Of a stretch of 64,000 bases of DNA, positions 1 to 64,000 are shown one piece after another (position 1 is the stretch's first letter; the number at the start of each line of letters is the position of its first letter). The notes below the pieces were generated by a model. It was not told the origin of the DNA and made no database searches. It was given only the letters and a program-made list of their open reading frames with translations. The position numbers and the translations under genes are program-made. Source of the stretch: Pseudomonas baetica (GTDB lineage: Bacteria > Pseudomonadota > Gammaproteobacteria > Pseudomonadales > Pseudomonadaceae); contig NZ_PHHE01000001.1 in the NCBI RefSeq assembly GCF_002813455.1, positions 6,045,001 to 6,109,000 on the forward strand, given 5' to 3'.

Positions 1-696
1 GATTACTCGACCAGCCGAGCGCAAGAGGTACCGTCGCGCCTGCTCGAAGGTTATCGCGGCTATCTGATGACCGACGATTACGCCGGCTATAACGCCTTGG
101 GCGCGCAGGCTGGTGTCGAACGTTTAGGCTGCTGGGCACATGCGCGACGCAAGTTTGTCGAGGCGCAAAAAGTGCAACCCAAGGGCAAAACCGGGCGTGC
201 CGATATAGCCCTGAATCTGATCAACAAGCTGTACGGTATCGAGCGAGATTTAAAAGAAGTCGGCGATGAACATCGCCATGAAGGTCGACAGCAAAACAGC
301 CTGCCAGTCCTGGCGCAGTTACGCGCCTGGCTGGAGAGAACGCAGCCTCAGGTGACGGCGCAAAACGCGCTGGGCAAAGCCATCAGTTATCTGGCCAGCA
401 ACTGGGACAAGTTAGTGCGCTACACCGAAGCCGGTTCTTTGCCGATCGACAACAACGCAGCAGAGCGTGCGATCAGGCCCTTCGTAATAGGGCGCAAGAA
501 CTGGCTGTTCAGCGACACGCCCAAAGGCGCGACGGCCAGTGCTCAACTTTACAGTTTGGTCGAGACGGCTAAAGCCAACGGCCAAGAGCCCTATGCGTGG
601 CTGCGCCACGCACTTGAACGATTGCCGCAAGCCGCAGCGGTAGAGGACTTCGAAGCCTTGCTGCCGTGGAACTGCACTCCGCAAATACCAAGATAA
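1..696 (+). CDS. IS66-family transposase, C-terminal part
   Basis: The frame is open from base 1, so the gene begins before the window and 231 codons are visible. It has the C-terminal half of the IS66 DDE transposase: the block [19 protein letters not shown] (bases about 448-505) is the family hallmark around the catalytic Glu, and the protein ends in the usual LPWN-containing tail. It would cut and join the ends of its own insertion sequence. The right end of the element lies about 40 bases downstream. Only the 3' end is seen, so whether the rest (tnpA, tnpB and the start of tnpC) is intact cannot be judged. Confidence 0.93.
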
Positions 697-718
697 CTAT
701 ACGCCCCGCCTTTAAAAT

Positions 719-740
719 GTGGGGTTCATGGATCGCATAC
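719..740. repeat. Right terminal inverted repeat of the IS66 element
   Basis: GTGGGGTTCATGGATCGCAT followed by AC lies just after the transposase stop. IS66 elements typically end in a sequence of this kind, beginning GTA(T/A)GCG when read inward from the tip. The opposite-strand phage gene loses its natural reading frame exactly here and stops inside the repeat. The left repeat and the 8-bp target duplication are outside the window. Confidence 0.7.
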
Positions 741-1088
741 CTTCTTGGCCAGAGCGTGAAGGGCGTTACCGCGGAACACGGTGGGGCTGATCCCGCGATC
801 CAAGCAGTTGAGGATGTAATGCCAGTCGCAGTCGGCGACAAACTCCGCGACGGTGCGCGGGCCCATGCCACCCCAGTAGGCGTTCCAGCTGTTGTCCCAG
901 CAGTTGATCGTGATCTTGCCCTGGGCGGTCTGATAGCTCGGGTCGGATTCAGTAGGGCAGTCGCGGCGGCCGAAGTCCTCGAGGAACACGGTAATCGCGT
1001 CGAGACGCGGCGCGCCGGTGATCACCAGCTTCGTGACTGTCGAACGCTCAACTTTCAGCGGTTCGGCCGGTTTGTTTTCTGTGGGCAT
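726..1088 (-). pseudogene. Phage protein of unknown function, 3' end removed by IS66
   Basis: The reading frame of 120 codons starts at an ATG and is phage-coded to about base 741. The last five codons and the stop lie inside the IS66 end, so the natural C-terminus is missing. The protein is Trp-rich (WDNSWNAYWGGMG, residues about 63-75) and resembles a hypothetical protein I recall from Pseudomonas prophages, with no known function. It belongs to the leftward early arm of the prophage. The lost part would be on the other side of the insertion sequence, outside the window. Confidence 0.65.
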
Positions 1089-1146
1089 GGGGTGTCCTCG
1101 ATGCTTAAGGTAAACTCAAAAGTAGAATTAAAAAGGAGAGATGTTC

Positions 1147-1827
1147 ATGGGAAGATTGCTTGCTCTAATAGGGATTGCGCTTACGGTTTTATATGCTGTT
1201 TTCAGCTGGTGGCTAATTGGTGATCGCGTTCATACATTGCAGTCAATGGATCTCAATGAGGTTGGAGACTTTTTGGCTGGGGCTTTCGGCCCTGTTGCAA
1301 TCCTCTGGCTTGTCCTCGGGTACTTCCAACAGGGTATAGAATTGCGCCAAGGTACCGCAGCTTTGAACTTCCAAGGCGAGGAATTAAGAAACGCTGTCGA
1401 GCAGCAGCGGCTGTTGGCAACTGTTTCATTGAAAACACTTGAGCATGAGCGTGAAGCCAGGCTTGAAGAGGCTGTTCGATATCGACAGAGCCTCCGTCCG
1501 ATTCTTCATCTACAGGGAGTAGGAGTTGAATTTGAGGACGGCTACTGGAAGGCGAGCTGTAGGCTGTTCAATGACGGAGCCCAAATATACGGCTTAACGC
1601 TGGTGCTTCATAAAGGCGGAAATGAGCATCATTTCGCAACTTTTAGAACTTTAGAACGAAGCGGTATGGTTGAATTCAAATGTATCTGGCATAAGGATTC
1701 TCCGGGTGATGTAGTTGCTATTGAAGTTATCTATAGGGAGCGCGATGCCGCAGAAGGAACTTGTAGGTTTATTCCTGATAGTGATGTCGACGTGGGAGCT
1801 ATTGGCTTCGTCCGTGAAGAAGGTTAG
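1147..1827 (+). CDS. Two-helix membrane protein with cytoplasmic coiled coil, unknown
   Basis: Not recognised. The ATG at 1147 is preferred because AGGAG at 1134-1138 lies 8 bases upstream; the ATG at 1141 is only 2 bases away. The 226-residue product has a hydrophobic segment at about residues 2-21, a second at about 43-60 (FGPVAILWLVLGYF), then a charged, probably coiled-coil stretch (about 75-118) and a soluble C-terminal domain. It is AT-richer than the flanking phage genes and points against them, suggesting a separately acquired cargo gene. It overlaps the convergent small gene at 1824-1979 by 4 bases. Role unknown; exclusion or defence at the membrane is only a guess. Confidence 0.7.
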   Translation: MGRLLALIGIALTVLYAVFSWWLIGDRVHTLQSMDLNEVGDFLAGAFGPVAILWLVLGYFQQGIELRQGTAALNFQGEELRNAVEQQRLLATVSLKTLEHEREARLEEAVRYRQSLRPILHLQGVGVEFEDGYWKASCRLFNDGAQIYGLTLVLHKGGNEHHFATFRTLERSGMVEFKCIWHKDSPGDVVAIEVIYRERDAAEGTCRFIPDSDVDVGAIGFVREEG

Positions 1828-1979
1828 TCGCCACAAAAACACTCAATGTCTTCTGAGGGATATTCGAAATCAAAGTCGGTCTCCCGGGAACGTTGCTCGG
1901 CAGACCAGCCCATCGTCTTGTAATCAGCGTGATCCTGCCGGAACACCTGGCCAAACCGTTCTTCGGTGCCTGACCACAT
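1824..1979 (-). CDS. Small acidic phage protein, hypothetical
   Basis: A 51-codon frame from ATG at 1979 to the stop at 1824-1826. The protein is acidic (ends EYPSEDIECFCGD) and has coding-like third positions, in contrast to the basic overlapping frame of 1799-2047. No convincing ribosome-binding site is seen directly before the ATG; a GAAAGGAAA lies about 30 bases further upstream, so the start is uncertain. It reads in the leftward phage direction. No function can be assigned. Confidence 0.4.
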   Translation of the reverse strand: MWSGTEERFGQVFRQDHADYKTMGWSAEQRSRETDFDFEYPSEDIECFCGD

Positions 1980-2114
1980 GACCCGCGACGGGTCGTTTCG
2001 TTGTGAGTTTCCTTTCTTTTGGCGTAGTGGCGTCCTTTGCCGGGCATGCCCGGGCGGTGGAGGGTGGCTAGAGATCAGCTACAGTTGAATGGTCATTCAC
2101 AAGGAGCGCTGAAA

Positions 2115-2360
2115 ATGACGTGTTTGATTTGCATGTCCGAGGATAAATCTGTGGGGTTTGGTGGGACTTTGGTGGAAAGGGTCTGTTCGCAGTGCGGTCG
2201 TTACGGCATCCAAAGCGCACTGATTGAGCAAATGGAAAAGCTAGGCCAGAGGTTTCACATAGGTCGCACCAGAGACTATCTGGTCATGCGCATTGAAAGC
2301 GGGGAAAACCCTTGGATCACTCCGGTCGACATCAACAATTACAGCCTACTCGACTCTTAA
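2115..2360 (+). CDS. Small zinc-ribbon-like protein, hypothetical
   Basis: The start is ATG 2115, with AAGGAG at 2101-2106 eight bases upstream. The 81-residue product has a CxxC pair near the N-terminus (CLIC, residues 3-6) and a second one (CSQC, about 27-30), a spacing typical of a small zinc-binding ribbon, followed by a helical region. It points rightward between leftward phage genes. A role as a nucleic-acid-binding or host-modulating phage protein is possible but not shown. Confidence 0.65.
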   Translation: MTCLICMSEDKSVGFGGTLVERVCSQCGRYGIQSALIEQMEKLGQRFHIGRTRDYLVMRIESGENPWITPVDINNYSLLDS

Positions 2361-2394
2361 CTACGCCCTAGATCTTCGGAGCGATAGCGCTAGA

Positions 2395-3171
2395 TCAGAA
2401 GCTCGCCGATATTGCTAGGTGGTCATCGCCGCCGCGCGCAATGCCGGCATGCAGGTCCACCCTGCGGCCGGCGAGTATTCCCGCAATTTGCGCATTCAGG
2501 TCGATATCGACATCGCGCGCTTTGCGGGCTTTGCCCACGCCTTTGTTTGCGAGGTACGCGGTGATCAGCGCCTTGTCTTGCGCTTCGACGGCAATGATGT
2601 CGCGGCCGCCGCTTGCTGAGGCGATATCAATTTCGCCTTTCGGCACAAGGGCGCTCAGCTTTCCGTAAACCTCGTTGACCCATGCCAGGGCGAAGTGGTC
2701 GCCTGCTGTTTCAGCTGAGTACGAGCTGCGGTGCAATCCCGCACGCACCGCAGCGACGTATTGCTTGCGAGCAAATTTCAGCTTTGTCAGCAGCGCCTCG
2801 AACGCATACAGCGCGATGTGCTGGGCAGGTGTCACTCCCACGAAGGATGTTCTGGCGATGATCCGATCCTTTTCCTTGCAGTACTGCCGACCGTACAGTG
2901 AGGTGCACCCGAAAACGTGGGCAACTGCTCCGCTCAGGTTCCGCTCCCACGTCGGCAGGCGCTCGACCCGGGAGAATTGCGACTCGACTTCGCCGACGTC
3001 GCTCAAATTCACATCCATTTCGGTCAGCCGATACTCGCGCATCAGCGCCTGGGCCTGCCGAAGCGCCGTCGCCGCCTCGTTCTCGTTGGCGCTCTGGGCC
3101 AGTGCAAGGCACTGCTTGATCTTGCGGATCGCGCGCTCGAGTTTCTTTTCGTCGATCTGTTGTGCGGACAT
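2395..3171 (-). CDS. DUF2786 domain protein
   Basis: 258 residues from ATG 3171, with GAGGA about 7 bases upstream. The N-terminal 45 residues (KLERAIRKIKQCLALAQSAN, then ALRQAQALMREYRL) match the short helical DUF2786 domain common in phage and plasmid proteins; the rest corresponds to the less characterised domain that usually follows it. Function is unknown; these proteins are often found in the early or accessory regions of temperate phages. GC-rich and in the leftward early orientation, it is probably an authentic phage gene. Confidence 0.85.
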   Translation of the reverse strand: MSAQQIDEKKLERAIRKIKQCLALAQSANENEAATALRQAQALMREYRLTEMDVNLSDVGEVESQFSRVERLPTWERNLSGAVAHVFGCTSLYGRQYCKEKDRIIARTSFVGVTPAQHIALYAFEALLTKLKFARKQYVAAVRAGLHRSSYSAETAGDHFALAWVNEVYGKLSALVPKGEIDIASASGGRDIIAVEAQDKALITAYLANKGVGKARKARDVDIDLNAQIAGILAGRRVDLHAGIARGGDDHLAISASF

Positions 3172-3237
3172 AGGGGATCCTCGCTGATGGCGTTTTGATT
3201 CGGCATAATCGCTTGACGGATCAAACGGGATATTTGC

Positions 3238-3942
3238 ATGAAGCAGGATTGGGTTATCTGGACTGGGTGTGGATTATTATTTTGCGCTGGAGCAATTTGG
3301 GGTGGGGGGCGGCTTGATATTGCGTTTTTTAAAGTCGCAAATATTCACGATTTATTTGAAATATTCTCGTCGCTTGCTACGGTAGCAGCGGTTTTCCTTG
3401 CTTTTTCTGGTGTTAATGCCTGGCGCCAACAGCTTGGTGCGCAATCGGATCACGCTCTAGCGCAACGTGTTGCGATTGCAGCACTTAAATATAAAGAAAT
3501 ATCTCGGTCAGCATATGACGACGCACTATTTTCTGTGACGCAGTTTCGGTACGGATTGGAGAGCGTGCCGGAATCTGTTCTTGATAGATACATTGCGGGC
3601 ATGGAGGATAATTTAAAGGCAAATAAAAACTCCAAGGCTGAGTTCTGTGCAGTGTTGCTAGAGTCCCGAGCACTTTGGGGGGCTGGCTTTTCAGAGAAGT
3701 ACGATGAGCTTCTGGCTTTAACGGATGATTTTTACGGCTGTATTCAGGTATTTATAAAGTGGGCCAGACTCGATCCAAACGATAGCTTTATCCAAGCATT
3801 TCAATCTGCAATGCAAAGGCACTATGACTACTTTGAAAGGCAAGAGTGGCTTATACCAATTGCCGAAAAACTACCAAAATTTGATGAGCTGACTCGATCA
3901 GCAGATGCGGAACTTAGGGAGAAACTATTCGGATCCAGTTAG
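3238..3942 (+). CDS. Two-helix membrane protein with soluble C-terminal domain, unknown
   Basis: 234 residues. Hydrophobic segments at about residues 6-24 (VIWTGCGLLFCAGAIWGG) and 41-60 (IFSSLATVAAVFLAFSGV), then a mostly helical hydrophilic domain. Layout is the same as the gene at 1147: two membrane helices close to the N-terminus and a cytoplasmic tail, but I see no clear sequence similarity between them. Distinctly AT-rich relative to the flanking GC-rich genes and opposite to them in strand, so likely acquired separately. Not recognised; a membrane-anchored exclusion or sensor role is speculation. Confidence 0.75.
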   Translation: MKQDWVIWTGCGLLFCAGAIWGGGRLDIAFFKVANIHDLFEIFSSLATVAAVFLAFSGVNAWRQQLGAQSDHALAQRVAIAALKYKEISRSAYDDALFSVTQFRYGLESVPESVLDRYIAGMEDNLKANKNSKAEFCAVLLESRALWGAGFSEKYDELLALTDDFYGCIQVFIKWARLDPNDSFIQAFQSAMQRHYDYFERQEWLIPIAEKLPKFDELTRSADAELREKLFGSS

Positions 3943-4011
3943 CATCTCCTCGCCGGCTGGCGTGATTCGTAAAAGTGGGGTAAACAACGTTGAAACTTTT
4001 GGAGCTTGAGA

Positions 4012-4290
4012 ATGGAAAACCTGAAGGCCTTTTTCACGTTCGTACTGTGTGCCAGCTCAGTCATCTCATGTGCGCTTTGGGTGCGCTCCGCAACAGTAAA
4101 AGCTCCGTATGTGCCGAAGCGAGATGAAAGCGGAATGTGGGAGGCGAGTATTTCCGTTCAAACAGAAAGCGGTCATTTCGACGTGCTCGAAACCGCAGAG
4201 CTTCAAACAAAGTGGAATAAATGGGCTGCTGGATTTGCAGCGATTGCGGCGGTGAGCCAAGCGATCCTTGCCTACATCCCGGCGCCGTAG
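4012..4290 (+). CDS. Small membrane protein, hypothetical
   Basis: ATG 4012 is preferred, with GGAG at 4001-4004 seven bases upstream. The 92-residue product has a hydrophobic N-terminal helix (about 6-24) that could be an anchor or signal, a polar middle, and a second hydrophobic stretch near the C-terminus (about 69-90). It follows the gene at 3238-3942 in the same direction and may share its transcript. Not recognised. Confidence 0.6.
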   Translation: MENLKAFFTFVLCASSVISCALWVRSATVKAPYVPKRDESGMWEASISVQTESGHFDVLETAELQTKWNKWAAGFAAIAAVSQAILAYIPAP

Positions 4291-4302
4291 TCGAGACGCG
4301 GT

Positions 4303-4704
4303 TCAGGCGCGCCGGACTTTGAAATGGAGCATCGCTCTGATGCTGTGGCAGTAATCCTGAAGCCGCTCGTAGGCTTTGTATTTAGCCTGACCTCGAGTTG
4401 CTGCCCACACCTTGACCAGATCTTCGCGGGCTTCTCGGTTCCAGTCGAGATCGTCCCAGTCATGCTTGAAAGGCAGGACCAGCCATTCTTTCAGCGGCAG
4501 CGTCTCGGCCATTTCGCCGTACTGCATTTCGTGGGTGGGATGGTGGTTTCTGATCCGCTTCTTCGGATCTTCGTCCAGCACCACGCCGATGTAATGACCG
4601 CGATCTGCCAGGATGACGCCGGGCTTGCCGTAGGCGATGACGCGGCGGCCGATTTCGGCGGGCACCTGATAGTGCTGCCGGACGTATGCGCAGTTGTGGC
4701 TCAT
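4303..4704 (-). CDS. Phage hypothetical protein
   Basis: 133 residues, GC-rich, leftward. The product is soluble, with a beta-rich N-terminal half (GRRVIAYGKPGVILADRGHY, residues about 19-38), and a Trp- and charge-rich C-terminal half. It looks like a conserved hypothetical protein that I remember from Pseudomonas prophages but cannot name. Convergent with the small membrane-protein gene ending at 4290. Confidence 0.7.
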   Translation of the reverse strand: MSHNCAYVRQHYQVPAEIGRRVIAYGKPGVILADRGHYIGVVLDEDPKKRIRNHHPTHEMQYGEMAETLPLKEWLVLPFKHDWDDLDWNREAREDLVKVWAATRGQAKYKAYERLQDYCHSIRAMLHFKVRRA

Positions 4705-4793
4705 GGATTATCTCCAGTCAGGCGCCGCCCTTCGGTTACCGATGGTGGCAATATGAAATTGAATAGGGTATCTATGATTTCTTTGGGAGCGGA

Positions 4794-5204
4794 ATGGGCA
4801 TGGAAGTGAAGCTTGATGAATTTATCACAGCGTTTTTTGCGAACGCGGATTGGACTAGTATTGTTTTGGCTGCCAGCCTTGCGGGGTTTAGTGTTTACAG
4901 ATATTTCTCTATAAAGAAGGATGAATTTGAAGCCCGGGAGTTCGAAAATTACCACCGCATGGTTCAGAGCCTAGTTAGAGGTCCCGACGAGGATCGAAAA
5001 CCATATATCGACGCTCAAATTGCGGTGATTTTTGAGCTCAGATTCATGAAGAAGTATCACTCCGTGACACTCAGGATACTTGAGCGTTCTCTGCCTGGAT
5101 GGAGGGCGAGCAAAACGTCATTCGTCGACAGTGTTGCAAACGAAGCGCAGATGACAATTGACTATATAGTTCGCAAAAGAGGAGGGGCGATCAAGAACTG
5201 TTAA
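4794..5204 (+). CDS. Single-helix membrane protein, hypothetical
   Basis: 136 residues from ATG 4794; ATG 4800 is an equally possible start, since a GGGAG lies 4 or 10 bases upstream respectively. One hydrophobic segment (about residues 18-36, WTSIVLAASLAGFSVYRYFS) is followed by a basic and charged, probably helical cytoplasmic domain. AT-rich, rightward, between leftward phage genes. It shares the membrane-anchor-plus-soluble-tail design of the genes at 1147 and 3238. Not recognised. Confidence 0.65.
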   Translation: MGMEVKLDEFITAFFANADWTSIVLAASLAGFSVYRYFSIKKDEFEAREFENYHRMVQSLVRGPDEDRKPYIDAQIAVIFELRFMKKYHSVTLRILERSLPGWRASKTSFVDSVANEAQMTIDYIVRKRGGAIKNC

Positions 5205-5238
5205 CTTCTTTTTCCGAATAGAGAGACATTCGAACTGA

Positions 5239-5553
5239 CTAACTCTCTTCGGCGTCGAGCCGTAATGCTTGGCGCTGGCCATGGCTGTAGAGTTGATGCG
5301 CCACGTTTTCGTCAATGACGATTTCGTGGCGCGGATAACGCAAGAACTCGATCAGCTCGTCGTCGCCCATCAAGTCCATCTTCATGATGGCGATCTGCAA
5401 GACTTCGCTGATGATCGACACCTGGCCGCGCAGCCGAATACGCTCCATGGCCTGCTCGATGCCTGGCCTGACCTTGTGCCGCAATTCCTTCTCGGCGACC
5501 GCCAGCCGCTTCTGCGCAGCCTTGGCCGATCGTTCCTGAACAGTCTTCGCCAT
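5239..5553 (-). CDS. Phage hypothetical protein
   Basis: 104 residues, highly charged and helical (many Lys, Arg and Glu in the first 50 residues), GC-rich and leftward. It lies in a probable operon with the genes at 5635-5943 and 5940-6242, driven from PL near 6,560. No family recognised. Confidence 0.65.
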   Translation of the reverse strand: MAKTVQERSAKAAQKRLAVAEKELRHKVRPGIEQAMERIRLRGQVSIISEVLQIAIMKMDLMGDDELIEFLRYPRHEIVIDENVAHQLYSHGQRQALRLDAEES

Positions 5554-5634
5554 GGCCTACCTCTTCAATTCCGCTGGCCGGTAAGTCCAGCCAGGTCTGT
5601 CGTTTGCGATGTTGCACCTGCCGGGTGATACGCC

Positions 5635-5943
5635 TCATGAATCGACAAACTTGAACTTGTTCTCGCTGGCGATCAGCGCAACCCGCTTGACGTGCATATG
5701 CAGGGCCTTGGCTGTCTCGCGGATGGTTTTACCAGCTTCGGCCAGCTCGCGCACCTTTGGGGCGATCTTGTTGCGCTCGACACGCAGGCGGTCGTGGTGC
5801 GGGGTGGAAGCCAACTTCGGATCGCCGCTGAATCCGATGGGGATTTGCTGAGCCTTGCCGCCGCCGCTGAAGAACTGATCCAGCTGCTCGTTCAGATTTG
5901 CGACGATGCAGTCGCGGGGATTGGGTTGTGGTAGGCCGATCAA
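5635..5943 (-). CDS. Phage protein with HTH-like C-terminus, hypothetical
   Basis: 102 residues. The C-terminal part (residues about 60-95: KVRELAEAGKTIRETAKALH) reads like a short helix-turn-helix of the kind seen in resolvase and phage DNA-binding proteins, so DNA binding is plausible but not proven. Its start overlaps the end of the upstream gene by 4 bases (5940-5943), indicating translational coupling within the leftward operon. Confidence 0.7.
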   Translation of the reverse strand: MIGLPQPNPRDCIVANLNEQLDQFFSGGGKAQQIPIGFSGDPKLASTPHHDRLRVERNKIAPKVRELAEAGKTIRETAKALHMHVKRVALIASENKFKFVDS

Positions 5944-6242
5944 TGCACACCCTCCGCCAGGCGATTGGCCTGCTTCTCGAATGCGATCGCCATGTTCAGT
6001 GCTACCTGATAGTTGAAGCGGAAAGCCTTTGTCTTGCCGGTGACCAGGTCAACGATGTGGTAGGCATTGCCGACCGACTTCACCTGGAAGCGCACTTTCT
6101 TATCCGACGCTGCCAGACCAGCAAGGCGGGCGAATTCTCCACGGGCTGCGTGGGTGCGAATCAACAAGGCGTCGAGAACTTCCCGGCGCTGCTGCATCAG
6201 AGGGTGCATTTCGACCTGAGCAATTTCTGTTGCGTGCTTCAT
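5940..6242 (-). CDS. Phage hypothetical protein
   Basis: 100 residues, soluble, with a helical N-terminal half and a beta-like stretch (VRFQVKSVGNAYHIVDLVTG) in the second half. It is the first well-supported gene of the leftward early operon and overlaps the next one by 4 bases. By position it is comparable to the early PL genes of lambdoid phages, but no sequence family was recognised. Confidence 0.7.
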   Translation of the reverse strand: MKHATEIAQVEMHPLMQQRREVLDALLIRTHAARGEFARLAGLAASDKKVRFQVKSVGNAYHIVDLVTGKTKAFRFNYQVALNMAIAFEKQANRLAEGVH

Positions 6243-6262
6243 GGTTGATTACCTATCGGTTG

Positions 6263-6433
6263 TCATCCCAAGCAGCCCTCGCGAGAAGGCTGCTCAGTGA
6301 TGCTTTCCGTTTCTCGCTGCACTTCGACGCCGGAGTCCTCGCTCTGCCCGCTGCCGCTACTGGCGTCACATCGGGTGGCTGTGCAACTTTGCGTGCTCTC
6401 ATGAGGGAGCCCGGCCAGTTCCAGAGCTGGCAT
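6263..6433 (-). CDS. Possible small leader gene of the PL operon
   Basis: A 56-codon frame from ATG 6433 to the stop at 6263-6265. The frame stays open upstream to about 6553 without an ATG or GTG, so the true start may differ. The product is acidic and Ser/Glu-rich (SEDSGVEVQRETESITEQPS), which is more like a protein than a random frame. No ribosome-binding site is clear. If real, it is the first gene after PL. Confidence 0.35.
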   Translation of the reverse strand: MPALELAGLPHESTQSCTATRCDASSGSGQSEDSGVEVQRETESITEQPSREGCLG

Positions 6434-6555
6434 GGGGATCGAAATTTGTGTTTCGCGCTGTTCCCGTTGCCGGGGATCGATCCGCGAAGATTCCAGATTG
6501 TGAAAGAGCGGCGCGGCTTTCGCTGCTGGGCCGTTGTTGTCCGGCTTGGGGAATA

Positions 6556-6598
6556 AAAGTAGCAGTGCTGCTTTTTAAGGTAAATAGCGCTGCTAATA
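6556..6598 (-). promoter_or_regulatory. Leftward early promoter PL with two CI-type operators
   Basis: On the minus strand, TTTACC (6579-6584) and TACTTT (6556-6561) are 17 bases apart and read as -35 and -10. The spacer contains AGCAGCACTGCT, and a second half-conserved site (TTAGCAGCGCTA, 6586-6597) lies just upstream of the -35. The spacer matches the PR spacer at 12858-12874 in 15 of 17 positions, so both should be bound by the CI repressor encoded at 12006-12794. Confidence 0.7.
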
Positions 6599-6613
6599 AT
6601 ATTTTCTGCGCGC

Positions 6614-6640
6614 GTAAAAAAACCCGCACTGGGCGGGTTT
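6614..6640 (-). terminator. Rho-independent terminator of the chemoreceptor gene
   Basis: Read on the minus strand: stem AACCCGC...GCGGGTT with a short loop, followed by a run of Ts. It lies directly after the stop of the leftward chemoreceptor gene at 6659 and separates it from PL. Confidence 0.8.
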
Positions 6641-6658
6641 CTTGCGGAAATTGTTTAG

Positions 6659-8224
6659 CTAACGGTTAAAGCGCTCAACCAACGAATACTGCGTAGACGC
6701 TGTCTTGGTCAACTCCTTGTTTAGGTTTGCCGATTCGTGTGCTTGCCCGGAAGTTTGGTCGGCTAAGTGGGCGATCGTTGTGATGTTGCGACTGATTTCC
6801 TCGGCCACGGCGCTTTGCTCTTCCGTGGCAGCAGCAATCTGCGTGGTCATGTCCGTGATATTGGAGACCGCCTCGCTGATACCCACCAAGGCTTTGTCCG
6901 CCTCAAGTACCCAAGAAACGCCTTCTTGGGCTTGGCGGTGACCGCTTTCCATTGTTTGTACCGCGTTGTTGGACGAAGTCTGTAGCTTGGTTATCAGATC
7001 ATGGATCTGAGTAGTCGATTGCGAAGTGCGCTGGGCTAATTGGCGAACCTCATCAGCTACTACCGCGAAGCCTCGGCCCATGTCGCCAGCGCGCGCAGCC
7101 TCGATTGCGGCATTCAGCGCCAATAGATTGGTTTGATCGGCGATGCCTTTGATTACGTCGACGACTGTGCCTATTTCGCTACTGTCCTTGGCCAACTGTG
7201 CGACCGTCAGGCTTGTTTCGCCAACAACAGCAGAGAGCCGCTCGATAGCCTCACGGGTATCCCGAGCCACATCACGACCTCGACTGGTCAGCTGGTTGGC
7301 TTGTTGGGTAGCATCAGCCGTCCTCTGGACGTGGCTGGCAACTTCCTGGGTGGTTGCAGCCATCTGATTGACCGCGGCAGAGACTTGCTCTGTTTCTACA
7401 CGCTGGCGATCCAGGCCTTTCGAGCTGACCGCGGCAAGCACGTCGGATTGCTCCGCCAGCGTACTGAGTTGTTCGGCCGTGTCTTGCAGGCGTGTCAGAC
7501 AAGTTTTCAGGCGCGAAGTCTGACTGACGAAGGCTGTCTCCAAACGGGCTTCTGGCCCGCTTGCATCGCTGTACATCTGAGCGATCAATGCGTCGGAGGT
7601 GGAGGGTTCGGCCATCTGCAAGAGCCGCAGAGTTCCTCGAGTCTGCCAGCGCGAAGAGAGCAACCCGATCGGCAATGCTGTGCCTATAGCCATGGCTGTA
7701 GCTATAGGTGCGCTGAGGAACAAACCGAATGAGGAGCCTGCCAAACCAATGGCTATATACGGCAGGCATTTCGTTAGAGCGGGTAGCCAGCGGTCCTGAA
7801 GAGGGATTGCCGACTTTCCCTGACTGATGCGCTTATATAGGGATTCAGCGCGGCGTATCTGATCAGTAGTTGGTTTCACTCTGACTGATTCAAAGCCCAC
7901 CACCTGGCAGCCTTCAAATATTGGGGTGACGTAGGCGTTGACCCAGTAATGATCTCCATTTCTGGAGCGGTTCTTAACGATGCCCATCCATGGCCTGCCT
8001 TGCTTAAGGGCAGTCCACATATGGGCAAAGACAGCAGGGGGGACGTCAGGATGACGGACGATATTTTGAGGAGCACCAATTAGATCGGCTTTATCAAAAC
8101 CGCTGATCTCTACAAAGGCGTCATTGCAGTACGTAATGACTCCTCGAGCATCTGTCGTCGAGATGAGCTTTTGCTGAGGTGCGAGTGAAATCTCACGCTG
8201 TGTTACGGGCTGATTGTTTCTCAT
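6659..8224 (-). CDS. aer: Aer-type PAS chemoreceptor (methyl-accepting chemotaxis protein)
   Basis: ATG 8224 gives 521 residues and begins [12 protein letters not shown], the usual start of Pseudomonas Aer proteins; the longer frame to 8320 is less likely. A PAS domain lies at about residues 15-115 ([20 protein letters not shown]), a hydrophobic hairpin at about 150-195 anchors it in the membrane, and the signalling domain fills residues about 250-521 with the conserved hairpin tip [20 protein letters not shown]. Aer senses redox or energy state through PAS-bound FAD and signals to CheA/CheW. It lies between PL and cI of the prophage, an unusual place for a chemoreceptor, and has its own terminator. 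Confidence 0.92.
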
Positions 8225-8601
8225 TCCGATGACTCCATGGTTCCTTAGGAAGTCATCGGCCAAAGCGGAAATAAGGTGAGCGTATTTTAGAAAAAATCTT
8301 TTAATAACAATGAGTTGCATTTAATTCGTTCGGTATTTTGGATCCAAGTTTCTACCGTAGATATGCTTTTGATTTTGATCGGGAAAAGACCTCCGTTGCC
8401 TAGGTGAAATTGGCAAATCACCAGGTATCCGCCACAAGTGACGATCGAAAACGGTATGCGCCGGCCGCCCGGTTCAAATTACGTGAAGAGACCGAAATCC
8501 GTGTGGGCGTTGAGCAGTAGTGTGACGGACTGCTGGGTGTAGTGGTCTAATGAAACCGGACACCCATTTAGGCGAGAATGCTCGCCAGATAGAGGTGTCT
8601 G

Positions 8602-9764
<1,163 letters not shown>

Positions 9765-9981
9765 CCACTACAAGGAGTGCTAACCACGAGCGTCTATTAG
9801 GAATAGCCGAGCACATCTTCCCTTGCCTTCCCCCCAAGAGGAGAGGTTAGCGCATGACAGTTAACCATCAAAACTCCTCGAGCCACGAACTTATCATCGC
9901 ACAGCTCTGTGTTCAAAAAATCAGTTCGGGTGGTGGTTAGCGATGCGCTTCAGCGCCAGGTGTACTTTTCCGGCACCAGTT

Positions 9982-10305
9982 TCAAAAAGTCGAGGCGATT
10001 GCTTGGGCGAGCTGCATGTCGGTCATCAAAGGCGAGCCGTACGTTGAGCGGTAGTATCGAGACGCTTGCTCAAATTGAGCGCCGCGTATCTCGCCATCTG
10101 AGCCAATGAATGCAAGAGCATCAGCCTTCGCAGGCTTGAAGTTTCTTGTCGCCAACTCAGACAGTCCAGTGGTTCCTGACAGGAGTAATGTTGGAGCCAT
10201 CGTTATCATCATCATCGAGTTTTCGTACGAGCCCTTATCTTCCGCAAGGACTTGGGTGCAAATCAGTGCGATAGCGATGATGCCGAAGGCTTTCCATGAG
10301 TCCAT
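9982..10305 (-). CDS. DUF2388-like exported protein
   Basis: ATG 10305 is chosen because AAGGAA lies upstream at good spacing and it is followed by a signal peptide (residues 1-20, hydrophobic GIIAIALICTQVLA, cleavage after ALA-type VLA). The 107-residue product ends with the pattern AKADALAFIGSDGEIRGAQF...LAQAIAS, which matches the small Pseudomonas-specific DUF2388 family of periplasmic proteins of unknown function. It is in the cargo region between the IS3 copy and the ParA-like gene and is not an obvious phage gene. Confidence 0.7.
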   Translation of the reverse strand: MDSWKAFGIIAIALICTQVLAEDKGSYENSMMMITMAPTLLLSGTTGLSELATRNFKPAKADALAFIGSDGEIRGAQFEQASRYYRSTYGSPLMTDMQLAQAIASTF

Positions 10306-10595
10306 ATTACAACCGCTTCCTTGCTGTCTAATGTGATGGCGCAAAGATAGCAGAGTGGTGCGCATTCGCGAACCAGCTGCCTAGTGCAAGGTGGGATCTA
10401 TTACTGCTTGGAAACCCTGACCCGCGCCTGATCGACAGGGGCGATTGGTGTGAGCTGGTGGAGGAGGCGACAGCCTTCTATGCGCACTCGAGTGAGGGGG
10501 CTGGTGGCGGGACGTAGCATTCAAATGCAGGGATTACAGATGGCTCTTTGGGTGGGTGATGATTGAGCAGGTACTCAAAAATTGCAGCAATATTT
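10306..10595. other. Intergenic stretch with a short remnant frame
   Basis: A plus-strand frame from about 10400 to the stop near 10517 reads NPDPRLIDRGDWCELVEEAT and looks protein-like but has no start or domain; it may be the tail of a decayed gene. I see nothing else supported here before the iterons. Confidence 0.3.
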
Positions 10596-10678
10596 GACCT
10601 GCAAAATCTCGGTCGGCCTGCACTTAAGTGAACGGCCTGCAATAAAGTTGACGACCTGCGTTTTTTTGGATAGCCTGT
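10596..10678. repeat. Five 19-bp iterons upstream of the ParA-like gene
   Basis: GRCCTGC starts at 10596, 10615, 10634 and 10653, exactly 19 bases apart, with a degenerate fifth (AGCCTGT) at 10672. The middle copies extend to GGCCTGCACTTAAGTGAAC and GGCCTGCAATAAAGTTGAC. A possible promoter (TTGACG at 10648, TAGCCT at 10671, spacing 17) overlaps the last copies. Such arrays before parA genes serve as centromere and/or operator in plasmid partition systems. Confidence 0.75.
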
Positions 10679-10709
10679 GGATCTCTCCCGAATGTTGAGG
10701 AATAGCACC

Positions 10710-11750
10710 ATGGCTGCTGGACTTTCAAGAATTATTGATAATCATGATCGGTCTCTAGAAGAGACCTATACTGCTACGACATCTTTCAAAAGAAAATCCT
10801 ACGCTGTGTCAAACCTGCGGGGTGGTATCGGTAAATCAACGCTGTCGTTCAATTTGGCGTGGATGTTTACTCGGCACCATTCAACGCTCATGGCTGATCT
10901 TTGTCCTCAGCGCAATTTCACCGAGTCCTTAATGAGGGGCGCGCGCCCCGAAATTACTATCGGTGATGCTTTGCGTCCTAAAGTACTTGGGCCAGCATTT
11001 GGTGATGTTCCTGAGGACATTTCTTATCGTGTAAGCTCCTACAATGATCATTTTAAGGGTGGTAAGCCTGGTTTTTTCGTACCCGGTGATGGTCAGCTCT
11101 TCGCATTTCCATCAGCACTTTATCAACAGCTTCAGCAAGCTATGGCAGCCAGCAATAAAAAAGCGGTCCATAATATTCTGTTTAGTTTAAAAACTATTCT
11201 GGAGGCAGAGGCAAAAGAGAAAAAGTGTGAAAAAATTCTGATGGACTGCAGCCCCTTTTATGGGGGCGGTACTCACTTGGCATGGTGTGCTGCTGACGCT
11301 CTGATCATTCCAGTCCGCGTCGATGAGCACTCAATTGAATCGCTGGATATCACCCTAGATATGCTGGCGAATCCTGACAGCGACTACAATATTTGGGCCG
11401 ATCGCGCTGGCGGTATGAAACCTCCCAGAGTAGCTGCAATCGTGATGACGATGGTGGGAGCCCGCAGTCCGAAAAAAGGCGTTAAAGATAGAGCTTCACA
11501 AATGTATGTCGAAAAGGCTTACCAAGTTGCAGCAAAATATCCTGACCTTTTCGATGTAGATGATCCAGCAGATGCTTTCGCAATCACGGATGACTTTATG
11601 TCAGCCGGTCGCATCAGCGGTGCTGAAGGAATTCCAATTCCAAAACTAAAAGTTGGTCAGTTTCATACGGTCAACGGAAGCCGACTACAAGTAAACCAGT
11701 CGCAGAACAAGTATCGGAAGGAATTAGAGTATCTTTTAAGTATTATCTAA
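10710..11750 (+). CDS. ParA-like P-loop ATPase
   Basis: ATG 10710 (TTGAGGAA seven bases upstream) gives 346 residues. The deviant Walker A motif is at residues 36-43 (LRGGIGKS): the signature lysine of ParA/MinD proteins (KGGxGK) is arginine here, while the P-loop lysine K42 is kept. A Walker-B-like strand KILMDCSP is at about 174-181, followed by the usual switch region and ADALIIPVRVD. The family moves plasmids or large complexes by ATP-driven DNA binding. Iterons precede it, but no ParB-like gene follows; a terminator closes the unit. It could be a partition relic, a plasmid-like maintenance function of the prophage, or an unrelated defence or regulatory ATPase. Confidence 0.8.
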   Translation: MAAGLSRIIDNHDRSLEETYTATTSFKRKSYAVSNLRGGIGKSTLSFNLAWMFTRHHSTLMADLCPQRNFTESLMRGARPEITIGDALRPKVLGPAFGDVPEDISYRVSSYNDHFKGGKPGFFVPGDGQLFAFPSALYQQLQQAMAASNKKAVHNILFSLKTILEAEAKEKKCEKILMDCSPFYGGGTHLAWCAADALIIPVRVDEHSIESLDITLDMLANPDSDYNIWADRAGGMKPPRVAAIVMTMVGARSPKKGVKDRASQMYVEKAYQVAAKYPDLFDVDDPADAFAITDDFMSAGRISGAEGIPIPKLKVGQFHTVNGSRLQVNQSQNKYRKELEYLLSII

Positions 11751-11755
11751 AAACT

Positions 11756-11779
11756 GGCCCGTGAGGGCCTTTTTTTTTT
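11756..11779 (+). terminator. Rho-independent terminator after the ParA-like gene
   Basis: GGCCCgtgaGGGCC followed by ten Ts, directly after the stop at 11750. It makes the ParA-like gene a monocistronic unit. Confidence 0.88.
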
Positions 11780-11841
11780 GGTTGTTTTTCTAGATGTATC
11801 GCTTTTTTAACTCGATTGGAATTAGACATGTGCAAAGATGT

Positions 11842-11946
11842 TTAATTGAATTTCTCGGTCGCGAGCGAAGGGGCAGCGTAGAGCTGCTTTTCGAGTTCCG
11901 TCTTTTCCTTCAGAGCCCTACTGCAACCGGTTAATAGGGTAGTCAT
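11842..11946 (-). CDS. Possible small lipoprotein remnant
   Basis: A minus-strand frame ending at 11842 contains LLMTTLLTGCSRALKEKTEL, which looks like the lipobox (LLTGC) and start of a mature lipoprotein. The frame extends upstream to 12027 into the repressor gene without a good ribosome-binding site. ATG 11946 leaves only 34 residues. It may be the end of a decayed gene. Confidence 0.25.
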   Translation of the reverse strand: MTTLLTGCSRALKEKTELEKQLYAAPSLATEKFN

Positions 11947-12005
11947 CAGTAATGTGGTTGAGGGATAAAAACACACATCCAATTTCAAGTGTAATATCAA
12001 TTCTT

Positions 12006-12794
12006 TCAGCGCGAATACATCGCCCACCAGAACACATGTCCTAGAATCGCGATCTGCTGCTCCTGGATCTGCTGGAACGTGTAGTCCTCATCCGGATGCT
12101 CATCACGGTTGAAGCTGCGCAGGCGAAGCCCGATCGGAATACGGTAGACCTGTTTCACACGAAGCTGACCGTTGTGGTTGATAGCGTACATCTCGCCATC
12201 GACGATATCGCTGAGGGAGTTTTTCCCCACGTTAACGCCAACCGTAGCTCCGTCGCGCAGCACAGGCATCATGCTGTTCCCGCCAACCCTGACGCACTTC
12301 GCGTTACTGAACTGTACACCGTTATGACGCAGGTCTTTCTTAAAGAAGCGCAGCCGAGAGGTATCGCTTTCCTGAATAGCAAACCTTCCAGACCCAGCCG
12401 CCAGCTCAACTTCCTGAAGGAAAGGGACATAGACCTCGTCATCATCGAGCGGGGTTTCGTCGTCCCAGGTCTCGATAGTCCCAAGTTTTACGCTGGGATG
12501 GATGCGCTCTTGCTGGACAGTGGCAACCGTGGACATCAGCCGGGAGCTGACGTCTTGTGCGTCGAAATTCAACGCCTTCGCGAGCTTCAATAGCGCTTCC
12601 ACATTCAGCGGGACCTTGCCGGTGGCGTATTGGCTGAATGCACTTTGCCCAGACCATCCGCACGCCTCGGCAACATCCGCCTGCGTCAGGCTGCGGCCGG
12701 CAGCTTTTGCAGCTGATTTCCGCTGTTCGTAGATGGCCTTGAGCCTGGCGCTCTCAGCGACTTCTTCGGGGGTAAGGGGGCGGCGTATTTTCAT
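12006..12794 (-). CDS. cI: Phage repressor, CI/LexA-like (XRE HTH plus S24 peptidase)
   Basis: ATG 12794 gives 262 residues. The N-terminal XRE helix-turn-helix covers about residues 20-85 (LTQADVAEACGWSGQSAFSQ). The C-terminal S24 domain has the catalytic Ser in GGNSMMPVL and the Lys in LRVKQVY; the likely RecA-stimulated cleavage site is the Ala-Gly of VELAAGSGR. It keeps the prophage silent and should fall on SOS induction. Operators lie immediately upstream (12806-12880) and at PL (6556-6598). No clear ribosome-binding site precedes the ATG, so the mRNA may be leaderless or weakly translated, as for lambda PRM. Confidence 0.93.
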   Translation of the reverse strand: MKIRRPLTPEEVAESARLKAIYEQRKSAAKAAGRSLTQADVAEACGWSGQSAFSQYATGKVPLNVEALLKLAKALNFDAQDVSSRLMSTVATVQQERIHPSVKLGTIETWDDETPLDDDEVYVPFLQEVELAAGSGRFAIQESDTSRLRFFKKDLRHNGVQFSNAKCVRVGGNSMMPVLRDGATVGVNVGKNSLSDIVDGEMYAINHNGQLRVKQVYRIPIGLRLRSFNRDEHPDEDYTFQQIQEQQIAILGHVFWWAMYSR

Positions 12795-12805
12795 ACGGAC
12801 AAGAG

Positions 12806-12880
12806 TATTAGCAGAGCTGATACCCAAGCAAATAGCGCTGCTATTATTTTGTTGCTGATAAAAAGCAGCGCTGCTACTAT
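12806..12880 (+). promoter_or_regulatory. Right operator region and promoter PR
   Basis: TTGCTG (12852-12857) and TACTAT (12875-12880), 17 bases apart, form PR for cro. The spacer holds the perfect palindrome AGCAGCGCTGCT. Two more sites are AATAGCGCTGCTATT (12831-12845) and TATTAGCAGAGCTGATA (12806-12822). All are variants of one operator, giving three sites between cI and cro, the lambda-type arrangement. Confidence 0.8.
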
Positions 12881-12910
12881 CCATGGCAGATACCAAGCCG
12901 TGGAAATTCC

Positions 12911-13114
12911 ATGAAAAAGATCCCTTTGAGCAAATACCTAGAAGAGCACGGCACTCAAGCCGCGCTTGCTGCTGCTCTTGGCGTGAACCAGAGCGCGATC
13001 TCGCAAATGGTTCGAGCCGGCAGAAGCATTGAAATCACCCTTTATGACGACGGGCGCATTGAGGCGAACGAGATTCGCCCGATCCCTGCGCGGCCCAAAC
13101 GCACAGCAGCTTGA
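12911..13114 (+). CDS. cro: Cro-like repressor
   Basis: 67 residues, divergent from cI and downstream of PR. A helix-turn-helix is visible (TQAALAAALGVNQSAISQMV, residues 15-34) followed by a short beta-like tail (IEITLYDDGRIEANEIRP) typical of lambda-type Cro proteins. It should bind the same operators as CI and favour lytic growth. Confidence 0.88.
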   Translation: MKKIPLSKYLEEHGTQAALAAALGVNQSAISQMVRAGRSIEITLYDDGRIEANEIRPIPARPKRTAA

Positions 13115-13195
13115 AACGTTCGTTGCTGACTGCCTGAACAAATACTCTCCCACGCAATGGCAGCGCGCCACGGAAATAAATTTGAGGTTTTACGA

Positions 13196-13618
13196 ATGGA
13201 AGATTTTCTGCGGGCTTGCCAGAGCGCTGTCCTGGACAACGAAGCCAAGACCCTTGCTGCAAAGATGGGCGTTCCTCACGTTGGCCTGCTTCAGCGCGCC
13301 AATCCAGACAACGATGCACACCACCTGACCGTGGAGCATCTGTTCGGGATTCTGCTGCACACCGGCGACATGCGGCCTCTGGCTGCACTGGCGAACGAGT
13401 TTGGTTTCGACCTCGTTACGAAAACCGCGCCCGCGCCACAAGCGCTCACCAAGTCGCTGATCAATGTCGGCAAAGAGGTCGCCGATCTGACCATCGCAGT
13501 TCACCAGGCGCTGGATGACAACCACGTCAGTTCTTTCGAGAAAAACTTGATCCGCCAAGAGATCAATCACGTTCGGCAGAGCCTAGACGTGATGGATGCC
13601 TCGGTGAAGGCCGCCTGA
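13196..13618 (+). CDS. CII-family phage regulatory protein (CP76 type)
   Basis: ATG 13196 with GAGG upstream gives 140 residues; the frame to 13157 lacks a comparable site. The N-terminal half (MEDFLRACQSAVLDNEAKTL and following) with a helix-turn-helix-like segment and the helical C-terminal half fit the Phage_CP76/CII regulatory family. By position (after cro, before O) and family it should promote lysogenic gene expression. Confidence 0.8.
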   Translation: MEDFLRACQSAVLDNEAKTLAAKMGVPHVGLLQRANPDNDAHHLTVEHLFGILLHTGDMRPLAALANEFGFDLVTKTAPAPQALTKSLINVGKEVADLTIAVHQALDDNHVSSFEKNLIRQEINHVRQSLDVMDASVKAA

Positions 13619-13629
13619 ATCCTGGGCAC

Positions 13630-13655
13630 AAAAAAGCCGACGGAGAAGGTCGGCT
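13630..13655 (-). terminator. Hairpin with minus-strand T-run downstream of cII
   Basis: AGCCGACggagaagGTCGGCT is preceded on the plus strand by six As, so the canonical terminator shape (stem then Ts) is on the minus strand, although neighbouring genes point right. It could end antisense transcription from the right, or act as a weak plus-strand terminator for the early transcript. Confidence 0.5.
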
Positions 13656-13682
13656 GATTCGCAAAACTAGAGAGGCCCGATT

Positions 13683-13808
13683 ATGCAGAGCCAGCCAAAT
13701 TCTGGCAATACCCAGAACAATGTCGCGACACGTTTTCAGAGTTCGCAAAGCGTGTCGCAACACACGTCATCTCGTTCTGCCGAATTGAATATCGGAGCCT
13801 CGCTGTGA
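13683..13808 (+). CDS. Small phage protein upstream of O
   Basis: 41 residues from ATG 13683 (GAGAGG six bases upstream) to the stop at 13806-13808; rich in Ser, Gln and Asn. Its end overlaps the GTG start of the O gene by 4 bases (GTGA), which indicates translational coupling and supports both gene calls. No function known. Confidence 0.6.
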   Translation: MQSQPNSGNTQNNVATRFQSSQSVSQHTSSRSAELNIGASL

Positions 13809-14248
13809 GCGTTCAAGCAATGTCATGGGCGCTGTCTTTGTCCACGGCTGTTCTCAAGGACGCCAGTGCCCGGCACGTTCTGCTGTGCCTGGCCAACTAT
13901 GCCGGATCGAACGGCACTGGCGCGTTTCCGTCAGCTTCCACCCTAGCTCAGGACACCGGTCTATCCGAGCGCACCGTGCGTTACAAGTTAGATGACCTGG
14001 AGAAGTCGGGACTGATCAAGCAGGGCAATCAAGCGATTGCTGCTGTTCACATTGATCGCCATGACCGACGCCCAGTCGTTTACGACCTTCAAATATTGCG
14101 GGGTGCAAATGCTGCACCCCGTTCCGAACGGGGTGCAAATGACGGCACGGGGTGCAATCCACAACAGAACGGGGTGCAATCTACGACAGAACGGGGTGCA
14201 ATCTACGACAGAACGGGGTGCAGCGGCTGCACCCAATACGTCAATTAA
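13805..14248 (+). CDS. Replication protein O, N-terminal HTH part
   Basis: Starts at GTG 13805, coupled to the preceding gene. Residues about 1-95 form the winged helix-turn-helix domain of phage replication O-type proteins (SASTLAQDTGLSERTVRYKL). After the domain the frame runs through iterons and stops at 14246-14248. The expected C-terminal domain continues in another frame (stop 14618). The two identical 22-bp units at 14171-14192 and 14193-14214 explain this: removing one joins the frames exactly. The protein would bind the iterons and load the helicase machinery; in this copy it seems split. Confidence 0.82.
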   Translation: MSVQAMSWALSLSTAVLKDASARHVLLCLANYAGSNGTGAFPSASTLAQDTGLSERTVRYKLDDLEKSGLIKQGNQAIAAVHIDRHDRRPVVYDLQILRGANAAPRSERGANDGTGCNPQQNGVQSTTERGAIYDRTGCSGCTQYVN

Positions 14249-14618
14249 CCATCAGGTAACCGAACAGCAGCTGCAGCGCGAGTTTTCTGGCGTGGTCGAT
14301 GATCAGGATCGACAAGCTCTCGATGCTCTCGAAGATCCTCGCCAGCGCTTTTCGATGTTTGCCGACTGGGAGTTCAGCGCTAAACAGTTGGAAGACCAGC
14401 TTCGCCTGATGTGCTTGCCGATCTCATCGGCTACCGATGAGTTGATTAACTCGTTCAAAGGTTTCTTCATCGCCAAACCCGATACCCGTGACAACGCCGC
14501 CGGCTGGTGCCACCGCCTTGCCAAATGGATCAAGCGTGATCGCGCAGTGAAGTCCGGCGACATTGAGGAAGGGATGGATGCGACCGGTGACTGGACTGCC
14601 AAGGGGGTTCGGGTATGA
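14037..14618 (+). CDS. Replication protein O, C-terminal DnaT-like part (frame-split)
   Basis: The frame is open from about 14037 to 14618; no ATG in it has a good ribosome-binding site, so it was probably made as the continuation of the O gene at 13805. The real domain begins around base 14215 (AAAAPNTSINHQVTEQQLQR) and includes RFSMFADWEF followed by a helical region with NAAGWCHRLAKWIKRD, resembling DnaT-like single-strand-binding domains of phage and primosomal proteins. It ends by a 4-base overlap with the P gene. Confidence 0.7.
   Translation: MLLFTLIAMTDAQSFTTFKYCGVQMLHPVPNGVQMTARGAIHNRTGCNLRQNGVQSTTERGAAAAPNTSINHQVTEQQLQREFSGVVDDQDRQALDALEDPRQRFSMFADWEFSAKQLEDQLRLMCLPISSATDELINSFKGFFIAKPDTRDNAAGWCHRLAKWIKRDRAVKSGDIEEGMDATGDWTAKGVRV
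14100..14234. repeat. Iterons inside gene O: probable phage replication origin
   Basis: GGGGTGCA occurs at 14100, 14130, 14149, 14171, 14193 and 14215, plus inverted copies at 14113-14120 and 14228-14234. The last four are spaced exactly 22 bases, about two helix turns, with unit GGGGTGCAATCTACGACAGA plus AC. Iterons inside O are the layout of lambdoid origins. Two adjacent units are identical, indicating recent duplication. Confidence 0.82.
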
Positions 14619-15286
14619 AATCTGCACGCGATCTTATTGCCGAACGGCGAACCGACCCTACCTACAAGCCGACGTCCGACCCAGTAGTGGCCGAGGTTGA
14701 TCCATCGACCAAAGCTGTCATCGACGACTTGTTCCTGCGTCTTCGCGGTGCCTGTGGCGCATGGCGCCAGTCTTGGCCGACTGAGGCCGTGATGAACGCC
14801 TCGAAGCTTGAATGGCTCGGCGAGTTCATGCGCTCCGGGATCAACCGGATGGAGCAAATAGACCACGGCATGCGCGTCCTGAGTGCGAGTAAGTCGGCAT
14901 TTGTTCCGGCGCCTGGCGTTTTCGTTAGCTGGTGCTTTGCCCCTGAAGGGCTGGGATTGCCGAGCGTCGAAAAGGCGTACGCCCAGGGTCTTCGCAACTG
15001 CCATCCCGCTATGCGTGATTCGGCCAAGTGGATGCACGCTGCGGTCTACCACGCTACTGCGGCCGCTGGTTTTCATGGCCTGCCATTGCTCTCGCGTGAA
15101 CTTGGTTTGGCGAGCTTCGAGCGTCACTACTTGGCCCAGTGCAGGAAGATCTGGAAGGGTGAACCCCTAGGCTCTATCCCTATTGCTGAACTTGCTGCGC
15201 CTAAGCCTGATCGCAACCCCGAAGTGGGTAACACCGCTTTGGCCAACTTGCGCGCGATGCGTGCGGGGAGGGCAGAACGTGTGTGA
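14615..15286 (+). CDS. Phage replication protein P-like
   Basis: 223 residues, overlapping the O reading frame by 4 bases. The sequence (VIDDLFLRLRGACGAWRQSW, later EWLGEFMRSGINRMEQIDHG) and position after O match the replication protein P family, which delivers the host replicative helicase to the origin complex. The C-terminal half is basic. Looks complete. Confidence 0.8.
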   Translation: MKSARDLIAERRTDPTYKPTSDPVVAEVDPSTKAVIDDLFLRLRGACGAWRQSWPTEAVMNASKLEWLGEFMRSGINRMEQIDHGMRVLSASKSAFVPAPGVFVSWCFAPEGLGLPSVEKAYAQGLRNCHPAMRDSAKWMHAAVYHATAAAGFHGLPLLSRELGLASFERHYLAQCRKIWKGEPLGSIPIAELAAPKPDRNPEVGNTALANLRAMRAGRAERV

Positions 15287-15488
15287 CCGTCGCCTTGCTG
15301 TACCCGAAATCGATACCTATCGCTTCGCAGTGTTCTGCTGCTCGTTCAAGGTCGATTTGAGTTCGCCACCTGATCACGCGCTGGCGCTGTTTGCCGACGA
15401 GGCCATGGCCAAGCGTTATGGCTCGTGGATGTGGCCGGGGACCTATGAAGTCGTTGACGTCGTGAGGGGGAAGCCTTCATGCGAGTGA
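15279..15488 (+). CDS. Small phage protein, hypothetical
   Basis: 69 residues starting at GTG 15279, eight bases after GGGAGG; it overlaps the end of P and the start of the next gene. The product (FAVFCCSFKVDLSSPPDHAL) is a small soluble protein of a kind common in ninR-like regions. Not recognised. Confidence 0.55.
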   Translation: MCDRRLAVPEIDTYRFAVFCCSFKVDLSSPPDHALALFADEAMAKRYGSWMWPGTYEVVDVVRGKPSCE

Positions 15489-15781
15489 GCTCGAAGAAGC
15501 TTCGCGCCTCGGCCAATGGCCAAGAGTGCACTGTCCGGATGCCAGGCATCTGCAATCACAATCCAGAAACCACCGTCCTCGCGCATCTGCCTTGCGGGCA
15601 GAAGGGCATGGGCATGAAAGGCTTTGACACCGTGGCGGTGTACGCGTGCAGCGCTTGCCACGACGTGATCGACGGCCGCGCCGCCGGCGAGATCGACTGG
15701 CAGGACGTGCCGCCCGCCATCGCCGAAACGCACGAAGCCCTGATCAGGGCTGGAATTCTCACAGTGAAGGGGGCCGCATGA
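15479..15781 (+). CDS. DUF1364 nuclease-like protein
   Basis: 100 residues. It carries the conserved pattern of DUF1364: CTVRMPGICNHNPETTVLAH followed by LPCGQKGMGMK and CSACHDVIDGR, with Cys and His residues laid out as in HNH/treble-clef nucleases. In lambdoid phages such genes occupy the ninR segment and are linked with recombination or resolution of replication intermediates. Overlaps its neighbours, as in a compact early operon. Confidence 0.82.
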   Translation: MRVSSKKLRASANGQECTVRMPGICNHNPETTVLAHLPCGQKGMGMKGFDTVAVYACSACHDVIDGRAAGEIDWQDVPPAIAETHEALIRAGILTVKGAA

Positions 15782-17058
15782 GTACCGCCGCGGTGAAAAT
15801 CACCGAAGCTGAGATTAAGCGCCAAGTGGCCGGCACCGTACAGGACGTACGCGACATTGAGAATAAGGGCCTGTACCTGCGCTTCAACAAGGCTCGAACC
15901 CGTGGCTCGTGGTACCTGGTGTTGAAGGGCAAGTGGAATCCCATCGGCACGTTCCCCGAGCTGACTCACAAGCAGGTTGTAGCGGCGCTGCCGTCGCTTC
16001 GGCTGCGTCTGGCCGCCGGGGAGGGCGCGAGCCTGTCGAAGTGGAACGCTGTTGGCGAACTGCTGGACTGGTTCGCTGACCGCATGTCGCGCGATCGTAA
16101 TCTGTCGACCAAACGCAAAAACACCGGCGCCTCGATCATCAAGTGCCACCTGAAACCGCGTCTCGGTGAGCTGCCCCTGATCGGCGTCGACAAGGCCGCA
16201 CTCGACACCCTGTTGATGTGGCCGCTGCAGGAGACGGTTTCCATCGACTACGTGCGTTCCGCGTTCCAGCTGTTGGCCCTGGCATTCCGGCAGGCGGCCA
16301 AGCTGGGGATGATCACGCCCAACCCGATGGCTGCGATCCGGTTCAACGATTTCTCCAAGGCGAAGGTCGGCATCAAGCCGTCTCGCCTGCGCGGCGTTCA
16401 ACTGCAAGGCCTGCTGCAACAGTTGGCCGAGGTCAAGGTCACCGCACCGCTGGATTCAATGCTGGCCCTGATGATGTTGTGCCACGGCACACGGATCGGC
16501 GAAACCCGCATGGCGCGCTGGTCGCACATCAGCTTGGCAGAGCGCGAGTGGTTCATACCGGCCGAAAACACCAAGACCGGCGTCGAACATCATCTGCCCT
16601 TGACCGAGCAGGTTTGTGCGTTGTTGGTCCGGTACCGTGAAGGGCAGCACGCCCGAGGTTACGACGGTCAGTTCCTGTTCCCGGCACGCAACGGCAAGGC
16701 GCTGGGGGAGGCTCAAGGCTGTGCCGTGTTTCGTCGGTTGGGGCAGGGCGAGTGGACCAGTCACGACTTGCGCAAGGTGGCCCGCACCGGCTGGGCAGAC
16801 CTTGGTATTGACCACCTGATCGGCGAGCTGCTGATCAACCACGCGATGGGGCACAACGTGAAGGTGTACATCCAGTCGGACGTGATGAGCCGCAAACGTG
16901 ATGCTCTCGAACAGTGGCACGCGCATCTAGATCAGAAGGGCTTTGCAATCATTCACGGATTGACCGGCTTTAGATTTGAAGATTCCGGTAATTCGCTGCA
17001 AGCCACAGACCATAAGGCCTGCAAGGCCATTGAAGAAACAACCATAGGCGAGGTTTAA
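15778..17058 (+). CDS. int: Tyrosine recombinase/integrase
   Basis: ATG 15778 overlaps the previous stop (ATGA) and gives 426 residues. The full catalytic set is visible: R239 in HGTRIGE, H329 and R332 in SHDLRK, H355 in NHAMGH, and the nucleophile Y364 in VKVYIQS. An N-terminal SAM-like core-binding domain precedes it (about 85-185). It should integrate or excise DNA at att sites, but it lies inside the replication module, about 25 kb from the right prophage boundary, not next to an att site. It may be the phage integrase in an unusual location, or a resolvase for replication products. Confidence 0.88.
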   Translation: MSTAAVKITEAEIKRQVAGTVQDVRDIENKGLYLRFNKARTRGSWYLVLKGKWNPIGTFPELTHKQVVAALPSLRLRLAAGEGASLSKWNAVGELLDWFADRMSRDRNLSTKRKNTGASIIKCHLKPRLGELPLIGVDKAALDTLLMWPLQETVSIDYVRSAFQLLALAFRQAAKLGMITPNPMAAIRFNDFSKAKVGIKPSRLRGVQLQGLLQQLAEVKVTAPLDSMLALMMLCHGTRIGETRMARWSHISLAEREWFIPAENTKTGVEHHLPLTEQVCALLVRYREGQHARGYDGQFLFPARNGKALGEAQGCAVFRRLGQGEWTSHDLRKVARTGWADLGIDHLIGELLINHAMGHNVKVYIQSDVMSRKRDALEQWHAHLDQKGFAIIHGLTGFRFEDSGNSLQATDHKACKAIEETTIGEV

Positions 17059-17060
17059 AA

Positions 17061-17375
17061 ATGGATAAAAGAACACACGGCCCCGCCTTTGTGCGCCGCC
17101 AGATCCCACTCACCGACTGCCCATCCTGTGCCGGAAAGGGGTTGGTCAAGGGCGTGTTTCATCAGCTTGATTGCATCGGTTGCCATGCCTCCGGCCTGGT
17201 AGATGCCGAAACACTGGAGCCGCTCCCGGTGGACGATCTGATCGTTCAGCTCGGCATGCTGATCCGGCAAGAGCGCCACGTTGCGACATTGCCGCGGGAG
17301 CCATTGACCATGGCCGATCTGTACCAGCAAACCAACACTCGCGGGCCCGGTGGCTCAGCCATTAAAGGGGACTGA
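17061..17375 (+). CDS. Small protein with CxxC motifs, hypothetical
   Basis: 104 residues. CPSCAGKG (about 20-27) and CIGCHASG (about 38-45) form a DnaJ-like zinc-binding pair. It begins 2 bases after the integrase stop and precedes a Q-like gene. Similar small zinc proteins occur upstream of antiterminator genes in Pseudomonas prophages; the function is unknown. Confidence 0.7.
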   Translation: MDKRTHGPAFVRRQIPLTDCPSCAGKGLVKGVFHQLDCIGCHASGLVDAETLEPLPVDDLIVQLGMLIRQERHVATLPREPLTMADLYQQTNTRGPGGSAIKGD

Positions 17376-17377
17376 TC

Positions 17378-17731
17378 ATGGCGAGAACGAAGAACTTGAC
17401 CGAGCGCAGCGCCGAAGATCTGCTGGAGCATTGGGGTCGCTGGGTTGTGCTGGGCTCGGGTGTGTCGTGCTGCGCATCCCGCGAGAACACGCTGCACACT
17501 CCGATGATCACTGATGACGATGCGCTGATGATTGACGGTTTAATGGGCCGGCTGCTGAAGCGCTACCCGGAATGCGGCAATGTGTTGATGAAGTACTACA
17601 CCGCCCGGGACAAGGCTCTGATCGATGTCGGCAAGAAAATGGGCTTCGGCGAAGAGAAGACTCGCCAACTCTGGAAGGCTGGAATTGCATGGATTGACGG
17701 TGCTCTGGATTTTCGGCGCGAAGCCGCTTGA
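17378..17731 (+). CDS. Antiterminator Q-like protein
   Basis: 117 residues. The sequence (MARTKNLTERSAEDLLEHWG, then YPECGNVLMKYYTARDKALI and a C-terminal HTH-like GEEKTRQLWKAGIAWIDGAL) and its place at the end of the early region, before lysis and structural genes, fit the phage antitermination Q family. It would let polymerase pass late terminators, several of which are seen between 18.5 and 38.6 kb. Confidence 0.78.
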   Translation: MARTKNLTERSAEDLLEHWGRWVVLGSGVSCCASRENTLHTPMITDDDALMIDGLMGRLLKRYPECGNVLMKYYTARDKALIDVGKKMGFGEEKTRQLWKAGIAWIDGALDFRREAA

Positions 17732-17784
17732 CAGGCCCGGGGACTGGCTATAGATTTCAGTTACTTTGCGGTTTTTCCGCGTGC

Positions 17785-17813
17785 AAAGCCCGACCCAAGA
17801 GTCGGGCTTTTTG
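17785..17813 (+). terminator. Rho-independent terminator after Q
   Basis: AAAGCCCGACccaagaGTCGGGCTTTTTG; a strong stem followed by Ts, about 55 bases after the stop of the Q-like gene. Confidence 0.85.
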
Positions 17814-17924
17814 CTGTCGTAAGACGGTAACCCAGTTTAAGTGGTTTGTTACTTGTCGAGATTAGGTTTTAATCTCAGCATCAGTATTCCTGAAAGCTAT
17901 GTGTCGTTTCTTAAGGAACAAGAA

Positions 17925-18470
17925 GTGGAAGTAGTCAATGTCTCAGTTTGGATTCCTATAATTACTCTTGTTGTAGGTATATTTCTGAAAGGCGTGTTTG
18001 ACGCCTGGATGGAAAATAAAAAAACAAACTTCGAGCGTGAATCAAGAATGGAGAAGCGTAAAGAAATAATATTGTTGCAGCGCATTGAGTCACAGAGGAA
18101 AGCTCTCGGTGAACTGCAGGTTGCTCTTGCTGACTTGATGCGTTCAACCACCAAACTACACCGTTACGATTTAAAGCAGCACAAGGAACAAGGATACTGG
18201 GATCGTGAGAGCGCGCCAGAGGAGCTGACTGAAAAGTCTAGGGATAATTTTCGAGCCGTCACGCTGATAAAGGTAAGGATAGGTAGTGGGAAACTCAGAG
18301 ATTTAACCAGTAAGTTAACTTTGTTGTGTGCTGGTCTTCCCCACACTGACTCTCCTGAAGTGGCTGCTGAGAATTATGATGCCTCAACGATTCTATATTC
18401 AAAGTTGAATAAGAAAATAGGGAAGGCGCTCATAGCTTTAGAGCGTGAGGAGCAAGCACTATTTCAGTGA
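17925..18470 (+). CDS. Membrane-anchored coiled-coil protein, unknown
   Basis: The likely start is GTG 17925, seven bases after AAGGA; the frame itself is open from 17841. The 181-residue product begins with one hydrophobic helix (VSVWIPIITLVVGIFLKGVF) followed by a long charged, heptad-like helical region. Markedly AT-rich and flanked by terminators on both sides, so it is probably a separately acquired cargo gene between Q and the holin. It has the same anchor-plus-coiled-coil design as the left-arm genes at 1147 and 4794. Not recognised. Confidence 0.65.
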   Translation: MEVVNVSVWIPIITLVVGIFLKGVFDAWMENKKTNFERESRMEKRKEIILLQRIESQRKALGELQVALADLMRSTTKLHRYDLKQHKEQGYWDRESAPEELTEKSRDNFRAVTLIKVRIGSGKLRDLTSKLTLLCAGLPHTDSPEVAAENYDASTILYSKLNKKIGKALIALEREEQALFQ

Positions 18471-18541
18471 TTGGCTTTATTTTAGTTGTTTGAAATAAAG
18501 AGTCAGGTTAGGAACCGGGCTTTTGCTTTGTACATTCAATG

Positions 18542-18567
18542 AGCCTCGGCATTCGCCGGGGCTTTTT
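18542..18567 (+). terminator. Rho-independent terminator before the holin
   Basis: AGCCTCGGCattcGCCGGGGCTTTTT, between the membrane-protein gene and the holin. Confidence 0.8.
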
Positions 18568-18654
18568 CGTTTTCGGTTCCACCACACCCATCGCTCCGAG
18601 CTGGGAGTGCTGCTGGGGCCGAGCCTATCAATGACGCCACCAAGGCTTTGAGCA

Positions 18655-18999
18655 ATGACAAACGAGCAGCAAGCGCTGGCAGACATGCCGATTTGGTTAG
18701 TGATCGTCCTGGCTCTGGTCGGTGGCGTATCGGGAGAGATGTGGCGGGCCGACAAGGATGGGGCGCGTGGCTGGGCATTGTTGCGCAGGCTGGCACTTCG
18801 GTCCGGCGCCTGCATTGTGTGCGGGGTATCGGCGATGATGCTGATGATCGCCGCCGGCATGACAATCTGGACGGCGGGCGCCTTGGGTTGCCTAACTGCG
18901 ATGGCAGGTGCAGATGTGGCCATCGGGTTGTACGAACGCTGGGCTGCCAAGCGGCTTGGCGTGTGCGATGTCCCGCCGAATGGCGGCGGACCAGCCTGA
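18655..18999 (+). CDS. Phage holin family protein
   Basis: 114 residues with three hydrophobic helices: about 12-27 (MPIWLVIVLALVGGVSG), 50-72 (GACIVCGVSAMMLMIAAGMT) and 74-92. A basic loop (RADKDGARGWALLRR) follows the first helix. This fits the small three-helix holins placed upstream of the terminase in many Pseudomonas prophages, separate from the endolysin at 39.7 kb. It would form the membrane lesion that times lysis. Confidence 0.8.
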   Translation: MTNEQQALADMPIWLVIVLALVGGVSGEMWRADKDGARGWALLRRLALRSGACIVCGVSAMMLMIAAGMTIWTAGALGCLTAMAGADVAIGLYERWAAKRLGVCDVPPNGGGPA

Positions 19000-19307
19000 A
19001 ACCGCCGGGGACCCTGGAGTTATTCGAAGGGTACGGGGTCGGAAACCCGCGGGAAAGCGTTAGCCACAGGGCTGGAAAGTTAGTTGACAGCGGTTGACAG
19101 GTTGACAAGGAATTCTGTGTTTTCAGCGACAGGGTTCGCATGATCCAAACAGTGTTTTTTAGTGGAGTCCCCCCGGTTCTATTGGGCTGTAGGCGTTTTC
19201 ATGCCTGTTCAATTTCTTGAACAGCAGCCCCTGTGCAATGGCCAGAAGGCTTGTCAACTAAGCCGGGTTAGTTGACAGGCTTAACAAGCCACGACGATGG
19301 AGGCCGC
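19000..19307. other. Repeat-rich region before the terminase: likely packaging site
   Basis: No gene seen. TTAGTTGACAG occurs at 19080-19090 and 19268-19278; GTTGACA is repeated in tandem at 19083, 19093 and 19101; an inverted copy TTGTCAACTAA at 19251-19261 makes a stem with the second TTAGTTGACAG. A perfect inverted repeat CTGTTCAAtttcTTGAACAG lies at 19205-19224. Repeats just before terminase small subunit genes are often its binding site (cos or pac); a promoter role is also possible. Confidence 0.6.
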
Positions 19308-19877
19308 ATGGCTTTTGTAACTCGCAAGGAGTACTGCGAGCTGAAGGGGTGGTCTCGGCAGTACGTTGGTAAGCTGGTCAAGAATGAACGACTGGTTCTG
19401 AATGCTGCCGGGCAGATTGATGTGGAGGCCAGCGAGCAGCTTCTGGCCATGACGAGCGACCCGAGCAAGGCCGCCGTCGCCGCTCGACATGAACGCAATC
19501 GCCCGAAGCGGAGTGATCAGCGACCGCTGGAAATAGTCATCGCAGACTTTGTAGATGACCCCTCTGGTCAGGTACCCGACTTTCAAAAGTCACGCGCTCT
19601 TCGTGAGCACTACCTATCGCTTCAGGAAAAAGACAACTTCCTTAAAGCCCGAGGCACCTTGGTAGAGCGCAAAGCGGTCGAAGATGCGGCCTATAACGCC
19701 GGTCGCTTACTGCGTGATCTTTTGCTTGGAATGGCGCCACAGCTATCGCCGGAACTGGCCTCGCTGTCTGATCCATGGCAAATCGAAAAGCGTCTGACGT
19801 CGGCTTTGCGACAAACACTGGAAGATGCTGAGCGGCTGTCAGCAGCAGATCTACAACAAGCCATTACCCCGAGCTAA
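19308..19877 (+). CDS. Terminase small subunit-like DNA packaging protein
   Basis: ATG 19308, with GGAG upstream, gives 189 residues. The N-terminal part (VTRKEYCELKGWSRQYVGKL) is a winged-HTH-like motif of Nu1/terminase small subunits; a basic linker and helical C-terminal part follow. It should recognise the packaging site, plausibly the repeats directly upstream, and hand DNA to the large subunit encoded 4 bases downstream. Confidence 0.8.
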   Translation: MAFVTRKEYCELKGWSRQYVGKLVKNERLVLNAAGQIDVEASEQLLAMTSDPSKAAVAARHERNRPKRSDQRPLEIVIADFVDDPSGQVPDFQKSRALREHYLSLQEKDNFLKARGTLVERKAVEDAAYNAGRLLRDLLLGMAPQLSPELASLSDPWQIEKRLTSALRQTLEDAERLSAADLQQAITPS

Positions 19878-19881
19878 ACCT

Positions 19882-21873
19882 ATGTCCTTAGAAATGTCGA
19901 ACGGTGCGACGGTGTACCGCGAAGCGTATTTCCGTGGGCAGCGACCAGAGCCAGATGTCTGGATTGATCAGTGGGCCGACGAGTACATGCGCATCCCGCG
20001 CGACACGGGTGCGGCCGAGCCTGGTCAATACCACACTTCGCGTACCCCTTATGCGCGTGAGCCGATGCGCTGTCTGTCACCAGCCCACCCGTGCAAACGC
20101 GTGGTGACTATGGTGGCTTCGCAGTTGATGAAAACGCAGATCGCCTTGAACTGGATCGGTGGCCTGATCCATATGGCACCGTCCAACATCCTCACGTTGT
20201 TGCCCAGTCTTGGGTTGGCCAAGCGGGTATCGTCGCGGATTGGTAAAACCATCAAGGCCACGCCGGTGCTGCGTGAGCGCGTGGCGTCCAACCGCTCGCG
20301 GGATGCGCGCAACACCATGGACACGAAGGAGTTCGAGGGTGGTTCGCTGTACATCACCACGGCCGGTTCAGCGGCCAACCTGGCGGAGCTTTCCGCACGC
20401 TACATCTACGGCGACGAGGTTGATCGCTGGAGTGTGGACGTGGGCGAAGAGGGCGATCCGGTCGAACTGGCCGAGACTCGCGGCAGTACTTTCGGCCGTA
20501 ACGCCAAATTTTATTTTTCCAGTTCGCCGACGGTCAGGGGGGCGTCACGGATCGCTGATTTGTTTGAGGTCAGCGATCAGCGTTACTACTACGTGCCGTG
20601 CCCAACCTGTGACCACATGCAGGTTCTCGAATGGGAGCGTTTGCATTACTCGGCGGACTTTCAGGTTGTGCATTACCAATGTGCCGGCCCCGACTGCGAC
20701 GTCCTGATCGATGAGCGCTATAAGGGCGAGATGCTGGCGAAAGGGGAGTGGCGGGCACACACCCAAGGCGATGGCGAAACCATTGGTTTTAACTTGAATG
20801 CGCTGTACTCGCCGCCCGGCTGGACGGGTTGGGCGTCGTTGGCCAAGCAATTCGAGAAGGCTAAAAAGGCTCAGGCCAAAGGCGATCTGGAGCCGATGCA
20901 GGTGTTTTATAACACCCGTCTGGCCAAGGTCTGGGATAGCGCTCAGGAGCAAACCTCTGCCGGTGTGCTGATGGATCGGGCGCGACTGGAAAGCTACGGG
21001 CTTGGCTCAATGCCCGACGGCGTATTGATGTTGACCGCTTCCGTTGACACCCAAGCCAACCGCCTGGAACTGATGGTGATGGGTTGGGGCGCTGGCATGG
21101 AGCGCTGGGTGGTCGACTTTCAAGTGGTCTCCGGCGACCCTGCCGATGAGCGCACCTGGGTGGCGCTGGATGAGTTACTCAAGGCCCGTTACCGACACCC
21201 TTGTGGTGCTGAGCTGATGATCATGGCTACTGCGGTCGACTCCGGTGGTAACCATACGGATGAGGTCTATCAGTTCTGTCGTATGCGCCGCTGGCGCAGT
21301 GTGTTCGCCATCAAAGGGGCGAGCAAGCGGGGCCGGCCGGTGATCGCGCAGCGACCTTCGATGGTCGACGTGACATGGAAGGGCCTGACTGAACGGCATG
21401 GCGCCGAGCTATGGATTGTCGGTACCGACACGGCGAAGGACTGGATCTACAACCGCTATGCATTCGACACCGGCCCGGGAGCGCTGCACTTTGCCAACGA
21501 CCTGCCGGATGACTTTTTCGCCCAGTGTGTGGCTGAGCGCAAAGTCACCCGTTACGTCAGGGGGCATAAACGCATCGAATGGACCAAGGGCAAGGCCGAG
21601 CGCAACGAAGCGCTCGACCTGTTGGTTTACAACCTGGCCATGGCCCATTACCTCGGCATCAATCGCTACCAGGATCACGATTGGGCGCGGATTCGGCAGG
21701 CGGTCATCCAGTCGGCTTCGGGCGATAGTGGCCAACCCGTTCAGAGCGAGCGGCTCAGCCGGCCAGTCGAAACACCGGCAGCACCACAGGCGCAACCAGC
21801 CGTGAAATCACGTCCGGCAGCCGCTCCCCCACAACGCCGCAGCTCCACCAGTGGCTACCTGAAGAGACGCTGA
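19882..21873 (+). CDS. Terminase large subunit, GpA family
   Basis: ATG 19882 gives 663 residues, usual for lambda-type GpA. The N-terminal ATPase region (VVTMVASQLMKTQIALNWIG, then the acidic segment IYGDEVDRWSVD) powers packaging; the C-terminal half carries the nuclease (AVDSGGNHTDEVYQFC near residue 450). A Cys pair at about 250 (CPTCDHMQ) and CAGPDCD suggests a metal-binding insertion. It cuts concatemers and fills proheads. Confidence 0.93.
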   Translation: MSLEMSNGATVYREAYFRGQRPEPDVWIDQWADEYMRIPRDTGAAEPGQYHTSRTPYAREPMRCLSPAHPCKRVVTMVASQLMKTQIALNWIGGLIHMAPSNILTLLPSLGLAKRVSSRIGKTIKATPVLRERVASNRSRDARNTMDTKEFEGGSLYITTAGSAANLAELSARYIYGDEVDRWSVDVGEEGDPVELAETRGSTFGRNAKFYFSSSPTVRGASRIADLFEVSDQRYYYVPCPTCDHMQVLEWERLHYSADFQVVHYQCAGPDCDVLIDERYKGEMLAKGEWRAHTQGDGETIGFNLNALYSPPGWTGWASLAKQFEKAKKAQAKGDLEPMQVFYNTRLAKVWDSAQEQTSAGVLMDRARLESYGLGSMPDGVLMLTASVDTQANRLELMVMGWGAGMERWVVDFQVVSGDPADERTWVALDELLKARYRHPCGAELMIMATAVDSGGNHTDEVYQFCRMRRWRSVFAIKGASKRGRPVIAQRPSMVDVTWKGLTERHGAELWIVGTDTAKDWIYNRYAFDTGPGALHFANDLPDDFFAQCVAERKVTRYVRGHKRIEWTKGKAERNEALDLLVYNLAMAHYLGINRYQDHDWARIRQAVIQSASGDSGQPVQSERLSRPVETPAAPQAQPAVKSRPAAAPPQRRSSTSGYLKRR

Positions 21874-21874
21874 T

Positions 21875-22081
21875 ATGTCATTTACGAAAAAGCACCTCGA
21901 CGCGGTTGAGGCGGCCATTGCTCGCGGTGAGAAAACTGTGCGCTACACCGACCGTACCGTGGAATACCGCACGGTCGATGAGCTGCTCAAGGCGCGCGAA
22001 GAAATACGCTCGTCGCTGGCCAGCGCCGCCGGGCCACGTTCGCGCGTGGTTCGCCTTTATCACGGAGGCAAGGGACTTTAA
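21875..22081 (+). CDS. gpW-like head-tail joining protein
   Basis: 68 residues, starting directly after the terminase stop. Charged helix plus beta-hairpin (VRYTDRTVEYRTVDELLKAR) as in lambda gpW, which seals the portal after packaging. Its stop overlaps the portal ATG by one base. Confidence 0.88.
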   Translation: MSFTKKHLDAVEAAIARGEKTVRYTDRTVEYRTVDELLKAREEIRSSLASAAGPRSRVVRLYHGGKGL

Positions 22082-23562
22082 TGGCCCGACATTTTCCGAC
22101 GTTGACCCGTAACGGCTTTGTGCTGCCGTCCAACATCAAGGCCAGTTACGAAGGCGCTGGTGAAGGCCGCCGATCCGCTAACTGGGACGCTCCCGACAAC
22201 GGGATCAACAGCATCAACACCCCGGCACTGCGCAATTTGCGGTCGCGCTCCCGGGCAGCGGTTCGCAATGACCCGTATGCCTTCAACGTCATCGACAAGC
22301 GCGTCAGCAACCTGATCGGCACCGGCATCACCCCTCGGCCAGCGACCGATGATGATGCCCTGCGCAAGCTGCTGCAGGAGCTGTGGAGCGATTGGGTTGA
22401 TGAATCTGATGCGGATGACCGCACCGACTTTTACGGCCAGCAGGCGCTGGTGGCGCGCACGGTGGAAACATCGGGTGAATGCTTTGTTCGCTTGCGTCCT
22501 CGCAGTCGGGACGAAGGCCTGGCGGTTCCGCTGCAGTTGCAGATTCTGGCGCCGGAGTTCGTGCCGCACGACAAATTCGAGAGCACCAAGAACGGCAACG
22601 TCATCCGCGCCGGCATCGAGTTCACGCCCGGCGGCAAGCGGGTCGCGTATTGGATGTACCTGTCGCACCCGCGTGATGCGGCCTCGTTGAACGCCGGCTA
22701 CAACCAGCTAGTGCGCGTCCCGGCCGCGCAGGTGCTGCACATCTTCGAACCGGTGGAGCCTGGCCAGTTGCGCGGTGTGCCGCGATTGTCGCCGGTACTC
22801 AAACGGCTGCGCAGTTTGGACAACTACGACGACGCGGTGCTGTTCCGTCAGGAGGTGGCCAACCTGTTCGCCGGTTTCATCAAGCGCCCGTCGCCTGACT
22901 CGGGTCCGGCTCCACGCGATCCGGTCACCGGCGCGTTGCTGGATTTGGACCGTGACGGTTTCACCCCCATGGTCGCGCTCGAACCCGGCACCATGCAGGA
23001 ACTTGGGCCGGGAGAGGAGGTTGAGTTTTCCAAACCGCCGGATGCGGGCAACAACTACCCGGACTTCATGCGGCAGCAATTGATGGCTGCAGCAGCGGGA
23101 TTGGGCACGCCTTACGAGATCCTCACCGGCGACATGCGCGGCATCAACGATCGAGCGCTGCGGGTGGTACTCAACGAGTTTCGGCGTCGCCTGGAACAAC
23201 TGCAGTTCAGCGTGTACGTGCATCAACTCTGCCGCCCGGTACGGGCTGCGTGGATGGACATGGCGGTGCTGTCGGGTGTCTTGGTGCTGGACGATTACGC
23301 ACAGAAGCGCCGCCAATACCTGCGCACCCGCTGGGTGCCACAAGGCTGGGCTTACATCCAGCCGGTGCAGGACGTGCAGGCGCGAGCGATGGAGGTTAGA
23401 GCCGGTTTTTCGTCGCGCAGCGAGATGGTTTTGCGCACTGGCTACGACGCCGAAACGGTCGATCTGGAAAACGCTGCTGATCTGGCACGCGCCACCTTAT
23501 TGGGCCTCAACTACAACACCCTTGATGCCGTCGAAGACACCGACGACAAGGAGCAACCATGA
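22081..23562 (+). CDS. Portal protein, lambda family
   Basis: 493 residues. Conserved blocks of the lambda portal family (PF05136) are seen: NLRSRSRAAVRNDPYAFNVI near residue 50 and ETSGECFVRLRP near 133, then LHIFEPVEPGQLRGVPRLSP near 220. It forms the ring through which DNA enters the head. Overlaps the protease gene by 4 bases. Confidence 0.93.
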   Translation: MARHFPTLTRNGFVLPSNIKASYEGAGEGRRSANWDAPDNGINSINTPALRNLRSRSRAAVRNDPYAFNVIDKRVSNLIGTGITPRPATDDDALRKLLQELWSDWVDESDADDRTDFYGQQALVARTVETSGECFVRLRPRSRDEGLAVPLQLQILAPEFVPHDKFESTKNGNVIRAGIEFTPGGKRVAYWMYLSHPRDAASLNAGYNQLVRVPAAQVLHIFEPVEPGQLRGVPRLSPVLKRLRSLDNYDDAVLFRQEVANLFAGFIKRPSPDSGPAPRDPVTGALLDLDRDGFTPMVALEPGTMQELGPGEEVEFSKPPDAGNNYPDFMRQQLMAAAAGLGTPYEILTGDMRGINDRALRVVLNEFRRRLEQLQFSVYVHQLCRPVRAAWMDMAVLSGVLVLDDYAQKRRQYLRTRWVPQGWAYIQPVQDVQARAMEVRAGFSSRSEMVLRTGYDAETVDLENAADLARATLLGLNYNTLDAVEDTDDKEQP

Positions 23563-24713
23563 GCAAGAGCGCGAAACCGCGTATTTACAACCGCGCCGGC
23601 AAACGCGTCGAGGTTAAGGACAAGACCTGGTACGCCGTTCATGCCAGCGGCGAGGCCGCCGAGCGAGTGATCGAGGTCTTCGTCTATGGCGAGATCGGCG
23701 CGTGGGGTATCACTGCCAATCAGTTCGTGCAGGATCTGCGCGCCATGGATGATGGTGTGTCGCCGGTGGTCGCCGCGTTCAACAGTATCGGCGGTGACCT
23801 TTTCGACGGTCTGGCCATGCACAACGCGCTGTCGCGGCTGGGCGAACGCTGCACCGGCCGGATCGATGCACTGGCAGCGAGTGCCGCCAGTGTGGCCGTG
23901 TGCGGCGCACACCGCGTAGTAATCGCGGCCAACGCCATGTTGATGATTCACAACCCATACACCTATACAGGCGGTAGCGCTGAGGACTTCCGCCGGGTTG
24001 CTGAAGTATTGGATCAGACCTTGGAGGCGATCATCGCGGCCTATAAGGCCAAGGCGCCCGACATTGATGACGCCGAACTGCGGCGAATGGTTGATGCTGA
24101 AACTTGGCTGACCGCCAACGAAGCGGTGGCTTTGGGGCTGGCCGATGAAGTGGGCGACGGCGTCAAGGTCAAAGCCTGTCTCGGTCAAGGCGCGGTGCTG
24201 CAACGATTCCAGAACGCACCGGCTGATTTGCTGGCCCAGCTCGAAGAGCCACCTGAAGCGGATCCTGATCTTGATCCTGTCGATCCGCCGCTGGTGCCGC
24301 CAGTAGTCGACTCGGCCAAGTTGGCATTGATGGTCACTCAGCGCTGCACGGCGGCGGGCATCAGCAACCTGGTCGAGCCGCTGCTCAAGTCAACCCAGCT
24401 TGAAAGCGAAGAGATCGTTTTAGCCGGTCTGGCGCGCGCCAAGGCGGTAAACGACCTCTGCATGGCTGCGCGGCTGCCGGAATTCAGCGCCGAGTATGTC
24501 GCTGCAGGTCTGGACGAGGCGGCGGTGCGGGCGCGTCTGTTCGACAAGATTGTCACCAGCGGTAAGGGCTTTGAAATCGACAACAGTCTGCCGCTGGCGG
24601 ACGACCTGGCGCCCAAGGTGCTGGCCAAACAACCTGACCCCAACTCGATTTGGGCTGCTCGCCAAGCGGCCCAAACTGGAACCGCGCAAAGCGCGAAAGG
24701 AGCAAGAGCATGA
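23559..24713 (+). CDS. ClpP-like head maturation protease
   Basis: 384 residues. The N-terminal half is a ClpP/S49-type fold with the catalytic Ser in LAASAASVAV (about residue 108) and the His in MLMIHNPYT (about 129). The C-terminal half, after an acidic, Pro-rich linker (DPDLDPVDPPLVPP), is probably the scaffold. It processes the prohead like lambda gpC/Nu3. Confidence 0.9.
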   Translation: MSKSAKPRIYNRAGKRVEVKDKTWYAVHASGEAAERVIEVFVYGEIGAWGITANQFVQDLRAMDDGVSPVVAAFNSIGGDLFDGLAMHNALSRLGERCTGRIDALAASAASVAVCGAHRVVIAANAMLMIHNPYTYTGGSAEDFRRVAEVLDQTLEAIIAAYKAKAPDIDDAELRRMVDAETWLTANEAVALGLADEVGDGVKVKACLGQGAVLQRFQNAPADLLAQLEEPPEADPDLDPVDPPLVPPVVDSAKLALMVTQRCTAAGISNLVEPLLKSTQLESEEIVLAGLARAKAVNDLCMAARLPEFSAEYVAAGLDEAAVRARLFDKIVTSGKGFEIDNSLPLADDLAPKVLAKQPDPNSIWAARQAAQTGTAQSAKGARA

Positions 24714-25054
24714 CCATCAAACAGGAACCGATGCACGCGGGTGAATTCCTGCTGTCCGAAGGCGCCGGCAATATTTCGCGTGAAGCGATCAACGTCGCGG
24801 CCGGTCCAGAGTTGTGGCCCGGACAAATCCTCGGACTGGTGACCGCCTCCGGCGAATTCGCACCGTACGAACCGACGGCAGAGGACGGCACTGAAAACGC
24901 GGTCGCCATTCTGTACGGCCCGCTCGGTGAATCCGATGTGGTGCGTCGCGGTCGCGCCGTGGTGCGGTTGGCCGAGGTCAGCGAAGCGCACCTGACCGGT
25001 CTGGATCTGGCCGCCGAGAAAGCGCTCGCCACTCATTTCGTGATCGTCCGCTAA
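24710..25054 (+). CDS. Head decoration protein D
   Basis: ATG 24710 overlaps the protease stop and gives 114 residues, the size of lambda gpD. The sequence (GEFLLSEGAGNISREAINVA, later TAEDGTENAVAILYGPL) matches the family, which stabilises the capsid at three-fold sites. Confidence 0.9.
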   Translation: MTIKQEPMHAGEFLLSEGAGNISREAINVAAGPELWPGQILGLVTASGEFAPYEPTAEDGTENAVAILYGPLGESDVVRRGRAVVRLAEVSEAHLTGLDLAAEKALATHFVIVR

Positions 25055-25075
25055 GTCGATCCTTCTTTTGTATGC

Positions 25076-25098
25076 ATCCCGCCGCGTGCGGGATTTTT
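25076..25098 (+). terminator. Intrinsic terminator ahead of the capsid gene
   Basis: ATCCCgccgcgtgcGGGATTTTT, followed 9 bases later by a CTGGAG ribosome-binding site. One of at least four such hairpin-plus-CTGGAG junctions in the late operon; it may act as attenuator, be read through under Q, or protect 3' ends. Confidence 0.75.
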
Positions 25099-25116
25099 CG
25101 TTTCTGGAGAGTACCC

Positions 25117-26112
25117 ATGGCCGATATCGCCATTTTTGAAGACGAAGCGTTTACCGTTATCTCGCTGACCGCTGCGCTCAATGATCAACCCTACCTGCCG
25201 GGCCGCATCAGCGCCCTGGGCCTGTTCCGCGAGGAAGGCATTACCACCCTGACCGTGCAGATTGAAAAGGACGGTGACACCCTGGCACTCGTGCCTGCCG
25301 GTGAGCGCGGTGGTTCTGGCCTGGTGGTTGCTGCCAGCAAGCGCAACCTAATCCCGTTCAACACCGTGCACCTGCCGGAGCGTTTCACCATCAAGGCGGA
25401 TGAGATCCAAGGCATCCGCGCCTTCGGCACTCGCACTGAGCTGCAGGCGGTGCAGGACGTGGTCAATGCCCGTCTGGCTAAGGCGCGTCGTCAGTTGGAC
25501 GCAACGCATGAGTTCCAGCGCATGGGCGCACTCAACGGCCAGATCCTCGACGCCGATGGCCAGACCGTACTGCTGGATCTCTATGAGCGCTTCGGTGTGC
25601 AGCGTCAGAAGATGTCCATGGGGCTGACTAAGGCCGATACCGAGCTGCGCGTCATGTGCGGTGAGGCGCTGGACATGCAGGAGGATGCGCTGGGCAGCGT
25701 GACCAGTACCGGTTCGCGCGCTTTCTGCGGCAAGAACTTCTGGAACAAGCTGATCGTTCATAAGTCGGTCAAAGAGACCTACCTCAACAGTCAGCAAGCG
25801 GCAGCGCTGCGTGGCGACGCCCGGGAAAGCTTCGAGTTCGGCGGCATCATCTGGGAACGTTACCGTGGCAAGGTCGCCGGCGTGTCTTTTGTCCACGACG
25901 ACAAGGCGCTGCTGGTTCCCGAAGGCGTGCCCGATCTTTACATCTCGGTGTTCGCGCCGGCCGACTACATGGAAACGGTCAACACCCAGGGTATCCCGTA
26001 CTACAGCATGATTGAGCCGCTGCCCTTCAACAAAGGTATGGCCGGTGAGGCTCAGTCCAACCCGTTGCACCTGTGCACTCGACCGCGCGCTCAGATCCTG
26101 CTGGAACTCTGA
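25117..26112 (+). CDS. Major capsid protein E
   Basis: ATG 25117 with CTGGAGAG upstream gives 331 residues. It matches the lambda gpE family (PF03864): ITTLTVQIEKDGDTLALVP near the N-terminus and WNKLIVHKSVKETYLN and PYYSMIEPLPFNKGMAGE later. It builds the icosahedral shell with decoration protein D. Confidence 0.93.
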   Translation: MADIAIFEDEAFTVISLTAALNDQPYLPGRISALGLFREEGITTLTVQIEKDGDTLALVPAGERGGSGLVVAASKRNLIPFNTVHLPERFTIKADEIQGIRAFGTRTELQAVQDVVNARLAKARRQLDATHEFQRMGALNGQILDADGQTVLLDLYERFGVQRQKMSMGLTKADTELRVMCGEALDMQEDALGSVTSTGSRAFCGKNFWNKLIVHKSVKETYLNSQQAAALRGDARESFEFGGIIWERYRGKVAGVSFVHDDKALLVPEGVPDLYISVFAPADYMETVNTQGIPYYSMIEPLPFNKGMAGEAQSNPLHLCTRPRAQILLEL

Positions 26113-26114
26113 CC

Positions 26115-26435
26115 GTGGGCTTTCGCGATCTGATCGCCGACATCGACGCGGTGGTGTTCGAAACGCTGGGTGATACGGCGCGGATCGAGGGTCGCGAAGA
26201 GCCAGTGTTCGGCATGTTTGCCGCGCCCTGGCTGCAACCCAAGTTCGGCAAGCTCAACACCGGTTTGCGAGAGCCGCGCTTCGAGATTCGTGTCAGCGAT
26301 TCGCAAGGTCTGGAGCAGGGCATGCTGGTCAGCGTTGACCTGCCTGCCCTGGATGGCGGCGGTGACTACGACTTGATCCAGATTGAACCGAGCGGCGACG
26401 GTCTGGTCGCCCTGATTCTGAGGTTGCGGCCATGA
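26115..26435 (+). CDS. Head-tail attachment protein, FII-like
   Basis: GTG 26115, two bases after the capsid stop, gives 106 residues. Position (after E, before Z) and size fit the lambda gpFII head-tail attachment family; the C-terminal part is beta-rich (YDLIQIEPSGDGLVALIL). Starts with valine codon; no ATG is available nearby. Confidence 0.72.
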   Translation: MGFRDLIADIDAVVFETLGDTARIEGREEPVFGMFAAPWLQPKFGKLNTGLREPRFEIRVSDSQGLEQGMLVSVDLPALDGGGDYDLIQIEPSGDGLVALILRLRP

Positions 26436-27097
26436 GCGTCGGCAGCTATTTCAAACCCTCGGCCGGGGGCGGGATGATCTCTATCCAGTCCTCGGCCGCA
26501 GATTTTCAGGCGTTCCAGGACTTTGCCAAGGTGGTGCCGAAAGCGGCTGCTGCGGCGCATCGGCGCGCGATCAACAAGACGTTGGGAAGGTTGCGCACGC
26601 ACATCGCCCGAGCCGTCAGCCGGTCAGAGCGCATTGCCGTAGCAGCGGTGCGTCAGCGGTTGCGCAGCTATCCAGTTTCCGGCGCGGCCGCGAGCGGCAA
26701 ACTGTGGTTCGGGTTGAACACCATCGAATCCAGCCGGATCGGCCGGGCGCGGCAGACCGGGAGCGGTGTGTCGGTGGCGGGGCGGCGTTACGAAGGTGCC
26801 TTTCTCAAGAAGGTCTATGGCAATAAGCCCGACATCTGGATCCGCACAGCCAGCAAGCATTTCAACAGTGACGACTACCCGGACAGCACGGTGTCCCCCG
26901 GTCGCGGGCCGAGTTCGGGTTGGGTCGCCGAAAACGGTAGTCGTTTCCCGCTGGCCAAAGCCAAGGTGTCGCTGGAGAAAGCCCGGCCGCATTTCGACAG
27001 CTGGGTAAAAAAGGCAGATGAGATCCTGTTGGCGATTCTCAAGCAGGAACTCAACTTTGAGCTGCAGAAATACCTTAAGAGGATAGGCAATGTCTGA
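26432..27097 (+). CDS. Minor tail protein Z-like
   Basis: 221 residues, overlapping FII by 4 bases. The sequence (FAKVVPKAAAAAHRRAINKT ... RSERIAVAAVRQRL ... KKVYGNKPDIWIR) fits prophage minor tail protein Z (PF06763), a head-proximal tail component. In lambda Z follows FII, so the head-to-tail connection is lambda-like up to this gene. Confidence 0.8.
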   Translation: MSVGSYFKPSAGGGMISIQSSAADFQAFQDFAKVVPKAAAAAHRRAINKTLGRLRTHIARAVSRSERIAVAAVRQRLRSYPVSGAAASGKLWFGLNTIESSRIGRARQTGSGVSVAGRRYEGAFLKKVYGNKPDIWIRTASKHFNSDDYPDSTVSPGRGPSSGWVAENGSRFPLAKAKVSLEKARPHFDSWVKKADEILLAILKQELNFELQKYLKRIGNV

Positions 27098-27602
27098 CGA
27101 ACCGTTCAGCCTGGACCAGCTTTATCGGGCGGTAGAACAGCATCTGCGTACCCACTTGCCTGGCGTGCAGGCCGTCACAGCCTGGCCAGACATTAAGGAT
27201 CGCGTGTTGCTGCCGGCGGTTTTTCTGGAGGTGGCCGAGATCGAGCCGGGTACCGATATCGGCACCGGCGAAACCTCGTTGGTTTGCAAGTTCGAGGCTC
27301 GGATCATTGTTGACCCGATCAAGCCGCATCATCATCAACAGGCCGTGCAATTGGCGACCCAGTTGGCGGTGCTGCTGCGTGCGCAGACGTGGGGGTTGGC
27401 AGTTGAGCCCGCCGAGTTTGTGCAATCGCTGCAGGACTGGACGCAGCCGCACCTGGATGGATACACCGTGTGGCTGGTGGAGTGGACTCAGCAGGTTTAC
27501 CTCGGCGTTGAGGAATGGCCGTGGCGGAATGAACCACCAAGAACGTTGGTATTTGAAGCTGATCCTGGCGACGGGCCATTCAGGCCCGAGGATCTGCCGT
27601 GA
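27090..27602 (+). CDS. Phage protein in tail-terminator position, hypothetical
   Basis: 170 residues, overlapping Z by 8 bases. Beta-rich with an acidic and Trp-rich C-terminus ([20 protein letters not shown]). Position between Z and the baseplate genes suggests a tail terminator or completion protein (lambda U or P2 R/S role), but I see no diagnostic motif. Confidence 0.6.
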
Positions 27603-28183
27603 GTTACGCGCTCGCCCAACATGACCGCATGATCGCGGGGGCGGTCAAGGCTTGCTACGTGGTCGCGGTGGATCTATCCGCTTCACCGCCGGTATGTCGG
27701 GTGTCCGATGGCAGTGATTGGGTCAGCGCATGGGTGCGTTGGCACAGCATCGCCGCCGGCAAAGCCCGACATTGGCGGGCACCGTCCATGGGCGAGCAGG
27801 GCAGCTTGATCAGTCCCAGCGGTGACGTGTCGCAAGGCACGTTCGTGCCGGGCCTGTACGGGAATGCCGGTCCACCACCGGACAACCGCGATCATGTCGA
27901 GGTCTGGCGTTTCGATGATGGCGGCTCGCTGGTCTACGACTGGCAGGCGAAGTCTTACACCATCACCCTGCCGAGTGGCACGGTGGCGATCAAGGTCGGC
28001 GGCACGGACGTCGTCGTTACGGATAACGCGGTAACGGTGAAGTCGGGAACGATCGATCTTGAAGCGACCGTGAATATCAAAGGGCCTGTCAATATCGACG
28101 GCGCGTTATCCGTAACGGGCAACATCGACAGCGCTGGCAACATCATGGCCGCCGGCGACAGCGACAACCACCACAAGCATTAA
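27599..28183 (+). CDS. Baseplate assembly protein V
   Basis: 194 residues from GTG 27599. N-terminal OB-like domain ([20 protein letters not shown]) and a C-terminal beta-helix-like repeat ([40 protein letters not shown]) match P2 gpV, the membrane-piercing spike at the baseplate tip. The terminal SDNHHKH is the usual iron-binding His-rich apex. Confidence 0.9.
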
Positions 28184-28198
28184 CCCAAACATTCATCT

Positions 28199-28222
28199 AG
28201 CCCGCCGCGTGCGGGCTTTTTT
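28199..28222 (+). terminator. Intrinsic terminator between V and the next gene
   Basis: AGCCCGCcgcgtGCGGGCTTTTTT, followed by TACCTGGAG and the next ATG. Same module as at 25076. Confidence 0.78.
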
Positions 28223-28239
28223 GTACCTGGAGAAAATAC

Positions 28240-28491
28240 ATGGCCAAGATCAATGACCAGTCTGTCGAGGAGCAATCGCTGCCATTAACTCGACAGCCCG
28301 CTACCGCTCTCCTGCGAGCGCCGGATCTGCTGCTGAAGTTTCGCGACAAGCTCTACACCTCACGCACCCTGTGCATCCCAGGAACGGATCGCACGCTGGC
28401 AGTGGCGAAGCATGTGGTCGAGGTGTCGGCGTCCGATGAGCAGGCGGTCAGCTTCCTGAAGACGCATCCCGAACTGGAACCGCTGGAGTGA
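28240..28491 (+). CDS. Small phage protein between V and W, hypothetical
   Basis: 83 residues with a good CTGGAG ribosome-binding site. Soluble, mixed (LLKFRDKLYTSRTLCIPGTD). An extra gene relative to P2 order V-W-J-I. Not recognised. Confidence 0.65.
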   Translation: MAKINDQSVEEQSLPLTRQPATALLRAPDLLLKFRDKLYTSRTLCIPGTDRTLAVAKHVVEVSASDEQAVSFLKTHPELEPLE

Positions 28492-28496
28492 CATAG

Positions 28497-28823
28497 ATGA
28501 TCGGAATGGATCGCCACACCGGCCAACCCATTTCCGGCATCGCTCACTTGCGCCAGTCGATTTCCGACATTCTGGGCACGCCGCTGGGTAGTCGGCGGCA
28601 CCGGCCCGAGTACGGCAGCAAGCTCCGGCGATTTATCGACTTGCCTGTTAACAAGGGGTGGATCAGCGCCGTGCAGGCTGAAGTCGCTCGCGCGCTGGGC
28701 CGCTGGGAGCCGCGTTTGAAGCTGGATCGGGTGAGCGTCGTTTCGGTGATCGGCGGGCAAATCAATCTGAAAATCGTCGGTCAGTACCTGGGCGACAGCG
28801 TCACGCTAGAGGTGGCCGTATGA
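28497..28823 (+). CDS. Baseplate wedge protein W (gp25 family)
   Basis: 108 residues, the size of P2 gpW/T4 gp25. The family pattern SISDILGTPLGSRRHRPEYG is at residues about 22-41, with the usual ERW-like segment replaced by RALGRWEPRLKLDRV. It is a core wedge component that starts sheath polymerisation. ATG 28497 has GGAGTG about 6 bases upstream. Confidence 0.9.
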   Translation: MIGMDRHTGQPISGIAHLRQSISDILGTPLGSRRHRPEYGSKLRRFIDLPVNKGWISAVQAEVARALGRWEPRLKLDRVSVVSVIGGQINLKIVGQYLGDSVTLEVAV

Positions 28824-29707
28824 ATATCGTGGATCTGTCGGCGTTGCCGGCGCCGACCGTGCTGGAGCCGCTCGACTTCGAGGACACCTATCAAGACACG
28901 CTAGGGGTCTTTCGCGGATACATGGGCGACAACTGGACAGCCTCGTTGGAGAGTGATCCGGTGGTCAAAGTTCTGGAGACGGGCGCCTATATCAAGGTCG
29001 GAAACCGCGCCCGGGTCAACGACGCCGGCAAGGGTCTGCTGCTGGCGTACGCCATTCGAGGCGACCTCGATCACCTCGGGGCCAACGTCAATTTGAAGCG
29101 CCTGGTGATTCAGGCGGCGGATCTGCAAGCCGTGCCACCGGTGCCCGAGGTCAAGGAAGAAGACGACCCGTTTCGCGAGCGCATCCAGTTGGCCTATGAA
29201 GGCCTGACCACGGCCGGCCCGCGTAACAGCTACATCCTGCACGCGCGCAATGCTTCGGGGCTGGTGGCGGATGCGTCAGCCGAAAGCCCGGAGCCTTGTT
29301 ACGTTACGGTAACGGTGCTGAGTTCTGAGGGTGATGGGCGCGGTGTGGCCAGTCCTGAGTTGTTGGCTACGGTGCGGGCTGAGCTAAACGACGACGACGT
29401 GCGTCCGGTCGGTGATCGGGTCACGGTCAAGAGTGCGGAAATCATTGATTACCGCATTGACGCCATTCTGCACATGGCCGGCGCCGGCCCCGAAATGGAT
29501 GCCAGTTTGGCGGAAGCCAAAGCCCGGCTAGCGGCGTGGATCAATCCCCGCAAGCGCCTGGGCGTGGAGGTCGCACGTTCTGCGGTCGACGCTCAATTGC
29601 ACGTTGCCGGCGTTTCCCGGGTGGAGTTGCCCGACTGGGTGGATCTGGCCCCGACGAAAGAGCAGGCGGCGTACTGCGTGGGCTACACCGTGACGATGGC
29701 GGGCTGA
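28820..29707 (+). CDS. Baseplate assembly protein J
   Basis: 295 residues, overlapping W by 4 bases. Matches P2 gpJ (baseplate J-like family): LSALPAPTVLEPLDFEDTYQ at the N-terminus and DDVRPVGDRVTVKSAEIIDY in the C-terminal third. Forms the wedge with W and I. Confidence 0.93.
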   Translation: MNIVDLSALPAPTVLEPLDFEDTYQDTLGVFRGYMGDNWTASLESDPVVKVLETGAYIKVGNRARVNDAGKGLLLAYAIRGDLDHLGANVNLKRLVIQAADLQAVPPVPEVKEEDDPFRERIQLAYEGLTTAGPRNSYILHARNASGLVADASAESPEPCYVTVTVLSSEGDGRGVASPELLATVRAELNDDDVRPVGDRVTVKSAEIIDYRIDAILHMAGAGPEMDASLAEAKARLAAWINPRKRLGVEVARSAVDAQLHVAGVSRVELPDWVDLAPTKEQAAYCVGYTVTMAG

Positions 29708-29708
29708 C

Positions 29709-30317
29709 ATGAAGAGCTTTCTGCCGATCAACAGCACGCAACTGGAACGGGCCATGGAGGCCGGTTTTTTCGAGAAAACGATTGTCCCACTACGCGACCT
29801 CTACAACGCCGATACCTGTCCGGTGCATCTGCTGCCGCATCTGGCCTGGGCGTGGTCGGTGGATCGCTGGGATTACCGCTGGACTGAAGCCACCAAGCGC
29901 GCCGCTATCAAGGCGTCGTATTACATCCACAAGCACAAGGGCACCATCGGCGCGCTGCGCCGGGTGGTCGAGCCGCTGGGCTATCTGATTGAGATTGTCG
30001 AGTGGTTCCAGACGGTGCCGGAGGGCGTGCCGGGCACCTTCGCGTTGAAGGTCGGCGTTCTCGATACCGGCATCACTGAGGAAATGTATCAGGAGCTAGA
30101 GCGCCTGATCGACGACGCCAAGCCCGTCACCCGGCACCTGACCGGGCTGGCGATCAGCCTGGAAACCCAAGGCAATTTAAACATCGCCGTGTCCCTCTAC
30201 GAGGGCGACGAAATCGACGTTTACCCGCCCGTTATGCGTGACATCGAGGTCACCGGCAGCTTCGGCGTGGTCGGTCGCGAACACACCATAGACACCCTGG
30301 ACGTTTATTATGATTGA
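29709..30317 (+). CDS. Tail protein I
   Basis: 202 residues. Typical gpI features: LPHLAWAWSVDRWDYRWTEA (residues about 35-54) and HKHKGTIGALRRVVEPLGYL (about 74-93). Baseplate wedge component that precedes the fibre gene; overlaps it by 8 bases. Confidence 0.92.
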   Translation: MKSFLPINSTQLERAMEAGFFEKTIVPLRDLYNADTCPVHLLPHLAWAWSVDRWDYRWTEATKRAAIKASYYIHKHKGTIGALRRVVEPLGYLIEIVEWFQTVPEGVPGTFALKVGVLDTGITEEMYQELERLIDDAKPVTRHLTGLAISLETQGNLNIAVSLYEGDEIDVYPPVMRDIEVTGSFGVVGREHTIDTLDVYYD

Positions 30318-31878
30318 TGCGAATTCGCAGTTTTTCGCGATCCTCACGGACGTGGGGATGGCCAAGCAGGCGAACGCCGACGCGCTCGGCATTCCCTGGC
30401 TGATCACCCAGATGGGCGTGGGGGATGCCAATGGCACCGAGCCGATCCCGAGCGTGACACAGACAAAGCTGATCAGCGAGTGGCGCCGAAAGCCGCTGAA
30501 TCAACTGAAGATCGATCCGGTCAACCCGGCAGTGATCATTGCTGAACAGATTATTCCGGCCGATGAGGGCGGTAAGTGGATTCGCGAAATCGGCCTATAC
30601 GATGCGGACGGTGATCTGGTGGCGGTGGCCAACTGCGCGCCGAGCTTCAAGCCGTTGCTGTCGCAGGGTTCGGGCCGCACGCAAATCGTGCGGATTAATT
30701 TCGTCGTCACCAGCACCGGAAATATTCAGCTCAAGATCGATCCGGCGGTTGTTCTGGCCTCGCGGGCCTACGTCGACGCGGCGATTCTTGAAGTGCTGCC
30801 GAAGAACAAAGCGGCAGGCCAATACACTCGCGTCAAGGTCAATGATCGCGGGATTTTCGTCTCTGGTGATAACCCGGAAACACTCGCCGGGATGGGCATC
30901 AAGGACACTTACACCAAGACCGAAATCGAGGCGATGATTGCCCAGGCCTCGGCGCTGCCGGTCGGCGCAACGGTATCCTTTCCGCTGGACAAGATCGCGC
31001 CCGGCTTTCTGGAGCTGGACGGCAGCGTCAAGAGCATTGCCGTCTATCCCGATCTGGCGGCATTCCTCGGCACGGCGTTCAACAAGGGCGATGAAGGGGC
31101 CGGCAATTTCCGCCTGCCGGAATCACGCGGCGAGTTCCTGCGCGGCTGGGATCATGGGCGCGGGGTTGATCCAGGCCGAGCGATCGGCAGTTGGGCTGAT
31201 GACTCGTTCAAGTCTCACACTCATGCGGCCACCAGAGCGGGCTTTATGTCGAATGAGTTTCCGAACTCGCAGGGCACTATGGGGACGGGCGGCAATGTCA
31301 CGTATGCGGGTCAGGGGGTGCAGATGGCAGCCACCGCCGCAACTGGCGGAACTGAAACTCGTCCGCGCAGCGTAGCGGTGATGTGGTGCGTCAAGGCGTG
31401 GAACGCGCCGATCAATCAGGGAAACATCGACATTGCTGCGCTCGCGGCATTGGCGGCGCAGGCCACGGAAATCAAGCTCGGCACGGCCAAGATCGCCACG
31501 CAGGCGCTGACGGATGCCGGCGTTGATGACGCCACGATCGTTACGCCAAAAAAGCTACGAGCAGGCTTCTTGTCGAGCTTCACAGCCAACGGCTACTTGG
31601 CGTTCCCGTCGTGGTTGGGAGGGCTCGTTATCCAATTGGGTGGCTTGAGCGTTAACGGCACTGCGACTGTTCCGCTTCCCATGGCTTGGCCCGCCGCTAA
31701 ATGCTTCGGTGTGTGGGGCACGGGACAGACGGGCGTTGATGGCGCATCGGGCGGTTCTGCATGGGTTGAGTCGGCTGTGGTGAGTAATTCACAGATATTT
31801 TTAAAGGTTGTCACGTCGAGTTCGTCGGGGAACGTCCAGGGAAGTCGGGGTGTTTCTTGGCTGGCCATCGGCAAATAA
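30310..31878 (+). CDS. Tail fibre protein with gp53-like C-terminal domain
   Basis: 522 residues. The N-terminal about 150 residues are the P2-type fibre attachment domain (FAILTDVGMAKQANADALGI and WIREIGLYDADGDLVAVANC). A tail-collar domain follows (about 215-360, FPLDKIAPGFLELDGSVKSI, RGEFLRGWDHGRG). The last about 100 residues (FTANGYLAFPSWLGGLVIQL) form a receptor-binding gp53-like tip. It decides host adsorption, so its C-terminus is expected to vary between related phages. Confidence 0.9.
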   Translation: MIDANSQFFAILTDVGMAKQANADALGIPWLITQMGVGDANGTEPIPSVTQTKLISEWRRKPLNQLKIDPVNPAVIIAEQIIPADEGGKWIREIGLYDADGDLVAVANCAPSFKPLLSQGSGRTQIVRINFVVTSTGNIQLKIDPAVVLASRAYVDAAILEVLPKNKAAGQYTRVKVNDRGIFVSGDNPETLAGMGIKDTYTKTEIEAMIAQASALPVGATVSFPLDKIAPGFLELDGSVKSIAVYPDLAAFLGTAFNKGDEGAGNFRLPESRGEFLRGWDHGRGVDPGRAIGSWADDSFKSHTHAATRAGFMSNEFPNSQGTMGTGGNVTYAGQGVQMAATAATGGTETRPRSVAVMWCVKAWNAPINQGNIDIAALAALAAQATEIKLGTAKIATQALTDAGVDDATIVTPKKLRAGFLSSFTANGYLAFPSWLGGLVIQLGGLSVNGTATVPLPMAWPAAKCFGVWGTGQTGVDGASGGSAWVESAVVSNSQIFLKVVTSSSSGNVQGSRGVSWLAIGK

Positions 31879-31888
31879 AGGAGTTGGC

Positions 31889-32317
31889 ATGCGCTATTAC
31901 AGTCCGACCACGGGCAGCACCTACCTAAAGGGAGTTCACGCGATGATCCCCGACGATGCGATCCCTATTACTGAGGAGCGCTATTTGTCGGTGATTGCTT
32001 GCCGAGTAGATGGGAAAGTTCGCAGTCATGACGCTGAGGGGTTGCCGATATTGATTGATCCGCCGCCGCCAACCGCCGAAACCCTTGAGGGGATCGAGCG
32101 GGCTTGGCGTGACGCTCAGTTGATGCAAACCGACAACCTGGTGATCCGTCACAGGGACGAACACGAGGACGGCAGTGCAACAACCCTTAGTGCTGAGCAA
32201 TACGCCGAACTGCAAGCGTTCCGCCGTGCGCTTCGAAACTGGCCGGAGGGTGAAGAGTTCCCGCTTGTCGATCACCGTCCGGTAGTGCCTTCTTGGCTGG
32301 CCGGTCAGACCCAATAA
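31889..32317 (+). CDS. Tail fibre assembly protein/chaperone
   Basis: ATG 31889, with GGAG at 31881-31884, gives 142 residues. It directly follows the fibre gene. It has the usual C-terminal ending of fibre assembly chaperones (AFRRALRNWPEGEEFPLVDH and WPxxP-like tail), preceded by an acidic region. Probably specific to the fibre encoded just before. Confidence 0.8.
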   Translation: MRYYSPTTGSTYLKGVHAMIPDDAIPITEERYLSVIACRVDGKVRSHDAEGLPILIDPPPPTAETLEGIERAWRDAQLMQTDNLVIRHRDEHEDGSATTLSAEQYAELQAFRRALRNWPEGEEFPLVDHRPVVPSWLAGQTQ

Positions 32318-32346
32318 ACGCCCCGCACTGACGGGGCGTTTTCTTT
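32317..32346 (+). terminator. Terminator after the fibre assembly gene
   Basis: AACGCCCCGcactgaCGGGGCGTTTTCTTTT, starting at the stop codon of the preceding gene. Confidence 0.85.
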
Positions 32347-32349
32347 TCC

Positions 32350-32361
32350 GTTACGCGTAAC
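32350..32361. repeat. 12-bp palindrome GTTACGCGTAAC, copy 1
   Basis: Perfect palindrome between the terminator and the sheath gene. An identical copy is at 38550-38561 before the gpD gene. Both are followed by ACACC-like sequence and then an intrinsic terminator. Possible protein-binding site of the late operon. Confidence 0.6.
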
Positions 32362-32375
32362 ACGAACACCCTCAC

Positions 32376-32399
32376 AGCCTCGCTTATGCGGGGCTTTTT
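32376..32399 (+). terminator. Intrinsic terminator ahead of the sheath gene
   Basis: AGCCTCGCttatGCGGGGCTTTTT followed by CGTTTCTGGAG and the sheath start. Same hairpin-plus-CTGGAG junction as at 25076 and 28199. Confidence 0.75.
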
Positions 32400-32420
32400 C
32401 GTTTCTGGAGATTGGACTTT

Positions 32421-33587
32421 ATGAGTTTCTTTCACGGCGTCACGACCACTGAAGTCAAGACGGGAGCGCGCACCATCTCGCTGCCGTCGTCTTCGATCAT
32501 CGGTCTTTGCGACACCTTCACCCCGGGCATTCTTGGCGGCGGGACGGCCAAGGCCGGCGAGCTGAAGTTGATCACCACCGAGCGCGAAGCCATTGCAGCC
32601 TTTGGCCCTGACTCGGCAATCACCAAGGCCTGTAAGGCGATCTACGTCAAAGCCAAGGCGGTGATCGTCGCCATCGGCGTACCCAAGCTGGAAGACGCAG
32701 CGCTGCAAACCTCGGCGATCATCGGCGGCGAACTGCTCTCGGGTCAGCGTACCGGCCTGCAGGCGCTGCTCGACGGTAAAAGCCTGTTCAACGCACAGCC
32801 GCGGTTGTTGATCGCGCCGGGCCATACGGCGACGCAGGCGGTGGCTACGGCCATCGACAGCGTGGCACAGAAACTGCGCGCCATCGGCATCATCGACGGC
32901 CCGGGTACGACCGACGAGGCTGCTATTGCCTACGCCGAAAACTTCGGCAGTCGCAACTTGTTCATGGTCGACCCGGGCGTGAAGTACTGGGACACCGTCA
33001 CCAGCACCACGGTCGACGCGCCTGGCTCGGCTTGGGCGGCAGGCCTGTTTGCCTGGACGGATGCTGAATACGGTTTCTGGGCATCGCCATCGAACAAGGA
33101 ATTGACTGGCATCACCGGCACCGGCCGCGCTGTCGAGTACTTGGACGGCGACGAGACCTGCCGGGCCAACCTGCTCAATAACGCCAATATCACCACGATC
33201 ATTCGCGACGACGGTTACCGCCTGTGGGGTAACCGAACGCTGTCGAGCGATCCGAAGTGGGCATTCGTTACCCGCGTTCGCACGCTGTTCATCCTCATGG
33301 ACGCGGTGCAGGCCGGGCACAAGTGGGCCGTCGACCGTTCGATCACCAAGACCTACGTGACCGATGTCACCAACGGTCTGGATGCGTTCATGCGCGACCT
33401 GAAAGCCCAGGGCGCAATCATCAACTTTGAAGTGTTCCCCGACACCGAACTGAACACGGCCAGCCAGATTGCCCAGGGCAAGGTGTACTGGCGTATCCGT
33501 TTCACCGACGTGCCGCCGGCAGAAAACCCGAATTTCCTTTTCGAAGTCACCGATCAGTGGATGACCGAAGTGCTTGAAGCAGCCTAA
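32421..33587 (+). CDS. Tail sheath protein FI
   Basis: ATG 32421 (GGAG at about 32407-32410) gives 388 residues, standard for P2 gpFI. MSFFHGVTTTEVKTGARTIS starts the protein and AQGKVYWRIRFTDVPPAENP is near the end, both characteristic of contractile sheaths. It shows that the tail is contractile. Confidence 0.94.
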   Translation: MSFFHGVTTTEVKTGARTISLPSSSIIGLCDTFTPGILGGGTAKAGELKLITTEREAIAAFGPDSAITKACKAIYVKAKAVIVAIGVPKLEDAALQTSAIIGGELLSGQRTGLQALLDGKSLFNAQPRLLIAPGHTATQAVATAIDSVAQKLRAIGIIDGPGTTDEAAIAYAENFGSRNLFMVDPGVKYWDTVTSTTVDAPGSAWAAGLFAWTDAEYGFWASPSNKELTGITGTGRAVEYLDGDETCRANLLNNANITTIIRDDGYRLWGNRTLSSDPKWAFVTRVRTLFILMDAVQAGHKWAVDRSITKTYVTDVTNGLDAFMRDLKAQGAIINFEVFPDTELNTASQIAQGKVYWRIRFTDVPPAENPNFLFEVTDQWMTEVLEAA

Positions 33588-33600
33588 GGGGGCGTAGCCA

Positions 33601-34104
33601 ATGATTCCTCAGACTTTGTACAACACCAACCTGTTCGTCGACGGCGTGAACTTCTCCGGCGACGTGCCGAGCCTGACGCTGCCCAAGCTGACCACCAAGA
33701 CTGACGAGTATCGAGGGGGCGGCATGGCCGGCCCCATCGAGATGGATCAGGGGCTTGAGAAAATGGAAGCCTCGTTTGTCACCAAAGGCGTGCGTCGTGA
33801 GTCGCTTAAATACTTCGGCCTGGCTGATGGCACGGCGTTTAACGCGACGTTCCGAGGTGCTTTTAAGGGCCAAAAGGGCGCGGTGACAGCGGTCGTTGCC
33901 ACCCTGCGCGGTCGCCTCAAAGAGGTCGATCTCGGTGACTGGAAAGCCGGTGATGCTGCCGAGATCAAACACGCCGTTGCGGTCACCTACTACAAGCTCG
34001 AAATCGACGGGCGCCTGATGTACGAGATCGACATGGTTGCCGGCATTCAGGTGATCGACGGCAAAGACCAACTGCTCGAAGTGCGCCAGGCACTCGGCCT
34101 GTAA
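33601..34104 (+). CDS. Major tail tube protein FII
   Basis: 167 residues, 13 bases after the sheath stop. Matches P2 gpFII (MIPQTLYNTNLFVDGVNFSG, residues 1-20; LKYFGLADGTAFNATFRGAF later). Polymerises into the inner tube guided by the tape measure protein. Confidence 0.93.
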   Translation: MIPQTLYNTNLFVDGVNFSGDVPSLTLPKLTTKTDEYRGGGMAGPIEMDQGLEKMEASFVTKGVRRESLKYFGLADGTAFNATFRGAFKGQKGAVTAVVATLRGRLKEVDLGDWKAGDAAEIKHAVAVTYYKLEIDGRLMYEIDMVAGIQVIDGKDQLLEVRQALGL

Positions 34105-34117
34105 GGAATAGATTCAG

Positions 34118-34717
34118 ATGACTCAAGCAATCGCTAAAAACCTGCCGGCCTGGCTGTCGCTCAGTTCAGTCGGTGCCGTCGTAACGCTGACCCGCCCAAG
34201 CCAAGCCAATAGCATCGACGTCGAGACGTTGAACCTGCGCAACCCGACCGTGCGTGAAGTGCGCGCGGCTGATCGTGCTGCCAACGGCGACGACGAACAG
34301 CGCGAACTGATGCTGTTCGCAGGTCTCGCCGAAGTCGGACTGAAGGATCTGGAAGGCCTCAAGCTGACGGATTATCGCCGCGTACAAACGGCGTATTCGC
34401 ACCTGGTACCGAAAACTGATTATTCGGACTCGATGCCGGCGTGGTTGTCACTGACCACCGACCAGGTGCTGGTGACGCTGTCGTGCCCGAGCGAGATCAA
34501 CGGCGTGACCGTCGACAAGCTGGCCTTGCGTTCGCCGACCGTGGGCGACGTGCGTGCCGCTAACCGTGAGGTGGGTGGCGACGATGAGCAGCGCGAGCTG
34601 GTGTTGTTTGCTGCGTTGTCCGGTGCGCCTGTCGCGGATCTGGAGGGGCTGAAGCTGGTGGATTTTAACCGCTTGCAGGCCGGCTATTTTCGCATGGACA
34701 ACGACGACGGGCTTTAA
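34118..34717 (+). CDS. Tail assembly protein E, tandemly duplicated
   Basis: 199 residues, about twice the usual length for this family. Two homologous units are evident: residues about 9-95 and 105-195. Shared blocks are PAWLSL, DDEQREL(M/V)LFA and DLEGLKL in both halves. The family is the tail-length assembly chaperone of P2-like phages (PF10109). The last codons overlap a second frame (next entry), as expected for an E/E' frameshift pair. Confidence 0.85.
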   Translation: MTQAIAKNLPAWLSLSSVGAVVTLTRPSQANSIDVETLNLRNPTVREVRAADRAANGDDEQRELMLFAGLAEVGLKDLEGLKLTDYRRVQTAYSHLVPKTDYSDSMPAWLSLTTDQVLVTLSCPSEINGVTVDKLALRSPTVGDVRAANREVGGDDEQRELVLFAALSGAPVADLEGLKLVDFNRLQAGYFRMDNDDGL

Positions 34718-34829
34718 CCCCAGCGTTATCAAGTCGGCGGCGAAACGTCTGGCGGCGGAAACCGGATTTTCCGCCGCCGAGATCCAGTCGATGCCGTTTG
34801 CGGAAATGGTGTGGTGGCTCACGGATTGA
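34710..34829 (+). CDS. E' extension of the tail assembly chaperone (frameshift product)
   Basis: In the +1 (equivalently -2) frame, the sequence continues past the E stop as GFNPSVIKSAAKRLAAETGF and ends PFAEMVWWLTD at 34829, which is the conserved GpE-type tail extension. No start codon of its own is present, so it should be reached by programmed frameshifting near GACGGGCTTTAA (34706-34717). The size of the shift differs from the -1 shift of lambda and P2. Confidence 0.7.
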   Translation, partial: GFNPSVIKSAAKRLAAETGFSAAEIQSMPFAEMVWWLTD

Positions 34830-34867
34830 GCCGCCATCGGTAGTGCTGGGCACATGAGGGCCATGAC

Positions 34868-37486
34868 ATGGCAAACAAACTCGCCCTCGGGCTGGTGATC
34901 GGCGGCGCCGTCAGTTCCACGGTCGGTGCCGCGTTCAAGGACGTGACCGGGCGCATCAAGCGCCTTGAGGCTGAAGGCAACAAAGCGCGCGTGCTGCAGC
35001 GCACGATTGGCGACACCATCCGCCTGCGCGAAGAATGGAAAAAGGCTCACGACACCGGCGCTGCCGGTGCGTCCAAATTACTCAGCCGTTTGAACTCGAA
35101 CCTCGACAGCCTGAAAAAGCAGGGGGTCGAGGTCGGCCGGCTGGAAAAAGCCTATCGCTCGATGGGGCAGACGGCCAACAAAGCCGAGCTGAAAGCCAAG
35201 GGTCATCAGCAGATCGATTCTGGCGTAAAGGGCATGAAGGGCGCCGTCGGTGCTGCGGTCGTCGGTGTCGGTGCCATGGCGGTACCGGCCAAGGTCAGCG
35301 CTGATTTTGGCGCCATTGTGCGAGACATCGCGATCAAGGCCGGCATTGCCAACAAGCCGCAAGAGCAGGAGATGTCGCGCAAGATCATCGACACTTCACG
35401 CGACACCGGCATGGCGCGCAACGATGTGGCCGACGTGGTCAATCAGTTGGTCGGCGCCGGTATGGATCTGAGCAAGGCGCTGGAGTACGCGCCTGTCGCG
35501 GCCAAGTTTGTCGTGGGGCAGGGATCTAGCGGCGTCGACACGGCCAAAATGATCAATGCCCTGGGGCAGAACGCCAAGATCGCCGACCCCAAGCAGATGC
35601 AGCAGGCGCTGGAGGCGATCGCTTACCAAGGGCAGGCGGGCAGCTTTGAAGCGGCCGACATGGCCAAGTGGTTTCCGGAGCTGTTGGCCAACATGGCCAG
35701 CAACGGCATCACTGGCTTGGATGCGGTGACGCAATTGGGCGCGATGCTGCAGGTGCAGATGAAGCAGGCTGGCAGCTCGGACGAAGCGGCCAACAACCTG
35801 AAAAACTGGATGGGCAAAATCGGTTCGACCGATACGGTCAAGGCTTACGAAAAAGCCGGGATTGATTACAAGGGATCGATGCAGACCGGTTTGCAAAACG
35901 GTATGTCGACGCTTGAGACCAGCATGGCGCTGGCTCAGAAATACATTCAGGCGACCGATCCTAAGCGCGCGGCGGCCATGGCCGAAGCGATGTCAAAAAT
36001 CAGCAAGGAAGCCAATCCAGAAAAGGCCAAGGCCATGATGGCCTCGCTGGAAGAATCCTTGCGCACCGGTGATCTGTTCGCCGACATGCAGGTCAAGGCG
36101 GCGCTGTCGGCCTACATGCAGAACAAGGCGCTGTACAGCCAGCTCAAAAACGATTCGCGCGAAGCGACCGGGATCCTCGACAAGAACCTCGCCGAGCGGC
36201 GCGAGTCGTCATCGCAGAAATGGGCGGAGATGGCCCAGTCGATGGATGACGCCATGCGCAGCATCGGCGATGCCCTGCGACCTGTGACAGACGTCGTCGC
36301 AGAGTCGTTGACCAAGGTTACTAAAGGCATCACGTCGCTGACGGATAGCGCGCCCGGGGTGGTTGCCGGTATCGCCACGGTCGGGGCGGGGCTGATCGCC
36401 TTAAAAGGTATCTTCAACACGATCAAGATCAGCAAGGGGCTGCTAAACCTTGCGCGTGGGGCGCGCGGTGGCAGGAATGGGAGCGAAGCCCCAAATAAGG
36501 ACCCCGGAGAACTTGATCTGGTAGCGACTGGCCTAGATGTTGTTTCGCGGGTGAAGGAAGCGGCAACAGGCGGTGGCCTTGGTGCAGAAAGTGGTTCAGG
36601 TAACGACGGCGTCAAGAAGGTTTTCGTCGTCAATGCCGGCGCCATGGGTGGCGGTGTGGATGTGTCGGGCGAATCGCGCCGATGTGGACGTGGGTCAAGG
36701 CGCAGCGCTCGGCGCCGGTCGTTGCCGAGTTCGAGGGGGCCTCGCCCGTCTGTGCCTCGTCCCCCTGTTTCGATCCCATCGCCATCAGTCCCTTCCGTTC
36801 AAAGTGGGGCATTGTCCAAGCTCGGCGTCGTCGCAGGAACCGTCGGTAAGGTCGGCAAGGCGGCCAAGGTCATACCTGGCGGAACGCTGCTGGAATCCGG
36901 CGCGATGGCTTTTGAAACCTTTCAAAACGCCAAGACCAAGGACGAAAAAGCCGAGGGCTACGGTGCGGCCGCTGGCAACCTGGCCGGCACCATGGCCGGT
37001 GCAGCAGCAGGCGCCGCCATTGGTTCGGTTGTGCCGATCATCGGCACCGCGATCGGCGGCATGATCGGTGCTTACCTGGGCAGTCAGGGCGGTGCGGCGC
37101 TGGGCGGGTCGTTGGGTAAGTCGTTGTTCGGTGGCGAGGATGAAAAGCCCGAACAAATGGCAAAGGCGCCGGCTCCAGCCACGCCGCTTATGATGGCTTC
37201 AGCGGGCCAGCAAGGACCGGCGCTGGGGGATGTCGCGCGCTCGATGGCGGTGACGGCGCCGCTCAAGTCGGCGGCGCTGGCTATCCAGCCCAAGGAGCCG
37301 GCGAAGCCGGAACCGGCCAAGGTGGATCAAAAGTTTGAGTATTCGCTGAGCATGCCGGTCACGGTAGAGGGGGATGTGAAAGACCCTCAACGCCTGGCGC
37401 AGGATCTCATGCCGCACATGCAGCGAATGATGGCGGACGCGGCGAAGACTAACGCCGCCAAGCTGTACGACGAACCCCATGTGTAA
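34868..37486 (+). CDS. Tail tape measure protein
   Basis: 872 residues. N-terminal helical tape region, a TP901-type core (about 130-400, MARNDVADVVNQLVGAGMDL), a short hydrophobic stretch near 500 (VAGIATVGAGLIALKG), then an Arg/Ser/Pro-rich segment (about 600-645, SRRCGRGSRRSARRRS), and a Gly/Ala-rich hydrophobic region (about 700-760, AAGAAIGSVVPIIGTAIGGM). It sets tail length and exits during DNA injection. The Arg/Pro-rich piece has a different composition from its surroundings. Confidence 0.92.
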   Translation: MANKLALGLVIGGAVSSTVGAAFKDVTGRIKRLEAEGNKARVLQRTIGDTIRLREEWKKAHDTGAAGASKLLSRLNSNLDSLKKQGVEVGRLEKAYRSMGQTANKAELKAKGHQQIDSGVKGMKGAVGAAVVGVGAMAVPAKVSADFGAIVRDIAIKAGIANKPQEQEMSRKIIDTSRDTGMARNDVADVVNQLVGAGMDLSKALEYAPVAAKFVVGQGSSGVDTAKMINALGQNAKIADPKQMQQALEAIAYQGQAGSFEAADMAKWFPELLANMASNGITGLDAVTQLGAMLQVQMKQAGSSDEAANNLKNWMGKIGSTDTVKAYEKAGIDYKGSMQTGLQNGMSTLETSMALAQKYIQATDPKRAAAMAEAMSKISKEANPEKAKAMMASLEESLRTGDLFADMQVKAALSAYMQNKALYSQLKNDSREATGILDKNLAERRESSSQKWAEMAQSMDDAMRSIGDALRPVTDVVAESLTKVTKGITSLTDSAPGVVAGIATVGAGLIALKGIFNTIKISKGLLNLARGARGGRNGSEAPNKDPGELDLVATGLDVVSRVKEAATGGGLGAESGSGNDGVKKVFVVNAGAMGGGVDVSGESRRCGRGSRRSARRRSLPSSRGPRPSVPRPPVSIPSPSVPSVQSGALSKLGVVAGTVGKVGKAAKVIPGGTLLESGAMAFETFQNAKTKDEKAEGYGAAAGNLAGTMAGAAAGAAIGSVVPIIGTAIGGMIGAYLGSQGGAALGGSLGKSLFGGEDEKPEQMAKAPAPATPLMMASAGQQGPALGDVARSMAVTAPLKSAALAIQPKEPAKPEPAKVDQKFEYSLSMPVTVEGDVKDPQRLAQDLMPHMQRMMADAAKTNAAKLYDEPHV

Positions 37487-37495
37487 GGAGGTCTC

Positions 37496-38341
37496 ATGGC
37501 TTATATGGAGAGTATGCAATCAAGTCTGAAGTATCTGGTGGATGCGGCTGAAACCGGGCGGCGTAGCGCGGATGGCATGCTGTCCCCGGTCAATGGCGCG
37601 ATCCGCGAACTGACCGGCGCCGCATCCGAACTGGAAAACATCCCGTTTGTTGGTCCGGCCATCGGCGCCAAACTTCAGCGAGTGATGCGTGGCGTCGACG
37701 CGGCTCAGGCCAAGGTCGGTCAGGTGGTAGCGGTGTACGGCCGCGCCACCCGGGCGGCGGCTGAAGTGCAGGATCGGCTGGGCACATTGAAGGAACAGGC
37801 GGGCAAGGCGGCCACGGCGATCAACAACGTCGCCGGCAAAGTCAGCCCGGCGCTGGCCAACATCGTGCCCACCAGTTCCTTTGCCGTGGATGCCACGCCG
37901 GCGCCGGAGGCGGTGAAGCCGTTCCCGCACCTGATGATCATTCAGCCGCGCGATCCCAAGATTGAGCCGTATTACTTCAACCTGGACACGGCAGCTTTCG
38001 ACGAGCTGAGCCGTTCGACCGAATTCCGCTGGGCTTCGCAGGAGCGCTTGACGCGTAGGCCGGCGAAGCAGGCCATCGGTATGGGCGATGAAAAGTTGAC
38101 GCTCAAGGGCACGATCTACCCGGGCTTCAAGGGCGGTTTAAAGCAGCTCGACACGCTGCGTTCCATCGGGGCCAGGCTTCAACCGCTGACCCTGACCACG
38201 GGCTATGGCGAGGTGATCGGGACGTGGTGCCTGAAAAACATCAATGAGGAACAGTCCGCGCTGCTGCACGGCGGGATTGCTCGTAAGCAGGGTTTCACTT
38301 TGGAGTTTGAGCGCTATGGCGACGACATGCAGGACGTCTGA
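37496..38341 (+). CDS. Tail protein U with N-terminal extension
   Basis: 281 residues. The C-terminal half (residues about 140-280, LMIIQPRDPKIEPYYFNLDT and GTIYPGFKGGLKQLDTLRSI) matches P2 gpU, normally about 160 residues. The first about 130 residues are an Ala-rich helical extension. Baseplate hub-side component with X and D. Confidence 0.85.
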   Translation: MAYMESMQSSLKYLVDAAETGRRSADGMLSPVNGAIRELTGAASELENIPFVGPAIGAKLQRVMRGVDAAQAKVGQVVAVYGRATRAAAEVQDRLGTLKEQAGKAATAINNVAGKVSPALANIVPTSSFAVDATPAPEAVKPFPHLMIIQPRDPKIEPYYFNLDTAAFDELSRSTEFRWASQERLTRRPAKQAIGMGDEKLTLKGTIYPGFKGGLKQLDTLRSIGARLQPLTLTTGYGEVIGTWCLKNINEEQSALLHGGIARKQGFTLEFERYGDDMQDV

Positions 38342-38522
38342 TGGAGACATGCTCGATGTCATTTGCAACAACGTTTACGGCCATCTGAATGGCAGCGTCG
38401 AGGCCGTGCTCGATGCCAATCAGGGGTTGGCTGATGAGCCTCAACCATTCCGGCTGGGCGTGATTATCGTCCTGCCGGATTTGCCCAGCCCAACCAGTGA
38501 AGGCGTCAGCTTGTGGGATTGA
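38316..38522 (+). CDS. Tail protein X
   Basis: ATG 38316 lies inside the end of U (26-base overlap) and gives 68 residues, the size of P2 gpX. DGDMLDVICNNVYG and ANQGLADEPQPFRLGVIIVL form a LysM-like fold that binds peptidoglycan or assembles the hub. Confidence 0.88.
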   Translation: MATTCRTSDGDMLDVICNNVYGHLNGSVEAVLDANQGLADEPQPFRLGVIIVLPDLPSPTSEGVSLWD

Positions 38523-38549
38523 CCTCTGCCGTCGCCGGCGCGGTGCCGC

Positions 38550-38561
38550 GTTACGCGTAAC
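38550..38561. repeat. 12-bp palindrome GTTACGCGTAAC, copy 2
   Basis: Identical to 32350-32361, again just before a hairpin terminator (38579) and a late tail gene. Confidence 0.6.
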
Positions 38562-38578
38562 GACACCTTGTTTTCTGG

Positions 38579-38599
38579 CCCGCCTTGTGCGGGTTTTTT
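38579..38599 (+). terminator. Intrinsic terminator ahead of gpD
   Basis: CCCGCcttgtGCGGG followed by six Ts, 15 bases before the gpD start. Fourth example of a hairpin placed right before a late gene. Confidence 0.75.
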
Positions 38600-38613
38600 A
38601 TTGGAAAAAATCC

Positions 38614-39663
38614 ATGACTCCGATGTTTCGCATTGTCGCCGATGGGGCCGATGTCACGGCCAAGATCAATGATCGGCTGTTGTTACTGCGTACCTCTGAC
38701 AAGCCGGGCATGGAGTCCGACGAGTTTGAGTTGCGTATCGACGACCGTGATGGTCAGGTGCAATTACCACGGCGTGGCAGCGCTATCGAGATTTACCTGG
38801 GCTATGCCGAAACGACCTTGGCGCGCATGGGCAGCTACACCGTGGACACCGTCGAGGTATCAGGCCCGCCGGACACCATCGTGATCAAGGGCAAGGCCAG
38901 CGACATGCGTGGCAGTGGCAAAACCATCCGTAGCGGAAGCTGGGAAAACGTGCCGCTGTCGAAGATCGTGGCCGACATTGCCGCGCGCAATGGCTGGCAA
39001 TCGGTGTGTCCGGTGTCGACCAAAGTCGCGCGGGTGGATCAGCTCAATGAGTCCGATTTTAATTTCATCACCCGGCTGGCCAAACAGTACGACTGCACGG
39101 CCAAGGTTGCCGACGGCAAACTATTGGTGATGCCGCGCCAAGGTGGCCAGACGGCCAGCGGTAAGGCGTTTGGCGCTGTAACCCTGACCCGTCGCGACCT
39201 CAGCCGCTGGCAATTCAGCCTAGGCGATCGCAACTCCCACAAGGCGGTTGCGACCAAGCACCAGAACAAGAAGGACGGCAAGCTGGAGGTGGTCACCATC
39301 GACAACGATGACTCCCCGGACGGTCTGCCGGCGGTGCATACCGATCGCCATATCTACCCGAACAAGACCGCCGCCGAGGCGGCCGCCAAGGCCCGTCTGT
39401 CAGCGTTCAATCGCTCGACGGCCGATGTGCGGCTTGAGATGCCCGGCAGGACGGACATCTTTGCCGAGCGGCCGATTCTCGCCCAGGGCTTCAAGGAAGG
39501 GCTCGACGGTGAATATCTGGCGGACTCGGTGGAGCAGGTGTTCACCCAATCCGGCTGGTCGACGACCGTCGAATGCAATGCCGGCAAAGCTGGTAAATCC
39601 AAGGGCAAGAAAAAGAAAGAGGCTAAGCCACCGCTCAAGGTGGTGAACATCGAGAAGCAATAG
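38614..39663 (+). CDS. Late tail protein D (phage late control/gp27-like)
   Basis: ATG 38614 gives 349 residues. The family pattern of P2 gpD is clear: FRIVADGADVTAKINDRLLL, then ESDFNFITRLAKQYDCTAKV at about 147-166. Forms the baseplate hub above the spike. A Lys-rich stretch (SKGKKKKEAK) is near the C-terminus. Confidence 0.9.
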   Translation: MTPMFRIVADGADVTAKINDRLLLLRTSDKPGMESDEFELRIDDRDGQVQLPRRGSAIEIYLGYAETTLARMGSYTVDTVEVSGPPDTIVIKGKASDMRGSGKTIRSGSWENVPLSKIVADIAARNGWQSVCPVSTKVARVDQLNESDFNFITRLAKQYDCTAKVADGKLLVMPRQGGQTASGKAFGAVTLTRRDLSRWQFSLGDRNSHKAVATKHQNKKDGKLEVVTIDNDDSPDGLPAVHTDRHIYPNKTAAEAAAKARLSAFNRSTADVRLEMPGRTDIFAERPILAQGFKEGLDGEYLADSVEQVFTQSGWSTTVECNAGKAGKSKGKKKKEAKPPLKVVNIEKQ

Positions 39664-39713
39664 CCGCATCCCATCGCCGTCTGAGTGCGTTTTTTTTATG
39701 TCTGGAGTTTGTA

Positions 39714-40277
39714 ATGTCCATCACTGAACAACAGCTGCAAAGCATCATGCCCAACGCCCGCCGCCAAGCGGGCGTTTTTGTATCCGCCCTCAATGCGGCC
39801 ATGGTCCACCGTCAGATCAACACGCCGAAACGCCAAGCTGCGTTTCTGGCGCAAGTCGGTCACGAGTCGGGCCAGTTGCAGTACGTTCGGGAACTGGGCG
39901 GCGACCAGTACCTGAGCAAATACGACACCGGTAACCTTGCTGCAAAACTGGGCAACACGCCGGCAGCGGATGGTGATGGCCAGCGCTATCGCGGTCGCGG
40001 CCTGATCCAGGTCACTGGCCACGACAACTACCTACGCTGCAGCTTGGCGCTGTTCGGTGACGAGCGATTGCTGCGCACGCCTGAACTGCTGGAGCTGCCG
40101 CAGTGGGCCGCCGAGTCGGCCGCATGGTTCTGGTCCGTGAACGGGCTGAACGCGCTGGCCGATCAAAATGAATTCAACACAATCACCCGCAGGATCAACG
40201 GCGGCCTCAATGGCCTGCAGGATCGGCTGGAGTTGTGGGGGCGGGCGAGGGCGGTGCTATGCGTTTCGGCGAACTGA
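39714..40277 (+). CDS. Endolysin, glycoside hydrolase family 19
   Basis: 187 residues, starting after GTCTGGAG. The chitinase-class I/GH19 fold is marked by QAAFLAQVGHESGQLQYVRE (catalytic Glu in GHES, residue about 45) and DGQRYRGRGLIQVTG. It cleaves peptidoglycan at lysis. No signal peptide, so it needs the holin encoded at 18655. Confidence 0.92.
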   Translation: MSITEQQLQSIMPNARRQAGVFVSALNAAMVHRQINTPKRQAAFLAQVGHESGQLQYVRELGGDQYLSKYDTGNLAAKLGNTPAADGDGQRYRGRGLIQVTGHDNYLRCSLALFGDERLLRTPELLELPQWAAESAAWFWSVNGLNALADQNEFNTITRRINGGLNGLQDRLELWGRARAVLCVSAN

Positions 40278-40801
40278 TCCCGGCGCCGTATCTGCTGTTG
40301 GTAAAAGGAGTGCTGCTGGTCGTCTTGGTCGGTGGTTCTGCGTCCATTACCTGGCAAGTACAGGATTGGCGTTACGGCAAACAGCTCGCAGAGCAGGCCC
40401 GACTCCACACCGAAACCCTCAACAAGTTGACCCAGGCCACGATTGCGCAGCAGCGTGCCGAACAGGACAAGCGCCTTGCGCTCGAGCAGCGCCTGGCAAC
40501 CAGTGAACAAACCCATTATCGAGCCTTGAGTGATGTCCAACGTGATCAAGGTCGCCTGCGCGACCGTCTTGCCACTGCTGATCTGCGCCTGTCAGTCCTA
40601 CTCGATGCCACCACCGGCGCCGGCAACGGATCGCTGTCAGCCTCCACCGCCACCGGCAGCGTGGTTCATGGCCCCACAAGAGCCGAACTTGACCCAGCGC
40701 ATGCTCAACGAATTGTCGGCATCACCGATTACGGCGACCGAGGACTGATTGCACTCGCCGCCTGTCAGGCATACGCGAAAGAAGTCTCAACACCGAAGTA
40801 A
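40259..40801 (+). CDS. Inner-membrane spanin Rz
   Basis: ATG 40259 overlaps the endolysin end and gives 180 residues. One N-terminal membrane helix (about 13-32, LLLVKGVLLVVLVGGSASIT) is followed by a long coiled coil (about 40-115) typical of Rz. It joins Rz1 to disrupt the outer membrane. Confidence 0.85.
   Translation: MRFGELIPAPYLLLVKGVLLVVLVGGSASITWQVQDWRYGKQLAEQARLHTETLNKLTQATIAQQRAEQDKRLALEQRLATSEQTHYRALSDVQRDQGRLRDRLATADLRLSVLLDATTGAGNGSLSASTATGSVVHGPTRAELDPAHAQRIVGITDYGDRGLIALAACQAYAKEVSTPK
40530..40748 (+). CDS. Outer-membrane spanin Rz1, embedded in Rz
   Basis: In another frame wholly inside Rz. ATG 40533 (or GTG 40530) starts a 71-72-residue lipoprotein: hydrophobic VIKVACATVLPLLICAC with a lipobox ending in Cys, then a Pro-rich stretch (MPPPAPATDRCQPPPPPAAW) and a short tail. 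This is the typical nested Rz/Rz1 arrangement. Confidence 0.85.
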   Translation: MMSNVIKVACATVLPLLICACQSYSMPPPAPATDRCQPPPPPAAWFMAPQEPNLTQRMLNELSASPITATED

Positions 40802-41227
40802 AAAAAGGGCGGCCGGTCCAGATGCGTCAACATCCGGATCGACCGCCGTCCCTGCAGATAGTCCCTGCAAGTCCAGCCAAGGCTCTTGCTCCGTGCACAA
40901 ATCGTGGCGAGCCTAGAACCTGTTTATCCGTACAGTAAAGATCTTGCTTTTTATGTCTACACCCACCCTGCTGTGACCATAGTTAGCTTATTTCTAAGCG
41001 CTTGACGATTAAGAGCGAAACAAGCCGCATTCTCGGGCGCTAAATAACGGAAGACCAATAACTTACGGTCGAAAAATAAAAAGGCTTTTAGCCATCACCC
41101 TTTAATAGCCAATAACTCTAAAAAATTGGAAGCACTTTCCTATATCGGATCTATTCTCGTAACGCGCAATGGAAGTATGGATATCTTGCGCACCAACTCA
41201 TGCCATAAACTATTAAAGGACTACTCC
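40802..41227. other. Gap at the right end of the lysis cassette
   Basis: A long imperfect hairpin (40806-40852, GGCGGCCGGTCC...GGATCGACCGCC) lies right after Rz, without a T-run. The following 370 bases are AT-rich and probably carry the promoter of the gene at 41228. AAAGGA at 41216-41221 is its ribosome-binding site. No gene is supported. Confidence 0.5.
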
Positions 41228-41959
41228 ATGGAAAGCTTCGCTATTGCGGCATCACAAATTAACTGGAACGGCGGTCAACGGATCACTTTAAATGCAGGTG
41301 ATACGGCCACTTGCACGACGTTGCGTCCGGGGCAGATTTACGGAATTTTCATTTATAATTCCGCCGGCAGCGATAACAATGCAGCCGTAAATGTTGTATG
41401 GAGCAATAGCCAGCCTCCTGCAACCATCACTGTCCCCGGTACCACCGCCAATGCCGGCTTGGCATCGCTGGGATTCGTTTCCGGCACTGACACTCAGACA
41501 ATCTCAGTTTCGTTGCCTAGTAACAGCGGCATTGCACAGGTTGAGGTGTGGTTGGGCAGTACCAGCATGCCAACGAATACGAGCGGACTAAATAACAACT
41601 CGTTGCAGGCTAACGGGGAGCAGTACCCGTTTAACAAATATAATCGCTACTATTCCGTGCCGCCTTCGAAATGGATGAATCTGACAATTGTTAGCAAAAT
41701 CACACAGTTCATTTCGTGCCAGTTCCGCGAAGCCGCTGCAACCGTATTTGTTGTGAATGAAACGTCAAATGGCTTACTGGTCGGGCAAGTCACTAACATT
41801 GGACCTACTGCTTCGGAAAAAGGGGCAGTGACCATTGTTGCCACTCAGATTCAAAACATCAGTAATAACTTGCAGGGCGACGGTACTCAATGGGTCTGGA
41901 TGGATGCAGATAGCCAGCAAGACTCAACGAGCGCCAGCATTTCATTACAATCCCTATAA
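41228..41959 (+). CDS. Uncharacterised beta-rich protein, likely prophage cargo
   Basis: ATG 41228, with AAAGGA seven bases upstream, gives 243 residues rich in Thr, Ser, Asn and Gln, with no signal peptide, no membrane helix and no motif I recognise. It begins MESFAIAASQINWNGGQRIT and ends with DGTQWVWMDADSQQDSTSAS. Repeated short beta-like stretches suggest a beta-sandwich. I remember similar uncharacterised proteins from other Pseudomonas genomes. AT-richer than neighbours, with its own leader and terminator, it looks like an independently expressed moron at the prophage end. Confidence 0.75.
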   Translation: MESFAIAASQINWNGGQRITLNAGDTATCTTLRPGQIYGIFIYNSAGSDNNAAVNVVWSNSQPPATITVPGTTANAGLASLGFVSGTDTQTISVSLPSNSGIAQVEVWLGSTSMPTNTSGLNNNSLQANGEQYPFNKYNRYYSVPPSKWMNLTIVSKITQFISCQFREAAATVFVVNETSNGLLVGQVTNIGPTASEKGAVTIVATQIQNISNNLQGDGTQWVWMDADSQQDSTSASISLQSL

Positions 41960-41979
41960 TCTATAGCAGACGAAGAGTA

Positions 41980-42006
41980 GAGCCGCGCAGGGCGCGGCTC
42001 TTTTTA
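41980..42006 (+). terminator. Terminator after the 41228 gene
   Basis: GAGCCGCGCaggGCGCGGCTC, a perfect 9-bp stem, followed by TTTTTAG. Confidence 0.9.
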
Positions 42007-42084
42007 GTTTCCCGTGTTCGTTTTTAAATCTAGATTATTGTCGGACAATTAAAGTCGGCACGGTTGGTGCCTTGACGCGACTCG

Positions 42085-42303
42085 CTAACAACTCCGTAAC
42101 CGCATAATCGCATCCGTAATCGCTTTTGCATTCGTGTCCAAAGTTTCCAGAGCTGCAATTGCGTTACCAGCAACATTGTCTGCACCAGCCCCTGAAATCC
42201 AGTTGGTAATCTCTTCAATCGCCGCACCGAGAGCATGCTGGTTGTGCAAGAGCAACGTCAACGCATCAGCAGTGGCGATGTTGCCGTCTGAATTACTTAG
42301 CAT
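42085..42303 (-). CDS. Small helical protein, paralogue of 42785-42994
   Basis: 72 residues from ATG 42303. NQHALGAAIEEITNWISGAG aligns with NQLALEAAIMELSNWVEQRG of the gene at 42785-42994, and both end in a similar AL..ID/TN......AVLM pattern. The family is a short conserved hypothetical protein known from Pseudomonas genomes. No function known. Confidence 0.7.
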   Translation of the reverse strand: MLSNSDGNIATADALTLLLHNQHALGAAIEEITNWISGAGADNVAGNAIAALETLDTNAKAITDAIMRLRSC

Positions 42304-42498
42304 GTGGATCATCCTTCAGCGAAAGGTTCGTAAAGCCTCATTCGTCCCGCCAGGACAGATTAGCCCAAGCAATCATTTATTGAGGGCTATTTCCGCCCTA
42401 AAATGCCGCATCTGTCCCATGTTGCCATTCTACAAACGTCAAAAACCACAAACCCCCGACTTTCTCTAGAAAAATAAGGGGATTGCGTTTTTAGAATT

Positions 42499-42521
42499 TG
42501 GCGGTGAAGGAGAGACTCGAA
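42499..42521 (-). other. tRNA 3'-end-like fragment, possible att remnant
   Basis: Read on the minus strand: TTCGAGTCTCTCCTTCACCG then CCA, that is a T-loop, the 3' side of a T-stem, an acceptor strand and CCA. The 5' T-stem partner (GAGAG) is missing: GCGAT stands there. This is the shape of a half-tRNA left by site-specific integration, or of a decayed tRNA gene. Confidence 0.45.
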
Positions 42522-42594
42522 ATCGCTACCTTTAAGGGCCTGTTGCCCACCTCCAAGTGAACGCCCAGCTCGCTCCATTGCTATCTGCTTTACA

Positions 42595-42781
42595 TTATCG
42601 GCCGCTTTCGGCCGAGGCTGTGTAAAAACGTTTTTGAGCGCTTCAGGTGCTCAAAACCGCACTGGAAATCGCGTTTCTATGCGAAATCCACATCTGCAGA
42701 CGTGCCGATAAATTTCAGATTTAACGTAGACGCGGACACTTCAATTTTGGCGAAGCGTTTTTACACACTCTGGGCCGATAA
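42595..42781. mobile_element. Inverted-repeat element of 187 bp, MITE-like
   Basis: Left: TTATCGGCC at 42595-42603 and GTGTAAAAACG at 42620-42630. Right: CGTTTTTACAC at 42756-42766 and GGCCGATAA at 42773-42781. The outer and inner blocks are both inverted copies, separated by 16 bases on the left and 6 on the right. The interior codes for nothing. This fits a non-autonomous transposable element or a remnant of one; no target duplication was clear. Confidence 0.55.
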
Positions 42782-42784
42782 CGG

Positions 42785-42994
42785 TCACTCGGGTGTCATC
42801 AAAACCGCAAGCGTCATCTTGATGAATTCCTCGTTCTTGTCTATTGCCCAGAGGGCGCCCCGGACGTTCTCAGCGACATCGGCCGACCCTCGCTGCTCAA
42901 CCCAATTCGATAGCTCCATGATGGCGGCTTCGAGGGCGAGTTGGTTTTCGTTGATCTTGAAGAGCAGGGAAGGGAGCAGGTCTGAGTTGGGCAT
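42785..42994 (-). CDS. Conserved small helical protein
   Basis: ATG 42994 is preferred over 43015 because AAGGAA lies seven bases upstream. 69 residues beginning MPNSDLLPSLLFKINENQLA, a short conserved hypothetical protein of Pseudomonas. Paralogous to 42085-42303. Confidence 0.75.
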   Translation of the reverse strand: MPNSDLLPSLLFKINENQLALEAAIMELSNWVEQRGSADVAENVRGALWAIDKNEEFIKMTLAVLMTPE

Positions 42995-43156
42995 TTTGGT
43001 TTCCTTGGTAGCCAAAGAACCAGCGTAGCACCGTGTTACATGAAGAGTTTTTTAACGATCGGCAGGACGCCGGAGATGGCGAGTTTTGTAACGCGTTGCA
43101 AAAAGTTTTGTAACGCTTCGGAAAACGCCGCACAAATCTCAGATCCCAGAAACGAC

Positions 43157-43180
43157 AAAGCCCTGAATAATCAGGGCTTT
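43157..43180 (-). terminator. Terminator of tRNA-Ser
   Basis: AAAGCCCTGAataaTCAGGGCTTT, 13 bases beyond the CCA end of the leftward tRNA gene. Confidence 0.8.
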
Positions 43181-43193
43181 GTGGGTACAAATA

Positions 43194-43281
43194 TGGCGGA
43201 GGCGATGGGATTCGAACTCATGGACCTGTTACAGTCGACGGTTTTCAAGACCGTTGCCTTAAACCACTCGGCCACACCTCC
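43194..43281 (-). tRNA. tRNA-Ser(UGA)
   Basis: 88 bases on the minus strand, GGAGGTGTGGCCGAGTGGTT at the 5' end, anticodon stem ACGGT/ACCGT around CTTGAAA (anticodon TGA), a long variable arm typical of Ser tRNAs, T-arm GAGTTCGAATCCC and an encoded CCA. Followed by a terminator. Gene order tRNA-Ser then yccA on the right is, as I remember, shared with P. aeruginosa. Confidence 0.95.
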
Positions 43282-43403
43282 GTTGCGTTGCGGGCGCCAT
43301 AATACCTGAATGAAACACACTGTCAAACTCTCTGCATGGCTTGTTACAGAGCGTCTGTTATGATCTTTGCGACTGAACGTTTCAAACCAACAGGAGTGTC
43401 GCC

Positions 43404-44075
43404 ATGCGCGAACAGGATTACGCAGTTAATAACAGCGTGCAGGCTGAGCAGCTAGAGGTTAGCCGCGTCCTGCGCAACACTTATGGCCTACTGGCTCTGA
43501 CCCTCGCATTCAGCGGCGTCATGGCTTTCGTCGCTCAGCAGATGCGTGTTGGCTACCCGAACATTTTCGTGGTGCTGATCGGCTTCTACGGGCTGTTCTT
43601 CCTCACCAACAAACTCCGTGATTCCGCGTGGGGCCTGGTGTCCGCTTTTGCGCTGACCGGTTTCATGGGTTTCCTGCTCGGCCCGATCCTCAACCGTTAC
43701 CTGGGCATGCAGGGCGGCGCGGAAGTGGTCAGCTCGGCGTTCGCGATGACCGCGCTGGTGTTCGGTGGTCTTTCGGCCTACGTGCTGATCACCCGCAAGG
43801 ACATGAGCTTCCTCGGTGGTTTCATCACCGCCGGTTTCTTCGTGTTGCTGGGTGCAACGCTGGCGAGCTTCTTCTTCCAGGTCAGCGGTCTGCAACTGGC
43901 GATCAGCGCAGGTTTCGTGCTGTTCTCGTCGGTCTGCATTCTGTTCCAGACCAGCGCCATCATTCATGGCGGCGAACGTAACTACATCATGGCGACCATC
44001 AGCCTGTATGTATCGATCTACAACCTGTTCATCAGCTTGTTGCAGATCTTCGGCATCATGAGCCGCGACGACTGA
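43404..44075 (+). CDS. YccA/Bax inhibitor-1 family membrane protein
   Basis: 223 residues with seven hydrophobic helices and the UPF0005 signature near FLGGFITAGFFVLLGATLAS. E. coli YccA binds and restrains FtsH and is implicated in membrane protein quality control. Starts with CAGGAG upstream and ends with a strong bidirectional terminator. Confidence 0.93.
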   Translation: MREQDYAVNNSVQAEQLEVSRVLRNTYGLLALTLAFSGVMAFVAQQMRVGYPNIFVVLIGFYGLFFLTNKLRDSAWGLVSAFALTGFMGFLLGPILNRYLGMQGGAEVVSSAFAMTALVFGGLSAYVLITRKDMSFLGGFITAGFFVLLGATLASFFFQVSGLQLAISAGFVLFSSVCILFQTSAIIHGGERNYIMATISLYVSIYNLFISLLQIFGIMSRDD

Positions 44076-44094
44076 TTACAGTCAGGGAAACAAC

Positions 44095-44120
44095 AAAAAA
44101 CCCGCTTAGGCGGGTTTTTT
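44095..44120. terminator. Bidirectional terminator between yccA and the lipoprotein gene
   Basis: AAAAAACCCGCttagGCGGGTTTTTTG; flanked by As and Ts, so usable by both convergent genes. Confidence 0.9.
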
Positions 44121-44136
44121 GTTGTCTGCGAGATGA

Positions 44137-44463
44137 TCAATTGACGATGATGCTGCCATCAGCATGCTGTTTATAGATCGTATACGGCAGTAGAAGGGTA
44201 TCGAGCACCCCGGAGGCGGCGGCATCGACCAGCATGCCGAAATTCGCGTTGTTGTATTCAAAGGCATCCACACCGTCGCGCAATTCTGCGTGCATCATGC
44301 AAAAGTCGAAAGTCACGCCGCTGTAGATCCGCGGGACGGCACCGCAGTAGGTTTTCTCCTCCCTGAGGATCTTCGCCGCCGCCTCATCACTCTGCATGAC
44401 GGTCTGCACTGTCCCGCAACCGGCAAGCGCCAGGGCCGCCAGCAGCATTGCCTGAGTTTTCAT
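44137..44463 (-). CDS. YceK/YidQ-like lipoprotein
   Basis: ATG 44463 gives 108 residues starting with a lipoprotein signal (MLLAALALAGCGT, Cys at residue 16). The mature part (YCGAVPRIYSGVTFDFCMMH, then LLLPYTIYKQHADGSIIVN) matches the YceK/YidQ (DUF1375) family of unknown function. Longer starts upstream are arginine-rich and unlikely. Confidence 0.85.
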   Translation of the reverse strand: MKTQAMLLAALALAGCGTVQTVMQSDEAAAKILREEKTYCGAVPRIYSGVTFDFCMMHAELRDGVDAFEYNNANFGMLVDAAASGVLDTLLLPYTIYKQHADGSIIVN

Positions 44464-44520
44464 ACCGTCAATCCTTCGCCGGAAAAACCTCAATCTACGC
44501 CGAACGTGCAGAAAAAGCAC

Positions 44521-44958
44521 TTATGCCATCGGCGGCAACCGGCGCTTGACCGGGGTCTTCTTGACGATCGCCGTATTGGTCTCGGCCAGCGTATTGAGGC
44601 GGTCGAGCAGGGTGTCGAGTTGTTCCATCGAGCGCACATGCAAGCGTGCGATGAAGCAGTCTTCACCGGTCACCTTGTCGCACTCGGTGAACTCGGGGAT
44701 CGACAGGATCTGCCGCTCGACCTCTTGCAAACGCCCCGGCAGCGGCCGTATCCGGACGATAGCCTGTAACTGATAGCCGAAGCATTTCGGGTCGATCTCG
44801 ACGGTGTAGCCCTTGAGCACCCCGCGCTCTTCGAGACGACGCAAACGCTCGGCCACGCTTGGCGAAGACAGGCCGCTGAGTTGCGCCAGTGCCTTGAGCG
44901 AGCGGCGTGAGTCTTCCATCAGCGCACTGATGAGAATCTGGTCGATATCGTCGGTCAT
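44521..44958 (-). CDS. Lrp/AsnC family transcription regulator
   Basis: 145 residues: N-terminal HTH (ALAQLSGLSSPSVAERLRRL, residues about 21-40) and the C-terminal RAM ligand-binding domain (IDPKCFGYQLQAIVRIRPLP onwards). Divergent from the exporter gene at 45091, with a shared 132-base control region, so it likely controls that gene in response to an amino acid or similar ligand. Confidence 0.92.
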   Translation of the reverse strand: MTDDIDQILISALMEDSRRSLKALAQLSGLSSPSVAERLRRLEERGVLKGYTVEIDPKCFGYQLQAIVRIRPLPGRLQEVERQILSIPEFTECDKVTGEDCFIARLHVRSMEQLDTLLDRLNTLAETNTAIVKKTPVKRRLPPMA

Positions 44959-45090
44959 GGGGCAACTCCAGTATTAGGCGATTGGCGGAAGTCACCCGCG
45001 ATAAAAAAGGCAGAAATCGAGTTTAGCCTGCTTTTTGCGCTGGAGGCATGCAGCCTGCACTGGGCATACTTTTGTCACAAGTTCAGGAGA

Positions 45091-45996
45091 ATGATGATGG
45101 ACAAGACCCTGCGTCGCGGCTCGTTTGAAATGACTGCCGCCATGTTGATATCCGGGACGATCGGCTGGTTTGTGCTGGTCTCCGGGCAACCGGTGCTCGA
45201 TGTGGTGTTCTGGCGCTGTGTGTTCGGCGCCGGGACGTTGCTGCTGATTTGCGCAGCATTCGGCTTTCTGCGTCCGGGCATTCTGACCCGCACGACGTTC
45301 CTGTTGGCGGTGCTCAGCGGGGTGGCCATTGTCGGCAACTGGGTACTGTTGTTCGCCTCGTATTCACGGGCTTCGATTGCCATCGGCACCGCGGTGTACA
45401 ACGTCCAGCCGTTCATGCTGGTCGGTTTGGCGGCGCTGTTTCTTGGCGAGAAAATCACCCTGCAGAAGCTGTTCTGGCTGGTGATTTCCTTTCTCGGCAT
45501 GCTGGCGATTGTCAGTGCCCATGGCGGGCAAGGCGAGGGTGGCGGCGACTACTTGCAGGGGATCGCTCTGGCACTGGGCGCGGCGCTTCTGTATGCCATC
45601 GCTGCGCTGATCATCAAGCGTCTGACCGGTACGCCGCCGCACCTGATCGCACTGGTTCAGGTCTGCACCGGGGTGCTGCTGCTCGCGCCGTTCGCGCACT
45701 TTCACGCGATGCCGCAGGCGCAGAGTGCCTGGTTCAGCCTGCTGACATTGGGCATCGTGCATACCGGCCTGATGTACGTGTTGCTCTACGGTGCCATTCA
45801 GAAACTGCCGACGGCACTGACCGGCGCGCTGTCATTCATCTACCCGATTGCCGCGATCTTCGTTGACTGGTTCGCCTTCGGCCATCGCCTCGAAACCCTG
45901 CAATGGGTTGGCGTGGCGGCGATCCTGCTGGCCACCGCCGGGATGCAACAGGGCTGGGGTTTGAAGGCGCGGGCCGCTGTAGCGGCGCGGCCCTAG
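45091..45996 (+). CDS. EamA/DMT family transporter
   Basis: About 300 residues, ten hydrophobic helices in two homologous halves, typical of drug/metabolite exporters. Three consecutive ATG codons start at 45091; with AGGAG at 45084-45088 the second or third is most likely used. Divergently paired with an Lrp regulator, a common arrangement for amino-acid or metabolite exporters. Its end overlaps the convergent acyltransferase gene by 4 bases. Confidence 0.9.
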   Translation: MMMDKTLRRGSFEMTAAMLISGTIGWFVLVSGQPVLDVVFWRCVFGAGTLLLICAAFGFLRPGILTRTTFLLAVLSGVAIVGNWVLLFASYSRASIAIGTAVYNVQPFMLVGLAALFLGEKITLQKLFWLVISFLGMLAIVSAHGGQGEGGGDYLQGIALALGAALLYAIAALIIKRLTGTPPHLIALVQVCTGVLLLAPFAHFHAMPQAQSAWFSLLTLGIVHTGLMYVLLYGAIQKLPTALTGALSFIYPIAAIFVDWFAFGHRLETLQWVGVAAILLATAGMQQGWGLKARAAVAARP

Positions 45997-47894
45997 ATGG
46001 GCTTGATCAGGCCTTTGAACAGACCTTTGAGCTGCTGGTTACCCGCATCGACCAGATGATTGTCATCGAAGTACAGCGGTACACCGTCCCTGGAACCCAT
46101 GCAGTTGCCGTTCGGGCACAGGTACGGCGTCGGGTCGATCACTGAAGCGTTGCAGCGCCGGGCGACCGTTTCAATGGTGTAGTTGGCGATCCTGTTGCGC
46201 TTCCCGTAATCGAGCAGCGAAATCGAAATGTCTGCCGTCTGCTGGAACAGGCGCTGGTTCAAGTTCAGGCCTTTATAGACGCTGAACGGCATTTCCGGAA
46301 TTGGCTTGACGATATACACCGGATGATTTTCAGCGATCGCGCAGACGGTATTGGCGTACTCGGTGATGTAAGCATCGATAAACGCCGATTCGCCAACCAG
46401 CGGGCTGTCAGGGAAGTGAATGCGCCAAGGGTTGTTTCTGCTCGGGTCGGCATACAGCGCTGCGCGACTGAACAGCACCACCGGCACTTCCTGGAACGAG
46501 TCTTTCAGCACTTGCAGCTTTTCGTGGTTGAACGCGCGGCATTTGCTCTCCAGATCCTTGTCGCGCATGGCGAAGTTTTGCAAAGCCGGGCAACCGCCAA
46601 GCGACCAGGACAACGCGGCTTGCGGGTTATCGATTTGCACCGCCGCCGCCGTAGACTGGGCGTGGCTGTCGCCAAACAGAATCACCGAAACATCACCCGT
46701 CCCCAATTTGCAGTCCGCCGCTGCGTAGGCATTGGGGTAGCACTCTTGTGGATAGAGCTTGCTGGTGTACTCCGGTTGCCCAAGATCGACGAAGGCGAGG
46801 CGGGCGTCGGGGTATTTCTTCACCAGCGAGGCCGATAGGGCGGACAGCCCGATGACGGCCACGGTCCACGAAGCAAATTTGAGCAGTGTCCGCGGCGCCG
46901 TCGTGACTTTGCTGACTCTCGATTCGATAAGGTAGTACGAGAGGGCCCCGAGCACCAACGAAAGCACGATCGCGCCCAGCACATGAGGCCAACTGCTCAA
47001 CAGACCGCACAGATACAAGAGCACCACCAGCGGCCAGTGCCACAGGTAAACCGAGTAAGAAATACTGCCGATAAATTGCATCGTGTGATTGCGGCTGAAC
47101 ACCGACTGCGTATTGCCGTAAATCACCAGCATCGTACCGAGGACCGGCAGCAGTGCGAGATAACCCGGCCACAGATCATCCTGCGAGAAACACAGCACAC
47201 TGGTGAAAATCGCCAGCAGACCCAAACCCTCGCAGATCGAGCCGTTGCGGCTGCCCAGACGCAGCGGATACAGAAAAACCATCCCGCCGGCGATCATTTC
47301 CCAAGCGCGAGTGGGCAGCATGTAGAAGGCGAAGACCGGATGAGTCTTGCTCAGCACCACCGAGGCAGCGAACGACAACAAGGCCAGCGCTATCAGGGCA
47401 ACCCGGGTTTTTTGCGCACCCAGGAATTTGTAGAAGCCCATGATCAGCACGGGATAGAGCAAATAGAACTGCCACTCGACCGACAGTGACCAGGTGTGCA
47501 ACAACCAGTTTTCGTGCAGGGGGGCGTCGAAGTAGTTGCCGTCTTTGGCGAAGGTGAAGTTGGAGCTGAACAGCAAGCTGCTTTTGAGGGTTCTGATCGT
47601 CTCGCGGAAGTCTTCCAGCGGCAGGTACACATAGCCGAACATGAGCAGCACGATGCACAGGGTCAGCAGCGCCGGAATGATCCGTCTGGCCCGCGACGCG
47701 TAGAAACCTGGCAGGGAAAAGCGCTGTTGTTGCAGGCCGTTGAAGATGAGGCCGGTCATCAGAAAACCGGAAATGACGAAAAATACGTCAACGCCGGCAA
47801 ATCCGCCGCCGAAACCCGGGATCTTGAAATGAAACAGCACCACCGAGAGCACGGCGAGCGCGCGTAACGCGTTGATATTCTTCCTGAACAGCAT
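45993..47894 (-). CDS. Acyltransferase family 3 with SGNH domain (OafA-like)
   Basis: 633 residues. N-terminal half has about ten membrane helices with the acyltransferase_3 start (NINALRALAVLSVVLFHFKI). The C-terminal SGNH domain has VILFGDSHAQ (GDSH block) and, near the end, YFDDNHLVDAG with the catalytic Asp/His. Such proteins O-acetylate surface or secreted polysaccharides. No polysaccharide cluster is next to it, so the substrate is unknown. Confidence 0.92.
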   Translation of the reverse strand: MLFRKNINALRALAVLSVVLFHFKIPGFGGGFAGVDVFFVISGFLMTGLIFNGLQQQRFSLPGFYASRARRIIPALLTLCIVLLMFGYVYLPLEDFRETIRTLKSSLLFSSNFTFAKDGNYFDAPLHENWLLHTWSLSVEWQFYLLYPVLIMGFYKFLGAQKTRVALIALALLSFAASVVLSKTHPVFAFYMLPTRAWEMIAGGMVFLYPLRLGSRNGSICEGLGLLAIFTSVLCFSQDDLWPGYLALLPVLGTMLVIYGNTQSVFSRNHTMQFIGSISYSVYLWHWPLVVLLYLCGLLSSWPHVLGAIVLSLVLGALSYYLIESRVSKVTTAPRTLLKFASWTVAVIGLSALSASLVKKYPDARLAFVDLGQPEYTSKLYPQECYPNAYAAADCKLGTGDVSVILFGDSHAQSTAAAVQIDNPQAALSWSLGGCPALQNFAMRDKDLESKCRAFNHEKLQVLKDSFQEVPVVLFSRAALYADPSRNNPWRIHFPDSPLVGESAFIDAYITEYANTVCAIAENHPVYIVKPIPEMPFSVYKGLNLNQRLFQQTADISISLLDYGKRNRIANYTIETVARRCNASVIDPTPYLCPNGNCMGSRDGVPLYFDDNHLVDAGNQQLKGLFKGLIKPI

Positions 47895-47972
47895 TTATGC
47901 ATCCATGTCCACATCCGTTGTGGGCCGCATTGTAGTGATCATGTCGGCTTTGTTACATGGATTTTTTACTGC

Positions 47973-49010
47973 TCAGATGTTCCAGCGCGGCGCCGACTTG
48001 GCCAGGCGCTGGCGCATTTCGCCGATATTGGCCGCCAGTTGCCGGGTCAGCAATCGGTAACCGTCCAGCGCGTTATAGACCGGTGCATCAAGGCTGGCGT
48101 CGGCCAACTCCAGAGGCCGCTCCAACCGCTTGGAAGCACCGGATTTCAAGGCCCGCGCCATGCCGATCAGTTGCACGCGAATCAATCGGTGCTCGGCCTT
48201 CAACGCCGACTGCAGATGGGCCATGGCTTCGCGGTCGCTGGCATTCGGGCGAGTGTTGCCGAGGATCTCCAGCGTGCTGACGCACATGCGCAAGTTGCGT
48301 TGAATCGCATCCAGTTCCGTCATGGAAATCTTCACTTCCTTGGACACCGACGGCATCAGCGAGCGCAGTTGCACCATCACCGTGGAGACTCGCCCCATCA
48401 ACTTCAAATGCTCATCGGCGCTGATCGCTTCGCCGCTGATGATCCGTCCATACAACGTGGCGCAGTCGCGCAGGGCGTCCGCCAGGTTGTAGCGCCACGA
48501 ATACACCGCGTACAGCGGCAAGGCGAAGGAAAACGCCAGAGCCAGGGCGATGCCAATCAGGATATCGACTCCGCGCCACAAACCGTCAGTGATCGGGTTG
48601 TCGCCATGCCCGGCGACAATGAACACGGTGATGCCGGCGAGCAGGGCGGTATAACCGCCCTTGCCGATGGCGTGATAGGAAAAGAAGCCGCAAACCACGG
48701 CCATGGCGAAGTAGGTCAGCCACGGCATGCCGAGCAACGCCTGCTGCGCCACCAGCACCAGACCGACGCCCGCGCCAATCAGCGTGCCGGTGGCGCGTTC
48801 GGCGGCTTTCTTGCCGATGTTGCCGTGATGCTGCAAACCGCCGATCACCACCAGCATGGTCACCGACGCCCACTCGCCGTGGGGCAGGTTGATGCCGGTG
48901 GTCAGCACAATCGTTGCCAGCAACCCCAATGCCACCCGCACCGCATGGATCAATCGGGCGTGGCGGTAGCGCCGGTACGGGTCCAGCAGCGGACGCAGGA
49001 TTCGGCGCAA
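47973..49010 (-). CDS. FUSC family (aromatic acid exporter-like) membrane protein
   Basis: 345 residues with six hydrophobic helices in the first half (MLVVIGGLQHHGNIGKKAAE and ATGTLIGAGVGLVLVAQQAL), followed by a helical cytoplasmic domain. FUSC proteins are relatives of the aromatic-acid efflux protein AaeB; here there is one membrane half only. Substrate unknown. Confidence 0.85.
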   Translation of the reverse strand: MRRILRPLLDPYRRYRHARLIHAVRVALGLLATIVLTTGINLPHGEWASVTMLVVIGGLQHHGNIGKKAAERATGTLIGAGVGLVLVAQQALLGMPWLTYFAMAVVCGFFSYHAIGKGGYTALLAGITVFIVAGHGDNPITDGLWRGVDILIGIALALAFSFALPLYAVYSWRYNLADALRDCATLYGRIISGEAISADEHLKLMGRVSTVMVQLRSLMPSVSKEVKISMTELDAIQRNLRMCVSTLEILGNTRPNASDREAMAHLQSALKAEHRLIRVQLIGMARALKSGASKRLERPLELADASLDAPVYNALDGYRLLTRQLAANIGEMRQRLAKSAPRWNI

Positions 49011-49059
49011 CAGCGGTGGCAGTCGGTGGGTGCTGAACGTACTCAGTGCAAGGCCCTCG

Positions 49060-50685
49060 TCAGAAAATGTAATCGGTGGTCAGGAAGCTCGAATCGCGCC
49101 CGCGAATGATCTCGCTGATCAGATCCTTGTTGCTGTCCTGGAATTTGGTCGCCACCAGGGTGCGGATCGAAAACACCCGCAATGCATCGTGTACCGACAG
49201 CGTGCCCTCAGCGGAGTTCTTGCGACCGTTGAACGGATACGTGTCCGGGCCGCGCTGGCACTGGGCATTGAGGTTGATCCGCCCGACCTGGTTGGCAAAG
49301 GTGTCGACGAGGCGGCCGACAGCTACCGGGTTGGTGCCGAAGATGCTCAACTGCTGGCCGAAGTCAGACTCCAGCACATAGTCGATCACGGTATCGAGGT
49401 GGCGGTACGGCACGATCGGCACCACTGGGCCAAACTGCTCTTCCTGATACACGCGCATCTGCGGATTCACCGGGTACAGCACCGCCGGATAAAAGAACGA
49501 TTCGCGCGATTCACCGCCATTGGGGTTGATCACCTCAGCGCCCTTGCTGCGCGCATCGGCCACCAGCCCATGCAGATAGTCGACCTTGCCTGACTCCGGC
49601 AGCGGCGTCAGCGACACACCGCTGTCCCATGGCATGCCCGGTTTCAGCGTGGCCAGTCTGGCGTTGAATTTTTCGATGAAGCTATCAACCACATCCTCAT
49701 GCACGAAGAGGATTTTCAGCGCGGTGCAGCGTTGGCCGTTGAACGACAGCGAGCCGGTGACGGCTTCGCTGACGGCGTTGTCCAGATCGACTTCCGGCAG
49801 GACGATACCCGGGTTCTTCGCGTCCAGGCCCAATGCGGCACGCAAGCGGTGCGGTTTGGGGTGCAACTTCTTCAGGTCGCTGGCGGCCTTGTTGGTGCCG
49901 ATGAATGCAAAGATGTCGATCTTGCCGCTGGCCATCAGTGCGCTGACGGTTTCGCGGCCGCTGCCGTAGATCACGTTGATCACACCGGTCGGGAAGCTGT
50001 CGCGGAACGCTTCAAGCAATGGACGAATCAGCAACACGCCGAGCTTGGCCGGTTTGAACACCACGGTGTTGCCCATGATCAGCGCCGGGATCAGCGTGGT
50101 GAACGTCTCGTTCAGCGGATAGTTGTAAGGCCCCATGCACAGTGCCACGCCGAGCGGCACGCGGCGGATCTGCCCGAGGGTGTCCTGTTCCAGTTCGAAA
50201 CGGCTGGAGCGGCGGTCGAGTTCTTTGAGGGCATTGATGGTGTCGACGATGTAGTCGCAGGTGCGATCGAACTCTTTTTCCGAGTCCTTGAGATTTTTGC
50301 CGATCTCCCACATCAGCAACTTGACCACCGCATCGCGCTGCTGGCGCATGCGGCCAAGGAACGCTTCGACGTGCTGGATACGCTCGGCCACACGCATGGT
50401 CGGCCACAGGCCCTGGCCACGGTCATAAGCGCGGACGGCGGCATCGAGGGCGGTGAGGGCGGTGTCGGCGTCGAGCAGCGGCGTGCTGCCGAGGATCACT
50501 TGTTCGTCGCCGTTGTCGCTGTGCAGATAGACAGGGCTGCGCACGGTGGCGAGCGGGCCGTCCCAGCGGCGCAACTGGCCGTCGACCAGATATTCGCGTT
50601 GTTCGATCTGGCCGTCGAGACGGTACTTTTCCGGGATGTCGCTGACAGAAGGGAACAGATTGCCAAGGATGTTTGCTGTGGTCAT
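49060..50685 (-). CDS. gapN: NADP-dependent glyceraldehyde-3-phosphate dehydrogenase (GapN-like ALDH)
   Basis: ATG 50685 gives 541 residues. Catalytic Cys in FNGQRCTALK, NAD(P)-binding folds before it and the aldehyde dehydrogenase C-terminal EEQFGPVVPIVPY block. Oxidises aldehydes, proposed here glyceraldehyde 3-phosphate to 3-phosphoglycerate with NADP+. The usual general-base motif ELGGK is not seen: at that place the sequence is ALGLDAKNP. The name follows common annotation of this Pseudomonas subfamily; the substrate is not proven by sequence. Confidence 0.85.
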   Translation of the reverse strand: MTTANILGNLFPSVSDIPEKYRLDGQIEQREYLVDGQLRRWDGPLATVRSPVYLHSDNGDEQVILGSTPLLDADTALTALDAAVRAYDRGQGLWPTMRVAERIQHVEAFLGRMRQQRDAVVKLLMWEIGKNLKDSEKEFDRTCDYIVDTINALKELDRRSSRFELEQDTLGQIRRVPLGVALCMGPYNYPLNETFTTLIPALIMGNTVVFKPAKLGVLLIRPLLEAFRDSFPTGVINVIYGSGRETVSALMASGKIDIFAFIGTNKAASDLKKLHPKPHRLRAALGLDAKNPGIVLPEVDLDNAVSEAVTGSLSFNGQRCTALKILFVHEDVVDSFIEKFNARLATLKPGMPWDSGVSLTPLPESGKVDYLHGLVADARSKGAEVINPNGGESRESFFYPAVLYPVNPQMRVYQEEQFGPVVPIVPYRHLDTVIDYVLESDFGQQLSIFGTNPVAVGRLVDTFANQVGRINLNAQCQRGPDTYPFNGRKNSAEGTLSVHDALRVFSIRTLVATKFQDSNKDLISEIIRGRDSSFLTTDYIF

Positions 50686-50832
50686 GTCGCTACCCCGTGT
50701 TGATGTCCGCGTGTAAATCAAAAAGTCTGTACAGGTTATACGCCTGAATGCGCCGGAATTTAAACCCGCAAATGTCACCCGAATGTCACGCAAAGGTGCA
50801 GAGCAGAGCAGCAGGAGTGACATGAATCTCAT

Positions 50833-50921
50833 TGTGGGAGGGGGCTTGCTCCCGAAGACGGAGGGTCAGCAAGTCCATTTTTGGCTGGCACACCGCCTTC
50901 GGGAGCAAGCCCCCTCCCACA
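50833..50921. repeat. REPIN-like palindrome pair 1
   Basis: TGTGGGAGGGGGCTTGCTCC (50833) is repeated inverted as GGAGCAAGCCCCCTCCCACA (ending 50921) with a short spacer. Typical Pseudomonas REP doublet, 89 bases, between gapN and the cytochrome gene. Confidence 0.88.
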
Positions 50922-51059
50922 GTTGAATTGTGGAGGTTCGGAATTGTTCGGCTGGCCTCGTATGCCCCCCTCACTGTCCGGCAAAGCCCTCAGCCGTCTG
51001 GTGCGGCTGTCTTAAGGTGTGCTCACCACAATAAGCGCCATCCCCACGCGAGGATCGTT

Positions 51060-51413
51060 ATGCGGGCAATCCGATTCACTATGTTGCTGGCGCTGGCCGT
51101 GGCGCTACCCGGCTGTGGCGACGAAACCCAAGCGCCGACAACAGCTGCCAACGCCACACCGTCCGATCCGGCACTGGCGCAGATCTACACCAACAGCTGC
51201 CAACTCTGCCACGCCAATCCCGCCGCCAACGCGCCGCTGACCGGTGACCGCAAAGCCTGGGCGCCGCGCATTCAGCAGGGCGCCGATACGCTACTCGACC
51301 ACGCCATCAACGGTTACAACGGCATGCCGCCGATGGGCCAGTGCGTCGAGTGTTCGCAAGACCAGTTCCTGCAATTGATCGGCTTTATGGCCGACCAGCC
51401 TCTCCCACAATAA
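51060..51413 (+). CDS. Lipoprotein c-type cytochrome (c5-like)
   Basis: ATG 51060 gives 117 residues. Lipobox at residues 16-19 (LPGC) anchors it to a membrane; haem motif C47-Q-L-C50-H51; a second Cys pair CVEC near the C-terminus and MPPMG (probable axial Met) are typical of cytochrome c5. Followed within 11 bases by an FAD oxidase gene, for which it is a likely electron acceptor. Confidence 0.9.
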   Translation: MRAIRFTMLLALAVALPGCGDETQAPTTAANATPSDPALAQIYTNSCQLCHANPAANAPLTGDRKAWAPRIQQGADTLLDHAINGYNGMPPMGQCVECSQDQFLQLIGFMADQPLPQ

Positions 51414-51423
51414 GGGTGCACGC

Positions 51424-52818
51424 ATGACGATGGATCTGACACGGCGTCAGTTGTTGCAACGGGCGAGCATCATCGGCGCGTTCAGCGCATTGGCGAGCAA
51501 CCCGGCCCTGGGTCAATTGATGCGCGCGCCACGGCTGATTCCCTGGCGCAACTGGTCGGGCGGACAAAGTTGCCTGCCAGCAGCGCGGCTGGCGCCGAAA
51601 AATCTGGATGAACTGACGACGGTGATTCGCCAGGCCCAGGGCAAGATTCGCCCGGTCGGTTCGGCGCATTCCTTCAGCGCTTTGGTGCCCACCGACGGCA
51701 CGCTGTTATCCCTGAGCTATTTCAGCGGTCTGCTCGACCACGACGCGAAAACCCTGCAAGCCGCATTCGCCGCTGGCACACCGATGTCGCGCATGGGCGT
51801 GCCGCTCAAAGATGTCGGCCAGGCCCTGCAAAACATGGCGGATATCGATTACCAGACCCTCGCCGGGGCGATTGCCACCTCGACCCATGGCACCGGCAAA
51901 AACTTCCAGTCCTACTCGGCCCATGTCTGCGGCATGCAACTGGTGACCGCCAATGGCGACGTGCTCGACTGCGACAGCCAGCGCCATGCCGAGGTGTTCA
52001 ACGCCGCTCGCGTCTCCCTGGGTGCGCTTGGCGTGGCGACAAAGATCCGCCTGCAAAACCGCCCGGCCTATCGCCTGCGCGAACGCCAATGGATCGCCAA
52101 GACCGAAGCGTTGCTGGAAGACCTCGATAACAACACCCGCGAAAACCAGCACTGGGAAATGCTCGTCGTCACCCATTCCGACTACGCCTTGTCCATCGCC
52201 CTCAACGAAACCGACGACCCGGCCACGCCGCCGATCAGCCCCGAAGAGGAGGGCGGCAACGAGTTCGTCACCCTGATCGAAAAGATCGACAAGTACGGCA
52301 GCGACTTTCCCGAGCTGCGCCGCACGCTGCTCAACAGCCTGCGCCATCTGGCGAGCTTCGATGAGCGGGTGGGCGACTCGTTCGACATCTACGCCAACGT
52401 GCGCACGGTGCGTTTCAACGAAATGGAGTATTCAGTGCCCGCCGAGCACGGCCCGGCCTGCCTGCGCGAGATTCTCAAGCTGATTCAGGATAAGGACCTG
52501 CGCACCTGGTTTCCCATCGAGTACCGCTACGTCAAGGCTGACGATATTCCGCTGAGCATGTTCGAGGGTCGCGATAGCTGTTCGATCTCGGTGCATCAGC
52601 ATTATCAGATGGATCATCACAACTTCTTCGCCGCCGTCGAGCCAATCTTCTGGAAGTACAACGGGCGGCCGCACTGGGGCAAGTTGCACACGCTGAATGC
52701 GCGAACCCTGCAACCGCTGTACCCGCGCTGGCGCGAATTTATCGATGTGCGCCAGGCGCTGGACCCCAGTGGACGGTTTCTCAATGCGCATCTGTCGTCG
52801 ATTCTGGGGGTGAACTGA
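51424..52818 (+). CDS. FAD-binding lactone/sugar oxidase, Tat-exported
   Basis: 464 residues. A twin-arginine signal (TRRQLLQRASIIGAFSALAS) starts the protein. FAD-binding type-4 domain with IRPVGSAHSFS (a VAO-type pattern often with a covalent His) and TLAGAIATSTHGTGKNFQSY; the C-terminal ALO domain ends near RPHWGKLHTL. The family oxidises lactones or sugars such as D-arabinono-1,4-lactone. Export and the preceding cytochrome suggest periplasmic oxidation linked to respiration. Confidence 0.85.
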   Translation: MTMDLTRRQLLQRASIIGAFSALASNPALGQLMRAPRLIPWRNWSGGQSCLPAARLAPKNLDELTTVIRQAQGKIRPVGSAHSFSALVPTDGTLLSLSYFSGLLDHDAKTLQAAFAAGTPMSRMGVPLKDVGQALQNMADIDYQTLAGAIATSTHGTGKNFQSYSAHVCGMQLVTANGDVLDCDSQRHAEVFNAARVSLGALGVATKIRLQNRPAYRLRERQWIAKTEALLEDLDNNTRENQHWEMLVVTHSDYALSIALNETDDPATPPISPEEEGGNEFVTLIEKIDKYGSDFPELRRTLLNSLRHLASFDERVGDSFDIYANVRTVRFNEMEYSVPAEHGPACLREILKLIQDKDLRTWFPIEYRYVKADDIPLSMFEGRDSCSISVHQHYQMDHHNFFAAVEPIFWKYNGRPHWGKLHTLNARTLQPLYPRWREFIDVRQALDPSGRFLNAHLSSILGVN

Positions 52819-54101
52819 TGGCGGTCAACCGACGTAATTTCCTCCTCGGCACGTTGGGTGTCGGCGCTGTATTGGTGGGCGTTGGCGCATGGCTAAGGCC
52901 GGGTGATCGCGGCGCGCCGTATAACGAATACTTCCGCGCGCTGAACCGGGAACTGAAGGAAAAAGGCCCGATGCGCCCGGTGCTGCTGATCGACCTGGAT
53001 CGCCTCGATCACAACATCGATGTGGTGATGCAATCGGTGAAGCGCAGCGCCAAGCAGTTGCGGCTGGTAGAGAAGTCTCTACCGTCGCCGGGGTTGTTGA
53101 GCTACATCGCGCAACGTGCCGGGACGCAGAAGTTGATGTCGTTCCATCAGCCTTTTCTCAATCACGATGCACAAGTGTTTTCACAGTCGGACATCCTGCT
53201 CGGCAAGCCGCTGCCGGTGCGTTCGGCAGAGCTGTTCTACGAAAGCCACAAAGGCCCGTTTGATCCGGCAAAGCAACTGCAATGGCTGCTCGACGGCCCT
53301 GAACGGTTGCAGCAATACCTCGCGCTGGCTAAGGGGTTGGGCACGCGGATGCGCATCAACATTGAACTGGATGTGGGCCTGCATCGTGGCGGCGTGAGTG
53401 ACGTTGAAGCGCTAGGGCAGATGCTCACGTTGATCAACGCCAACCCGCAGCATCTGGAGTTTGCCGGGTTCATGGGCTACGACCCGTTCGTGGGCATGGG
53501 CGTACCGGGGATTCTGGGTTCGCCCGAAGAGCTGTTTGCCAAGGTCATGGTGATTTATCAGCGCTGCGTTGATTTCACCCGGCAGCAGTTCCCGGCGTTG
53601 TGGCACGACGGCCTGTGCCTGAACACCGCCGGCAGCCCGAGTTATCGCATTCATGAAAACGAACAGCTGAGCACGGAAGTCTCGGTGGGCACGGCGATGC
53701 TCAAGCCGACTCACTATGATTTGCCGTCGCTGGTCGAGCACGTGCCGGCAGCCTACATCGCCACGCCGGTGTTGAAGAGCACGGGCGCGGTGAACATCCC
53801 GGCGCTGGATGACAAGTCGAAACTGTTTTCCTGGTGGGATCAAAATCAGCGCCAGACGTTTTTCATCTACGGCGGCAACTGGATGGCGGAGTTCGAATCG
53901 CCGTCGGGGTTGCAGAGCAACGGGGTGTATGGCCGTAGCTCGAATCAGGAGATGGTCAATGGCTCGAAAAATGTGGGCCTGACCGTGGAAGATCAGGTCT
54001 TCCTGCGCCCGACCCAGACCGAAGCGGTGCTGCTGCAATTCGGTGATTTGCTGGCGGTGCGTGGCGGCAAGATCGTCGATACCTGGCCGGTCTATACCTG
54101 A
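52818..54101 (+). CDS. PLP-dependent alanine-racemase-fold enzyme (DSD1-like), possibly exported
   Basis: 427 residues; the start overlaps the oxidase stop by one base. N-terminus NRRNFLLGTLGVGAVLVGVG resembles a Tat signal. The fold-III racemase domain begins VLLIDLDRLDHNIDVVMQSV; the PLP lysine is probably the K in LRLVEKSLPS. Related to D-serine/D-threonine dehydratases (DSD1), but the usual HVKTHK-type motif is changed. Substrate unknown; it may act in the periplasm with the oxidase and cytochrome. Confidence 0.8.
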   Translation: MAVNRRNFLLGTLGVGAVLVGVGAWLRPGDRGAPYNEYFRALNRELKEKGPMRPVLLIDLDRLDHNIDVVMQSVKRSAKQLRLVEKSLPSPGLLSYIAQRAGTQKLMSFHQPFLNHDAQVFSQSDILLGKPLPVRSAELFYESHKGPFDPAKQLQWLLDGPERLQQYLALAKGLGTRMRINIELDVGLHRGGVSDVEALGQMLTLINANPQHLEFAGFMGYDPFVGMGVPGILGSPEELFAKVMVIYQRCVDFTRQQFPALWHDGLCLNTAGSPSYRIHENEQLSTEVSVGTAMLKPTHYDLPSLVEHVPAAYIATPVLKSTGAVNIPALDDKSKLFSWWDQNQRQTFFIYGGNWMAEFESPSGLQSNGVYGRSSNQEMVNGSKNVGLTVEDQVFLRPTQTEAVLLQFGDLLAVRGGKIVDTWPVYT

Positions 54102-54123
54102 CCCCAACCCACCGTAAATCTCC

Positions 54124-54214
54124 CTGTGGGAGCGAGCCTGCTCGCGAAAGCGTCCTGTCAGTCACCCTCTACTTGACTGGCACACCGTATTCGCGAGCCT
54201 GCTCGCTCCCACAG
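54124..54214. repeat. REPIN-like palindrome pair 2
   Basis: CTGTGGGAGCGAGCCTGCTC (54124) and its inverted copy GAGCCTGCTCGCTCCCACAG (ending 54214), with TTCGCG next to the inner ends. REP doublet. Confidence 0.9.
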
Positions 54215-54373
54215 GTTTAGTGTCGTCTGTTAAATCTCGAGCAATCCTGTAATGAAGCTTTTATGACAAAAGTTCGGTAGCACATCGCCAGTCCGGTCAT
54301 GCCTATGTAACGCGCTTGAGGGGCCCAACGGGGCGCTTTTCACAAGCCGAGGCGGGACGCCGGGAGTGAGGCA

Positions 54374-54985
54374 ATGGGGACTATGGAACGCTACTCGAAA
54401 GTGGGCATGCAGGAACTCGATCAACGCCTGTCGAAGATCGTCGAAGCCGCGCGCAAGAAGCCGGTTTCGGTGTATCGCTACGGCGCGCCGTGGGTCTGGA
54501 TCGTCTCGCAGGATGACTGGCAGGGCGCCTTGAAAGAGGTCTCCAGCTACATTCCGCCGGGCCATTCGCTGGTCTTGCTGCGCCCGCAGATCGACGACTT
54601 GCTCGACGCCCACCGCGACCTTCTGCACAACCTCAACGCCGAACCCGGCCGGCTGATCCCGGCGCAAACGGTCATGCACATCCTGCTTCTGCAACTGCTG
54701 TATTCGGTGCCCAGTGAGCAGCAGCTCTACGAACAGCTCAGTTACAACCTGCTGTTCCGCTGGTTCGTTGGCCTGGGCCTGCATCAGAAAGTCTGGAGCT
54801 TCAACGCCCTCAGTCGCGACATCGCCACGCTGCTCAACAACCCGCAGGCGGTGCAACTCATTCAAAAAATCATCGGCGAAGTGTTCTGCGGTGCCTTGCT
54901 GCAAATGCCCGAGTTCTCCTTGAACTTCGCGCTATTGCACACGTGGCTCGGCAAACACGCCTGCGCTTCGACAGCCAGCAACTGA
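54374..54985 (+). CDS. Phd-like plus IS5-type transposase N-domain (DUF772) fusion protein
   Basis: 203 residues. The first about 55 residues (MQELDQRLSKIVEAARKKPV, then WVWIVSQDDW) resemble Phd/YefM antitoxins. Residues about 90-165 (EQLSYNLLFRWFVGLGLHQK and LSRDIATLLNNPQAVQLIQK) match the N-terminal domain of IS5/IS1182 transposases. There is no DDE catalytic domain. This looks like a domesticated regulator. It is 13 bases upstream of the earliest possible TpsB start. From memory, P. aeruginosa has a comparable gene (PA0691, PhdA) before pdtB. Confidence 0.75.
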   Translation: MGTMERYSKVGMQELDQRLSKIVEAARKKPVSVYRYGAPWVWIVSQDDWQGALKEVSSYIPPGHSLVLLRPQIDDLLDAHRDLLHNLNAEPGRLIPAQTVMHILLLQLLYSVPSEQQLYEQLSYNLLFRWFVGLGLHQKVWSFNALSRDIATLLNNPQAVQLIQKIIGEVFCGALLQMPEFSLNFALLHTWLGKHACASTASN

Positions 54986-55040
54986 CGCAACACACAAGGT
55001 GCACAAGCGCCAACAGGTCAACGCGAATTCAGGGGGTAGT

Positions 55041-56639
55041 GTGGAACCGATTTTCAAGTCACGGCTGGCGCTGTGGGGCTGGCTGCTGGTGACGGCGGGC
55101 GTGCAGCCGGCATTGGCCGAGGAGGCCACCGAAAACGCAGCGGCGCAGCGTCTGGTCGACGTCAACGAATACTTTGTGCGCGGCAACAGCGTGCTCGATG
55201 CCCGGGCGATTGAAGAAGCGGTGTACCCGTTTCTCGGCCCGCAAAAAGGCATGAACGATATCGAAGGCGCCCGGGATGCCTTGCAGAAGGCCTATCAGCA
55301 GCGTGGCTATCAATCGGTGTTCGTCGAACTGCCAGAGCAAGCCGTGGCGGACGGCATCGTCTATCTGCAAGTCAGCGAAACCAAGGTCGGCCGGGTGCGC
55401 GTGGTCGGCGCCAAACACTATTCGCCGCTGGACATCCGCGACGAAGTGCCGGCGCTCAAGGAAGGCGAGGTACCGGACTTCGCCAAGGTTCAGGGCGAAC
55501 TGGCGCAACTCAACAAAACCCCGGGCCGCCAGGTCATGCCGCTGGTGCGCGAAGGTCAGCGCCCCGGCACCATGGACGTCGATTTGCAGGTTGAAGACCA
55601 GAGCCCGTGGACCGCCAGCGTCGGCCTCAACAACGATTACAGCGCCGATACCGAAAAACTGCGTGCCGTCACCAGCCTTGGTTACAACAACCTCTGGCAA
55701 CTCGGCCACAGCCTTTCCCTGACTTACTTCACCGCGCCACAGGACACCGACAACGCCAAGGTCTGGTCCGGTTCCTACACCGCGCCACTCACGGATCGCT
55801 GGAGCGTGCAGTTCTCCGGTTACCAGTCCGACAGCAACGTCGCGACCATCGGCGGCAGCAACGTGCTGGGCAAGGGCCATTCCTACGGCGTGTCGGCGAT
55901 CTACACGCTGCCGTCCAGCGGCAGTTGGTCGAACTCGCTGTCGGCCGGCATCGACTTCAAGGACTTTGACGAACGCCTGACGCTGTCCGGCGAAAGCGAC
56001 AAAGTCCCGTTGCAATACGCGCCATTCACCTTCGCCTACAACGGCTATCGCTACACCGAAAAGAGCCAGCTCGGCCTCGGCCTGAGCCTGGTCGCCGCCA
56101 CACGCAGCCTCTTCGGCTACGGCAGTTCCGACGAAGACTTCGACTACAAACGCTACCGCGCCAAGCCGAGTTTCGCCGTGCTCAAGGGCGACACGAATTT
56201 CACCTGGACCTTCGCCAACGACTGGCAGAGCGCGAGCAAAGCCGCGTTCCAGTTGGCCTCGGGGCCACTGGTCTCCAATGAACAATTCTCCGCCGGCGGC
56301 GCGACCTCAGTACGCGGCTATCTGGCCGCCGAACGCACGGGTGATGACGGCTACTTGCTGAGCCAGGAACTGCGCACGCCATCGCTGGCCAAGTACGCCG
56401 GCACGTGGATGCAGGACTGGCGTTTCTACGCCTTCGCTGAGGGCGCGCGGTTGTACCTGCGCGACGAACTGCCGGATCAGGACGCCAATTACGCCCTGGC
56501 CAGTGTCGGCCTCGGCACCCGCGCCAGCCTGAGCAAATGGCTGTCCGGCAGCCTCGACTGGGGCTATCCGCTACTCGAAGGGCCGAACACCTCGAGACAG
56601 GAATCGCGCCTGCACTTCAACCTTCAAGCCACTTTCTAA
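55041..56639 (+). CDS. TpsB-type outer membrane transporter (ShlB/FhaC family)
   Basis: GTG 55041 with AGGGGG upstream gives 532 residues with a signal peptide (LWGWLLVTAGVQPALA). GTG 54999 is an alternative. Two POTRA domains follow (about 40-180, FVRGNSVLDARAIEEAVYPF, VFVELPEQAVADGIVYLQVS), then a beta-barrel with the conserved VRGY of loop L6 at about residue 424 (SAGGATSVRGY). Such proteins export a partner exoprotein with a TPS domain. None is encoded in this window. Confidence 0.92.
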   Translation: MEPIFKSRLALWGWLLVTAGVQPALAEEATENAAAQRLVDVNEYFVRGNSVLDARAIEEAVYPFLGPQKGMNDIEGARDALQKAYQQRGYQSVFVELPEQAVADGIVYLQVSETKVGRVRVVGAKHYSPLDIRDEVPALKEGEVPDFAKVQGELAQLNKTPGRQVMPLVREGQRPGTMDVDLQVEDQSPWTASVGLNNDYSADTEKLRAVTSLGYNNLWQLGHSLSLTYFTAPQDTDNAKVWSGSYTAPLTDRWSVQFSGYQSDSNVATIGGSNVLGKGHSYGVSAIYTLPSSGSWSNSLSAGIDFKDFDERLTLSGESDKVPLQYAPFTFAYNGYRYTEKSQLGLGLSLVAATRSLFGYGSSDEDFDYKRYRAKPSFAVLKGDTNFTWTFANDWQSASKAAFQLASGPLVSNEQFSAGGATSVRGYLAAERTGDDGYLLSQELRTPSLAKYAGTWMQDWRFYAFAEGARLYLRDELPDQDANYALASVGLGTRASLSKWLSGSLDWGYPLLEGPNTSRQESRLHFNLQATF

Positions 56640-56651
56640 AGGAGCACGTAC

Positions 56652-58451
56652 ATGCAGCGCCTCTTCCTTTCGTTGTTGATCTGCCTGGGCTTCGTGCTCC
56701 CGGCCACGGCTCAGGCCTGGTGGCAGGACGACTGGCATTACCGCAAACAGATCGCCGTCGACACCACGCCGCAAGGCGCAGCAATCAATCAGGCCCTGGG
56801 CCGCACCGCGCTGCTGGTGCGTCTGCACACCGGCAACTTCACCTTCGACGGCGTCAAGGAAGACGGCTCGGACCTGCGCTTTGTCAGCGCCGATGACAAG
56901 ACCGTGCTCAATCACCAGATCGAAAGCTTCGATGCGCTGATGGGCATGGCGCTGATCTGGGTCGATGTACCGAATGTCGAGGGCGGTCAGCGCCAAGACA
57001 TCTGGATGTATTACGGCAACCAGAAAGCTCCGGCCACCGGCAACGGTCAACTGACCTTCGATCCGAATTACACCGCGCTGTATCACTTCGACGGCGCCAC
57101 CGGCACCCCGGCCAAAGACACCACCGCCTACGGCAACACCGCGCAAAGCGCGACCGGCGCGGCGATTGACGGCGTAGTCGGGCGGGCCTTGCAGTTCACC
57201 GGCCAACCACTGCTGTTGCCGGCCAGTCTGTCGTTGCAGCACAACGCTGGCAGCGCATTCACCTTCAGTGCCTGGCTGCGCCTGGATCAGGCCAATGGCG
57301 AACAACTGATTCTGGCCCGCCGGGAAGGCGCCAACAGTCTGCTGGTCGGCGTCAATCAAGGCGTGCCGTTCGTGGAAATCGACGGCCAGCGCGCGGTCGC
57401 CACGCAACCGCTCAATCCGGGCCAATGGCAACACGTCGCGCTGACCGCCGAAGGCTCCAAAGTCACCCTGTACATCAATGGCCGCGAAGGCACGACACTG
57501 GCGGTCGCGATGCCCGCGTTCAACTCGGTCATGGCCATCGGCGCGGATCTTTCCGCCAGTGCCTTGCAGCCATTCGTGGGCGCCATCGACGAACTGCGTC
57601 TGTCGAAAGTCGCCCGTCCTGCGCCGCTGATCCTGGCCGATGCCACCTCGCAAGGTGCCGAGTCGAAACTGGTGGCTTACGGCGTTGATGAAGAACAGTC
57701 CGGTTACGGCTTCGGCAGCCTCGGCTTCCTGCTCAATGCTGTGCCAGTGGACGCCTGGGTGATCATCGCCGTGCTGGTGCTGATGATGTTCCAGTCGTGG
57801 ATCATCATGCTGCGCAAGAACCGCACGCTCGGTCGCGTCAGCAAGGCCAACGAAGCCTTCCGCGAGCAGTTCGCCAAGGTCGGCACGCGTCTGGAAATGT
57901 TCGCTGACGACGCGCAACTCGCTCAGCGCCTGCAACATTCGTCGCTGTGGCGCCTGTATCTGGTGGCGGTGAAAGAGATCCGCACCCGCCGCGAGCAGGG
58001 CGCCGATACCTCCTCGGTTTCCGCTGCAACCATCGAAGCCATTCGTTGCTCGATGGACGGCGTGCGCACCCGGGAAAACCAGGCCCTCAGCTCGAAACTC
58101 TCGACCCTGTCCAACGCCATCGCCGGCGGCCCGTATATCGGCCTGCTCGGCACCGTGCTGGGGATCATGGTGGTGTTCCTCGGCACTGCGATGGCCGGCG
58201 ACGTCAACATCAATGCGATCGCCCCCGGCATGGCCGCGGCGTTGCTGGCCACGGCGATGGGCCTGTTCGTCGCGATCCCGGCGCTGTTTGGCTACAACCG
58301 CCTGATCACCCGCAACAAGGAAGTCAGCGCCGACATGCGCGTGTTCGTCGACGAGTTCATCACCCGTCTGGCGGAGATGCACGGCGAGAGCCAGTTCAGT
58401 GAGGCGGCGCATCAGCGCGGCCATCACGCCAACCACTCCGTACCGGCCTGA
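56652..58451 (+). CDS. ExbB/TolQ-type proton channel with periplasmic DUF2341-LamG domain
   Basis: 599 residues. Signal peptide (about 1-21), DUF2341 (about 50-130, WQDDWHYRKQIAVDT, GGQRQDIWMYYGNQ), a concanavalin/LamG-type domain (about 135-330, AFTFSAWLRL, PGQWQHVALTAEGSKVTLYI), then the ExbB/MotA part with three membrane helices at about 365-385, 495-515 and 526-548. Normal ExbB proteins lack the two extra domains. It forms a proton-driven motor with ExbD and TonB encoded next; the periplasmic lectin-like part may bind glycans or a partner protein. Confidence 0.9.
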   Translation: MQRLFLSLLICLGFVLPATAQAWWQDDWHYRKQIAVDTTPQGAAINQALGRTALLVRLHTGNFTFDGVKEDGSDLRFVSADDKTVLNHQIESFDALMGMALIWVDVPNVEGGQRQDIWMYYGNQKAPATGNGQLTFDPNYTALYHFDGATGTPAKDTTAYGNTAQSATGAAIDGVVGRALQFTGQPLLLPASLSLQHNAGSAFTFSAWLRLDQANGEQLILARREGANSLLVGVNQGVPFVEIDGQRAVATQPLNPGQWQHVALTAEGSKVTLYINGREGTTLAVAMPAFNSVMAIGADLSASALQPFVGAIDELRLSKVARPAPLILADATSQGAESKLVAYGVDEEQSGYGFGSLGFLLNAVPVDAWVIIAVLVLMMFQSWIIMLRKNRTLGRVSKANEAFREQFAKVGTRLEMFADDAQLAQRLQHSSLWRLYLVAVKEIRTRREQGADTSSVSAATIEAIRCSMDGVRTRENQALSSKLSTLSNAIAGGPYIGLLGTVLGIMVVFLGTAMAGDVNINAIAPGMAAALLATAMGLFVAIPALFGYNRLITRNKEVSADMRVFVDEFITRLAEMHGESQFSEAAHQRGHHANHSVPA

Positions 58452-58462
58452 GGAGCACTGAC

Positions 58463-58888
58463 ATGGCGTCCGTAAATGCCTCCCACGACGATGACGAAGA
58501 CGCAGCGGTGGACAGCATCAACATCACCCCGCTGGTGGATGTGCTGATGGTGGTGCTGGTGATGTTCATCCTCACTGCCACCGCGCAGGTCTCCGGGATC
58601 CAGATCAACTTGCCCAAGGCCAGCGCTTCAGTGTCCTTGTCCGAAGCCAAGACCAAGGCGATTTCGGTCAACGATGGCGGGCAAGTGTTCCTCGATGCCT
58701 ACCCGGTGACGCTGGCCGAACTGGAAGAACGCCTGCGCATCGAGAAGGCGCAGAGCCCGGACTTCCCGGTGATCGTGCGCGGCGATGCGACGGTGCAATA
58801 CCAGAAAGTCATCGAAGTGCTGGATCTGCTGCGCCGGCTCGAACTGTCCCAGGTCGGTCTTGTGACCGGCAAACCGACGCAGGGCTGA
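58463..58888 (+). CDS. ExbD/TolR-type motor protein
   Basis: 141 residues with one membrane helix (about 25-45) containing the key Asp26 in ITPLVDVLMVVL, and a periplasmic domain. Partner of the ExbB-like protein encoded 12 bases upstream. Confidence 0.93.
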   Translation: MASVNASHDDDEDAAVDSINITPLVDVLMVVLVMFILTATAQVSGIQINLPKASASVSLSEAKTKAISVNDGGQVFLDAYPVTLAELEERLRIEKAQSPDFPVIVRGDATVQYQKVIEVLDLLRRLELSQVGLVTGKPTQG

Positions 58889-58891
58889 GTG

Positions 58892-59590
58892 ATGACCGCA
58901 CAACTCCCGATCGAGCCGCTGCCGGTGAAGCCGTCGCCACTGCGCTTTGTGAAGTGGGGCGCCGGGCTGCTGCTCGGTGCCATCGCCGCGTGGTTCCTCT
59001 GGCAGTGGGCCAACGACATGAGTGGCGTGCGCCGCGAAGCACCGAAAGTGCCGACGATCATTCCGTTGCCGCCACCGCCGCCACCCGAGAAGCCGCCAGA
59101 GCCGGAAACCCCGGTGGAAGAAAAAGTCGTCGAGCCCGAGCCAACGCCCGAACCCGAAGAGGTCAAGCCCGAAGAAGAGGCGCCGCCATCGCCGGCGGAC
59201 GATCTGGCCAACCCGATGCAAATGGACGGCGATGCGCAGTCCGGCAACGACGCCTTCAACATCGGCGCGGGCAAGGGCGGCGGCATGGCCGGCGCTGGGG
59301 GCGGGCGCTTGGGTAACGGCACGTACAGCCAGTTCCTCGCGTTCACCTTTCAGAAGCTGCTGCGCGAGAACCCCGAGCTGCGCAACCTCGCTTTCACCCT
59401 GCAGGCCGATGTCTGGCTGAGCAGCGTCGGTGAGATCACCCGGGTCGAGCTGATCAAGTCCAGTGGCAACCCGCAAATCGATACCCAGGTTCTGGCGGCA
59501 CTGCGCAACGCGCCGCACTTAAGTGAACGGCCACCGGCCTCCATGACTTTGCCTGTACGCCTGTCCCTGCAAGGGCGGCGTCCGGGTTAA
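58892..59590 (+). CDS. TonB-like energy transducer
   Basis: ATG 58892 gives 232 residues: membrane helix about 23-42, a Pro/Glu-rich spacer (about 57-105, IIPLPPPPPPEKPPEPETPV) and a C-terminal TonB-like domain (about 150-230, WLSSVGEITRVELIKSSGNP). It should carry motor energy to an outer-membrane partner: the TpsB-like protein or the porin of this operon. Confidence 0.9.
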   Translation: MTAQLPIEPLPVKPSPLRFVKWGAGLLLGAIAAWFLWQWANDMSGVRREAPKVPTIIPLPPPPPPEKPPEPETPVEEKVVEPEPTPEPEEVKPEEEAPPSPADDLANPMQMDGDAQSGNDAFNIGAGKGGGMAGAGGGRLGNGTYSQFLAFTFQKLLRENPELRNLAFTLQADVWLSSVGEITRVELIKSSGNPQIDTQVLAALRNAPHLSERPPASMTLPVRLSLQGRRPG

Positions 59591-59629
59591 CCGAATTCTT
59601 AGATTTTTGCCAAAAGGAGTTGTGTGCAG

Positions 59630-61327
59630 ATGATTTCCAACGTGAGTCGATTGTCCCTGGCGGCCGGCATGGTCATCGCGACCCTGGTCGGTCAGGCCGC
59701 AGCGGCGCCTGCGCCCTCGGAGAACGCCACGATCAATCTGATCCGCTTGCTGGTCGAGCAGGGCATTCTGAAGCAGGACAAGGCTGACGCCCTGATCGCT
59801 CAAGCGCAGAACGAAGCGGCGCAGGCCAAACAGGCTGCCGCAACCACGGCGGTGGCGGCAGGCCCCGTTGCAGCGCCGGGCGATGTGCGCGTGCAATACG
59901 TGCCGGCGGCGGTGCGCGACCAGATCCGCGATCAGGTCAAAGCTGAAGTCATGGCCACCGCCAAGCAAGAAAACTGGGCCGCGCCCAACACCTTCCCGGA
60001 CTGGGCCTCGCGCATCAGCTTTGACGGTGATATTCGTCTGCGTGACGAATCGCGCTACTACTCGGGCAGCAACAGCAACGAAATCGTCGATTTTGCCAAA
60101 CTCAACAACAACGGCCCCTACGACGTGAACCCCAACAGCAGCACCAACCTGCCGCCGTTGCTCAACACCCGCGAAGACCGCGAAAACCTGTTCCGTCTGC
60201 GCGCACGGCTGGGCATGAAAGCCGTTATTTCGCCGGAATGGACCGCCGGCATCCGCATCGGTACCGGCTCCGACAACAACCCGGTGTCGACCACGCAGAA
60301 CCTCGGCGGCGGTTTCGCCAAGAAAGACATCTGGCTCGATCAGGGTTACCTGAACTGGAAACCCACGGATGAGCTGACCCTGACCGGTGGCCGCTTCGCC
60401 AACCCGTTCATGTCCACCGACATGCTGTATTCCAACGACCTGAACTTCGACGGCGTCGCGGCGATTTTCGACCACAAACTCAATCGTGATTGGGGCGTGT
60501 TCGGTACCGTCGGCGCATTCCCGGTGGACTACACCAACGACACCGCCAGCAGCAACGGTTTTGACAAGGAAGAGAGCGACAACAAATGGCTGTACGGCGC
60601 GCAGATCGGCGCCAAGTGGGCAATCAACAGCAACAACCGTTTGAAGGGCGCACTGGCTTACTACCGTTTCGACGACATCGAAGGCCAGCGCTCCAGCCCT
60701 TGCACTCCGTGGGCCGGTGCCCCGGGTTGCGACAGCGATGGCAGCCGCGCGGCGTTCATGCAGAAGGGCAACAGCGTGTTCCTGCTGCGTGACATCACGC
60801 CAAACCCGCTCAACCCGACGACTACGCCGCAGCCGCAATTTGTCGGCCTCGCCTCCGAATTCAACTTGCTCGACCTGAACATGGTCTGGGATGCCGACCT
60901 GCCGGAAGACTTCAAGCTGCGCAGCCAGGGCAACTACATCCACAACCTCGGTTACGACGAAGGCGATATGCGCAAGCGTTCGGCCGGACAGGTCGTCAAC
61001 AACCTCAACAGCAATGGCGATATCGAAAGCGGCGCCAATGCGTGGATGGTGCAGTTCACCCTCGGCAATGCGCTGGACCTGAAGAAGCAGGGCGACTGGA
61101 ATATGTTTGCCGGCTACAAGTACATCCAGCCGGATGCCTTGCCGGACGGCTTCAACGACTCGTCGTTCCACCTCGGCGGCACCAACGCCAAGGGCTATTT
61201 CATCGGCGGCAACTACGGCCTGGCGAAGAACGTTTATGCGACGGGTCGCTGGATGAGCACGGAAGCGGTGTACGGCGCACCGTTCGACATCGACGTCATG
61301 CAGCTTGAGATCAACACGCGCTTCTAA
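59630..61327 (+). CDS. Putative outer membrane porin
   Basis: ATG 59630 with AAGGAG ten bases upstream (GTG 59624 is a close alternative). 565 residues: signal peptide ending AAAA near 25, a short coiled coil (about 33-75), then a long beta-barrel rich in aromatic girdle patterns, ending in ...LEINTRF with the C-terminal Phe of porins. Family: 'putative porin' (PF16930). Substrate unknown. Confidence 0.87.
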   Translation: MISNVSRLSLAAGMVIATLVGQAAAAPAPSENATINLIRLLVEQGILKQDKADALIAQAQNEAAQAKQAAATTAVAAGPVAAPGDVRVQYVPAAVRDQIRDQVKAEVMATAKQENWAAPNTFPDWASRISFDGDIRLRDESRYYSGSNSNEIVDFAKLNNNGPYDVNPNSSTNLPPLLNTREDRENLFRLRARLGMKAVISPEWTAGIRIGTGSDNNPVSTTQNLGGGFAKKDIWLDQGYLNWKPTDELTLTGGRFANPFMSTDMLYSNDLNFDGVAAIFDHKLNRDWGVFGTVGAFPVDYTNDTASSNGFDKEESDNKWLYGAQIGAKWAINSNNRLKGALAYYRFDDIEGQRSSPCTPWAGAPGCDSDGSRAAFMQKGNSVFLLRDITPNPLNPTTTPQPQFVGLASEFNLLDLNMVWDADLPEDFKLRSQGNYIHNLGYDEGDMRKRSAGQVVNNLNSNGDIESGANAWMVQFTLGNALDLKKQGDWNMFAGYKYIQPDALPDGFNDSSFHLGGTNAKGYFIGGNYGLAKNVYATGRWMSTEAVYGAPFDIDVMQLEINTRF

Positions 61328-61345
61328 GGCGCCGGGAGAACGATC

Positions 61346-61975
61346 ATGCACGCACGAGTTTTACTGCTGGGGCTGAGTTTGTTCATCGCCCAGAACGCTA
61401 GCGCCGAAGGCATGGAAGAACGCCTGCGTACCCAGTTGCGCAGCACCACTCAGCAGTTGCAGGCCCTGCAAAGCCAGCAGGCCCAGGCCAGCGCCGCGCA
61501 ACTGGCGGCGCAGAACGAGGTCAAGGCCGCGCAGGCGCAAATCAAGCAATTGAGCGCCGAACTGGCCAAGGCCAAAGGCGTCGCCGAGCAACTGGCCGGG
61601 CAACAACAGAGCCTGCACAGCCAGGCTCTGGCGCAAGTCGCGGCCAGCGCTGAGCAGACCGGCAAGTTCAAAAAGGCCTATGACGAGTTGCTGGTCATGG
61701 CCCGTGCCAAAGAGGCAGAACGGTCTAAGCTTCAAGCGCAATTGGCTGAACGTGACACACAAGTGCAGCAATGTTCAGTCAAGAATCAGCAGATGTACGG
61801 CGTCGCCAAACAGATCCTCAGCGCCTACGAAACCATCGATGTGGCCGAGGTGATGAAGATTCGCCAGCCCTTCGCGGGCAGCGCCCGGGTCAAGTTCGAT
61901 GAACTGGCCCAGGGGTTCGGCGACGAGCTCTACAAGACTCAATTCGACGCGCCGCAAGCCGCGCTCTCGCACTGA
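61346..61975 (+). CDS. Periplasmic coiled-coil protein
   Basis: 209 residues with a signal peptide (LLLGLSLFIAQNASA) and a long Gln/Ala-rich coiled coil (about 30-135), then a short C-terminal domain. Not recognised as a family; by position it is part of the secretion-like operon and may span or organise the periplasm. Confidence 0.75.
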   Translation: MHARVLLLGLSLFIAQNASAEGMEERLRTQLRSTTQQLQALQSQQAQASAAQLAAQNEVKAAQAQIKQLSAELAKAKGVAEQLAGQQQSLHSQALAQVAASAEQTGKFKKAYDELLVMARAKEAERSKLQAQLAERDTQVQQCSVKNQQMYGVAKQILSAYETIDVAEVMKIRQPFAGSARVKFDELAQGFGDELYKTQFDAPQAALSH

Positions 61976-62004
61976 TTAAAAGCCTGATAAACAAGGAAGA
62001 AACA

Positions 62005-62475
62005 ATGACTCAATTGATCAGCCACGTTTCCCCGCAATCGTTGACCGACGTCCTGCAAGCCGCCGGTTATCGCGTCAACCAGACCGAACAGAACGGCATC
62101 GTCCAGTTGCTCAGCGCCAGCCAGGGCATTGGCTACGCCGTGCGCTTCGGCAACCCGGCGGTGGAGCAGGGCAGCTATGTCGATTTCACTTTCAGCTGTG
62201 CGCTGCGGGTGCAGGGTGAATTACCGCAGGGTGTGGCCGAGCAGTGGAACGCGACCCGTCGTTTTGCCCGCTTGTCGTTGCAGGGCGAGTTTCTGGTGAT
62301 GGAGATGGACGTGGTGCTGGCCGCCGGCGTCAGCAACGATCACCTGCGCGGCAACCTGGAATTGTGGGATCGCCTGTTGCAGGAGTTCATCGTTTACCTG
62401 CGTGACTTCAGTCAGGCCGCACAAGCCTCATCGGCAAATGTGGCCGTTGCCGAGCAAGAGGAAGTCGCGCTGTGA
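62005..62475 (+). CDS. YbjN domain protein
   Basis: 156 residues, soluble. The pattern (DVLQAAGYRVNQTEQNGIVQ, VDFTFSCALRVQGELPQGVA, WNATRRFARL) is that of YbjN/type III secretion chaperone-like proteins. Probably cytoplasmic; role in this operon unknown, possibly chaperone or regulator. Overlaps the next start by 4 bases. Confidence 0.82.
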   Translation: MTQLISHVSPQSLTDVLQAAGYRVNQTEQNGIVQLLSASQGIGYAVRFGNPAVEQGSYVDFTFSCALRVQGELPQGVAEQWNATRRFARLSLQGEFLVMEMDVVLAAGVSNDHLRGNLELWDRLLQEFIVYLRDFSQAAQASSANVAVAEQEEVAL

Positions 62476-63419
62476 AAAAGCCTGCCATGGTGATCGGCGC
62501 TGGAGCAGTGGCGCTGTTGGTGGTAGCCGTGGCGCTGGTGGTGCGGCCGGGCAGTGACCCGGTCGCCGCCCAGCAATCGTCGCCAGTGGCGGCGGTTGCT
62601 GGCGGGCCAGCGGTGGCGCGGTTGGGTAATCAGCAGGTGTCGCCGCAGGAGTTGCAGGCGTTACTGTCGACCGTCGCGCCTGAAGCCCGTGAACAACTGC
62701 GCGCTAATCGTGAAGCGCTGGAACGCTGGATTCGCACGCGACTGGCGGAAAAAGCCGTGTTGGAGCAGGCCGATGCGCAGGGTTGGGCGCAGCGTCCGGA
62801 CGTTGCGCGGCAGACTCGCGCGGCGACTGAGCAGATTGTTTTTCGCGATTACCTGCGCGCCGTCAGCGAGGTGCCGGCGGATTACCCGAGTGCGGCCGAT
62901 TTGCACAAAGCCTATGACGCCGGCAAGGCGAATTGGCAGACCCCGGCGTTGTACCGGGTCAGCCAGATTTTTCTTGGGGTGAACGAGCCGCAGAACCTTG
63001 AAGCCGTACGCAAGCAGGCAGCGGATTTGAGCAAGAAGGCGCAGGCCACACCGGAGGACTTTGCCGCACTGGCGAGCCAGTATTCGCAGGACCGCGTCAC
63101 CGCCGAGCGCGGCGGCGATAGCGGCCTGCAACCGTTGCAGCAGCTGGTGCCGGAGGTGCGCGGTGCGGTGGCACGGCTCAAGGTTGGCAGCGTGTCTGAG
63201 CCGGTGCAGAGCGCGGCCGGGTTTCATGTCATCAAGCTCACCGAGCAGCAACCGGCGCGTACCGCGACGCTGGATGAATTGCGCGATCAACTGACCCAGG
63301 CCTTGCGGGCCCAGCGTCAGGAGCAAATTGCCCAGGCGTATCTGGACGGCATGCTCAATACCGCGACGTTGAGTATTGATGGGGCAGAACTGAACAAAGT
63401 CCTCGAGGAAAAACAATAG
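62472..63419 (+). CDS. PpiC-type peptidyl-prolyl isomerase, membrane-anchored
   Basis: GTG 62472 overlaps the YbjN stop. 315 residues: N-terminal anchor (about 5-26, MVIGAGAVALLVVAVALVVR), SurA-like N-domain (ARLGNQQVSPQELQALLSTV) and a parvulin domain at about 150-255 (YRVSQIFLGVNEP, FAALASQYSQDRVTAERGGD, AGFHVIKLTEQQPA). Likely folds the outer membrane proteins or the exoprotein handled by this locus. Confidence 0.9.
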   Translation: MKKPAMVIGAGAVALLVVAVALVVRPGSDPVAAQQSSPVAAVAGGPAVARLGNQQVSPQELQALLSTVAPEAREQLRANREALERWIRTRLAEKAVLEQADAQGWAQRPDVARQTRAATEQIVFRDYLRAVSEVPADYPSAADLHKAYDAGKANWQTPALYRVSQIFLGVNEPQNLEAVRKQAADLSKKAQATPEDFAALASQYSQDRVTAERGGDSGLQPLQQLVPEVRGAVARLKVGSVSEPVQSAAGFHVIKLTEQQPARTATLDELRDQLTQALRAQRQEQIAQAYLDGMLNTATLSIDGAELNKVLEEKQ

Positions 63420-63441
63420 TCCTGATGCAGCGCAAATCCCC

Positions 63442-63531
63442 TGTGGGAGCGGGCTTGCTCGCGAAAGCGTCGGTCAATCCAATATCGTTGGTACCTGACG
63501 CACCGCATTCGCGAGCAGGCTCGCTCCCACA
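63442..63531. repeat. REPIN-like palindrome pair 3
   Basis: TGTGGGAGCGGGCTTGCTCG (63442) with inverted partner CGAGCAGGCTCGCTCCCACA (ending 63531). Confidence 0.9.
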
Positions 63532-63578
63532 TTTAAACCTAGGCGTTTTCCAGTACAAAGATCGACAGGGAGTCATCG

Positions 63579-64000
63579 ATGTCATTCACCGAATCCGCAG
63601 GACGACAGGGCGGCGCCGAGTTTCGCTGGGCGCAGGACGCCAGCGAACCCTGGCTGTCACACGCCGCGACCATCGACGCCGAGGTCGCGCAGTACTTTCT
63701 GGTCAGTGCCCGTTGCGGTTGCTTTATGCAAGCAGCGCGCAGCCTGAACGTGCGTTCGACCCTGTTGCGCAAACAATTGGCGCAGCTTGAGCAGGCACTC
63801 CAGCATTCCCTGTTCAGCTTTCAGGGCAGCGCCTTGAGCCTGACCCGCGAAGGTCAGCAGTTGCAGGCAAAACTGCTCGCCCTGGCCAACGAGCGCAAAC
63901 TACCGGTGGTTGAACAGCCGCTGATCCGCCTGGCCGTCGCCGAATCGATCCTGCACGACATCCTTGGCCGCGACCTGATTGCGCTACTGCGCCGCAATGC
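63579..64000 (+). CDS. LysR-type regulator, N-terminal part
   Basis: Starts at ATG 63579 and is open to the end of the window (140 codons). The HTH (FLVSARCGCFMQAARSLNVR, residues about 45-64) comes after an unusually long N-terminal leader of about 35 residues, then LTREGQQLQAKL as in LysR proteins. Lies downstream of the secretion-like operon and may regulate it. Confidence 0.8.
   Translation, partial: MSFTESAGRQGGAEFRWAQDASEPWLSHAATIDAEVAQYFLVSARCGCFMQAARSLNVRSTLLRKQLAQLEQALQHSLFSFQGSALSLTREGQQLQAKLLALANERKLPVVEQPLIRLAVAESILHDILGRDLIALLRRN

What the first reader, a model, noticed from the sequence alone, without database searches (positions are those of the whole stretch)
13805..14618. 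Replication gene O split by duplication of a 22-bp origin iteron
Six GGGGTGCA iterons lie inside O; the last four are 22 bases apart, and the units at 14171-14192 and 14193-14214 are identical. The HTH part is in frame 2 (stop 14248), while the DnaT-like part is in frame 0 (stop 14618). Removing one 22-base unit joins the frames exactly. As 22 is not a multiple of 3, gain or loss of an iteron switches O between fused and split forms, which could act as phase variation of replication.
Basis: partly seen in the sequence, partly recalled or inferred. Interest (0 to 1): 0.7.

Follow-up and report, generated by a model that had tools for sequence, protein, structure and literature searches.

The report
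Phage replication gene split by iteron
In a Pseudomonas prophage, one extra copy of a 22-base origin repeat that lies inside the replication gene has thrown that gene out of frame; sampled relatives nearly always keep the gene whole, so this looks like a recent damaging mutation and not a built-in switch.

Summary
Units 14171-14192 and 14193-14214 are identical, and the HTH part (stop 14248) and DnaT-like part (stop 14618) lie in different frames.

Of 273 distinct O regions with an array, the HTH frame reads at least 240 nt past the array in 262, runs off the contig in 9 and stops just past it in 2: this window (one unit more) and L104/L108 (one unit fewer). So relatives do have a fused O, and both gain and loss of a unit occur in nature. 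Third-codon entropy is 0.04 bits at iteron sites against 1.11 in the HTH domain: the array is constrained as DNA, as an origin would be.

Phase variation is not supported: split forms are rare and the other 235 arrays compared are not homogenised (exact lag-22 identity 10-20 nt; 37 here). Best reading: a recent frame-breaking slippage inside an in-gene origin, probably leaving the prophage unable to start O/P replication. Function of the split form is untested.

The parts
12006..12896 (-). CI-type repressor (HTH + S24 peptidase)
   Evidence: Pfam PF00717 4.4e-17, PHROG phrog_4 8.9e-45
12911..13114 (+). Cro-like regulator
   Evidence: Pfam PF09048 1.2e-16
13157..13618 (+). CII-like activator (CP76)
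   Evidence: Pfam PF06892 3.6e-25
13805..14248 (+). O, first part: winged-helix DNA-binding domain (HTH_36) plus part of the iteron-coded linker; 147 codons, GTG start, TAA stop
   Evidence: HTH_36 2e-12; phrog_1032 9e-50; phrog_678 'replication initiation O-like' 1.3e-18
14037..14618 (+). Open frame holding O, second part: DnaT-like domain at about 14349-14552; frame differs from that of the HTH part
   Evidence: PF17948 4.7e-9 on 14217-14615; phrog_1032 6.3e-13, profile 153-273
14100..14107 (+). direct iteron 1 GGGGTGCA
   Evidence: exact in 98 of 102 relatives
14130..14137 (+). direct iteron 2
14149..14156 (+). direct iteron 3
14171..14178 (+). direct iteron 4
14193..14200 (+). direct iteron 5
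14215..14222 (+). direct iteron 6 (relatives of this layout have five direct iterons)
   Evidence: exact in 101 of 102 relatives
14164..14222 (+). exact period-22 run; holds the identical units 14171-14192 and 14193-14214
   Evidence: exact lag-22 match of 37 nt; 10-20 nt in 235 other distinct arrays
14615..15286 (+). P-like helicase loader; its ATG overlaps the stop of the second part of O
   Evidence: Pfam PF06992 5.4e-30, phrog_109 2.8e-55

Best explanation
This is a lambda-type O/P replication module in a Pseudomonas prophage whose origin lies inside the initiator gene. The array is normally five direct and two inverted GGGGTGCA sites coding for the linker between a DNA-binding N domain and a DnaT-like C domain. 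Gain of one 22-nt unit, most likely by strand slippage or unequal exchange between the short repeats already present in every array (inferred), moved the DnaT-like part out of frame. Shown: the extra unit, the frame difference, the fused state of relatives, constraint on the iterons as DNA, and a separate natural one-unit loss that also splits O. Inferred: the 147-residue product still binds the iterons but cannot recruit P, and P translation, whose start overlaps the end of O, also falls; on induction the prophage would therefore not start O/P replication. The iteron number looks bound by reading frame and not tuned for switching.
For: 262 of 273 distinct O regions read at least 240 nt past the array in the HTH frame, 9 run off the contig, 2 stop (window; L104/L108). 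In the layout 30,19,22,22 the five-iteron number is the rule. Iteron sites are constrained as DNA: third-codon entropy 0.04 bits against 0.64 in array spacers and 1.11 in the HTH domain, 63 thinned sequences found by protein or whole-region search. 57 of 62 homologues of the DnaT-like part list both HTH_36 and DnaT domains. L053 (fused) and L104 (split) are identical over the 360 and 357 nt of O compared on either side of the array, and align over 3.9 kb at 96% with one 22-nt gap: the change is recent. In lambda (passages of PMC6022878) the N region binds DNA, the C region binds P, a flexible linker lies between, and an amber allele still making 294 of 299 residues is defective.
Against: No expression, induction or replication data. 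The DnaT-like frame has possible internal starts (for example ATG 14139, GTG 14196), so a second protein could be made. The window's second part shows no further stop and is 99.5% identical in DNA to L003, so no decay is visible, as expected if the event is young but also if the split form works. Only one strain has the gain: the identical IMG/VR copy L032/L216 (10,441 of 10,441 nt) is probably the same strain. The AlphaFold model that shows the linker as unstructured is itself low in confidence (mean pLDDT 60.2, pTM 0.32).
Confidence: 0.75

Rival explanations
1. Phase variation: gain and loss of the 22-nt unit is a selected ON/OFF switch of phage replication.
For: The unit is not a multiple of 3; the window now has a 37-nt exact lag-22 match, which should slip more easily; gain and loss are each seen once; L104 and its fused counterpart L053 are identical in the O pieces compared.
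Against: 2 split of 264 judged; other arrays are diverged between units, 10-20 nt; scans of IMG/VR for the one-unit-shorter form found 2 contigs for one layout (near-identical to each other) and 0 for the other; the array is explained by origin function alone.
Confidence: 0.06
2. The split form still works: two separate polypeptides, or a full-length product by frameshifting, serve as initiator.
For: Both frames are open together over 14016-14245, the whole array included; possible starts lie in the second frame; P is intact in sequence.
Against: Nearly all relatives keep the fused form; no clear slippery site or strong ribosome-binding site was seen by eye; lambda O needs its C-terminal part in the same protein (PMC6022878 passages).
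Confidence: 0.12
3. Sequencing or assembly error: the extra unit is not in the strain.
For: Tandem repeats are a usual place for errors; only one genome carries the gain, and the IMG/VR copy is not shown to be independent.
Against: The periodic run is 59 nt, shorter than ordinary short reads; the genome is a single contig of 6,902,809 bases; the opposite change was assembled in two metagenomes with one mismatch in 5,674 nt.
Confidence: 0.05
4. The truncated O, which should keep its DNA-binding domain, acts as a blocker of related superinfecting phages by occupying their iterons.
For: Inference from domain layout; in lambda, plasmid-borne iterons inhibit infecting phages of the same replication type (passages of PMC3349717), though that effect needs oop transcription and is due to DNA sites, not to an O fragment.
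Against: O should be silent in a lysogen under CI; one strain only; no sign of selection for the split form.
Confidence: 0.02

Closest known systems
Phage lambda O gene / ori-lambda with P
   Same: Initiator with N-terminal DNA-binding part, origin iterons inside the gene, P-type helicase loader next (lambda facts from passages of PMC6022878 and PMC3349717)
   Different: Iteron is an 8-nt GGGGTGCA core in direct and inverted copies, five direct plus two inverted as a rule, not four 18-nt iterons; C part is DnaT-like by Pfam; no strong AT-rich tract beside the array; here the frame is broken
Stx phage O/ori (933W, P27)
   Same: In-gene iteron number varies between relatives: six against four in lambda (passages of PMC7466680)
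   Different: There two extra iterons are reported as needed for efficient replication and O is intact; here the extra unit coincides with a broken frame
phrog_1032 replication initiation protein of Pseudomonas phages
   Same: Both parts match the one family, N and C ends of the profile
   Different: The family profile is one protein of 281 positions; here it is two frames
Tandem-repeat phase-variable genes (contingency loci)
   Same: Repeat unit not a multiple of 3 inside a gene
   Different: Repeats are origin sites, diverged between units in the relatives compared, and split states are rare

Membership tests
Lambda-type O/P module with in-gene origin | Initiator gene followed by lambda-P helicase loader | tested here: met
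   PF06992 5.4e-30 at 14615-15286; phrog_109
Lambda-type O/P module with in-gene origin | Iterons inside the initiator gene, conserved as DNA | tested here: met
   third-codon entropy 0.04 against 1.11 bits
Lambda-type O/P module with in-gene origin | N-terminal DNA-binding domain related to O-like proteins | tested here: met
   HTH_36 2e-12; phrog_678 'replication initiation O-like' 1.3e-18
Lambda-type O/P module with in-gene origin | AT-rich unwinding tract next to the iterons | tested here: inconclusive
   Lowest 40-nt GC beside the array 0.45 at 14231-14275, against 0.57 for the gene; lowest in the gene 0.38 at 14431
Lambda-type O/P module with in-gene origin | O binds the iterons and P | not testable with these tools
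   needs binding assays
Lambda-type O/P module with in-gene origin | One continuous O reading frame | tested here: not met
   Stop at 14246-14248 before the DnaT-like part; met in 262 of 273 relatives' regions, the window's and L104's being the 2 that stop and 9 running off the contig. The module is of this kind; this allele is a broken one
Phase-variable (contingency) locus | Repeat unit whose gain or loss changes the frame | tested here: met
   Unit of 22; window and L104/L108
Phase-variable (contingency) locus | Homogeneous, slippage-prone tract kept in relatives | tested here: not met
   Exact lag-22 identity 10-20 nt in 235 other arrays
Phase-variable (contingency) locus | Both states common among close relatives | tested here: not met
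   2 split of 264 judged
Phase-variable (contingency) locus | Reversible switching within a population | not testable with these tools
   no reads held

The most novel reading that the evidence does not exclude
In these Pseudomonas phages the origin itself is a contingency locus: slippage of one iteron breaks or rejoins the initiator, so a lysogen population keeps a fraction of replication-dead, induction-proof prophages that can revert.
Probability: 0.06. Interest if true: 0.75.

Novelty: new member of a known kind. Interest (0 to 1): 0.3.

Why it matters
An origin placed inside its own initiator gene ties iteron number to reading frame: with a 22-nt spacing, any gain or loss of one or two units kills the initiator. 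The survey shows this constraint at work: a nearly invariant array in 102 in-register regions, and two natural breaks of one unit each. It offers a simple test of whether iteron number in in-gene origins is set by replication or by coding, and a warning that such prophages may be silently replication-dead. If switching were shown, it would be a new way of regulating prophage induction.

Tried and rejected
a guessed iteron pattern with 3 mismatches gave one unrelated match (L001), dropped; a first frame test by longest open stretch called 21 records of the standard layout split (plus a few of other layouts); this was an artefact of frame choice (for example L080, which has a 264-codon ORF). It was replaced, the latter anchored on the HTH domain. 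still flagged L080, L147, L175 and L184 as short; one search shows L080 has a full N match and L147, L175 and L184 lack one at E 1e-4 (L147 0.016, on the other strand). Rows dropped before the 273 count: 7 of 366 held loci without an N match, 2 of 359 without an array, and repeats of identical 700-nt regions.

Distinct regions are related by descent, so 262 of 273 is not 262 independent events.

Results against the tidy picture: P0061 and P0062 are short O-like proteins with most of the array missing, so O can break in other ways; P0015 and P0026 are DnaT-only proteins of 142 and 140 aa from short contigs that could be further split alleles or contig ends, not resolved.

Independence check of L032: identical to the window over 10,441 nt, so not counted as a second case. 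PDB sequence searches of each part: no match at E 0.01. Foldseek on the model of the natural relative P0003: no match at E 0.001; DnaT ssDNA-binding domain chains rank high at E 0.7-1.8. PMC2647930: its iterons are of a plasmid-like island, unrelated (passages). Programmed frameshifting was considered; no clear site was seen by eye and no tool test was made.

Full report
What is there. The window lies in a 6,902,809-base single-contig genome. The genus is inferred to be Pseudomonas: the same-genus genome G199 holds the O region on a contig of 240,854 bases (list), the length of the Pseudomonas sp. RIT-PI-r contig of L112. Around the finding are a CI-type repressor, Cro, a CII-like protein, the O-like initiator, a lambda-P protein and an HNH nuclease, then an integrase and a Q-like antiterminator. 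Further right, terminase, portal, head protease, major head, baseplate, sheath, tape-measure and Rz-like spanin proteins match PHROGs as single ORFs (20 proteins given, one in each call without a match). So at the level tested the prophage is not a wreck apart from O.

The observation. All stated coordinates hold. The iterons are not chance: two cores at 22-nt spacing occur 3 times against a mean of 0.02 in shuffles. The two identical units lie in a 59-nt exact period-22 run.

Origin evidence. In 102 distinct in-register regions found by whole-region or protein search (not by iteron pattern), each of the seven shared sites is exact in 98 to 102. In 63 of these, thinned at 95% identity, mean entropy at third codon positions is 0.04 bits in the sites, 0.64 in the array spacers and 1.11 in the HTH domain. 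This is strong DNA-level constraint inside a coding region, as expected for binding sites of an origin; binding itself was not tested. Five direct sites are read in more than one frame, so the sites are not kept for the amino acids they encode (from the spacings).

Relatives. The first set was 138 loci (30 from whole genomes of the genus, where 49 of 398 genomes had a match; 80 of 194 viral relatives; 28 from named genomes). Nearly all show spacings 30, 19, 22, 22 and an O of about 250-266 codons. With the pattern-based loci added, 273 distinct O regions remain: 262 read at least 240 nt past the array in the HTH frame, 9 run off the contig, 2 stop just past it. A second common layout, 30, 22, 22, 22, is fused as well (49 distinct). 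57 of 62 homologues of the DnaT-like part carry both domains.

The two exceptions. The window has one unit more (spacings 30, 19, 22, 22, 22; 147 codons). L104 and L108, from two metagenome assemblies with one mismatch in 5,674 nt, have one unit fewer (30, 19, 22; 136 codons). A pattern scan of IMG/VR for the shorter form found only these two contigs, and none for the other layout. A scan for four or more cores at 22-nt spacing gave 77 stretches; among them the longer form of the window's layout occurs only in the contig identical to the window. L053, fused, is identical to L104 over the 360 and 357 nt of O compared on either side of the array and differs by 4% over 3.9 kb, with a single 22-nt gap. 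Loss of a unit is thus recent there. The window's closest relatives are 96.7% (first part, L035) and 99.5% (second part, L003) identical.

How it most likely arose and acts. Every array compared has 10-20 nt of exact identity at lag 22, enough for occasional slippage or unequal exchange (inference). The result puts the second part in another frame; the first frame ends 11 codons after the last direct iteron's inverted partner region, at 14248. In lambda, from passages of PMC6022878, O has an N-terminal DNA-binding part, a flexible linker and a C-terminal P-binding part, an amber allele making 294 of 299 residues is defective (text and table give it different allele names), and a 24-bp deletion of one iteron abolishes O function. 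By analogy the window's allele should be null (inference). The P start overlaps the end of the second part (14615/14618), so P translation may drop too (inference). A model of the natural fused relative P0003 has pLDDT under 50 over residues 75-153, which hold the iteron-coded stretch, and folded parts on both sides; overall confidence is low (mean pLDDT 60.2, pTM 0.32).

Why not phase variation. Switch loci should show both states often and keep a homogeneous tract. Here 2 of 264 judged regions are split and units are diverged in the other 235 arrays compared. The window's allele itself, with 37 nt of exact lag-22 identity, may well be unstable and revert (inference). That is mutability, not an evolved switch, unless population data say otherwise.

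What is known. In-gene origins with iteron number differing between relatives are known: four in lambda, six in Stx phages, where the extra two are reported to be needed for effective replication (passages of PMC7466680). Paper searches (listings and abstract starts seen; one search had 0 papers) listed no report that I recognised of iteron gain or loss splitting an O gene, or of phase variation of a phage initiator; the library holds open-licence papers only. I therefore file the module as a new member of the lambda-type in-gene-origin kind, with a broken allele.

Noticed in passing
window 9030-9764: IS3-type transposase ORF (phrog_157 1.8e-97) within the left part of the prophage region; not examined for disruption of a phage gene.
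   Followed up: no
window 10677-11750: ParA-like partition protein (phrog_164 1.6e-42) upstream of the CI repressor, unusual beside an integrase.
   Followed up: no
window 15778-17058: Integrase (phrog_1) sits between the replication genes and the Q-like antiterminator, not at a phage end; L104 and L035 align over this stretch, so the order is shared.
   Followed up: partly
L007-L136, O gene: O is mosaic: N parts mostly 67-97% identical to the window's while C (DnaT-like) parts range from about 36 to 99%, suggesting exchange of the C part across the iteron array.
   Followed up: partly
P0061, P0062: Short O-like proteins in which most of the iteron-coded linker is missing and the C end is cut.
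   Followed up: no
L118 (NZ_JAHHIU010000317.1): An 8,442-base contig labelled Streptomyces sp. carries an 89% identical O part of this Pseudomonas phage group; probably a contaminant contig.
   Followed up: no
L147: Iteron array with spacings 22, 22, 22, 17, 17 lying on the opposite strand to a weak N-part match; a divergent arrangement.
   Followed up: no
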